A DNA stretch of 36,481 nt. It comes from an uncultured Campylobacterales bacterium (GTDB lineage: Bacteria > Campylobacterota > Campylobacteria > Campylobacterales > CACVAW01). Shown in pieces: positions 1-36,481 of this stretch. The stretch lies in assembly GCA_902727925.1 (NCBI GenBank), contig CACVAW010000023.1:1-36481 (forward strand), written 5' to 3'. Position 1 is the first letter of the stretch, and every line of letters starts with the position of its first letter. The translations under genes were made by a program, and so were the position numbers. The notes beneath the pieces are model-generated. The model worked only from the letters and a program-made list of their open reading frames with translations, was not told the origin of the DNA and did not search any database.

Positions 1-956
1 TTAAACACCCTGATGATACAGTAAGTTTTATAGTTGATAGAAATATTAACTATACAAATATATGTTGGGTTGATTGTAAGTTTTGTGCTTTTTATAGACA
101 TGCAAAAGATGATGATGCGTATATATTGACTTATGAAGAAATAGGCAAAAAGATAGAGGAATTACTTGAAATTGGTGGTACACAGATACTTTTTCAAGGT
201 GGTGTTCATCCAAAGCTAAAAATCGAATGGTACGAAGATCTAGTTGAGTATATAAGTACAACTTATCCAACTATTACTATACATGGATTTTCAGCAGTTG
301 AGATTGATTATATAGCTAAGATTTCAAAAATTTCGTATGAAGAGGTGTTTAAAAGACTTAATGCAAAAGGGCTTTTTTCTATGCCTGGAGCGGGTGCAGA
401 AGTTTTAAGTGATAGAGTAAAAGATATCATATCACCAAAGAAACTTAATACTAAAGCTTGGCTTGATGTACATGAAGCTGCTCACAAGGTAGGAGTAAAG
501 ACGACTGCAACTATGATGTTTGGCTCAGTTGAAACAGATGAAGAGATAATTGAGCACTTGTCACTAATAAGAGACTTACAAGATAAATATCATGGTTTTC
601 GTGCATTTATAGCATGGAGTTTTCAAGCTACAAATACACAGCTTTTAGAAGAAATTCCAGACTTACAACCTCAAAGTTCTAGCAGATACCTTAGGATATT
701 GGCACTTGCAAGAATATTCTTGGATAATTTTGACAATTTACAAAGCTCTTGGGTAACACAAGGCTCACATATAGGTCAGCTCTCACTAGAGTTCGGAGCG
801 AATGATCTTGGTAGTACTATGATGGAAGAAAACGTAGTCTCAGCAGCTGGAGCAAAAAATACAATGAATCAAGAAGAGATGATAAAAATAATAAAAAGCT
901 CAGGATTAAGACCGGCAAAAAGAAATACAGCATATGAAATACTTGAGCGTTATTAG
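1..956 (+). CDS. mqnC: Cyclic dehypoxanthinyl futalosine synthase MqnC (5' partial)
   Basis: This is a radical SAM enzyme of the futalosine route to menaquinone, converting dehypoxanthine futalosine to its cyclic form in the cytoplasm. The open frame runs in from the window edge (codons in phase with base 3), so about 35-40 N-terminal residues are missing. The fragment reads INYTNICWVDCKFCAFYR; the CX3CX2C cluster-binding cysteines lie at bases 63-86. It is followed by GGTQILFQGG, the IEWYEDL block, GAGAEVLSDRV and TTATMMFGSVET, all characteristic of MqnC rather than MqnE. A shorter frame beginning with TTG at 126 would lose the cluster motif and is not the real start. The next gene's possible upstream start overlaps its 3' end. 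The call is secure by motif. Confidence 0.95.
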   Translation, partial: KHPDDTVSFIVDRNINYTNICWVDCKFCAFYRHAKDDDAYILTYEEIGKKIEELLEIGGTQILFQGGVHPKLKIEWYEDLVEYISTTYPTITIHGFSAVEIDYIAKISKISYEEVFKRLNAKGLFSMPGAGAEVLSDRVKDIISPKKLNTKAWLDVHEAAHKVGVKTTATMMFGSVETDEEIIEHLSLIRDLQDKYHGFRAFIAWSFQATNTQLLEEIPDLQPQSSSRYLRILALARIFLDNFDNLQSSWVTQGSHIGQLSLEFGANDLGSTMMEENVVSAAGAKNTMNQEEMIKIIKSSGLRPAKRNTAYEILERY

Positions 957-1020
957 TAAAAATATTAGCAAAGATATAAAAAAATATATTTGTTTTATCT
1001 GTTTAAACATAGGAGTCATT

Positions 1021-2250
1021 TTGGCAAATTCGAACATAGTAGTAAATAACATAAGTCTTCCAGTAATTGTAGAAACAAGTGAAAAACTTCCATTAGTATC
1101 ACTTCAAATTGTATTTCAAAATTCAGGTAGTGTACAAGATGGTAAGTTACCTGGACTTGCAGCTTTGAGTGCTGGGGTACTTAATGAGGGAACATCGAAG
1201 CTTGGAAGTACAAAGTTTGCGAATAAGCTTGAATCTAAAGCAATATCAATAAATACAAGTAACGGTAAAGAAACATTTGTCATAGAAGTAGAGAGTCTTA
1301 GTGAATATTTTGATGATGCTTTAGGATTTTTAGAAGAGTTGTTAAATGACAAAAATCTAAAACTTAAAACACTAGAAAAGTTAAAATTACTCAGTGATAG
1401 TACTATTAGTTCTCGTGAAGATGATTTTGATTATGTAGCTAGTAAGAACTTATACTCTTTACTATATAAAGGTACATACTTAGCAAATCCTACAATAGGT
1501 ACCAAAGAGAGTATTGCAAAGATTAGTCTTAAAGATATAGAAAAATTTTATAAAGAGAATTTGACGCTTGATAATGTAATGATATCTTTTGCTGGTGATC
1601 TGAAGAAATATGAAAAAAAGATAGCTAAGATACTTTCAAGTTTGCCTTTACAAAGTGATAAAAATGAACTCAAATATACACCTATAGTTGACAAACCTAA
1701 AGATATAACTATCAAAAAAGATACCGAACAAGCTTATGTGTACTTTGCTAGCAAATATAATCTAGATGTAAAATCAGAGGATTTATATAAAGCAAAGGTA
1801 GCTTTTTTTATACTTAGTAGTAGTGGTTTTGGTAGTCGTTTGATGGAAGAAATTCGTGTAAAAAAGGGTTTAGCTTATTCTGTATATGGTAATTTGAGTA
1901 TGAACTTATCTCATAGTTTGTATCAAGGACACTTACAAACAAAACTAGAATCAAGTGATGATGCTATAAAATCAGTAAAAGCTGAAATTGCAAAGTTTGT
2001 AAAAAATGGCGTAACTAAAGAAGAACTTGAGTCAGCTAAAAAATTCATTCTTGGAAGTGAACCACTTCGTAATGAAACTATATTTCAAAGACTAAATACA
2101 AAATTTTCAAGTTTTTATAAAGGATATGATGAAGATCATCATGAAAAAGAGCTGAGACTTATAGAAAAATTATCACTAGATAATCTAAATACTTTTATAA
2201 AAGAACACAAAGAGATAAACGAACTCTATTTTTCTATAGTGACAAAGTGA
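1021..2250 (+). CDS. M16-family peptidase homologue lacking the zinc motif
   Basis: This 409-residue protein has the two-lobed M16 (pitrilysin/insulinase) layout. An N-terminal lobe contains SLQIVFQNSGSVQDG and LLNDKNL-type helices; a second M16 lobe contains GFGSRLMEEIRVKKGLAYSVYG near residues 275-300. The HXXEH zinc/catalytic motif expected after GLA is absent; the sequence there is GLAALSAGVLNEGT. It is therefore probably a non-catalytic or differently working homologue. I chose TTG at 1021 because AGGAG lies at 1011-1015 with good spacing and the protein then begins as campylobacterotal homologues do, from memory. The alternative is ATG 934, which overlaps mqnC and adds residues vaguely like a signal peptide but has no clear ribosome site. 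The next gene starts in a 4-base overlap. Its substrate is unknown. Confidence 0.85.
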   Translation: MANSNIVVNNISLPVIVETSEKLPLVSLQIVFQNSGSVQDGKLPGLAALSAGVLNEGTSKLGSTKFANKLESKAISINTSNGKETFVIEVESLSEYFDDALGFLEELLNDKNLKLKTLEKLKLLSDSTISSREDDFDYVASKNLYSLLYKGTYLANPTIGTKESIAKISLKDIEKFYKENLTLDNVMISFAGDLKKYEKKIAKILSSLPLQSDKNELKYTPIVDKPKDITIKKDTEQAYVYFASKYNLDVKSEDLYKAKVAFFILSSSGFGSRLMEEIRVKKGLAYSVYGNLSMNLSHSLYQGHLQTKLESSDDAIKSVKAEIAKFVKNGVTKEELESAKKFILGSEPLRNETIFQRLNTKFSSFYKGYDEDHHEKELRLIEKLSLDNLNTFIKEHKEINELYFSIVTK

Positions 2251-3032
2251 ATATCTCTCAAAAAGCCAATATTTTAGGAATACTGACCATATTTATATGG
2301 TCAGGTACAACTATAGTAATGGTAATGCTTAAACAACTTCCAGTAATGCAGTTTTTGTTTTGTATTATGTTTCTTGTTTCGTCTACTGGAATTGTTATTC
2401 TAAAGTTCAAGAAAAAATCTTTTAGATTAGTTTTTGATGTTCCAAAGACACTTATTTTTATATGTGTTTTTGGGATATTAGTTAATTATCTTTTTTATTT
2501 TTTAGCACTACAAAATGCACCTGCAAGAGAAGTTAATCTTATTAATTATCTTTGGCCTTTGATGATTGTGATTTTTGTAGCATTTTTGCCTAGGGGAAAA
2601 TTTAGTATTCCTCATTTTATAGGTGCTTTGTTTGGTCTTAGTATAACTTTTTGGATTATTTCCAAAGATGGAATTAATTTTGAGTGGAAGTATCTTGATG
2701 GATATATTTATGTATTTTTAGGAGCTTTTACTTGGTCTGTATATTCTGTACTACTTAAGCTATATGACAATATATCTACATTTAGTGTGTCTTTATTTAG
2801 TTTTATTGTGGGTGTTATTAGTCTAGTATTACATCTTATTTATGAGACGACTTATATCCCAAACTTAAAAGAACTATTTTTTATATTTTATATGGGAATA
2901 GTAAATATTGGTGGTGGAATATATATGTGGGACTATGCTATGAAAAGAGGTAATCAGTCATTTTTGGCGATGCTTTCTTATAGTATACCCATACTCTCGA
3001 CCCTATGGTTAGTTATTTTTAATATTAAGTGA
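2247..3032 (+). CDS. EamA/DMT-family exporter, YddG-like
   Basis: This 261-residue inner-membrane protein is made almost entirely of hydrophobic helices (about nine). It starts with GTG in a GTGA overlap with the stop of the preceding gene, so translation is probably coupled. The VNLINYLWP block in the middle and GAFTWSVYSVLLK in the second repeat match the YddG branch of the drug/metabolite transporter superfamily, some members of which export aromatic or other amino acids. The protein ends at SYSIPILSTLWLVIFNIK, where YddG-type proteins normally have roughly 35 further residues forming the last helix. The other two frames close within a few codons, so no simple frameshift restores it. Substrate cannot be told from sequence. 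Confidence 0.85.
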   Translation: MNISQKANILGILTIFIWSGTTIVMVMLKQLPVMQFLFCIMFLVSSTGIVILKFKKKSFRLVFDVPKTLIFICVFGILVNYLFYFLALQNAPAREVNLINYLWPLMIVIFVAFLPRGKFSIPHFIGALFGLSITFWIISKDGINFEWKYLDGYIYVFLGAFTWSVYSVLLKLYDNISTFSVSLFSFIVGVISLVLHLIYETTYIPNLKELFFIFYMGIVNIGGGIYMWDYAMKRGNQSFLAMLSYSIPILSTLWLVIFNIK

Positions 3033-3038
3033 GGATAA

Positions 3039-4235
3039 ATGGACTTCATAACATATCTTAAAGAGTTTTTTTCTTTTGATTTTATAGGTATGAAATATAG
3101 CTATACTTTATGGTTTTTAGCTTTAGTTTTTTATTTAATAACAAATAAATTTTTAAGAAAACTTATAAATAAGAGGCTCAAAATTTATTTATATAAACGA
3201 AGAAGAAAGATTTTTTATCGATTTTTGTTTATTAGATTTATTAAAATAACAAAGCCTTTTATTACTACATTTAATTTTTTCTTATTAGAGCATACTGTCT
3301 CTATATTTATTCAAAATGAGTATTTAAGCTATATTGTTTTTCTTATATATTTATTTTTGTTTTCTTGGTGTTCTTATCAAACATCAAAATTTTTCATTCA
3401 TATAAATTTGACTATCAAAATACGAAAAAAAAGAATTAATAGAAGAAAGATTTTTTATAATTTGTATGTAAATGTTTCAAAAGTATTGATATTTTTGGTA
3501 GTTTTTATAATTTTATTATCAAAAATTGGTGTTGACTTGAGTACTTTGTTAACTTCACTTGGTATTGGTAGTGCTATTTTGGCTTTTAGTGCTAAGAATA
3601 CTTTAACAAACTTTTTTGATTCTTTGATTCTTGTAGGTGAAGATGCTTTTAGAGTTGGTGACTGGATTCAAACAAAAGATATAGAAGGTGATGTTGTCGA
3701 GTTTGGTGTATTGTCTACAAAGATACGAACTTTTGAAAACTCAATGGTTACTATACCTAACTCAGTACTTGTTCATGATTATGTTAAAAACCTGAGTATG
3801 AGAGAAATTGGAAGAAGAATAAAGTTTAATTTAAGACTTAAGTTCACTAATGATACTGATGAGATAGATAAAGTTATTAAAGAAATCAGAAGTATGCTTG
3901 GGAAAAACCCTTTGATTGTAACAACTGATAAAATAAAAGAACAAAGAAAAAGAACAAAGAAAAAATATAATGAAGATTCTCTTTATAATATTGAAGATAA
4001 ATACGGAATTAAAAGAAGTTTTCTTGTATATTTTGATGCTATAGATAAATATTCTATGAATATCTTGGTATACGCTTTTTCGGTGTCTATAAACTGGGAA
4101 GATTGGTTAGATACAAAAGAAGATGTTTTAAAAAAGGTAATACAAATAATAGATAACTCATCTTTAGAATTAGCATATCCTAAAAATGAAATTATTTTAG
4201 ATAAAACTTCTATTAATGCTACTACTGTAAAATAA
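3039..4235 (+). CDS. MscS-family mechanosensitive ion channel
   Basis: This 398-residue inner-membrane protein is probably a tension-gated channel protecting against osmotic downshock. Hydrophobic helices occupy roughly residues 20-40, 80-125 and 146-162. They are followed by the pore-lining helix LLTSLGIGSAILAFSAKN around 170-187 and the FFDSLILVGEDAFRVGDWI stretch that leads into the cytoplasmic beta domain. FENSMVTIPNSVL is the classic beta-domain strand. The extra N-terminal helices make it larger than E. coli MscS (286 residues) and closer to the YnaI/YbdG-type expanded members. A GAGGA ribosome site straddles the stop of the preceding gene, so the two are likely co-transcribed. The family call is secure; gating properties are not visible. 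Confidence 0.92.
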   Translation: MDFITYLKEFFSFDFIGMKYSYTLWFLALVFYLITNKFLRKLINKRLKIYLYKRRRKIFYRFLFIRFIKITKPFITTFNFFLLEHTVSIFIQNEYLSYIVFLIYLFLFSWCSYQTSKFFIHINLTIKIRKKRINRRKIFYNLYVNVSKVLIFLVVFIILLSKIGVDLSTLLTSLGIGSAILAFSAKNTLTNFFDSLILVGEDAFRVGDWIQTKDIEGDVVEFGVLSTKIRTFENSMVTIPNSVLVHDYVKNLSMREIGRRIKFNLRLKFTNDTDEIDKVIKEIRSMLGKNPLIVTTDKIKEQRKRTKKKYNEDSLYNIEDKYGIKRSFLVYFDAIDKYSMNILVYAFSVSINWEDWLDTKEDVLKKVIQIIDNSSLELAYPKNEIILDKTSINATTVK

Positions 4236-4260
4236 TATAAAAACTTTAAATGGAGATTGT

Positions 4261-5631
4261 ATGAGAATAGAAAGCGATTTACTAGGTGAGAGAGAATTAG
4301 AAGACAATGTATATTATGGTATTCAATCACTAAGAGGATTTGAAAATTTTCCAATAACTGGATACAAAACAAACAAAAATATGATAAAGTCATTAGCACT
4401 TACGAAAAAAGCTTCAGCAATATGTAACAATAAAATCAAAAAACTAGACGACGATGTAGCAAATGCTATTTCACAGGCTTGCGATGAGTTACTTGATGAT
4501 AAGTTATTAGATCAGTTTATTGTTGATCCAATTCAAGGAGGAGCTGGAACATCACTTAATATGAATATTAATGAAGTTTTAGCAAATAGAGGTAATGAAA
4601 TACTTGGTGGTAAACTCGGGAGTTATGACCGAGTTCATCCAAATGATCATGTAAACTACGCTCAATCAACAAATGATGTAATACCAACAGCTGGAAAAAT
4701 ATGTGCTTTATATATGTCAAAAGAACTGCTTGAAGTATTAACAGATCTTATAAGCTCATTTGAAAATAAAGCAAAAGAATTTCACGATGTAATAAAAATG
4801 GGAAGAACTCAACTTCAAGACGCAGTTCCTATGAGACTTTCACAAGAGTTTAATGCTTATGTAAAAGTACTCAAAAGAGATTATAAGAGAATAGATGAAG
4901 CTAGTAAAGCTCTTAGATACATATCATTAGGAGCAACTGCAATTGGTACTTCTATAAATGCAGACACAGAGTATGTAGATGAAGTGGTATCCATACTTGC
5001 CGAGCTTACAAGTCTTGATCTTACTCAAAATGATGATTTGGTTGATGGTACTCAGAATTTAGATTGTTTTACTTACTTTTCTTCTATACTTAAAACCTTT
5101 GCTATTAACTTATCAAAGATATCAAATGACCTAAGACTAATGTCATCAGGTCCAAGAACTGGCTTAGGAGAGATAAATCTACCTGAAAAACAACCAGGTA
5201 GTTCTATAATGCCAGGTAAAGTAAACCCAGTAATCCCAGAGGTAGTAAATCAAGTAGCGTTCTTAGTAGCTGGCAATGATGTAACTATCTCTATGGCTGT
5301 AGAAGCTGGACAACTTGAACTTAATGCGTTTGAGCCTATAATATTTTATAAAACCTTTCAATCAATAAAGACTCTAAGAAATGTAATGAAAACATTCAAA
5401 ACAAATTGTATAGATGGGATAACTGCGAATAAAGAAGTATGTGCATCTCATGTAGAAAATAGTATAGGTATAATAACAGCTATAGTACCTCATATAGGAT
5501 ATAAAAAAAGCTCTTACGTAGCTAGAAAAGCATTAAGAGAAAATAAAAACCTAAAAGAGATTCTTTTAGAAGAGGGGATAATGAGTAAAGAGGAGATTGA
5601 AAATATATTAGATATTGAGAAGATGGTATGA
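4261..5631 (+). CDS. aspA: Aspartate ammonia-lyase
   Basis: This 456-residue enzyme belongs to the fumarase/aspartase superfamily and converts L-aspartate to fumarate and ammonia in the cytoplasm, feeding fumarate respiration or the TCA cycle. It has the three superfamily signature blocks: GGAGTSLNMNINEVLANR near residue 92, the HPNDHVNYAQSTNDVIPT stretch near 123, and GSSIMPGKVNPVIPE near 320, which contains the catalytic serine loop. The opening RIESDLLGERELEDNVYYGIQS and the length fit aspartase better than class II fumarase. A GGAG box precedes the ATG. The gene sits 25 bases after the MscS gene and 25 bases before ribD. Confidence 0.93.
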   Translation: MRIESDLLGERELEDNVYYGIQSLRGFENFPITGYKTNKNMIKSLALTKKASAICNNKIKKLDDDVANAISQACDELLDDKLLDQFIVDPIQGGAGTSLNMNINEVLANRGNEILGGKLGSYDRVHPNDHVNYAQSTNDVIPTAGKICALYMSKELLEVLTDLISSFENKAKEFHDVIKMGRTQLQDAVPMRLSQEFNAYVKVLKRDYKRIDEASKALRYISLGATAIGTSINADTEYVDEVVSILAELTSLDLTQNDDLVDGTQNLDCFTYFSSILKTFAINLSKISNDLRLMSSGPRTGLGEINLPEKQPGSSIMPGKVNPVIPEVVNQVAFLVAGNDVTISMAVEAGQLELNAFEPIIFYKTFQSIKTLRNVMKTFKTNCIDGITANKEVCASHVENSIGIITAIVPHIGYKKSSYVARKALRENKNLKEILLEEGIMSKEEIENILDIEKMV

Positions 5632-5640
5632 TCTTTGAAA

Positions 5641-5662
5641 TTGTGAGTTATAAATCATGAAT
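5641..5662 (+). repeat. 22-base dispersed repeat, copy 1 (covers ribD start)
   Basis: This stretch (TTGTGAGTTATAAAT followed by CATGAAT) matches 10705-10726 at 21 of 22 bases. The copy here supplies the ATG and second codon of ribD. A similar TTATAAATG occurs at the vapB-like start (9712-9720), but that is too short to count as a copy. It may be a dispersed intergenic repeat of this genome; two copies in 36 kb do not prove it. Confidence 0.45.
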
Positions 5663-6658
5663 TATGAATTTTATATGAACCTTGCTATAAATAAGGCTTG
5701 GGAGTATCAAGGTCTAACTTATCCAAATCCAGCTGTTGGGTCTGTTGTAGTTAATAGTAATGGTAAGATACTCTCTTGTGAAGCTCATAAAGCATCTGGA
5801 TATAGCCACAGTGAGCTAGAATCTATTAAGGTGGCTTATGAACAAGTTACTGGGGTAGTACTCAATGATTTGACTCCTACACAACTACACAATTACTTAA
5901 TAGATAATCATAAAGATATATTTGAAGGTGCTTGTATATATGTAACACTTGAACCCTGTAATCATTTTGGCAAAACTCCAGCTTGTAGCAACTTAATACA
6001 TCAGTTAAAATTTGCTAAAGTTGTTATTGGTTCACTTGATGATAATAAAATTGCAAGTGGTGGTAAAGAGTACTTGATAAGTAAGAATGTAGAAGTTAAG
6101 ACAGGTATACTCAAAGCTAGGACTGATGAGCTATTATATCCGTTTAAAAAATGGCAAGAAGATAGATTTGTATTTTTCAAGTTGGCTCAAAATATAAATG
6201 GAAATTGTACTATTAATAAAAACATAAGCTCAAATGAATCAAAACTATTGGTACATAAACTAAGATCTAAAATAGATTTGCTTGTAATAGGTGGTAATAC
6301 AGTAAGAAGAGATAAACCAGCACTGGATACAAGACTACTTAAAAATTCTACTCATAATCCAGATGTATTAATACTATCAAATGAAAAGAAGTTTGACACT
6401 ACTAATATACCACTTTTTAGTGTGCCTAATAGAAAAGTATATATAGCAAATAATCTAAAACTATTAGATAACTATAATTTCATAATGATAGAAGGCACAA
6501 AAGGAATGTTAAAAGCTTGTAAAGATATCGTAGATATGAATTTGACATTTTTAAATACAGATTATAGTAGTGTAGGTGAGAATATTAATATAGACTTAGA
6601 GCAAAAACTAATATATTCATATACAAATGAAGATAATATCATTACTTGGAGCAAATAA
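5657..6658 (+). CDS. ribD: Bifunctional riboflavin biosynthesis deaminase/reductase RibD
   Basis: RibD deaminates the pyrimidine product of GTP cyclohydrolase II and then reduces its ribose, two steps of riboflavin synthesis. The N-terminal deaminase domain (about 1-150) has TYPNPAVG, the zinc-site HSE at 51-53 (usually HAE) and PCNHFGKTPAC with zinc cysteines C101 and C110. The C-terminal reductase domain (about 165-333) has FFKLAQNINGN, VHKLRSKIDLLVIGGNTVRRD and PALDTRLL. The ATG at 5657 has no good ribosome site and lies inside a short repeat shared with 10705-10726, yet the protein start (MNYEFYMNLAINKAWEYQ) is typical for the family. surE follows after 4 bases. Confidence 0.94.
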   Translation: MNYEFYMNLAINKAWEYQGLTYPNPAVGSVVVNSNGKILSCEAHKASGYSHSELESIKVAYEQVTGVVLNDLTPTQLHNYLIDNHKDIFEGACIYVTLEPCNHFGKTPACSNLIHQLKFAKVVIGSLDDNKIASGGKEYLISKNVEVKTGILKARTDELLYPFKKWQEDRFVFFKLAQNINGNCTINKNISSNESKLLVHKLRSKIDLLVIGGNTVRRDKPALDTRLLKNSTHNPDVLILSNEKKFDTTNIPLFSVPNRKVYIANNLKLLDNYNFIMIEGTKGMLKACKDIVDMNLTFLNTDYSSVGENINIDLEQKLIYSYTNEDNIITWSK

Positions 6659-6662
6659 GACT

Positions 6663-7445
6663 ATGAAAACAATACTTATAACAAATGACGACGGATATGA
6701 TGCAAGTGGTATATTAGCTCTTAAAGATGCTTTAAGTGAAGTAGCAAAGGTGGCAGTTGTAGCACCTGCTTTTCATAAATCAGCAACGGCGCATAGTCTA
6801 ACTATCACAAAACCTCTAAAGCTAATAGAAATTGCGAATGACTTTTATAAGCTTGAAGATGGAACACCAGCAGATTGTGTATATGTAGCATTAAATACAA
6901 TCTTCAAAGATATTAAACCAGACCTTATAGTAAGTGGTATCAATATAGGTGCAAACATGGGTGAAGATATAACCTATAGTGGAACTGCAGGAGCAGCTAT
7001 GGAGGGGGTACTTCACGATATACCTTCTCTTGCTATTTCTCAAGTGTTTAGAGGTAAGAGAGATACTAACTATGACTTAGCAAAAAAAAGTATAAAAGAC
7101 ATAGTAAGTAGAATACTTAATGGAAATTATCCTTTAGGTAAAAGAGAGCTACTAAATATCAATATACCTCCTATAAGTATAGATGAGTTTAAAGGGTACA
7201 AAGTAGTTCATGCAGGTTGTAGAGGGTATGATAGTAATATAGAGTACAACACTGATCCAAGAGGTCAAAAGTACTATTGGATAGGATTACCTAATCTGAG
7301 TTGGTATCATAGATATGAAGAGGATACAGAATCTGACTTTCAAGCTATTGAAGATGGGTATGTTGCTCTTACTCCAGTTACTCTTGATATGACATCATAT
7401 AAAAGTATCAATAGAGTAAAAGAATGGCTTAATGAGATTAGATAG
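6663..7445 (+). CDS. surE: 5'/3'-nucleotidase SurE
   Basis: SurE is a metal-dependent nucleoside 5'(3')-monophosphate phosphatase, often linked to stationary-phase survival. The protein of 260 residues is of normal family length. The metal-binding N8-D-D-G11 motif follows directly on MKTILIT. FHKSATAHS (the conserved serine of the active site), TPADCVYVAL and the SGINIGANMGEDITYSGTAG block follow in order. I chose ATG 6663 over an in-frame ATG at 6627, because the family starts with this MKTILITNDDG sequence and 6627 would overlap ribD. The 3' end overlaps the next gene by 14 bases. Confidence 0.95.
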   Translation: MKTILITNDDGYDASGILALKDALSEVAKVAVVAPAFHKSATAHSLTITKPLKLIEIANDFYKLEDGTPADCVYVALNTIFKDIKPDLIVSGINIGANMGEDITYSGTAGAAMEGVLHDIPSLAISQVFRGKRDTNYDLAKKSIKDIVSRILNGNYPLGKRELLNINIPPISIDEFKGYKVVHAGCRGYDSNIEYNTDPRGQKYYWIGLPNLSWYHRYEEDTESDFQAIEDGYVALTPVTLDMTSYKSINRVKEWLNEIR

Positions 7446-9024
7446 ATCTATTTTTAAAAAGTACAGATATAACTTCTTATTTGCTTTTGGGTTTTTAGGG
7501 ATAGTTTTTTCATTTGAATTTTTTAGCTTTTTATTTGTAGATAATTACGCATCAACACTTAAGCTAATAAGACTAGAAAATATATTACTAGTACTTGCTA
7601 CGGGATTAGTTATATCTTTTATGCATAGGTATGTAGTACTATTCGTAGCATTTGTATTAGTGCTAGCTTCGGTGTTAGAAGTTGCATATTATATGTTTTT
7701 TGGTTCTTATATTCAGGCTATAGATTTTTATCAGTTTTTTATTCATTTTAGTGAAGTTTCTGAGTCTTTAGGTTATGAGTATAAGTTACTGGTATTAGCA
7801 AGTTTAGCTTTTGTTATGTATGCAGTTGTTTGTATAATATTTATTAATAAGATAGATTTTAAAACCCATAAAAGTGGCTATGCATACTTGATATTAGCTA
7901 TGTTATTGTACGGAGATGTTTTTTACAAGTACAAAGGTATGAACTATGAAAAATATGAGTACAAACTATCTCATGGCATAGCTTTAAGAGTATTACCTAC
8001 AAGTGATAGCTTTGCCTTTGCTAATTTTTATGGATCATTTCAATATTTTGTTTTGAGGATAGTACCTAATAAAATAATGGATAGTAAAAATAAGTTTTCT
8101 GATACTATTTTTGAAAGTCCTAAAAAGCTAAACTCTATTAATGCTAATATTATATTTATAATAGGTGAGTCTTTAGGTTCTGATAAGATGTCGCTGTTTG
8201 GATATAACAAAAATATAACTACTCCAAAACTTCAAAACAGAGATGATATATACTCATCTGTAGTATACGCTGGAGGTACATTTACCAAAACTTCAGTAGC
8301 AGTACTCTTAAATAGATTAAAATATCCAGGTCAAACAGCTCAAATATCTAAGCAAAATAATTGCTTGTTTAACTTAGCTAAGCAAAACTCATTTCAAACT
8401 TATTTTGTAAGTAATCAAGAATCAAGACATTTAACTATAGTAGATAACCTAATATGCAAAAAGTATATTGATACATATCTTAGTGGGGATGATTTGGCTA
8501 AACCTCTTTTTGATATCAATCTAGTTAACTTCTTAGAAGAAATAAACTTTGATAAAAATAACTTCATAGTATTACAACAAAGAGGGTCTCACTTGCCATA
8601 TGCGTTACAATCTCCTAAAAGTTTTAAAAAACTCAATTCAGAATATGAAAATTCAGTTTTGTATACAGATTTTGTACTTGATAGACTAATAACAAAGATA
8701 AAAGAGCAAAAGACTGATAAAGATACCTATATAGTATTTACATCTGATCATGGTGAGTTTGTAGGTGAACGAAACCTTTGGGGACATGGTCATTTTGAAA
8801 AAGAAATTTATGAAGTACCTTTTATCTACTTTAGTAATAAAGATAGCTACACAGATGAGGTCAAAAATATAAAATCACACTTCGATATAAGTAATTTTGT
8901 ATCAAAACTACTTGGATATGATACAAAAATAGATAACGATGAAATATACATAAACGGTACAGACTTAGATGCACTTGCTGGATATTTACATATAAAAGAT
9001 ACAAATATAACACGACATAGATGA
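7432..9024 (+). CDS. Sulfatase-fold membrane phosphoethanolamine transferase-like protein
   Basis: This 530-residue protein has an N-terminal block of about five membrane helices (roughly residues 14-150) and a C-terminal alkaline-phosphatase/sulfatase-fold domain expected in the periplasm. Active-site elements are visible: G245-E-S247 with the metal-ligand glutamate, GGTFTKTSV at 281-289 with T285 aligned to the nucleophilic threonine of EptA-type enzymes, and S439-DHGE443 near the end. NIIFIIGES and SLFGYNKNITTP are typical of the EptA/CptA group, which transfers phosphoethanolamine from phosphatidylethanolamine to lipid A, core sugars or other acceptors. The acceptor here is unknown, and an LTA-synthase-like glycerol-phosphate transferase is a remote alternative. 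It overlaps surE by 14 bases, so co-translation is likely. Confidence 0.85.
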   Translation: MRLDRSIFKKYRYNFLFAFGFLGIVFSFEFFSFLFVDNYASTLKLIRLENILLVLATGLVISFMHRYVVLFVAFVLVLASVLEVAYYMFFGSYIQAIDFYQFFIHFSEVSESLGYEYKLLVLASLAFVMYAVVCIIFINKIDFKTHKSGYAYLILAMLLYGDVFYKYKGMNYEKYEYKLSHGIALRVLPTSDSFAFANFYGSFQYFVLRIVPNKIMDSKNKFSDTIFESPKKLNSINANIIFIIGESLGSDKMSLFGYNKNITTPKLQNRDDIYSSVVYAGGTFTKTSVAVLLNRLKYPGQTAQISKQNNCLFNLAKQNSFQTYFVSNQESRHLTIVDNLICKKYIDTYLSGDDLAKPLFDINLVNFLEEINFDKNNFIVLQQRGSHLPYALQSPKSFKKLNSEYENSVLYTDFVLDRLITKIKEQKTDKDTYIVFTSDHGEFVGERNLWGHGHFEKEIYEVPFIYFSNKDSYTDEVKNIKSHFDISNFVSKLLGYDTKIDNDEIYINGTDLDALAGYLHIKDTNITRHR

Positions 9025-9030
9025 GGTAAT

Positions 9031-9672
9031 ATGAAATATAACAGACTTGAACTTTTATTTGAAGATGACTTTGAAAAACTTAGCAATACAAAAATACTTC
9101 TTTGTGGAGTAGGTGGAGTTGGAAGCTTTGCTTTAGATGCACTATATAGAAGTAGTATTACAAATATCACCATCATAGACTTTGATATATATGAAGAATC
9201 AAACCTCAATAGACAACTTGGCTCAGACGGTGCAATAGGTAGAGTAAAAGTAGATAGATTAAAAGAACTATATCCTAATGTGAATGCAATAAATATGAGA
9301 TTAACACCTGAAATTATAAATGAATTTGACTTTAGTGAGTTTGATATAGTAATAGATGCAATAGACGATATTCCATCAAAAGTGGCGTTAGCAAAGAAAA
9401 CACATAAAAAACTTGTAAGTTCATGTGGCGGAGCAAAAAGACTTGACCCTACAAAAATAGAGTTTGCTAATATATGGGATGTAATAATAGATCCGTTTGG
9501 CAAGAAGTTCAAATATGAACTCAAACAAGCAGGATTTAAAGAGGACTTTGATGTAGTCTTTTCAACAGAAAATCCAAAAAAGATAGAAGGTCTTGGAAGT
9601 TTTGTTGGAGTTACTGGAAGTTTTGGGCTTGCAGTAGCTTCTTTGGTAGTAAAAAAAATACTAAAAACTTGA
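9031..9672 (+). CDS. tcdA: tRNA threonylcarbamoyladenosine dehydratase (TcdA/CsdL-like E1 fold)
   Basis: This 213-residue ThiF/E1-like enzyme probably cyclises t6A37 of ANN-decoding tRNAs to the hydantoin form with ATP. The nucleotide-binding GVGGVGS sits at residues 26-32, followed by DFDIYEESNLNRQL (the family NRQ arginine) and VIDAIDDIPSK. FVGVTGSFGLAVASLVVKKIL closes the domain. The opening NRLELLFEDDFEKL matches the TcdA/YgdL N terminus rather than ThiF or MoeB. The protein is shorter than the E. coli one (about 268 residues). The ribosome site GAGG overlaps the previous stop codon. The stop lies inside the promoter and palindrome of the next operon. Confidence 0.88.
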   Translation: MKYNRLELLFEDDFEKLSNTKILLCGVGGVGSFALDALYRSSITNITIIDFDIYEESNLNRQLGSDGAIGRVKVDRLKELYPNVNAINMRLTPEIINEFDFSEFDIVIDAIDDIPSKVALAKKTHKKLVSSCGGAKRLDPTKIEFANIWDVIIDPFGKKFKYELKQAGFKEDFDVVFSTENPKKIEGLGSFVGVTGSFGLAVASLVVKKILKT

Positions 9673-9698
9673 CTAAGTTAGTCACCTTTATGTATAAT
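9669..9698 (+). promoter_or_regulatory. Promoter of the toxin-antitoxin operon with internal palindrome
   Basis: TTGACT at 9669-9674 and TATAAT at 9693-9698 are 18 bases apart, a good sigma70 match and one of the few in this window with a recognisable -35 box. A perfect inverted repeat TGACTAA-G-TTAGTCA occupies 9670-9684, overlapping the -35 box and the spacer. Phd/VapB antitoxins usually repress their own operons by binding such a palindrome, so this is the likely operator. An AAGGAG ribosome site lies just before the ATG at 9718. The -35 overlaps the tcdA stop codon. Confidence 0.65.
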
Positions 9699-9717
9699 TG
9701 TGAATAAGGAGTTATAA

Positions 9718-9957
9718 ATGATAGTTAATATCGCAGAAGCAAAAGCAAACCTATCTAAACTAATACAAATGGTACTTGATGGTGAAAAGGTAGTTTTAGC
9801 AAAAAATAATTTCCCACTTATAGATTTGGTTCCTCATCAAGAAAAAAAAGAGATTCAATTTGGACTTGCAGAAGGTAAAATAGAATTCATTGAAAACATA
9901 ATGGACGAAGATGAAGAGATAAATGAAATGTTTTATAATTCAGAGATATTAAACTAA
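9718..9957 (+). CDS. Phd/YefM-type antitoxin
   Basis: This 79-residue protein starts IVNIAEAKANLSKLIQMVLDGEKVVLAKNNFPLIDLVPH, the standard Phd/YefM fold that dimerises and binds DNA. The C-terminal half (from about residue 45) is acidic and probably disordered until it wraps the toxin. It is predicted to neutralise the PIN-domain toxin encoded next and to repress the operon through the palindrome at 9670-9684. Its stop TAA shares one base with the ATG of the toxin (TAATG), a typical coupled arrangement. Confidence 0.9.
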   Translation: MIVNIAEAKANLSKLIQMVLDGEKVVLAKNNFPLIDLVPHQEKKEIQFGLAEGKIEFIENIMDEDEEINEMFYNSEILN

Positions 9958-10328
9958 TGAAAATTATTCTTGATACACATATCTTTTTGTGGTCAGTATC
10001 TTATCCTGAAAAAATTTCAAAGCATAGAAGTAGTATATTAAATAGTCAATCAAATGTAGTTTATATTAGTTCTATTAGTTTTTCTGAGATATTTATAAAA
10101 GAGGCTATTAATAAATTAAGATTAAACTTTGATCCTATCAAAATTGCTCAAGATAGTGGATTTGAATTATTAGATTTTTCTGCAGATGATTCAAAGCTTC
10201 TAAAAAAATTACCCCTTTATCATAAAGATCCATTTGACAGGATGCTAATATCTCAAGCCATAAACAGAGATTTTAAACTAATGACTGATGATAAAAAGAT
10301 AAAAATGTATGACTGCAAATTATTATAA
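9957..10328 (+). CDS. VapC-family PIN-domain toxin
   Basis: This 123-residue protein is predicted to be a magnesium-dependent endoribonuclease acting on RNA in the cytoplasm. It belongs to the PIN subgroup that starts ILDTHIFLW and usually pairs with a Phd-type antitoxin. The acidic site can be read: D6 in LDTH, E44 in SFSEIF, D94 in DPFDRMLISQA and D111/D112 in LMTDDKK. It is intact and of usual length (about 125). Its position between tcdA and an ArsC-like housekeeping gene fits a mobile module insertion, but base composition does not stand out. Confidence 0.9.
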   Translation: MKIILDTHIFLWSVSYPEKISKHRSSILNSQSNVVYISSISFSEIFIKEAINKLRLNFDPIKIAQDSGFELLDFSADDSKLLKKLPLYHKDPFDRMLISQAINRDFKLMTDDKKIKMYDCKLL

Positions 10329-10337
10329 GGAAGATAG

Positions 10338-10688
10338 ATGAAAATATATGGAATAAAAACTTGTGATAGTGTAAAAAAAGCTTTTAAGTTCTTTAAAGAA
10401 CGGAATATAGAGTATGAGTTTGTTGATTTCAAAAAAACTAGTGTTGATATTGATACAGTGGAAGAGTGGTGTGAAGTAGCTGATATAAATTTACTTTTTA
10501 ATAATAAAGGTAAAAAATATCGAGATTTAAAGCTAAAAGATTTGAATTTAGACGAAGAGGGTAAAAAAAAGTGGATATCACAAGAAAATATGCTTATAAA
10601 AAGACCTGTAATTGAGTATAAAAATAAGGTTATTATAGGTTATGATGAAGAGCTTTATAATAAAATGTTCCACCGAATAGTAGGATAG
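10338..10688 (+). CDS. ArsC/Spx/YffB-family thioredoxin-fold protein
   Basis: This 116-residue protein starts MKIYGIKTCDSVKKAFKFF, with a single cysteine at residue 9 where ArsC-type arsenate reductases and YffB/Spx proteins have theirs. LIKRPVIEYKNKVIIGYDEE near the end is the family RP motif and last strand. YffB-like proteins of unknown or thiol-reductase role are the nearest match. True arsenate reduction cannot be claimed from one cysteine and no ars neighbours. An AAGGA box precedes the ATG, and the gene lies 10 bases after the toxin. Confidence 0.85.
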   Translation: MKIYGIKTCDSVKKAFKFFKERNIEYEFVDFKKTSVDIDTVEEWCEVADINLLFNNKGKKYRDLKLKDLNLDEEGKKKWISQENMLIKRPVIEYKNKVIIGYDEELYNKMFHRIVG

Positions 10689-10704
10689 TTTAGAAAATTA
10701 TAAG

Positions 10705-10726
10705 TTGTGAGTTATAAATTATGAAT
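10705..10726 (+). repeat. 22-base dispersed repeat, copy 2
   Basis: This stretch is identical to 5641-5662 except for T instead of C at the 16th base. It lies in the gap after the ArsC-like gene and directly before a run of inverted repeats (10746-10833). Here it does not form the start of a gene. Confidence 0.45.
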
Positions 10727-10745
10727 GGCTAGACAATTTATTAGA

Positions 10746-10833
10746 GGCACTAGTGCCGAGAGCTATGCGCTGAGCATAGTGCAGAAGAAATACTCATAAG
10801 ATTTCCTCTTGCTCCCAGCAAGAGAGATCTTAT
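10746..10833. other. GC-richer intergenic element with three inverted repeats
   Basis: The 176-base gap between the ArsC-like and cyclophilin genes holds a strongly structured stretch. There is a perfect 12-base palindrome GGCACTAGTGCC at 10746-10757. A hairpin pairs CTATGC (10763-10768) with GCATAG (10774-10779) over a 5-base loop. A long hairpin pairs ATAAGAT (10796-10802) with ATCTTAT (10827-10833) and CTCTTGCT (10806-10813) with AGCAAGAG (10817-10824), closed by CCC. Bases 10741-10830 contain 42 G or C of 90, well above the surroundings. I see no convincing open frame. It could be a leader of the downstream gene, a small RNA or a non-autonomous repeat element. There is no clean T-run, so it is not a classic terminator. 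Confidence 0.6.
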
Positions 10834-10864
10834 TCCTCTTCAAACGTAATAAAAAGGATTTAAA

Positions 10865-11332
10865 ATGAAAAACATAGTATTTGAAACGAATCAAGGTAAT
10901 ATAGAATTTAAGTTATATCCAGATGTAGCTCCAAAAACAGTTGAAAACTTCGTAGGTCTTTGTGAAAAGGGTTATTATGATGGGGTTATTTTTCATAGAG
11001 TAATTAAAGATTTTATGCTTCAAGGTGGAGATCCTACTGGAACAGGTAGAGGTGGAGAGTCTCTTTGGGGTGGCACATTTGAAGATGAGTGTGATCCGAA
11101 AGTAGGATTTGATAAAGCTGGGCTTCTTGCTATGGCAAATGCTGGACCAGATACAAATGGAAGTCAGTTTTTCATCACAACTGCTGAAACTGCTTGGCTA
11201 AATGGTAATCATACGATTTTTGGTGAAGTTGTAGATGGTTATGATATAGTTGAGACTATCGAAGATACTCCTAAAGGTGCTCAAGATAGACCACTAGAAG
11301 ATCAAGTAATAGTCAAAGCATACTCCAAATGA
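10865..11332 (+). CDS. Cyclophilin-type peptidyl-prolyl isomerase
   Basis: This 155-residue protein without signal peptide is expected to catalyse proline cis-trans isomerisation in the cytoplasm (PpiB-like). [19 protein letters not shown] at about 43-61 carries the catalytic arginine R45. [20 protein letters not shown] and [15 protein letters not shown] are the other conserved cyclophilin blocks. An AAGGA ribosome site lies at 10855-10859. The structured element at 10746-10833 would be part of its leader if transcription starts upstream. The following gene begins in an ATGA overlap. Confidence 0.94.
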
Positions 11333-12066
11333 GTAAAAATAGCCAAGAAAAAGCTTATAAGCTTTTAGCTATTCAAGAAGGCATTTCAAATGGAAGTGCC
11401 AAAGATTTAATAGACAAGGGATTAGTATATTCCAGAGGGAATAAGGTAAAAATTGCTAGAGCTTTGATTAATGTAAATGCGAAGTTCAAAGTAGCTGAAG
11501 TAAAAAAAGCAAAAATACTTTTTGAAGATGATAATATATTAGCTGTTGATAAACCTTATTATGAGGTAAGTGAGAACTTAGCTAAGAGTTTTAAACTTGA
11601 CCTTGTACATAGACTTGATAAGGGTACAAGTGGAGTATTGATACTCTCAAAAAATAGTGACTTCAAAGAAGAAATTATTGCAGAATTTAGAAATCAGAAT
11701 GTATATAAAGAGTATGTTGCTGTAGTTAACGGAATATTTACTGATAGTGTAACTGTAGATGAACCGATACTTAGTATAAAGAAAAAGCATGCTATACATT
11801 CTGAAATTAATCCTCTTGGTAAAAGTGCTGTTAGTCATATCTCACCTGAATATGTAGACAATAAAAAATCGAAATTAAAAGTAATAATCGAAACTGGACG
11901 AACTCATCAAATAAGAGTACACCTTAAAAGCCTTGGATATCCAATAATAGGTGATGAAGTTTATGGTGGAAAGAAAAACAATAGAATGCTTTTACACTCA
12001 AGACGCATAGAGTTCTTGGATTATGATATAAAGTGTAAAGAAGATAGGGACTTTGATATAATATAG
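11329..12066 (+). CDS. RluA-family RNA pseudouridine synthase
   Basis: This 245-residue protein has an S4 RNA-binding domain (about residues 8-55, [21 protein letters not shown]) and an RluA-type catalytic domain. The signature H94-R-L-D-K-G-T-S-G contains the catalytic aspartate D97, and [26 protein letters not shown] is the second conserved block. The target (23S rRNA or tRNA uridine) cannot be told. The protein is shorter than RluC/RluD (about 320). It starts within an ATGA overlap with the cyclophilin stop, so the two are translationally coupled. Confidence 0.92.
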
Positions 12067-12077
12067 TAATTTTTAGC

Positions 12078-12106
12078 TTGATTTTTTAAAAAATATTGGC
12101 TAGAAT
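12078..12106 (+). promoter_or_regulatory. Predicted promoter of hpf
   Basis: TTGATT at 12078-12083 and TAGAAT at 12101-12106 are separated by 17 bases. The spacer contains the perfect AT palindrome ATTTTTTAAAAAAT at 12081-12094. The layout, an A/T tract then GG and TAGAAT, closely resembles the region before the lipoprotein gene at 27148. Confidence 0.5.
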
Positions 12107-12132
12107 ATAAACATAACACATAAGGAGTATTT

Positions 12133-12471
12133 ATGAATGTAAGTGTAACAGGAAAACATGTCGAGCTAACAGAGCCTATGAAAAATAGTGCTTTAGGTGG
12201 AATGGAAAGTCTTAAAAAATACAATTTAGATATTATCTCTGCAAATGCGATTATCACGGGGATTCATGGTGGTAAGACATTTAATGTTGAGTTTACAGTA
12301 AATGTAGCTCATAAAGATACAGTAGTGATTCATGAAGAACATGATGACGTATATGCTGCTATTGATATAGTTACACAAAGAACTCAAAAGTCTCTTAGAA
12401 GATATCATGACAAGCTTGTAGACCACAAGGCTGAAAAACCATCTTTTGAAGAAGAAAACGAAGAAGAATAG
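12133..12471 (+). CDS. hpf: Ribosome hibernation promoting factor, short form
   Basis: This 112-residue protein belongs to the HPF/RaiA family, which binds the 30S subunit and stores ribosomes in resting states. It starts MNVSVTGKHVELTEPMKNSA and has the AYAAID-like DDVYAAIDIVTQRTQKSLRRYHDKL segment typical of the family. There is no C-terminal dimerisation domain as in long HPF. Instead a short acidic tail (EEENEEE) ends the protein. It has its own predicted promoter and an AAGGAG box. comEC follows after 22 bases. Confidence 0.93.
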   Translation: MNVSVTGKHVELTEPMKNSALGGMESLKKYNLDIISANAIITGIHGGKTFNVEFTVNVAHKDTVVIHEEHDDVYAAIDIVTQRTQKSLRRYHDKLVDHKAEKPSFEEENEEE

Positions 12472-12480
12472 TATATAAAG

Positions 12481-12514
12481 AAGTCTGTGTAAAATGAAAG
12501 TTTTACATAGACTT
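12481..12514 (+). promoter_or_regulatory. 14-bp hairpin containing the comEC start codon
   Basis: AAGTCTGTGTAAAA (12481-12494) pairs with TTTTACATAGACTT (12501-12514) across a 6-base loop. All 14 positions pair in RNA, counting one G-U. The comEC ATG (12494-12496) lies at the stem-loop junction, and no ribosome site is visible outside the stem. In RNA this could block translation initiation or stop transcription after hpf. No T-run follows, so control of comEC translation is the likelier reading. Confidence 0.55.
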
Positions 12515-13750
12515 TATAATCAATTTGATTTAAAACTTCTCTACTCTCTTAAAGATTACTTCTATTTTTTTTGTTTTTTATTAACTGTTTTTATTGTTAG
12601 TCTGAGCTATCAATACTTCAAATACATACAACTCACAAAATATGACTATCATCATACAACAGCATTAGTTCTAAATGCATATCCAAAGACAAAATATCAA
12701 GTCCTAAAAATAAGACTAAAAGAAAACATAGTAGGCTACATAACTTATAGAGGTGAAGAGAATTTTAAAAACTCAAAAATCTCATTAGTTCTTAATACAA
12801 AACAAATAGATTTTATAGATCTGTTTAAACCTAACTTTTTAAATTCATTCAAAATCAAAAAACTTACTACATACGAAAATAAAGTACTCAAATATATTCA
12901 AAACCAGCACAGTAGTATTAAAACAAAAGAATTTTATAGTGCTATATATCTAGGAACTATAATGCCTTATGATCTTCGTAAAGATATTCAAAAGCTTGGT
13001 ATCTCACATCTTGTAGCTATAAGTGGATTTCACTTAAGTATCTTGGGACTTGTTTTATATATACTATTTTTTTATTTGTACAAATCCATCTATAAAAGGT
13101 GTTTTTTACATAGAAATATATATCTTGATAGTATGATATTTGTATCTTTAGGTTTATTCTCTTATATACTATATTTAGGGTTTATTCCTTCACTTTTTAG
13201 AGCTTTTGCTATGCTAATCTTTGGACTGATACTCTTTATTCGTAATATCAAAATAGTATCTTTTGAGAATTTGTTTTTTACAGCTCTTTTTTTATTAGTA
13301 CTTTTCCCAAAGCTATTATTTTCTTTAGGTTTTTGGTTCTCAATATTTGGAGTCTTTTATATATTTTTATTCTTAAAACACTTCAAACTAAAATCAAAGT
13401 TATTAACTCTAGTATTATTAAACATTTGGATATATATTATGATGATACCTATAGCTCATTTTGTATTTAGTGATTTTTATACTTTAGAGTTACTTTCACC
13501 TCTATTCTCACTTGGCTTTAATATATTCTATCCTTTATCTATGATATTTCATATATGTAATATAGGAGGAATACTAGACACTCTTTTAGAAATAATCTTT
13601 GTTCTACCTTCAAGTATATATGTAGTAGACAAGTTCAATATTTTTTATTTACTGTATGTACTATTTTCGCTTTTGAGTATCTTTTATAAGTTAGCTTTAT
13701 ATCTTCTTTTAGCTATGTCTATGTATTATATTATTTCAGTATTTGTATAA
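12494..13750 (+). CDS. comEC: ComEC/Rec2-type DNA uptake channel
   Basis: This 418-residue integral membrane protein is probably the channel that takes single-stranded DNA across the inner membrane during natural transformation. After one N-terminal helix (about 18-38) and an extracytoplasmic part, the competence domain starts with LGISHLVAISGFHLSILGLVLY near residues 167-190. LGFIPSLFRAFAMLIFGLILF and five or more further helices follow. It is about half the size of ComEC from Bacillus (about 770), with no metallo-beta-lactamase-like domain. The short form is usual in Campylobacterota as far as I recall. The start ATG sits in a 14-bp hairpin and lacks a ribosome site. No other com genes are in the window. 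Confidence 0.9.
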   Translation: MKVLHRLYNQFDLKLLYSLKDYFYFFCFLLTVFIVSLSYQYFKYIQLTKYDYHHTTALVLNAYPKTKYQVLKIRLKENIVGYITYRGEENFKNSKISLVLNTKQIDFIDLFKPNFLNSFKIKKLTTYENKVLKYIQNQHSSIKTKEFYSAIYLGTIMPYDLRKDIQKLGISHLVAISGFHLSILGLVLYILFFYLYKSIYKRCFLHRNIYLDSMIFVSLGLFSYILYLGFIPSLFRAFAMLIFGLILFIRNIKIVSFENLFFTALFLLVLFPKLLFSLGFWFSIFGVFYIFLFLKHFKLKSKLLTLVLLNIWIYIMMIPIAHFVFSDFYTLELLSPLFSLGFNIFYPLSMIFHICNIGGILDTLLEIIFVLPSSIYVVDKFNIFYLLYVLFSLLSIFYKLALYLLLAMSMYYIISVFV

Positions 13751-13809
13751 ATTATGATAAAATAAATACATATATAGTATATAAAGAGCAGTTATAAAGG
13801 GGAAAAGTT

Positions 13810-14694
13810 ATGAAAAAGATTTTATTAATACTTTTGTCATTTTCTTTTATATATGCCTCTAGTGATTATTTAGATATTATTAATGAAAATATGGCAAATA
13901 GAATTATTCGGTATAGCAAAAATATTGATAAAGCACTTTGTTTAAGATCTATTAGAGAAGAGTTTTCAGAAATATTTAACGACGATTATTATTACAAAAA
14001 TAATAAGTCTTATCTAAAACTAATACTTGGATTTCAAAAACAAGAACATACAAAAATAAATGTTATTGAAAAAATAAGAGTAAGATTAGATTTACCACTT
14101 CTTAAACATAGCTTCAAACTTTTTATAGATAGTGATTATCTTGATAATAAACTTGACGCCGAATATGAACAAGATACTAGTTTGGGTATAGAGTCAAGCT
14201 TTTCTAAATACCTTGATTCAAAATTACGTTTAGGACTTCGTGGGATTGATAATATTTATTTAGGATACAGAATTGGTATGACGTATGAACATGATAGCTT
14301 TGTAATTGAACCATATCAATATATAAGATACTCAATTGAAGATAAGCTAGAAGAATCAACTAATCTAAATATTGATATGTTCTTGCAAGATGACGATATC
14401 TTAAGACTATATATGCGTAGATACTCTGATGATGATAGTAGTCATGATAGTTATGGAACAAGCTTGACCTATTTCAAACATCTAGATAATAAAAAGATCA
14501 TAACTACCTCAATATCAGCTAATATAAGTTCTGATGAAAATAAAAATTATATAATCTCATCACAATATCAACAAAATATCTTTAAAAAATATATGTTCTT
14601 AAGAGTTGTTCCATATATGATATGGGAAGAGATTAATGACTACAAACATGACTTAGGTATAACAGTACTTTTTGAATGGAGATTTAGAAAATGA
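13810..14694 (+). CDS. Exported beta-rich protein, possible outer-membrane protein
   Basis: I do not recognise the family. The 294-residue protein begins with a clear Sec signal (MKKILLILLSFSFIYASS, likely cut near 17). From about residue 65 it consists of alternating polar/hydrophobic strands such as KIRVRLDLPLL, DSKLRLGLRGI, YLGYRIGMTYEH and ILRLYMRRYS, ending in GITVLFEWRFRK. This is what a small outer-membrane beta barrel looks like, although the last residue is not aromatic. The ribosome site AAAGGGG is strong, and a TAAAAT box about 45 bases upstream could be a -10. Its stop overlaps the thiE ATG (ATGA), so it is co-translated with thiamine and PLP genes. No role in vitamin uptake can be claimed. 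Confidence 0.8.
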   Translation: MKKILLILLSFSFIYASSDYLDIINENMANRIIRYSKNIDKALCLRSIREEFSEIFNDDYYYKNNKSYLKLILGFQKQEHTKINVIEKIRVRLDLPLLKHSFKLFIDSDYLDNKLDAEYEQDTSLGIESSFSKYLDSKLRLGLRGIDNIYLGYRIGMTYEHDSFVIEPYQYIRYSIEDKLEESTNLNIDMFLQDDDILRLYMRRYSDDDSSHDSYGTSLTYFKHLDNKKIITTSISANISSDENKNYIISSQYQQNIFKKYMFLRVVPYMIWEEINDYKHDLGITVLFEWRFRK

Positions 14695-15296
14695 AAAACA
14701 ACTTGGGTCTGTACGGAGTTTTACCTGATATCAAAGATGAAGAGATGCTTATATATATGGTAAAGCAAAGTATAAAAGCAGGAATCAAAATAATCCAATA
14801 TAGAAACAAAACAAGCAAGACAAGTGAAATAAAAAACATAGCTCAAAAACTATGTAACATATGTCAAAAACAGGGGGTATTATTTATTGTAAATGATAGA
14901 GTAGACCTAGCCAGTGAGATAAATGCAGACGGTGTACATATAGGTGGAGATGATATCAGTATAGAAAAAGCAAGAGAGATACTAGAAGATAAAATTATAG
15001 GAGTATCTTGCTACGGAGATATCTCTAGAGCTAAAGAAATGCAAGAAAAAGGTGCTGACTATATAGCATTTGGAGCAGTATTTACATCTCCTACAAAACC
15101 AAAGGCTAAAAGTATAAACCTTGATATCTTAAAAACTAAATTTGATATACCTGTATGTGTGATAGGTGGAATTAGCAGTGGTAATATTTGGAAGTTAAAA
15201 GAGTATAACATAGATATGTATGCAGTGATAACTGATATATATAAAGATAAAAATATATCAGAAAACATAAGAAGGCTTAAAAATGCAATTATTTGA
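14691..15296 (+). CDS. thiE: Thiamine-phosphate synthase
   Basis: This 201-residue TIM-barrel enzyme joins HMP pyrophosphate and thiazole phosphate to form thiamine phosphate. Family blocks are IQYRNKTSKTSEI (near residue 38), LFIVNDRVDLASEINADGVHIGGDD (about 64-88), IGVSCYGDISRAKE, GADYIAFGAVFTSPTKP and VCVIGGISSGNIWKLKEYN. Length is near the usual 205-215. There is no TPP riboswitch-like sequence upstream, and its expression must come from the exported-protein gene it overlaps by 4 bases. It overlaps pdxH by 14 bases. Confidence 0.93.
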   Translation: MKNNLGLYGVLPDIKDEEMLIYMVKQSIKAGIKIIQYRNKTSKTSEIKNIAQKLCNICQKQGVLFIVNDRVDLASEINADGVHIGGDDISIEKAREILEDKIIGVSCYGDISRAKEMQEKGADYIAFGAVFTSPTKPKAKSINLDILKTKFDIPVCVIGGISSGNIWKLKEYNIDMYAVITDIYKDKNISENIRRLKNAII

Positions 15297-15924
15297 TATG
15301 CGAAAAAAATATGATAGATTTTCTTTGAGTTTACAAGAGTTGGATAAAAATCCTATTAAGCAGTTTGAAGTGTGGTTCGAAGAAGCTCTTGCTTGTGATG
15401 AAATACCTGAAGCTAATATAATGCAAGTGGCTACTGTTTCAAATACTGGAGTTCCGAGTATTAGAACTTTATTACTTAAGAGTTATGATGAAAATGGATT
15501 TGTATTTTATACTAATTATGAATCAGAAAAAGCTAAACATATTGAAGAAAATATGAATGTGACTTTACTATTTTTTTGGTACGGGCTTCAGCGTCAAGTT
15601 GAGATTACTGGAGTAGCACACAAGGTATCACAAGAGGAGTCTTCGGAGTATTTCAAGTCTCGTCCTAGAGGTAGTCAACTTGGTGCTTGGGTTTCAAAAC
15701 AAAGTTCTATTATAAAAGATAGAAGTGTTTTAGAAAATAAGCTTAAAGAACTTGAAAGTAAATTTGAAGGCGAGAGCTTGCCATTACCTTTTTTTTGGGG
15801 TGGATATAGAGTAGTTCCATCAAAAATCGAGTTTTGGCAAGGTCGTGATGACAGACTTCATGATAGGTTTGAGTATACAAAAAATAAAAACAATAATTTT
15901 GATATACATAGATTAGCACCTTAA
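15283..15924 (+). CDS. pdxH: Pyridoxamine/pyridoxine 5'-phosphate oxidase
   Basis: This 213-residue FMN enzyme oxidises PNP or PMP to pyridoxal 5'-phosphate. Recognisable blocks are NPIKQFEVWFEEAL, PSIRTLLLKSYDENGFVFYTNYESEKAKHI (FMN and substrate site), FFWYGLQRQVEITG, FKSRPRGSQLGAWVSKQS and the C-terminal FWQGRDDRLHDRFEY-to-RLAP, with the terminal proline as in E. coli. The ATG at 15283 overlaps thiE by 14 bases, with AAGG upstream. An ATG at 15298 would also work but shortens the N terminus. Together with thiE it forms a small cofactor unit. Confidence 0.95.
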   Translation: MQLFDMRKKYDRFSLSLQELDKNPIKQFEVWFEEALACDEIPEANIMQVATVSNTGVPSIRTLLLKSYDENGFVFYTNYESEKAKHIEENMNVTLLFFWYGLQRQVEITGVAHKVSQEESSEYFKSRPRGSQLGAWVSKQSSIIKDRSVLENKLKELESKFEGESLPLPFFWGGYRVVPSKIEFWQGRDDRLHDRFEYTKNKNNNFDIHRLAP

Positions 15925-15935
15925 AGCATTTTTGA

Positions 15936-15941
15936 TAGAAT
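15936..15941 (+). promoter_or_regulatory. Possible -10 box for purL
   Basis: TAGAAT lies 46 bases before the purL start in the 62-base gap after pdxH, with no recognisable -35. Its form agrees with the TAGAAT boxes before hpf and the lipoprotein gene. Confidence 0.35.
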
Positions 15942-15986
15942 TTGGTATAAAAAAATATTAATACTACCTAAACTAGGAGACCATTT

Positions 15987-18191
15987 TTGGAAAATTTAAA
16001 AGAGATTTTGGATAAAAACAAACTTGATGCAGATGATTATAGTCACATAAAAGAGATAATGAAAAGAGAGCCAAATGAGTTAGAACTTGTAATATTTGGT
16101 GCTATGTGGAGTGAACATTGCTCATACAAATCAAGTAAAAAATATCTTAATGGATTTCCAGTAAGTGCGCCTTGGGTTATACAAGGTCCTGGTGAAAATG
16201 CAGGTGTAATTGATATAGGTGATGGTTACGCAGCAGTATTTAAGATGGAGAGTCATAATCATCCAAGTTTTATCGAGCCATATCAAGGTGCTGCAACTGG
16301 TGTAGGTGGAATTCTTCGTGATGTGTTTACTATGGGTGCACGTCCAGTAGCAAATATGAACTCTCTTAGATTTGGTAATATAAATAGAGATGATAAGATA
16401 GGTAAATACCAAAGACATTTAGTAAGAGGTGTAGTCGCTGGAATTGGTGACTATGGTAACTGTATGGGTGTTCCTACGATTGGTGGAGAAACTTCTTTTG
16501 ATGATGCATATAATGGAAATATCCTTGTAAATGCATTTACTCTTGGAGTATGTAAAAGTGATGATATATTCTTAGGTATTGCAGAAGGCATTGGTAACCC
16601 TGTAATATATGTAGGTAGCAAGACAGGTCGTGATGGGCTTGGAGGTGCTGTGATGGCAAGTGATAGCTTTAGTGAAGAGAATAACTCACTTCGTCCAACT
16701 GTTCAAGTTGGTGATCCTTTTGCTGAGAAACTACTTCTTGAAGCTTGTTTAGAGCTGTTTAAGACTGATTACATAGTAGGTATCCAAGATATGGGTGCAG
16801 CAGGACTTACAAGCAGTTCATTTGAAATGGCAAGTAGAAGTGGAAGTGGTATGAAAATGCACTTAGATTCAGTACCAGCTCGTGAAGAAAACATGAAACC
16901 ATTTGAGTTTATGTTAAGTGAATCACAAGAAAGAATGCTTATTTGTGCTAAAAAAGGCTATGAAGATAAAGTACTTGCAATATTCCACAAGTATGACCTT
17001 GATGCTGAAATAATAGGTGAAGTTACAGATACTGGTAATATGGAACTTTTATGGAATAATGAATTAATAGCTGATATTCCAGTAGATCCAATAGCTGAAG
17101 AAGCGCCAATACTTGATCGTCCAATAGCAGAACCTAAATATCTAGAAAAGACAAGAGTATTTGATATAGATAGCTTAAAAAGAGTTTCAAATAAAGAGGC
17201 GTTTGAGACACTAATAAAATCAGTTGAAGTAGTAGACAAAGCTTGGATATATGAGCAATATGACTCAATGGTTCAAACTAATACTATAAAAGGTCCAGGA
17301 TCACTTGATGGCTCAAGTATAAGAGTCAAAGAAAATGGTGTAGGACTTTCAATGAGTAGTGATTGTAATCCTAGATATTGTTTTATAGATCCTAAAGGCG
17401 GCGCTGCAGCTGCAGTAATTGAAAGTGCAAGAAATGTAGCTATGAGTGGAGCGGTTCCAAAAGCAATTACAGATTGTCTTAACTTTGGTAGTCCTAAAAA
17501 TCCAGAAGTGATGTGGCAGTTTAAAGAGAGTTGTTCTGGAATTAAAGAAGCTTGTTTAAAGCTTGATACTCCAGTAGTTAGTGGTAATGTATCTTTTTAT
17601 AATGAAACTGAAGGTGAAAACGTATATCCAACTCCAGCTATCGTAATGGTAGGTGTAAATAAAGATGCTACAAAGACTCTTCCTTCTTATTTTCAAAAAG
17701 ACGGTAGTAGCTTATATCTTCTTGGCGAAACTAAAAGTGAATTTGGTGGAAGCTTGTATTTAAAAGAAATTTATAACGAAGTTGCAGGTGTATTACCTAA
17801 GATTGACTATGACGCAGAGCTTAAACTCTGGGAAGTAGTAAGAAAAGCCAATGAAAAAGGCATAATAAAATGCGCTAAAGATGTTAATGTTGGTGGAATA
17901 GTTACAGCTCTATATAAAATGAGCGTAAAATCATCTAAGGGTGTAGATGTGAATATAGCTTTAGATAATGATAAAGATATCTTTAGTGAGAGTTTTGCTA
18001 GAGCGATAGTTGAAATTGAAAATGAATCTTTGTTTGAAGAGCTTTGCCGAGAAATTGGTATAAAATATACTAAAATAGGGACTACTTTAAAAGAAAATAG
18101 TTTTAAAGTAAATGATATTAACTCAGATTTAGACACTCTTAAAAATGTTTATTTTGATAGCTTTGCTCGAGTTGTGGAACAAGATATATAA
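15987..18191 (+). CDS. purL: Phosphoribosylformylglycinamidine synthase subunit PurL (small type)
   Basis: PurL is the synthetase subunit of FGAM synthase, converting FGAR to FGAM with ATP and ammonia from PurQ. The 734 residues fit the small PurL, which works with separate PurS and PurQ; neither is in the window. Blocks seen include [19 protein letters not shown] (near 35), [28 protein letters not shown] (about 90-115), [25 protein letters not shown] and [35 protein letters not shown] use TTG at 15987 as start because AGGAGA lies at 15975-15980 with 6-base spacing, and no earlier in-frame ATG exists. Confidence 0.95.
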
Positions 18192-18213
18192 ATGATACTT
18201 TTGTAGTAATCAT
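18192..18213 (+). other. Small hairpin directly after purL
   Basis: ATGATACT (18192-18199) pairs with AGT-A-ATCAT (18205-18213) with one bulged A and a 5-base loop. It begins at the base after the purL stop. It is not followed by a T-run. It may serve as an mRNA 3' end protector or be chance. Confidence 0.3.
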
Positions 18214-18230
18214 ATGCAAAAATGTACTAA

Positions 18231-18260
18231 TAAGACCTCTATAAATATTAAGAGGTCTTA
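18231..18260 (+). promoter_or_regulatory. 10-bp hairpin sequestering the ftsW ribosome binding site
   Basis: TAAGACCTCT (18231-18240) is perfectly complementary to AGAGGTCTTA (18251-18260), with an AT-only 10-base loop. The AGAGG at 18251-18255 is the only Shine-Dalgarno candidate for the ftsW ATG at 18263 (7-base spacing), so it would be buried in the stem. No T-run follows, which argues against a terminator. A translational switch or RNA thermometer is a reasonable inference. Confidence 0.6.
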
Positions 18261-18262
18261 AT

Positions 18263-19441
18263 ATGGATAAATACCTTTTTTATAGTGTATGTTTTTTGAT
18301 TGGAGTAGGGATAGTTTTTTCTTACTCCTTATCTACTTATACGGTATTGTATTTCGGATACTCAGACTTTCATTTTTTTGCTAGACAAGCTATTGTTGGT
18401 ATTTTATGTATTGGTATGATTTTTTCGTTTTCGTTTTTTAATCCTGATAGACATCTTCATATTTTGGGTATTTCTATATTTATATTTTCACTTTTTTTGA
18501 TGAGTATCATGCATTTTTTACCTGAAAGTATGGTGACAAGTGCTGGGGGTGCGAGAAGATGGATCAGGCTTCCTGGCTTCTCACTTGCTCCTGTTGAATT
18601 TTTCAAAGTTGGGTTTATATATTTTCTTGCATGGAGTTTCAATAGAAAGCTTGGTCATAAAAAAAGAAAAGTATTAGAAGAATTTAAAGTACTATTTCCA
18701 TATTTTGCTATTTTTATACTTATTATTTATTTGATTGCTATTATGCAAAATGATTTAGGTCAGATAGTGGTACTTGCTTTTACTTTTGCTTTTATGGCTC
18801 TTTTTGCTGGAGCAAGTGCTAAGTTTTTTGCTTTGCTTACTTCAGGTATTGTTAGTGTAGCTATGCTGTTTATTTTCACATCTCCACATAGAATACTTAG
18901 AATAAAAAGTTGGTGGTCAAATATCCAAGATATGGTTCTTAGTGTATTACCTGAGAGTTTTAGTACGATTTTAAGAGTTGAAAATCTTGTTGAACCTTAT
19001 CAGATATCACATTCTTTGAATGCTATTCATAATGGAGGGATATTTGGTCAAGGTCTTGGTAACGGTATATTTAAGCTTGGATATTTAAGTGAGGTTCATA
19101 CAGACTTTGTATTAGCTGGAATTGCAGAAGAATTAGGTTTAATAAGTCTTGTTTTTATAACTAGTATAGTATTTTTTGTGATATATAGAATACTTAGAAT
19201 TGCAAATAGAATAGAGAATAGAGTTTTTTATCTTTTTAGCTTTGGTATAGGTTCAATGCTCGGATTCTCATTTTTGATGAATGCGTATGGGATTACATCT
19301 ATAACCCCTATAAAAGGTATAGCCGTACCTTTTCTTAGCTATGGGGGAAGTTCTCTAATTGCTAGTTCATTAGCAATAGGGTTAGTAATTATGATTTCGA
19401 AAAAGACTTCAAAAAATTTTAAAAAACTAGGAAAAAATTGA
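18263..19441 (+). CDS. ftsW: Peptidoglycan glycosyltransferase FtsW (SEDS family)
   Basis: This 392-residue membrane protein has about ten helices of the SEDS family, which polymerises glycan strands from lipid II, here most likely at the division septum. Family blocks are GGARRWIRLPGFSLAPVEFFKVG (about 93-116), MQNDLGQIVVL (the QPDLG motif with N for P), GLGNGIFKLGYLSEVHTDFVLAGIAEELG (about 270-298) and PIKGIAVPFLSYGGSSLI near the end. EVHTDFVLAGIAEELG favours FtsW over RodA. No cell-division genes are adjacent; purL precedes it. Translation is probably limited by the hairpin that covers its ribosome site. Confidence 0.92.
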   Translation: MDKYLFYSVCFLIGVGIVFSYSLSTYTVLYFGYSDFHFFARQAIVGILCIGMIFSFSFFNPDRHLHILGISIFIFSLFLMSIMHFLPESMVTSAGGARRWIRLPGFSLAPVEFFKVGFIYFLAWSFNRKLGHKKRKVLEEFKVLFPYFAIFILIIYLIAIMQNDLGQIVVLAFTFAFMALFAGASAKFFALLTSGIVSVAMLFIFTSPHRILRIKSWWSNIQDMVLSVLPESFSTILRVENLVEPYQISHSLNAIHNGGIFGQGLGNGIFKLGYLSEVHTDFVLAGIAEELGLISLVFITSIVFFVIYRILRIANRIENRVFYLFSFGIGSMLGFSFLMNAYGITSITPIKGIAVPFLSYGGSSLIASSLAIGLVIMISKKTSKNFKKLGKN

Positions 19442-19702
19442 ATGAAAAAATTTAAATTTATTTACAAGTCATTACTTTATTTAGTTACTTTTGTATCTAT
19501 TTGTGTTTGTGTATATTTAATTTATAATATGATTATTGAAATGATTATTGATCCACGGATTGGTCTTTATTCTTTAATCTATGGTAGTGGTTTTATCATA
19601 ATATTATTGATACTGATTTTATTTTTGCTTTATGTATTTAAGGAAATATTAAACCGCGAAGAGAATCGAAGCGGAGATGAGGAAGTGTTTAAAGAAGATT
19701 AG
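19442..19702 (+). CDS. Small two-helix membrane protein of unknown function
   Basis: The 86-residue protein begins at the base after the ftsW stop (TGAATG), so it is translated by coupling. It has two hydrophobic helices (about 8-32 and 42-66) joined by a short loop with DPRIGLYS, and a charged C-terminal tail (REENRSGDEEVFKED). I recognise no family motif. The link to ftsW may be functional or merely positional. The -10 box of the rplU promoter lies right after its stop. Confidence 0.75.
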   Translation: MKKFKFIYKSLLYLVTFVSICVCVYLIYNMIIEMIIDPRIGLYSLIYGSGFIIILLILILFLLYVFKEILNREENRSGDEEVFKED

Positions 19703-19703
19703 G

Positions 19704-19709
19704 TATAAT
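19704..19709 (+). promoter_or_regulatory. -10 box of the rplU-rpmA promoter
   Basis: A perfect TATAAT sits one base past the stop of the small membrane protein, 36 bases before the rplU start. No -35 is evident. Transcription would start near 19716, giving a leader of about 24 bases containing AAGGA (19729-19733). Confidence 0.55.
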
Positions 19710-19739
19710 CTGCGCTCCAAAATTTAATAAGGATAGACA

Positions 19740-20048
19740 ATGTACGCTATTATCAAAAATGGTTCCAAGCAGTATAAAGTTCAAGAAGGTGATTTTTTAA
19801 AATTAGACAATCTTGGCGCTGAACCAAAAGAAACTATTGTGGTTTCTGAAGTACTTGCATTAAACAATGGTAATTTAACTATTGGTACTCCATATGTAGA
19901 GGGTGCTAAGGTTGAATTAGAAGTTGTAGCAAATGCAAAAGACAAGAAAATCGTTATCTTCAAGAAAAGAAGAAGAAAAGACTCTAAGTTGAAAAAAGGG
20001 TTTAGAAGAACTTACACACAAGTAAGAGTTAAAAGCATAACAGCTTAA
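19740..20048 (+). CDS. rplU: 50S ribosomal protein L21
   Basis: The 102-residue protein starts [23 protein letters not shown] and contains [32 protein letters not shown], the conserved RNA-binding stretch of L21. Length is exactly as usual. An AAGGA ribosome site precedes the ATG. rpmA follows after 20 bases, the standard L21-L27 pair. Confidence 0.98.
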
Positions 20049-20068
20049 TCTATTATAAAGGATTTTAA

Positions 20069-20323
20069 ATGGCACATAAGAAAGGTCAAGGTAGTACACA
20101 GAATAATAGAGACTCTGCGGGTAGAAGACTTGGTGTAAAAAAGTTTGGTGGCGAATTCGTAAGAGCAGGTAATATAATAATAAGACAGCGTGGAACAAAA
20201 GTTCATCCTGGTGAAAATGTAGGTATGGGTAAAGATCATACTATCTTTGCATTAGTTGATGGAAACGTTGAATTTCAAATTAAAAATAAAAAAAGAAAAA
20301 AGGTAACTGTAATACCTTTATAA
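20069..20323 (+). CDS. rpmA: 50S ribosomal protein L27
   Basis: The 84-residue protein starts [31 protein letters not shown], the N-terminal arm that reaches the peptidyl transferase centre, and has the [27 protein letters not shown] block. The N terminus has no Firmicutes-type cleavable extension. In many bacteria obg follows the L21-L27 pair; here a methyltransferase gene follows after 2 bases. Confidence 0.98.
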
Positions 20324-20325
20324 AA

Positions 20326-21009
20326 ATGGTTTTTTATCAAAAGAAAGATGGGTATTGCTATAATAGTGATACCCTTTTTTTGTATGATTTTATAAGTTCA
20401 TTTAATCCACAAAATAATCTTCTTGATATAGGAAGTGGATGTGGAATATTAGGACTTCTTCTTAAAAATAAATTCAATATTAATCTTGATCAAATAGACA
20501 TCCAAGAAGAAAATATTAATCTAAATAAAAAAAATGCAAATATAAATAATCTTGAATCAAATATATATTTTAATGACTTTTCTAAATATAAGACTTCAAT
20601 CAAATATGACTTTATAGTTTCAAATCCACCTTATTATGAAAGTAGTATAAAAAGTCAAAATTCACATTTAGCGATTAGTAGATATAATGAATACTTGAAC
20701 CTCGAAGATTTGATAAAGCATTCAAATACATTACTTAAGCCCTCAGGTGAATTTATTTTTTGTTATGATGCGAGGCTTTTTGATAAAGTTGTAAATGTCT
20801 TAACAAAATACAAATTGAATATTTGTGATATTAAATTTGTACATCCGACATCTGAAAAAAAAGCAAAACTTGTATTAATAAGATCGAAAAAGAGTTCACA
20901 TTCTATAATGAATGTACATCCATCTCTTATAGCTACTAACGGTAATATTAATTCTATTCAAGCTCAAAAAATATTCAATGAAGTTAAGCTAGATAGTATC
21001 AAAATATAG
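20326..21009 (+). CDS. TrmN6-like tRNA1(Val) adenine-N6-methyltransferase
   Basis: This 227-residue SAM-dependent methyltransferase has motif I LLDIGSGCGILGLLL (about 25-39) and the N6-adenine/glutamine-type catalytic motif FIVSNPPYYESS (about 102-113). YNEYLNLEDLIKHSNTLLKPSGEFIFCY and the starting YQKKDGYCYNSDTLFLYDFI match the YfiC/TrmN6 group, which methylates A37 of tRNA1(Val). Related NPPY enzymes modify other RNAs or protein glutamines, so the substrate is inferred. It begins 2 bases after rpmA and is probably translated from the same mRNA. Confidence 0.82.
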   Translation: MVFYQKKDGYCYNSDTLFLYDFISSFNPQNNLLDIGSGCGILGLLLKNKFNINLDQIDIQEENINLNKKNANINNLESNIYFNDFSKYKTSIKYDFIVSNPPYYESSIKSQNSHLAISRYNEYLNLEDLIKHSNTLLKPSGEFIFCYDARLFDKVVNVLTKYKLNICDIKFVHPTSEKKAKLVLIRSKKSSHSIMNVHPSLIATNGNINSIQAQKIFNEVKLDSIKI

Positions 21010-21077
21010 TGAGGATTAATTTGTATTTAATCAAATTTTAAGTACCCTTTTAATCTAGTAAAAATTAAGGTTTATTT

Positions 21078-22112
21078 ATGTCGGAAAATACAGTAAAAAA
21101 GAAAAAAATCTATAATCCACAATCAAATGAACATGTAAATGATAGAAAAATTTTTGGTGGTAGCCCAACAGGAATATTTGAACTTAACAATATAAAATAC
21201 AAATGGGCATATACCCTTTGGGAACATATGCTAAATAATACATGGTTTCCAAAAGAAGTAGATATGACTAATGATGCTAAAGAGTATAAGAAACTTAGTA
21301 TTGCTGAAAAAAATGCTTATGATAAAGCATTGTCTCAACTTATTTTTATGGATAGTTTACAAACAAATAATTTAGTAGATAATATAAATCCATACATAAC
21401 TTCACCTGAAATAAATTTAATACTTGTACGTCAAGCTTTTGAAGAAGCACTTCATGCACAGAGCTACGCTGTAATGGTAGATAGTATATCTCAAAATACA
21501 AACGAAATATATAATATGTGGAGACAAGATGAAAAACTAAAAGCAAAAAATGACTATATTGCTAGTGTTTATGAAGAGCTTAATACCGATCCAACTGATA
21601 CAAGTATGTTAAAAGCTATGTTTGCGAATCAGATTCTTGAAGGTATATATTTTTATAGTGGGTTTACATTCTTTTATACGCTTGCACGTAGTGGTAAGAT
21701 GCTTGGGTCTGCTCAGATGATTAGATTCATTCAAAGAGATGAGATTACACACTTATCACTTTTCCAAAATATGATTAATACTCTTAGAAAAGAGAGACCT
21801 GAATTATTCACACAAGAGCTTATTGATGATGTTTATAAGATGTTTGATGAAGCTGTAAAGCTCGAAGTTGAATGGGGTAAGTATATAACTAGCAATCAGA
21901 TTTTGGGTCTTACTGGAGATATAATAGAACAATATATCAAACATTTAGCAGATAAGCGTCTAAGAGCTGTTGGTATGAACAAACTTTATAATGTTGAACA
22001 TCCAATCAAATGGGTTGATAATTTTGCAAAATTTAATGATCAAAAAACAAACTTCTTTGAAGGTAATGTGACAAACTACTCAAAAGGTAGTTTGTCAATG
22101 GATGATTTCTAA
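21078..22112 (+). CDS. nrdB: Class I ribonucleotide reductase beta subunit
   Basis: The 344-residue protein houses the di-iron/tyrosyl radical cofactor that starts reduction of ribonucleotides by the NrdA subunit (not in the window). All ligands can be read: D92, E123, H126, E188, E222 and H225. The radical tyrosine Y130 sits four residues after H126, with spacings identical to E. coli R2. It is thus the tyrosine type, not the phenylalanine type of class Ic. The C-terminal SLSMDDF tail would dock to NrdA. The oxygen-requiring enzyme fits a microaerobic or aerobic lifestyle. The 68-base gap upstream holds no clear promoter. Confidence 0.95.
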
Positions 22113-22128
22113 AAAAAGTTAAGTTTTT

Positions 22129-23904
22129 ATGGATAATTTTGCTTTTTTAAATCCCTATTTTTTATTTGCTATTTTTGGAATAGTCTTAGTATTATTTAGG
22201 TCCAAATCAACACAAAATCTTTCTAAGTATTTTTCAAAACAAGTTTTGTCAAAAATATATATGGGAAGTGACTCAAAGATTAATAAGAATATCTTTCTTT
22301 TTTTATCACTATTATTTATTATGTTAGCACTTGCTCGTCCAGTAATCAATAATGGTGAAACAAAAATATCAAGTGAATTAACACCCTTAGTTGTAGGCTT
22401 TGATTTGTCTAAATCTATGAATGTAGATGATTTATACCCTAGTAGAATTGAAAGTGCTAAAAATAAATTTTTAAAATTACTTCAAGATAAAATTAACTTT
22501 AAAATAGCTCTTATTGGGTTTGCTAGTGAAAGTTTTTTAATTTCACCATTAAGTGAAGATTCAGATGCTATTAAATATTTTGTAGAGAACCTTAGTAGCG
22601 AATATATATCTTTGGGTGGAACAGATATTCTCAATGCTTTAATACATACAAATAAACTTATAAAATCTAATAATAAAAATTTATTGCTTTATACCGATGG
22701 TGGAGAAAAAACAGATTTTTCTAAAGAGATAAAATATGCTAAGAAAAATGGTATAAAAGTATATGTGTATATGACAGCATCTTTAAAAGGTGGTGTTATA
22801 AAAGAGAATAAAAAGATAATTAAAGACAGACAAAATAATATTGTAATATCTAGAAAAAATGAAAATATCAAAGAGCTTGCAATTCAAACTGGTGGAAAAT
22901 ATTTTGAATATAAAATCTCAAATGATGCAAGAGAGTTACTATCTAGTATTAAAACTGAAAGTAAAAGTAAATATATAAAAACAATAAAAAACAATAAAGA
23001 GCTTTTTTATTATCCTCTTATCTTGTCTATTATATTTTTGTTTTTATATATGTTTACTTTTAGAAAATCTCTTAATGTCTCTTATATTTTTGTATTATTT
23101 TTGATTCTGCCTAAGAACCTTGATGCTGGTATTCTTGATTTTTGGCAAGAAAATAGAGCTAATAATAGTTATCAAGCTAAAGACTTTAATAAGTCGCTAG
23201 AATATTTTAATAAAATTGAAAAAAAATCAGGTGAATTAGAATTTAACAAAGCAAGTTTATATTATCAAAAGCAAGATTTTGATAAAGCTATAAATATATA
23301 TGAAGATATAAACTTTACTAGTGATGAAAAAAACTCTTTAAAATATTTTAAATTAGGTAATAGTTATTTTAAATCAAACAATTTAGAAAAGGCAAAGCTT
23401 AGTTTTGAAAAATCTTTAGAGTTAAAAGAGAATAATAAAACAAGAAAAAATCTTGCATTAACAAAAAAATTATTAGAACAAAAAGAGAAAAAAGACAAAG
23501 ACAAAAAAGAGAACCAAAAAAAATCTCAAAAAAATGATGATAAAAAGAATGAAAATAAAGATAGTAAATCTGATAAAAATAAAGAGAATAACTCAAAAAA
23601 GAGTGAGCAAAAAGAAAATAATAAAAAAGAATCTGAAAAATCTAAACAAGATAATGAATCTAAAGAGCAAAATGAATCAAAGAAAAATTCTAACAAAGAA
23701 TCTAATAGTACAAAAAGTGAAAATAGTAAAAAAGATACGAATGAAAGTAATAATAACTATAAATCAAACCTAGAACAATATAACCAAGAGTATATAAGTA
23801 AAGAAGAAGAACAAAAATGGGATAAGTTACTTGAAAATGGCAATAAAATATTAATGTATCCAAACAAATCAGGAAAGGGTAGTTATGAAAAAAATCTTTG
23901 GTAG
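22129..23904 (+). CDS. BatB/BatC-like fusion: VWA domain plus TPR protein
   Basis: This 591-residue membrane protein joins what are often two Bat (aerotolerance) proteins. Two N-terminal helices (about 8-24, 54-68) precede a von Willebrand A domain with an intact MIDAS: D92-L-S94-K-S96, T165 in GGTDI, D190 in YTDGGE. Two more helices (295-311, 317-328) follow, then TPR-like repeats (about 345-445, e.g. ALYYQ/KAINIYEDI and KLGNSYFKSNNLEKAKLSFEKSLEL). A roughly 100-residue stretch made almost only of K, E, N, S, D and Q (about 447-550) comes before a short conserved-looking tail. Bat proteins are tied to stress tolerance in Bacteroides and Leptospira, but the mechanism is unclear. It overlaps batD by 20 bases. 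No MoxR or DUF58 partner is in view. Confidence 0.85.
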   Translation: MDNFAFLNPYFLFAIFGIVLVLFRSKSTQNLSKYFSKQVLSKIYMGSDSKINKNIFLFLSLLFIMLALARPVINNGETKISSELTPLVVGFDLSKSMNVDDLYPSRIESAKNKFLKLLQDKINFKIALIGFASESFLISPLSEDSDAIKYFVENLSSEYISLGGTDILNALIHTNKLIKSNNKNLLLYTDGGEKTDFSKEIKYAKKNGIKVYVYMTASLKGGVIKENKKIIKDRQNNIVISRKNENIKELAIQTGGKYFEYKISNDARELLSSIKTESKSKYIKTIKNNKELFYYPLILSIIFLFLYMFTFRKSLNVSYIFVLFLILPKNLDAGILDFWQENRANNSYQAKDFNKSLEYFNKIEKKSGELEFNKASLYYQKQDFDKAINIYEDINFTSDEKNSLKYFKLGNSYFKSNNLEKAKLSFEKSLELKENNKTRKNLALTKKLLEQKEKKDKDKKENQKKSQKNDDKKNENKDSKSDKNKENNSKKSEQKENNKKESEKSKQDNESKEQNESKKNSNKESNSTKSENSKKDTNESNNNYKSNLEQYNQEYISKEEEQKWDKLLENGNKILMYPNKSGKGSYEKNLW

Positions 23905-25303
23905 TTTATTTGTTTTTGGTTGTTTCTTATTTGGAGTGCAAACACAAATAAGTTCTAATAACTTAAATATAGGTGAGACTCTTATTTTCACTATAACTTC
24001 AAATAATGAAGATACAAAATTCCCTGATATTACAGATATTGGGGGCAATCCAGTACTAAGTAATAGAACATCAAAACAGATAAGTAGTATAAACGGTAAA
24101 TATAGTATGAATGTATCCCAAGTATATGTTATAGAACCAAAAGAGTCTTTTGAAATTCCATCTTATACAGTAGAGGTTGACGGTAAAAAAGAGTTCACAA
24201 AAAAAATAAATATAAATGTAAGTAAGCCAAGTAAAAGTGTTAGTGATGAATATTCTCTTGAAATGAGTATTGATAAAAACTCTTCATTTGTGAACGAATC
24301 AGTAGTACTAAATATAGAGTTCAAAATAAATAAATATATAAAAATTCCTAAAATCCAGTTAGAGAAACTAAACTTGGGAGATTTTTGGGTAGAAGTAATC
24401 GGTGAAACTAGGGAAGAAGAGGGTGATTTTCTTATAACTAATGTAAAATATTTAATATCAGCCAAAAGAGCTGGAAGTCTTGAAATACCATCAGCTGTTA
24501 TAAAGCTAGGTAGTATTGAAGATGATTTTTTTTCTATGTTCTCAAATCAAATCAAATGGAAAAAACTTTATTCAAATAGTCTTTTACTTGATGTTAAGCC
24601 TTTGCCTCAGGGAATTTATCTGTTTGGGGATTTTGATATTAAAGCCAGTGTAGATAAAAATATATTAGAAGAGAATGAAGCCTTAAATTTGACTTTAAAA
24701 GTCTCAGGCAGAGGTAATGTCAATGATATACAAGATTTTGGTTTGGATATAAATAATACAATTATATATACAGATAAAGCTATCAAAAATTCAAAAATTC
24801 AAAATGGAGAATATGAAGGTGCTTTTGTCCAAAAGTTTGCAATACTAGCAAATGAAAATTTTGAAATACCAGGCATAGAGATAAAATATTTTGATGGAGA
24901 AAAAATAGTAACTAAAAAAACAAAACCAATTAAAATATCAGCTAAAAAAATAGATTATAATAAAACTGTCACAGAAACAAAAAATAACACTAAATTGTAC
25001 CAAAAGACAGAAATAGTATACAAAACTAACTATTTTTACATTGCTTTTAGTTTTATATTGGGATTTTTAATATCAGGTATAAGTTTTGTATTGTATCCTC
25101 GTATGAAGTTAAATAAAGATGAAAAATTATATAAAAAGATAAATTCATTTACTAATAATAAAGACCTCTTAAAACAACTTTTTTTATATCCAAAGATATT
25201 TGAGGAAGAAATTTCTAAACTAGAATCAAACATCTACTCAAATACAAAGTATAAAATAGATACTAAAAAAATACGAGATTTAGCTAAAAGGCACGGTATA
25301 TGA
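23885..25303 (+). CDS. BatD-like oxygen tolerance protein
   Basis: The 472-residue protein has an N-terminal signal (MKKIFGSLFVFGCFLFGVQTQ), a long periplasmic part of beta-sandwich repeats (about 25-360) and a single helix near 383-402. A cytoplasmic tail ends in KYKIDTKKIRDLAKRHGI. Blocks such as GETLIFTITSNNED, SFVNESVVLNIEFKINKY, ISAKRAGSLEIPSAVI and LNLTLKVSGRGNVNDI fit BatD (DUF7847-type oxygen tolerance family). It overlaps the VWA-TPR gene by 20 bases and the SulP gene by 4, with an AAAGGG ribosome site. It likely forms a membrane complex with the VWA-TPR protein. Confidence 0.85.
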   Translation: MKKIFGSLFVFGCFLFGVQTQISSNNLNIGETLIFTITSNNEDTKFPDITDIGGNPVLSNRTSKQISSINGKYSMNVSQVYVIEPKESFEIPSYTVEVDGKKEFTKKININVSKPSKSVSDEYSLEMSIDKNSSFVNESVVLNIEFKINKYIKIPKIQLEKLNLGDFWVEVIGETREEEGDFLITNVKYLISAKRAGSLEIPSAVIKLGSIEDDFFSMFSNQIKWKKLYSNSLLLDVKPLPQGIYLFGDFDIKASVDKNILEENEALNLTLKVSGRGNVNDIQDFGLDINNTIIYTDKAIKNSKIQNGEYEGAFVQKFAILANENFEIPGIEIKYFDGEKIVTKKTKPIKISAKKIDYNKTVTETKNNTKLYQKTEIVYKTNYFYIAFSFILGFLISGISFVLYPRMKLNKDEKLYKKINSFTNNKDLLKQLFLYPKIFEEEISKLESNIYSNTKYKIDTKKIRDLAKRHGI

Positions 25304-27042
25304 GAATTAGGTTTAGATTATTTCCTTTTTTAAGATGGGCGAATCCTTTTAAAAATAAAAAAATATTTACAGCAGATATTATAGCTGGTATTACAGTAGC
25401 ACTTGTTCTTATTCCACAATCTATGGCTTATGCTCAAATTGCAGGACTTCCACCTCATATAGGTTTGTACTCATCATTTTTACCTGTTGTTGTAGCATCT
25501 TTATGGGGGTCATCTAGTCAGCTTTCTACTGGACCAGTAGCACTTGTTTCTATTATGAGTGTAGCAGTTATTGGGCAACTTGGCTTAGCCACAGTTGAAG
25601 AATTTATTTTATATTCTTCGGTATTAGCAATTATGATAGGTATTATCAAAATAGTGGTTGGAGCCTTGCATATGGGTGCTCTTGTGGATTTCATTTCAAA
25701 ACCTGTTATTGTTGGGTTTACAAATGCGGCTGCAATAATAATAGGAAGTACACAAATAGATAAATTTTTTGGATTTTCAAATGTTGAAAAGCAAGAATAT
25801 CATTTTCAAAAACTTATTAATATTTTTTCTATGATTCCTGATACTCATTTGATTACTTTATTAATGACTCTTTTTTCATTTTTTCTTTATCTTTGTATTA
25901 AATATTTTTTTCCCAAAATGCCTACAATATTAATAGTTGTTACTATCTGTACTATAGTTTCATATTTTACAAAATATAGTATGCTTGGAGGAGATATCAT
26001 AGGGGCAGTTCCTAGTGGATTACCAAGCTTTTCTATACCTGTATTTAGATGGGAAGTAGTACAAGAACTTATGTTGTCTTCGTTTGTTATTGCTCTTTTG
26101 GGTTTTGTTGAAGTTGTTTCTATAGGCAAAACAATAGCTATCAAAACAAGACAACAAGTTTCAGCTAATCAAGAGTTTATAGGTCAAGGTATATCAAATA
26201 TAGTGTCAGGATTATTTCAAGGATATAGTGTTTCTGGTTCATTTTCAAGGTCAGCTCTTAATTTTGCTTCTGGAGCAGTTACTGGTTTTTCTTCTATTGT
26301 TACAGCTATATTTATAGGTGTTGCTTTACTTTATCTTACTCCTATGTTTTATCATATACCAACAGCTACTCTTGGCGTAATAATATTGATGATTGTAGTA
26401 AACCTTATTTCTTTTAAGCCATTATTAAGAGCTTGGAGGTTTTCTAAAAATGAGAGCATTATAGGTTTTGCTGTTTTCTTTTTAACCCTTTTTAGTGCAC
26501 CTCATATAGAAAATGGAATACTAATAGGAATGTTTTGCTCTATTGGTCTTTATATGTTTAAAACTATGAAACCAAGACTTGTTGAAGTAGCGATGCATGA
26601 AGATAAAACATTAAGATCAGCTTCATTATGGGATCTAAAAACTTCAGATGATATATCATTCTTTAGATATGATGGGGACTTATATTTTGGCAATACTGGT
26701 TACTTTGAAGGAAAACTTTTAAACCTTACATCTATAAAAAAAGATTTAAAAGTTGTAATTATCAATATGGAGTCAGTTGGAAAGATAGATGTTACAGGAG
26801 AAGATGCATTAAACAGATTACATGATAGGTTCAAAGAAAATGGAATTGAGTTATATTTAGTCAAGCCTAAAAGAGAGATATTAAGAGTACTTAGAAGAAC
26901 AAAACTATATAGAAAAATTGGAGCTAAGAATATATTTAAACGAAAAATTGATGCTATATATAGTGCTCATGATAGATGGGGAGTTAATATTGCACCTCTT
27001 ATTGGTGTTAATTATACTCAAGGTTCAGAGTACGCAATATAA
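25300..27042 (+). CDS. SulP-family anion permease with STAS domain
   Basis: This 580-residue inner-membrane transporter has the SulP core (about residues 20-425) and a C-terminal STAS domain (about 445-545). Family blocks include ADIIAGITVALVLIPQSMAYAQIAGLPPHIGLYSSFLPVVVASLWGSSSQLSTGPVA in the first helices, split here only for description, and FQGYSVSGSFSRSALNFASGA in the middle. DLKVVIINMESVGKIDVTGEDAL is the STAS beta strand and helix. The substrate may be sulfate, bicarbonate or another anion and cannot be told. The ATG overlaps the BatD stop (ATGA). A terminator is not evident after it, and the next gene has its own promoter. Confidence 0.92.
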   Translation: MRIRFRLFPFLRWANPFKNKKIFTADIIAGITVALVLIPQSMAYAQIAGLPPHIGLYSSFLPVVVASLWGSSSQLSTGPVALVSIMSVAVIGQLGLATVEEFILYSSVLAIMIGIIKIVVGALHMGALVDFISKPVIVGFTNAAAIIIGSTQIDKFFGFSNVEKQEYHFQKLINIFSMIPDTHLITLLMTLFSFFLYLCIKYFFPKMPTILIVVTICTIVSYFTKYSMLGGDIIGAVPSGLPSFSIPVFRWEVVQELMLSSFVIALLGFVEVVSIGKTIAIKTRQQVSANQEFIGQGISNIVSGLFQGYSVSGSFSRSALNFASGAVTGFSSIVTAIFIGVALLYLTPMFYHIPTATLGVIILMIVVNLISFKPLLRAWRFSKNESIIGFAVFFLTLFSAPHIENGILIGMFCSIGLYMFKTMKPRLVEVAMHEDKTLRSASLWDLKTSDDISFFRYDGDLYFGNTGYFEGKLLNLTSIKKDLKVVIINMESVGKIDVTGEDALNRLHDRFKENGIELYLVKPKREILRVLRRTKLYRKIGAKNIFKRKIDAIYSAHDRWGVNIAPLIGVNYTQGSEYAI

Positions 27043-27090
27043 AGGTCTAGTATTTATTTAATAAATGATAGTTTTTAAAAAAATATAAGG

Positions 27091-27096
27091 TAGAAT
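27091..27096 (+). promoter_or_regulatory. Predicted -10 box of the EGKCG-lipoprotein operon
   Basis: TAGAAT at 27091-27096 follows an A/T tract and GG in the same order as the hpf promoter. No clear -35 is present. The start of transcription would be near 27103, giving a 45-base leader that ends in AAAGGAG (27136-27142). I see no recognisable metal-regulator operator, although a non-palindromic site could be missed. Confidence 0.45.
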
Positions 27097-27147
27097 ACAC
27101 GTTAGTTTAATTTGGATCATTCAAGTTAAAAAATTAAAGGAGTTTAT

Positions 27148-27861
27148 GTGAAGAAAATGTTTTATTTGGTATTAGTTACTTTTGTACTAATGGGTTTTGT
27201 TGGGTGTGGTGACGATGATGGTTGTGGTTACGGTAAAGATTGTAACAGTAGTGCTATAAAAAAAGATGTAAAAACAGACTCTAAGTGTGGACCTGGTAAA
27301 TGTGGTGAAGGTAAGTGTGGAAACGCTAAAAAAGCTGATACTAAGTGTGGTGAAGGCAAATGTGGAACTGCAAAGAAAACAGAAACTAAATGTGGTGAAG
27401 GTAAGTGTGGAGCTGTTACTAAAACGGTAAATACTGTGAAAACTACGGCTACATCTGTTAAAGATAGTGCTGTTAATACTGCTATTAATGCAAAAGATAC
27501 TGTAGTTGATACGGCTGTTAATTCTAAAGATGCTGTTGTTAACACTGCTATTAACGCAAAAAATACTGTAGTTAATGCAGCTGCTAATTCTAAAGACGCT
27601 GTAGTTAATACTGCTGTCAATGCAAAAGATGCTGTAGTTAATAAATATTCTGAAGTAAAAGATTCTGTAACTGGTACTACTAGTAATGTTAAAAATACTG
27701 TAGTTAACAAAGTGAGTGATATAAAAACTGAAGCAACAAGTTCAGTAGAAACTAAATGTGGTGCAGGAAAATGTGGAACTGCAAAAGTTACTAGTAAAGT
27801 GAGTGAAGTAAAAACTGACGCAGTAAATGCGTTAGAAGATAGAGTTAACCAAGGCTGGTAA
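27148..27861 (+). CDS. Predicted lipoprotein with EGKCG clusters and 11-residue repeats (HvfA-like?)
   Basis: The 237-residue protein has a signal ending in a lipobox-like FVGC with C20, so it is probably a lipoprotein. Residues 46-88 carry seven KCG units, three of them in EGKCG (54-58, 69-73, 84-88) and one PGKCG; a second pair at 203-210 ends in AGKCG. With C26 and C32 there are 12 cysteines. Between the clusters lie nine exact-length 11-residue repeats (104-202, e.g. SKDAVVNTAIN) that look like an amphipathic LEA-type helix. EGKCG is the core motif of HvfA-type RiPP precursors, whose cysteines MNIO enzymes turn into copper-binding oxazolone/thioamide groups. GTG 27148 is the start, 5 bases after AGGAG; an ATG two bases earlier runs straight into TGA. 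A DoxX gene follows after 2 bases. The RiPP idea is inference. Confidence 0.8.
   Translation: MKKMFYLVLVTFVLMGFVGCGDDDGCGYGKDCNSSAIKKDVKTDSKCGPGKCGEGKCGNAKKADTKCGEGKCGTAKKTETKCGEGKCGAVTKTVNTVKTTATSVKDSAVNTAINAKDTVVDTAVNSKDAVVNTAINAKNTVVNAAANSKDAVVNTAVNAKDAVVNKYSEVKDSVTGTTSNVKNTVVNKVSDIKTEATSSVETKCGAGKCGTAKVTSKVSEVKTDAVNALEDRVNQGW
27283..27411 (+). repeat. KCGEGKCG-coding repeat cluster
   Basis: Two 45-base units (15 residues each) begin at 27343 and 27388 with KCGEGKCG. A third, extended copy starts at 27283 with an extra KCGPG. The cluster encodes seven cysteines in 43 residues. Confidence 0.8.
27457..27753 (+). repeat. Nine tandem 33-base repeats coding an 11-residue motif
   Basis: Residues 104-202 of the lipoprotein split into nine 11-residue units with consensus (A/S/V)K(D/N)(A/T)VVN(T)A(V/I)N and no gaps. 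The central five alternate between AK- and SK-starting units, so a 66-base higher-order duplication is likely. Units decay toward the 3' end (VKDSVTGTTSN, IKTEATSSVET). Confidence 0.85.
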
Positions 27862-27863
27862 TA

Positions 27864-28289
27864 ATGTTTACTTTTTTTGAATTAATTTTTAATAGTATTC
27901 AAAGTCTAGCATTATTATTTGCTAGACTTCTTGTTGCTTATGGCTTTTATGAACCTGCAAAAAATAAGCTAATGGACATAGAAGGAACTACTAATTTTTT
28001 TACCAGTATCAATATCCCAATGCCGGAGATTAGTGCTTATTTAGCTGCTGGAACAGAAATAGTAGGTGTACTTTTGCTTACATTTGGACTATTTACAAGA
28101 CTTATTTCTATACCTTTACTTTTTGTTATGGGTGTAGCTATATTTGTTGTGCATTTTGATGCTGGATTTAGTGCAGCTGCTAATGGTTTTGAAATACCGC
28201 TTTATTATGCATCTTTTTTAATGATATTTTTATCATTTGGATCAGGTAAGTTTAGTCTTGATTATTTACTTTTCCAGAAAAATAGATAA
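27864..28289 (+). CDS. DoxX-family membrane protein (HvfX-like)
   Basis: The 141-residue protein has four membrane helices in the DoxX pattern. LALLFARLLVAYGFYEPAKNKLMDI is helix 1 and its conserved loop, SINIPMPEISAYLAAGTEIVGVLLLTFGLFTRLISIPLL are helices 2-3, and GFEIPLYYASFLMIFLSFGSGKFSLDYLL is helix 4. This form closely resembles the DoxX proteins found in Hvf-type operons with EGKCG precursors and MNIO enzymes. It starts 2 bases after the lipoprotein stop with only AAGG upstream, so it is probably translated by coupling. DoxX proteins are linked to thiol and redox roles in membranes, but the exact function here is not known. No hvfB or hvfC follows; rpmE is next. Confidence 0.88.
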   Translation: MFTFFELIFNSIQSLALLFARLLVAYGFYEPAKNKLMDIEGTTNFFTSINIPMPEISAYLAAGTEIVGVLLLTFGLFTRLISIPLLFVMGVAIFVVHFDAGFSAAANGFEIPLYYASFLMIFLSFGSGKFSLDYLLFQKNR

Positions 28290-28325
28290 TTCAAAAAAAA
28301 TCTTGCTTTTATAATTTTAAAAAGA

Positions 28326-28331
28326 TATAAT
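28326..28331 (+). promoter_or_regulatory. -10 box of rpmE
   Basis: A perfect TATAAT stands 82 bases before the rpmE ATG. Transcription would begin near 28337-28339, exactly at the TTCCCC that forms the outer arm of the leader structure. Confidence 0.6.
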
Positions 28332-28336
28332 TTCAG

Positions 28337-28394
28337 TTCCCCTCCCCCCATGGTAGTGAGTTCGCTCACTACCAACCATCTTATTTTTGGGGAA
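28337..28394 (+). promoter_or_regulatory. Structured rpmE leader, candidate ribosomal-protein regulatory RNA
   Basis: A perfect 10-bp hairpin TGGTAGTGAG (28351-28360), TTCG loop, CTCACTACCA (28365-28374) is enclosed by a second pairing of TTCCCC (28337-28342) with GGGGAA (28389-28394). A C-rich run CCCCTCCCCCC lies in the 5' side. The ribosome site GAAGGA (28401-28406) follows just downstream. L31 genes in other phyla carry autoregulatory leaders, so a similar device is plausible here. A T-rich stretch (28381-28388) lies seven bases past the hairpin, so attenuation is an alternative. Confidence 0.55.
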
Positions 28395-28412
28395 TAATCA
28401 GAAGGAATTTTT

Positions 28413-28616
28413 ATGAAAAATGATATTCATCCAGCTTATGTAGAGTGTAATGTAACTTGTGCATGTGGAAATGGATTTAAAACAAAGTCAAATGTAGCTG
28501 AAATGAAGATAGATATTTGTAATGCATGTCATCCATTTTTTACAGGTAGTGAAAAAGCAGTTGATTCTGCAGGTAGAATAGAAAAATTCAAGAAAAAATA
28601 TAGTTTAGAAAAATAA
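28413..28616 (+). CDS. rpmE: 50S ribosomal protein L31, zinc-binding type
   Basis: This 67-residue protein starts [22 protein letters not shown] and has [30 protein letters not shown]. Cysteines at 13, 17, 19 and in the CNACH motif (about 37 and 40) are the zinc-binding C+ type. Loss of zinc usually leads to exchange with a C- paralogue, which is not in the window. The gene has its own promoter and a long structured leader. Confidence 0.97.
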
Positions 28617-28639
28617 ATAGTTTAGAAATAAAACTATTT
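28615..28639 (+). promoter_or_regulatory. AT-rich 9-bp hairpin between rpmE and rsmI
   Basis: AAATAGTTT (28615-28623) pairs perfectly with AAACTATTT (28631-28639) over a 7-base loop. It overlaps the rpmE stop codon and ends 11 bases before the rsmI TTG. There is no T-run. It may reduce read-through or limit rsmI translation. Confidence 0.4.
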
Positions 28640-28650
28640 AAGAATATAAA

Positions 28651-29457
28651 TTGTTTTATTTTATTCCTACTCCAATAGGGAACTTAAAAGACATATCTTT
28701 AAGAACATTTGATGTTCTTAAAGATATAGATATTATCCTTTGTGAAGATACAAGGGTAACTAAAAAACTTCTCTCCTTAACCAATAATTTCCAACTCAAA
28801 TCAGACATAAAGTTCATATCCGTTCATTCTCATAACGAAAGTAATTTTGTATCAAAGCTAGATATTGACTTTTTTGATCAAAATATAGCTTATATGAGTG
28901 ATGCAGGAATGCCTTGTGTTAGTGATCCAGGTGCTTTAATCGTATCATATCTATTAGATAACAATATAAGCTATGAAGTGCTACCAGGTGCAAATGCTAT
29001 TCTGTTGGCATATGCTTCAAGTGGATTTACAAATAAAGAGTTTAAATTCTTTGGATTCTTACCACACAGGGGCAGAACTAGAAGTCTAGAACTACAAAGA
29101 GTTGTAAATAGTGGTTGTATAAGTATAGTATATGAATCTCCATATAGATTACTTAGCTTCTTTGAAGAATTAGTTACTATTAATCCCAGTTTAAACGTAT
29201 TTGTTATAAAAGAAGCTACAAAACTTTATGAATATAAGTTAAGAGGTAGCGCTAAAGATGTTTATGATATCTTAAAGTCTTCAGCTACAATAAAAGGTGA
29301 GTGGTGTATAGTTCTTGAGTCTAAGAGTTCGGTGACTTCTACCTTACTTGCTCAGGATGTAATGGACTTAAATATCTCTCCCAAAGAAAAAGCAAAGTTA
29401 TTATCAAAACTATCAAATAAAAGTATTAAAGAATGTTACCAAGAGTTAATAGGTTAA
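28651..29457 (+). CDS. rsmI: 16S rRNA (cytidine(1402)-2'-O)-methyltransferase
   Basis: The 268-residue enzyme methylates the 2'-O of C1402 of 16S rRNA. FYFIPTPIGNLKDISLRTFDVL opens the protein, LCEDTRVTKKLL follows near 32, and the SAM-site block AYMSDAGMPCVSDPGALIVSYLLD lies near 85-108. FFGFLPHRGRTR and VYESPYRLLSFFEEL are further RsmI marks. The best start is TTG 28651, since homologues start at this point and no ATG or GTG is near; only a weak AAGAA precedes it. The end overlaps the next gene by 25 bases. Confidence 0.94.
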   Translation: MFYFIPTPIGNLKDISLRTFDVLKDIDIILCEDTRVTKKLLSLTNNFQLKSDIKFISVHSHNESNFVSKLDIDFFDQNIAYMSDAGMPCVSDPGALIVSYLLDNNISYEVLPGANAILLAYASSGFTNKEFKFFGFLPHRGRTRSLELQRVVNSGCISIVYESPYRLLSFFEELVTINPSLNVFVIKEATKLYEYKLRGSAKDVYDILKSSATIKGEWCIVLESKSSVTSTLLAQDVMDLNISPKEKAKLLSKLSNKSIKECYQELIG

Positions 29458-30425
29458 GATTATTAGCAGAGTTTGAGAAGCAAAAAGCTATCTTGATTGT
29501 TTTTCCTCATGAAAATAGTGATTGGAACATATATCTTATAGAAGCTCAAAAAGAGTTTACCTATATTATTAATAAAATAAGAAAATTTCAACAAGTATAT
29601 TTATTATGTGATAATGTAAATAGAGTTAAGTATTTTTTTGATGATTATGAGAATCTTGAATTTATAGAAATACAGACTAATGATACCTGGTGTAGAGATT
29701 TTGCCTCTATTGGTGTTAAGTTTGATAATGATATTTATAACATGGATTTTAATTTTAATGCTTGGGGTGAGAAGTTTGAATTTGATTTAGACAACCTAGT
29801 ATCAAAAGAGCTTGAAGCTAAAGGATACATTGCTAATAGAGTAGGGGATAGTTTTATTCTTGAGGGTGGAGCAATAGATAGTGATGGTAAGGGCGTATTA
29901 TTAACAAACCATTGTTTACTACAAAGACATAAAAAATTATCTAAAACTCAAATAATAAACAAATTAAAAGATGTTTTTAGTCTTGTAAAAGTTCATTTTT
30001 TAGAATCTGGTAGTTTAATAGGTGATGATACAGATGCCCATATAGATACACTAGCTAGGTTTGTTAATGAGTATACTATTGTGTATTCATATTGCCAGAA
30101 GTCAGATATTCATTTTAAAGAACTTGATTCTATGAAAAAAGAGTTAGAAAAATTAACAGATATAAATGGAGATAAATATACATTAATCCCTATGTATATA
30201 CCAAAGCCTATTTACTATAAAGGTGAGAGGCTTCCTGCTACTTATACTAATTTTTTGATTACAAATTATGCAGTTTTTGTTCCTACATATGAAGATGAGA
30301 ATGACATTAAAGCCTTAAAAATATTTAAAACTCTTTTTCCTAATAGACAGATTGTTGATATAAATTGTAAGTTTTTAATAAGGCAAGGTGGAAGCTTACA
30401 TTGTTCTACAATGCAGTTGTATTAA
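29433..30425 (+). CDS. aguA: Agmatine deiminase family protein
   Basis: The 330-residue protein belongs to the guanidino-modifying (PAD_porph) family, which hydrolyses agmatine to N-carbamoylputrescine and ammonia in the polyamine route. Active-site elements are NDTWCRDFASIGV (about 86-98), NFNAWG, ILEGGAIDSDGKGVLLTNHCLL, DDTDAHIDTLARFV (conserved His/Asp) and GGSLHCSTMQ with nucleophile C324. H. pylori has a characterised agmatine deiminase of this type; peptidyl-arginine activity is a less likely option. I keep ATG 29433 though it overlaps rsmI, as no better start is seen. The stop lies in a hairpin shared with the convergent trxA. Confidence 0.87.
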   Translation: MLPRVNRLRLLAEFEKQKAILIVFPHENSDWNIYLIEAQKEFTYIINKIRKFQQVYLLCDNVNRVKYFFDDYENLEFIEIQTNDTWCRDFASIGVKFDNDIYNMDFNFNAWGEKFEFDLDNLVSKELEAKGYIANRVGDSFILEGGAIDSDGKGVLLTNHCLLQRHKKLSKTQIINKLKDVFSLVKVHFLESGSLIGDDTDAHIDTLARFVNEYTIVYSYCQKSDIHFKELDSMKKELEKLTDINGDKYTLIPMYIPKPIYYKGERLPATYTNFLITNYAVFVPTYEDENDIKALKIFKTLFPNRQIVDINCKFLIRQGGSLHCSTMQLY

Positions 30426-30449
30426 GAGAAGGATCAATCCTTCCCTTAA
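30422..30449. terminator. Hairpin between convergent genes, probable bidirectional terminator
   Basis: TTAAGAGAAGGAT (30422-30434) pairs with ATCCTTCCCTTAA (30437-30449), 12 of 13 positions, nearly without loop. It lies between the ends of the agmatine deiminase gene (+) and trxA (-), and its left arm contains the deiminase stop codon. There is no long T-run on either side, so termination efficiency is uncertain. Confidence 0.6.
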
Positions 30450-30465
30450 GTAAGTAAATAGCTCT

Positions 30466-30783
30466 TTATATTAAAGAATCAATTTTTTGAGCTAGAGTAT
30501 CTTTAGATACTGCTCCCATTATTTGATCTTTTAATTCGCCATCTTTGAAAAATAGTATAGTCGGAATACTTCTAATACCAAATTTTACAGCAAGATCTTT
30601 TTCTGCGTCAGTGTCTACTTTGCAGATATTAGCTTTTCCTTCATAGTCAGTTGCTAATTCATCTATTATTGGTCCTAACATTCTACATGGTCCGCACCAA
30701 GTAGCCCAAAAGTCTACTAGAGATACACCGCTTTTTATTGTTTCATCAAAATTTGATGAATTTAATTCTTTATATTTACTCAT
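30466..30783 (-). CDS. trxA: Thioredoxin
   Basis: The 105-residue cytoplasmic protein has the redox motif W29-C-G-P-C33 in VDFWATWCGPCRMLGP and the cis-proline in IRSIPTILFFKDGE. Length equals a classic Trx1. It is the last gene of the minus-strand run but has a possible own promoter (TACAAT) between it and dapE. An AAGGAG ribosome site precedes the ATG. It can supply electrons to the class I ribonucleotide reductase encoded elsewhere in the window. Confidence 0.97.
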   Translation of the reverse strand: MSKYKELNSSNFDETIKSGVSLVDFWATWCGPCRMLGPIIDELATDYEGKANICKVDTDAEKDLAVKFGIRSIPTILFFKDGELKDQIMGAVSKDTLAQKIDSLI

Positions 30784-30813
30784 AGTTTAAACACTCCTTG
30801 TTTTTGATTTGAG

Positions 30814-30819
30814 ATTGTA
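30814..30819 (-). promoter_or_regulatory. Possible -10 box of trxA
   Basis: TACAAT on the minus strand lies 30 bases before the trxA ATG, directly beyond the dapE stop. No -35 is recognisable, so this is a weak prediction. Confidence 0.35.
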
Positions 30820-31914
30820 TCATATTTTTGATATTACATCTTTAAAAATTTCATAAACTTGATTAACTTCTTTTATCGATGTTCTTTCATTAATAGCATG
30901 GATAGTATCATTTATCACACCAAATTCAACTGTAGGTATATTATGTGGAGCAAAATATCTTGCATCACTAGTACCTCCAGTTGTTGATAGAGTAGGTTCT
31001 ATGTTAGTTACTTCTTTAATTGAATTTTGAACAACTTTTACTAACTTTGAGTCTTTTTGAGTAACAAAAGGAAATGAACCTTGGGTTAATTCTAATGTGT
31101 AATTTATATCTTTTAATTTTGATTCTATAAAGGTTTTTAATTTTTCTTTTGATGTTTTTGTTGAATTTCTTACATTAAACATTATTTTAACATTAGCAGG
31201 AGTTACATTTGTAACTTCCATACCACCTCTTATATCAGTAATTACAAGTAAACTAGGATCAAAAGAGTCATCCCCATCATCAAGTTTTACTCCAGCGATT
31301 GAAGAGAGTAGAGGTGCTATTATATTAATTGGATTGATACCTTTTTCAGGGTAGGCTGCGTGAGTTTGTTTACCTATGATATTAATGATACCGTTTATTG
31401 AACCACGTCTTCCAATTTTTACAGTATCACCTAAAATTTTGCTACAAGTGGGTTCTGCTACAACTCCCATATCAGGAAGTAGGTTTTTTTCTTTTAGAAC
31501 TTTAAGCATATATTGCGTGCCATCTATTCCTGGTCCTTCTTCATCACTTGTAATTAGTAAAGATAAGGTTCCATTAAAAGTTTTTGTATCTTTTATAGCT
31601 TTAATAAAACAGGTTAGACCACTTTTCATATCTTGTGCACCTCTTGCATAGATATAGCCATCCTCTTCATGCGGAATAAAAGGATCTGTTTTCCAGTTAT
31701 CTCCAGCTGGTACTACATCTATGTGTCCAGCAAAACATAAGTGAGGACCTTCACTATATTTTTTATACAAAAAAATATTTTTTACACTGTTTTTTTCATT
31801 TTCTATTATTATAAAATCACTTAAATATGATTTTAAAAAATCATAAAATCCATCTTCATCTGGTGTTAATGTTTTATAACTTAGTATTTTTTTAAATAAT
31901 GGGATAAGTTCCAT
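30820..31914 (-). CDS. dapE: Succinyl-diaminopimelate desuccinylase
   Basis: The 364-residue zinc peptidase (M20) removes succinate from N-succinyl-LL-diaminopimelate on the way to lysine and peptidoglycan. CFAGHIDVVPAGDNWKTDPF contains the HxD zinc site, GAQDMKSG the bridging aspartate, LLITSDEEGPGIDGT the catalytic glutamate pair, and GGTSDARYFAPHNIPTVEFG the C-terminal conserved block. Length is slightly below the usual 375. It starts 8 bases after the dedA stop, so it belongs to the same transcription unit. Confidence 0.94.
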   Translation of the reverse strand: MELIPLFKKILSYKTLTPDEDGFYDFLKSYLSDFIIIENEKNSVKNIFLYKKYSEGPHLCFAGHIDVVPAGDNWKTDPFIPHEEDGYIYARGAQDMKSGLTCFIKAIKDTKTFNGTLSLLITSDEEGPGIDGTQYMLKVLKEKNLLPDMGVVAEPTCSKILGDTVKIGRRGSINGIINIIGKQTHAAYPEKGINPINIIAPLLSSIAGVKLDDGDDSFDPSLLVITDIRGGMEVTNVTPANVKIMFNVRNSTKTSKEKLKTFIESKLKDINYTLELTQGSFPFVTQKDSKLVKVVQNSIKEVTNIEPTLSTTGGTSDARYFAPHNIPTVEFGVINDTIHAINERTSIKEVNQVYEIFKDVISKI

Positions 31915-31922
31915 AATCTGTA

Positions 31923-32489
31923 TTATCTTTCTTTTTTAGATGTTAGCTTAGTAATATAAAGCCATATACTTCCTAATAGAGTAAGAAGTATTATAGGCAT
32001 TACTATTTTATTCTCACCAATAAACTGTATAAAGTTTATTAGATGTTCAGCTGAATAGTAACCGCTTAATCCAAATACTAATGCCCAGAGTATAGATGCA
32101 AATATATTTAGGATATTAAATCTGGTGTAGCTATATTTACTCATTCCCATAACTATAGGTATAAGAGTTTTAACTCCATAAATATATTTTTGTACAAATA
32201 CAATTAAATCACCTTTTCTTCTCATCCAAAGAATTGAAAGAGCAAGTTTTCTTTTATGTTTAACCAAATGGGTTTTTATACTAGCTTTATTGTTTCTAGC
32301 CATATAAAATAGAAAGCTATCTCCTATTATATTAGCTATACAAGCTACTACAATAGAAGTTGTAATATCCATATTCCCCATATATGATAGTACTCCAGCT
32401 CCAACAATAGCTACAAATCCACCCCCAAAAGAGTAGAGAAATAGTAATATATATCCATAAGTGGATAATGAACTTAGAATATCTTCCAT
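31923..32489 (-). CDS. DedA/VTT-family membrane protein
   Basis: The 188-residue inner-membrane protein has a hydrophobic core of four to five helices. ANIIGDSFLFYMARNN and the following FVQKYIYGVKTLIPIVMGMSKYSYTRFNILNIFASILWA correspond to the two conserved DedA blocks (the second carries the usual R/K-F-x-P-like region as KYIYGVKTLIP). Family members are thought to move lipids such as undecaprenyl phosphate across the membrane. The ATG overlaps the pnp 3' end by 16 bases. Substrate is unknown. Confidence 0.88.
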   Translation of the reverse strand: MEDILSSLSTYGYILLFLYSFGGGFVAIVGAGVLSYMGNMDITTSIVVACIANIIGDSFLFYMARNNKASIKTHLVKHKRKLALSILWMRRKGDLIVFVQKYIYGVKTLIPIVMGMSKYSYTRFNILNIFASILWALVFGLSGYYSAEHLINFIQFIGENKIVMPIILLTLLGSIWLYITKLTSKKER

Positions 32490-34630
32490 ACTTTTTTCTT
32501 TTCAGCAGGGGCAAAATCTAGTCCAACTTTGTGATTTTCTTGTGATATTATTTTTACTTTTATCTTGTCATCAACATTTAGTTTGACATCTTTCATTTTT
32601 GATGAATGAAGTAGCCCATCAGTTCCTTCAGCAATTTGTATAAATGCACCAAAGTCGACTATTTTTTTTACTGTTCCATCTATTATTGAGTCTATTTCAA
32701 ATTTTGGAGTTTGAGGTCTTGGTGATTTTGAATCAAATCTTTTATTTGGTCTATTATCATCACTTTTTATAAGAGTTTGTATTTCTTCAATACAGTTCTC
32801 TACATTAGCACTGCTCTCAGAACTTATACTTACACTTCCTGTATCTCTATCAATATCTATATTTACATTATATTTTTCTATAAGTTTTTTTATAGTTTCT
32901 CCACCTCTACCAATTATTGCAGCTATTTTAGTAGGATGAACTTTTATTTTTTTTAGACTTGGAATAAGATCATTGTTTAAAACTATTTTTTCTTTAGCCT
33001 CTTCCATAATCTCTAAAATATGAAGCTTTCCTTCGCTTGCTTGAATTAAAGCATCTCTTAGTACTTCTTTTGATACTCCACCCAGTTTTATATCCATTTG
33101 CATAGCACTTATACCATCTTTACTACCTGCAATTTTAAAATCCATATCACCTTCATGATCTTCTATACCCATAATATCACTAAGTACTTTATAAGATTTA
33201 CCATCAGTAATAAGTCCCATAGCAATACCAGCAACAAGTTTACTAGTATCAACTCCAGCACACTTGAGTGCTAAAGATGCTGCACAAATGGTAGCTTGTG
33301 ATGATGAACCATTTGATTCAAGTATTTCAGATACAACTCTTACTGTATGTGCATATTCTGAAGAGATGAAGGGTGCTAGTGCACGTTTACCTAAGTTCCC
33401 ATGACCTAATTCACGTCTACCTACACCAAATATTCTACTAGCTTCTCCTACACTAAATCCTGGGAAATTATAATGTAACATAAATTTTTCATATTGAGTT
33501 GCACTCTGGGTTAGACTCTCAAACATTTGAGCATCTTGATCTCCACCTAATGTTATTGTAGCAAGTGCTTGAGTCTCACCCCTTGTAAATAGGCATGAAC
33601 CGTGAGTATTTGGAAGTATGTTTGTGTCAATATCTATTTTTCTTATCTCTTTTAGACCTCTACCATCAATTCTTAGGTCTTGTTCGAGTATAAGTGATCT
33701 TACTATCTCTCTTTTTATAGTTGCTACTATCTTTGAAGTATCTTCAATATCCATATCAAGTGTTGTTGCTATTTGTTTTGTTAGTGCTTTTATTTCAGTA
33801 GCACTTTCGCTTTTAGCCATTTTTACAACTACATTTTTAATACTTTCATAGTAGTCTTGTTTTATTTTTTTGCTTTGTTCTTCATCTATCTCTGTACTTT
33901 GATAATCAAGTTCGATTTTTGTTTTTTTAATACTTTGAAAACTATCTTCATAGTTTTTAGCAGCTTTGTTGATATTAATAGTTGCGATATCAAGGATATT
34001 AATCATCTCTTCATTTTCAATTTCATTAGAAAGTTGTTCGCCGTTTTCTATTGTACTTAATGAACGCATTTCTATCATTAGAAGTTCATCTTTTGTACCT
34101 GTTACATATAGGTCAAGACTTGATTTACTAAGCTCTATATTTGTTGGATTTATAACATATTCATTTCCTACTTTCCCAACTCTTATTGCATATACTGCTT
34201 TGTTTACAGGTATATCAGAGACATAAAGAGCAGTTGAAGCTGCATTTAGAGCCATAGTTTGCATGTCTACATCATTATCACTACTAAGAACTAAAAGAGT
34301 TATCTGAGTAGAATATTGATGATTTTCATTAAATAGTGGTCTTAAGCTTCTGTCTATTATTCTTGAAGTTAGAGTTTCAAAGTCGCCGGGTTTTCCTTCT
34401 CTTTTTATAAATCCTCCAGGGATTTTTCTAGCAGCATATGCTTTTTCTATATATTGAACAGTTAGAGGTACAAAGTCACCATCTATCTTTTCTTGATTAA
34501 CACATACTGTAGCGAGGATTACAGCATTTTTTATTTTTAATAAGACAGAACCATTAGCTTGTTTTGCCATATAGTCAAATTCGAAAATTTGATTTTGATT
34601 ATTGATATCTAAATTTATTGTTTTTTTCAT
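32474..34630 (-). CDS. pnp: Polyribonucleotide nucleotidyltransferase (PNPase)
   Basis: The 718-residue enzyme degrades RNA 3' to 5' with phosphate. Two RNase PH-like domains are seen; the first holds GGFIKREGKPGDFETLTSRIIDRSLRPLF and the second RGETQALATITLG with FPGFSVGEASRIFGVGRRELGHGNLG. A KH domain (HPTKIAAIIGRGGETIKKL, about 565-625) and an S1 domain (GTVKKIVDFGAFIQIAEGTDGLLHSS, about 645-715) complete it. Length is normal. The ATG shares one base with the stop of the upstream PRTase-like gene (TAATG). Confidence 0.97.
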   Translation of the reverse strand: MKKTINLDINNQNQIFEFDYMAKQANGSVLLKIKNAVILATVCVNQEKIDGDFVPLTVQYIEKAYAARKIPGGFIKREGKPGDFETLTSRIIDRSLRPLFNENHQYSTQITLLVLSSDNDVDMQTMALNAASTALYVSDIPVNKAVYAIRVGKVGNEYVINPTNIELSKSSLDLYVTGTKDELLMIEMRSLSTIENGEQLSNEIENEEMINILDIATININKAAKNYEDSFQSIKKTKIELDYQSTEIDEEQSKKIKQDYYESIKNVVVKMAKSESATEIKALTKQIATTLDMDIEDTSKIVATIKREIVRSLILEQDLRIDGRGLKEIRKIDIDTNILPNTHGSCLFTRGETQALATITLGGDQDAQMFESLTQSATQYEKFMLHYNFPGFSVGEASRIFGVGRRELGHGNLGKRALAPFISSEYAHTVRVVSEILESNGSSSQATICAASLALKCAGVDTSKLVAGIAMGLITDGKSYKVLSDIMGIEDHEGDMDFKIAGSKDGISAMQMDIKLGGVSKEVLRDALIQASEGKLHILEIMEEAKEKIVLNNDLIPSLKKIKVHPTKIAAIIGRGGETIKKLIEKYNVNIDIDRDTGSVSISSESSANVENCIEEIQTLIKSDDNRPNKRFDSKSPRPQTPKFEIDSIIDGTVKKIVDFGAFIQIAEGTDGLLHSSKMKDVKLNVDDKIKVKIISQENHKVGLDFAPAEKKKVWKIF

Positions 34631-35280
34631 TATATTTTTATTTCCTTAGGAGATTGAGTATTTTCTTCTTCTATTTTTTCATCATATTGAAGATGATGTT
34701 TTGCTTTCACAAAGTTTTCTATAACATGTGGACAATATATATTGTCTGTATTTATTTCTAATGTTTCAATCATGTCTTCTGGCATACTTATGCAAGCTAA
34801 GCTTATACTTTTAGCTCCAAGTATTTTAAGAGTTTCTATTGTTGCAAAAGCTTTTAACCCTGATTCTATAGATTCTTTTACTAGCAATATATTTTTATCT
34901 TTTACAAAATTTTTTATATTTACTGGTCTTTTTTCCCCTTTTAATATTAAGCTATTTTGAATGCTTAGGCATTTTTCTTTTATTTCTTTCTCATCTAATT
35001 CAAAAGAGTAAAAAGAGTTTTTATCCATAGTTATATTACCAAACTCATCAACAAGACCTAACCTAGTATTACTAATAGGAGAATAGTAGTATTCTGAATA
35101 GATTCTGCTACTAGCAGTATTAAGGTTTTGAGAGATGAAGCCTGCTAGTTGATAAGCTTCAGGAGATACATAAATAATATTAAAATTACTGTCCTTTGGT
35201 ATTATCTCATTTAAACTTTTCATAGCTTCAGTTTTATTTATTAAGATATTATTTTGCAAGACTACCCAGTCCTCCAGCAC
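34630..35280 (-). CDS. Phosphoribosyltransferase-like protein
   Basis: This protein of up to 216 residues looks like a type I phosphoribosyltransferase fold. NFNIIYVSPEAYQLAGFISQNL resembles the first strand and helix. NILLVKESIESGLKAFATIETLKILGAKSISLACISMP lies where the PRPP loop (normally DD-x-x-x-T-G) sits, but its acidic pair is replaced by KE, so activity is doubtful. The C-terminal CPHVIENFVKAKHHLQYDE is typical of the campylobacterotal version. The start is uncertain: GTG 35280 (AGGA only 3 bases upstream), TTG 35259 (GGAGG 11 bases upstream) or ATG 35226. With GTG it overlaps the mlaD-like gene by 32 bases. Confidence 0.7.
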   Translation of the reverse strand: MLEDWVVLQNNILINKTEAMKSLNEIIPKDSNFNIIYVSPEAYQLAGFISQNLNTASSRIYSEYYYSPISNTRLGLVDEFGNITMDKNSFYSFELDEKEIKEKCLSIQNSLILKGEKRPVNIKNFVKDKNILLVKESIESGLKAFATIETLKILGAKSISLACISMPEDMIETLEINTDNIYCPHVIENFVKAKHHLQYDEKIEEENTQSPKEIKI

Positions 35281-36481
35281 TTCCTAAAAGAGTTTTCAAG
35301 TCATCATCTATAAATCTAATTCCAAGTCCAATATAAGCATTTCTATTACTATTTATAGCATTTCTAATACCAGCATAAGCATCTATATATTCGGCTATTT
35401 CGTATCTAACACCAAGGTCCAAAGTTAGTCTTTTAGATCTTAAGTCATTTTGAGAGTTAAAGTCATAAGCTTGAATACTACTTTGAAGTTTGTCATTAAA
35501 AGAATAATAATCTATTCCTAATCCACCAGTACTTTTTATCAAACCAGCTCTAAGTCTATAATCTTTGTATCTTTTAGCCATTTGTGCAGAAATTAAAAAC
35601 TTTCCTTCATCATGTATATCTGGCTCTATTAAGTTGCCATTAGTATCTTCTTCTGAATAGTCATCTGTTGATGTGACTTCAAACATATAAGATTTTGTCG
35701 GATTTGTTATAAAATTAACAGCAAAAGAAGATTCATTAAATTTATCTTGTGCCATATAATGTGATTCTAACGAAACTTCAAGTTTAGTTTGATTTAGTTT
35801 TTCTATATATCCGTCAACCACGCTTAGTGTTTTTTTACCGGTACTAAAGAAATCTCCAGCTGCAGTTATTGTATTATTAAGTGGAACTTTGTTTTCCTCT
35901 AGTATTTCATTCAAATTTGAAGCAATTTGTGGAATATTTTCATTTAAGCTTGCACTTGTTTGCTTGAAGTTTTTAATAGTGAGTTTTAGTTCTTTAAGTA
36001 GTGAGGGTAAGTCTTTATTGATAGTTGATGCTGTAAGTTTAAATTCTCCACTCATATCGCCAAAGCTTTTAGCTGAGTTTGAAGCATTAAGTGCTAAATT
36101 ATTTATATTATCTAAAATTGCATTTAGTTTAGTTTCATCTAAAACAGAGTTTAGGTTACTTGATATGTTTTCTATGTTTTTTATAGTATTATCAAGTGAG
36201 GTTAATAGGTCTTCATCTACTAAGTTATTGAATTTTGATATTAATGTACGAAATTCATTTGCTGCTGAACTTACACTTGAACCTATATCAGATAGCGAAG
36301 TTGAAGTTATATTTGAAGATATAACTTCATTTAATTTTAACATAGTGCTTGAACTTCCAAGTGTTATTAGTATACTTTTACCACCTAGAAGGGAGTCTTG
36401 TGAAAATGTAAGAGTTGAGTCTATTGGAATTTTAACTGATTTAAAAATAAACAAGTCTAATTGAACTTTATTATTTTTGAG
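35249..36481 (-). CDS. MCE/MlaD-family lipid transport protein with beta-rich C terminus (5' partial)
   Basis: The gene runs off the right edge of the window, so the N-terminal membrane helix and part of the MCE domain are missing. The first visible residues, VQLDLFIFKSVKIPIDSTLTFSQDSLLGGKSILITLG, are the end of an MCE domain. A long helical stretch (about 170 residues, rich in S, N, I, L, such as FRTLISKFNNLVDED and AILDNINNLALNAS) follows. The last roughly 190 residues alternate as amphipathic beta strands: TKLEVSLESHYMA, SYMFEVTSTDD, DYRLRAGLIKSTGGLGIDYY, LTLDLGVRYEIAEYIDAYAGIR and NAYIGLGIRFI. A helical needle with a barrel-like end suggests a bridge from inner to outer membrane. Mla-type ATPase and permease partners should lie beyond the window. 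Confidence 0.85.
   Translation of the reverse strand, partial: LKNNKVQLDLFIFKSVKIPIDSTLTFSQDSLLGGKSILITLGSSSTMLKLNEVISSNITSTSLSDIGSSVSSAANEFRTLISKFNNLVDEDLLTSLDNTIKNIENISSNLNSVLDETKLNAILDNINNLALNASNSAKSFGDMSGEFKLTASTINKDLPSLLKELKLTIKNFKQTSASLNENIPQIASNLNEILEENKVPLNNTITAAGDFFSTGKKTLSVVDGYIEKLNQTKLEVSLESHYMAQDKFNESSFAVNFITNPTKSYMFEVTSTDDYSEEDTNGNLIEPDIHDEGKFLISAQMAKRYKDYRLRAGLIKSTGGLGIDYYSFNDKLQSSIQAYDFNSQNDLRSKRLTLDLGVRYEIAEYIDAYAGIRNAINSNRNAYIGLGIRFIDDDLKTLLGSAGGLGSLAK

Follow-up and report, generated by a model that had tools for sequence, protein, structure and literature searches.

In the literature that we searched, maturation of EGKCG copper peptides always depends on an MNIO, which requires O2 and iron, together with a DUF2063-type partner. 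The reaction is a four-electron oxidation of each cysteine with O2 as the acceptor (PMC12668002; PMC13419390), and a cysteine thioaldehyde is the proposed intermediate in 5-thiooxazole formation (PMC12668002). EGKCG precursors also occur in genomes that lack an MNIO, which numbered 67 of 2583 in one count, and the modification of such precursors was left open (PMC12452194).

Here we describe a locus of this kind from an uncultured Campylobacterales bacterium (GenBank assembly GCA_902727925.1). The window, by which we mean the whole stretch of DNA that was analyzed, comprises 36,481 nucleotides of contig CACVAW010000023.1. Within it, a KCG-repeat lipoprotein gene is paired with a DoxX gene of the HvfX family (Table 1), and comparison across the order links this pair to genes for a GMC flavoenzyme and a GDH3 subunit.

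The KCG lipoprotein and its HvfX-family neighbor

Table 1. Features of the KCG-HvfX locus, in window coordinates
Feature	Position	Strand	Description or basis
Likely ribosome-binding site, AAAGGAG	27136..27142	+	5 bases 5′ of the GTG; read from sequence
HvfA-like KCG-repeat lipoprotein	27148..27861	+	237 aa, GTG start; NF050137 match
Signal peptide and lipobox, FVGC at residue 20	27148..27207	+	sequence inspection
KCG cluster 1, residues 46-88, seven KCG	27283..27411	+	repeat model and motif positions
11-residue-repeat, LEA/apolipoprotein-like amphipathic linker, residues 93-200	27424..27747	+	LEA_4 and lag identity
KCG cluster 2, residues 203-210, KCGAGKCG	27754..27777	+	motif positions
HvfX-family DoxX membrane protein, 141 aa	27864..28289	+	NF050144, 108.8 bits, cut-off 80

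Re-reading the sequence gave the same coordinates and motif counts as the initial annotation. The lipoprotein carries three EGKCG motifs (Cys57, Cys72 and Cys87) and six other KCG units (Cys47, 52, 67, 82, 204 and 209), in addition to the lipobox cysteine, Cys20. When the protein was shuffled 20,000 times, no copy had more than three KCG units, against the nine observed. The KCGExKCG_twice profile NF050137, with a cut-off of 19.5, matched at 51.7 bits, and the full-length HvfA equivalog NF050188 scored 30.1 bits, below its cut-off of 95. The linker between the two clusters is 44% identical to itself at a lag of 11 residues and 55% at a lag of 22, and its match to LEA_4 (38 bits, 1.5e-9) falls below the gathering score. 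The protein had been described as unlike a plain HvfA on account of both its repeat domain and its lipobox. The LEA-like linker is indeed distinctive, but we dropped the lipobox as a mark of novelty: many relatives carry one, and a lipidated EGKCG peptide, NedA, is known (PMC12636315).

The DoxX reading frame begins two bases past the stop codon of the lipoprotein gene, and its proposed Hvf-type character was confirmed by a score well inside the HvfX family (Table 1), so that placement in a distant DoxX subfamily can be set aside. It also matches PF07681 with 70.6 bits and is 50-65% identical to the HvfX proteins of related loci. With an above-threshold profile match and an adjoining KCG precursor, it qualifies as HvfX; a sequence search of this protein against solved structures returned no match. 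Between the DoxX gene and an rpmE-like gene lies a perfect hairpin, TGGTAGTGAG-TTCG-CTCACTACCA, at positions 28351-28374, the 20-base core of which occurs once in the genome.

MNIO/HvfC and GMC/GDH3 genes in the source genome and across the order

The source assembly is a 1.5 Mb draft in 69 contigs, 99.2% complete, and was searched family by family. Profile searches detected neither MNIO (DUF692/HvfB; PF05114) nor HvfC/DUF2063 (PF09836) anywhere in this 99.2% complete genome, which therefore lacks the MNIO and DUF2063/HvfC partners expected for an HvfA/Buf_EGKCG (captophorin) precursor. The absence of both genes from the vicinity of the pair, as first noticed, thus extends to the genome, and the suggestion that a maturase elsewhere acts on the protein is wrong if an MNIO was meant, because the genome has none.

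What the genome does encode is a GMC protein (C7:7297-8928; 844 bits, intact 544-aa frame, PF00732 and PF05199 above cut-off), a GDH3 protein (C61:56681-57145; PF13618 33.8 bits, cut-off 23.4) with the twin-arginine motif QRRNFIK and a lipobox, TatC (contig C18), and an FMN-binding glutamate synthase-like protein (C10:118307-119962) of the type whose gene follows HvfX in both classes of locus described below. The GMC and GDH3 genes lie on other contigs, unlinked from the KCG-HvfX pair and from each other, and the GMC and HvfX of this genome form long branches in their trees. A search for further KCG proteins was also productive, revealing a second locus, L003/L054 on contig C10, that encodes two small cysteine-repeat proteins in tandem. 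At L054:6457-7474 a secreted KCDxxKK-repeat protein of 156 aa is accompanied by a 128-aa protein with about ten KCG-type units, and no HvfX gene adjoins them.

Because the sample from the organism's own family consisted of one genome, relatives were drawn from 200 genomes of the order. Many short KCG proteins (for example, those of G125, G147 and G180) escape profile NF050137, so we added the DNA pattern KCGxGKCG and direct reading of loci. HvfX scored above cut-off in 39 of the 200 genomes and MNIO in 16, and most HvfX genomes therefore lack an MNIO; GMC was found in 48 and GDH3 in 49. The 37 genomes with the KCGxGKCG pattern divide into 10 with MNIO, 26 with GMC/GDH3, none with both and one with neither, a draft of about 360 contigs (G130). 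Corresponding figures are 11, 25, 0 and 3 for the 39 HvfX genomes, and 4, 16, 0 and 0 for the 20 genomes identified by the KCG profile. None of the sample's 39 KCG genomes has both enzyme pairs. Among MNIO-negative genomes, the ratio of those with GMC/GDH3 to those without is 26:1 when the KCG pattern is present and 24:133 when it is not (Fisher p 9e-17, a value that ignores relatedness), and in a single genus (g16) GMC accompanies 6 of 6 KCG-pattern genomes and 0 of 2 others. The KCG-HvfX pair is thus conserved with MNIO/HvfC or with GMC/GDH3, and rarely with neither.

Some genomes depart from this pattern. GMC proteins of the subfamily discussed below occur without a detected KCG gene in G039, G080, G092, G105, G139, G162, G183 and G189. 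In the two f18 genomes that were fetched, which had been scored as KCG-less, a Met-rich KCG protein is encoded directly upstream of GDH3; such proteins lie directly 5′ of GDH3-GMC in G035 and G063. At L077:4108-4596 and L082:4421-4837, GDH3-GMC is immediately preceded by a gene for a secreted, Met-rich protein carrying KCGSGMM and KCGDGMM motifs, a possible second kind of precursor. A KCx variant adjoins GDH3 in L083, which, like L077, L082 and the YtkA-fusion loci L081 and L090 described below, was at first scored as KCG-less. HvfX-family genes at L039 and L070 (G067 and G195) belong to a genus with no detected KCG, MNIO or GMC, where HvfX may have another role.

The HvfX loci that we read fall into two types. 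In type A the order is KCG, MNIO, HvfC, HvfX. In type B, KCG and HvfX are found with a GDH3 of about 165 aa (PF13618, twin-arginine signal) and a GMC of about 555 aa (PF00732/PF05199). Type B genes are arranged as KCG-HvfX-GDH3-GMC (L046, L052), with an FMN glutamate synthase-like gene between HvfX and GDH3 (L041, L047), with GDH3-GMC divergent from KCG-HvfX (L036, L042), or as KCG-GDH3-GMC without HvfX (L056, L058); in these last the KCG and GDH3 genes abut (L056) or overlap by 4 bases (L058). The gene following KCG is HvfX in 35 cases, MNIO in 13 and GDH3 in 8. Both locus types include examples with the FMN glutamate synthase-like gene and with a response regulator/kinase pair, and these shared neighbors identify the enzyme pair as the exchanged part. 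MNIO and GMC types interleave in the HvfX tree, where nine label changes are needed and a single MNIO clade is rejected (AU p 0.0081). The cysteine contexts of the two types are alike, with K preceding in 71% (MNIO) and 83% (GMC) and G following in 93% and 79%, respectively.

Beyond the sample, a KCG gene is present at 41 of 80 GMC-profile loci in named genome records, mostly from Sulfurimonas. One Sulfurimonas MAG locus (L131:958-7656) contains KCG-MNIO-HvfC plus GDH3-GMC; it may represent a transition from one type to the other, and it makes mutual exclusion a strong tendency and not an absolute rule. On plasmid pSulSP of Sulfurospirillum sp. 'SP', KCG adjoins GDH3-GMC together with a response regulator/kinase, MsrP and a ferric-reductase-like gene (the latter two at L195:1824-5111), and no multi-haem cytochrome c subunit is annotated in that locus. 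MsrP-like and MsrA-like frames were read near KCG/GMC at the end of L042 and past GMC in L126 and L151; Msr and ferric-reductase-like neighbors point to periplasmic oxidant or metal stress. In three loci ordered KCG-DUF4395-GDH3-GMC, a DUF4395 membrane protein, perhaps a substitute, occupies the HvfX position (L147:4787-5482, with a PF14340 match; L149:4813-5505; L156:4754-5485). At L081:882-1340 and L090:6393-6839, a KCGAGKCG or NCGAGKCG segment is joined to a YtkA-like domain (PF13115) next to GDH3-GMC, and L090 by reading lies near an apparent metal P-type ATPase. In G118 a KCG-YtkA fusion adjoins GDH3, with what sequence reading suggests is a P-type metal ATPase nearby.

A functional link between KCG/HvfX and GMC/GDH3 is well supported. 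Gene content, operon linkage, near mutual exclusion and repeated swapping are direct observations, as are the loss of catalytic residues described below and the presence of all parts in the source genome, which fits the type B gene set in scattered form. The pair had been called an orphan. This is correct with respect to MNIO and HvfC, but its GMC and GDH3 partners are in the genome and are linked to the pair in relatives.

A GMC subfamily and the chemistry that it might perform

By sequence and fold, the nearest solved relatives of the GMC protein are the catalytic subunits of fructose and glucose dehydrogenases, and its structure model superimposes on 8jej and 6a2u with a TM score of about 0.8. 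In Burkholderia cepacia glucose dehydrogenase the catalytic residues are His476 and Asn519, each with an assigned role (PMC6719666). The GMC subfamily has Leu at the position of the catalytic His (476 in that enzyme, 1147 in fructose dehydrogenase) and Pro at that of Asn519. These replacements were seen in the Campylobacterota GMC sequences examined, with one exception, an Ile at the His site in L153. In the source-genome GMC, Leu and Pro align at the two positions, and the protein therefore lacks the His/Asn pair characteristic of FAD-dependent dehydrogenase complexes. Cys209, Cys215 and Cys220 are invariant in the aligned sets and match the 3Fe-4S ligands 212, 218 and 222 of B. cepacia glucose dehydrogenase; the loop that bears them was modeled at low confidence. 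The cofactors are probably FAD and a 3Fe-4S cluster. Adjacency to KCG occurs in every deep branch of the His-less subfamily except the lone long branch of the source genome. Both His and Asn are kept in a Mesorhizobium plasmid homologue that adjoins sugar-transport genes, and in the GMC/GDH3 type of genome G187 (573 and 242 aa). We take these to be the sizes of Campylobacter jejuni Cj0415 and Cj0414 as well, which would place that pair in the His-containing type.

Our preferred reading, to which we assign a probability of about one half, treats the KCG-HvfX pair as the precursor and the membrane component of a Campylobacterales version of the HvfA/bufferin/captophorin copper-peptide system, where GMC/GDH3, in the periplasm, stands in for the cytoplasmic MNIO-HvfC. 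With a partner that carries a Tat signal, GMC is expected in the periplasm, alongside the KCG lipoprotein and HvfX. GMC flavoenzymes oxidize CH2-OH groups to aldehydes. According to a passage in PMC6149797 that cites Ewing 2014, HMF oxidase, a GMC enzyme, also oxidizes primary thiols to thiocarbonyls. Alcohol and thiol oxidation of this kind suggests that, given a remodeled active site, a GMC enzyme could begin the same cysteine chemistry as an MNIO.

The chemical proposal that follows is more tentative, and we rate it at slightly under even odds: that a His/Asn-less GMC, exported through Tat with a GDH3-like subunit, oxidizes KCG cysteines in the periplasm, giving Campylobacterota an MNIO-independent flavin route to copper-binding thiooxazole-like peptides. 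Sec would export the KCG protein, a lipid anchor would hold it next to HvfX in the inner membrane, and the Tat signal of GDH3 would take folded GMC across that membrane. GMC would remove a hydride from the cysteine CH2-SH of KCG units, and the resulting thioaldehyde could cyclize towards a thiooxazole-like copper ligand. The electrons would pass by way of the 3Fe-4S cluster into the respiratory chain, making O2 dispensable, on this proposal, at the site of modification. At the membrane, the modified product may then bind copper or a different soft metal. That GMC acts on the cysteines of KCG units, what it makes of them and the part played by copper are inferred.

Several considerations weigh against the replacement of MNIO-HvfC by GMC/GDH3. 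Hydride abstraction might be inefficient in a flavoenzyme that lacks the customary catalytic base. In the source genome the GMC and GDH3 genes stand apart from the KCG-HvfX pair and from each other, one Sulfurimonas locus contains both enzyme pairs, and some GMC genomes have no detected KCG gene. In addition, fold and sequence searches of GDH3 against solved structures gave no match, including to the solved hitchhiker subunit. A role for GMC/GDH3 as a redox partner, or for the KCG protein as an unmodified thiol buffer, would in part leave the same genomic trace.

We consider the other initial suggestion, that the KCG protein is an unmodified, membrane-anchored, thiol-rich metal buffer, somewhat unlikely; GMC/GDH3 would then share a metal or oxidant stress unit with it and act on another substrate. 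Genomes in which KCG adjoins GMC without HvfX, and those with GMC alone, are consistent with this idea, and the response regulator/kinase, MsrP and ferric-reductase-like genes at some loci are expected of a stress unit. Nonetheless, it leaves unexplained both the mutual exclusion of GMC/GDH3 and MNIO/HvfC in the KCG and HvfX genomes of the sample and the alternate occupancy of one operon place by two enzyme pairs. We consider it quite unlikely that GMC/GDH3 is instead a redox partner which oxidizes or resets copper-thiolate or disulfide states of the KCG protein and passes electrons to the respiratory chain. The Tat-based periplasmic location, conserved 3Fe-4S ligands and lost His/Asn pair would all suit electron transfer, as would the Met-rich KCG proteins 5′ of GDH3-GMC and the KCG-YtkA fusion near a metal ATPase, but such a role, alone, gives no reason why a modification pair, MNIO/HvfC, should be the interchangeable part.

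An ordinary gluconate or sugar dehydrogenase whose link to KCG is incidental is very unlikely. Its kinship with fructose and glucose dehydrogenases would allow this, as would Cj0414/Cj0415, identified as a gluconate dehydrogenase in a report that PMC4178425 cites and that also counts against the replacement reading; against it, the subfamily has replaced both catalytic residues, which the sugar-neighbored Mesorhizobium homologue and the G187 type keep, and its genes occur together with KCG, and share operons with it, much more often than chance would allow. Finally, maturation by a distant or overlooked MNIO is hardly credible: the assembly is a draft, and for precursors without a linked MNIO gene, modification by a distant MNIO has been proposed (PMC12452194), but neither family has a match at this completeness and 26 further KCG-motif genomes of the sample also lack an MNIO.

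Comparison with known systems

The KCG precursor and HvfX add members to families already known. What appears to be new is GMC/GDH3 as an alternative to MNIO/HvfC; in the open-access literature that we searched, we found no report tying GMC or gluconate dehydrogenase genes to bufferins or HvfA. Most KCG-bearing genomes of the order belong to the EGKCG-without-MNIO class, and nearly all of these have the same GMC/GDH3 pair. If that pair is a maturase, there would be a second chemistry for the EGKCG/KCG motif, one that takes place in the periplasm and would suit a microaerobic or anaerobic lifestyle, and a function for a GMC subfamily without the sugar-oxidizing residues.

The locus shares a secreted precursor with repeated EGKCG motifs and an adjoining HvfX-type DoxX gene with the HvfA-HvfB-HvfC-HvfX oxazolin/captophorin operons of Haemophilus, Neisseria and Fontimonas, and differs from them in having GMC and GDH3 in place of MNIO/HvfC and a long LEA-like stretch that separates the KCG clusters. 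Campylobacterales KCG-MNIO-HvfC-HvfX loci (such as L060, L061 and L062) have the same motif and HvfX, and some also have the response regulator/kinase or FMN glutamate synthase-like neighbors; the difference lies in their enzyme pair, which is absent from the source genome. NedA, a lipidated EGKCG RiPP of Neisseria dentiae, resembles our protein in its lipobox and EGKCG repeats but is modified by the MNIO NedB with NedC, losing 4 Da at each of three motifs (PMC12636315). With the FAD-dependent glucose, fructose and gluconate dehydrogenase complexes (PDB 6a2u, 7w2j), the candidate enzyme shares the GMC fold and the 3Fe-4S cysteines; its small partner, GDH3, matches PF13618 and has a twin-arginine motif, but the GDH3 model gave no fold match to the solved hitchhiker subunit. 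In contrast to those complexes, it has Leu and Pro in place of His and Asn, and it is linked to KCG peptides and not to sugar genes.
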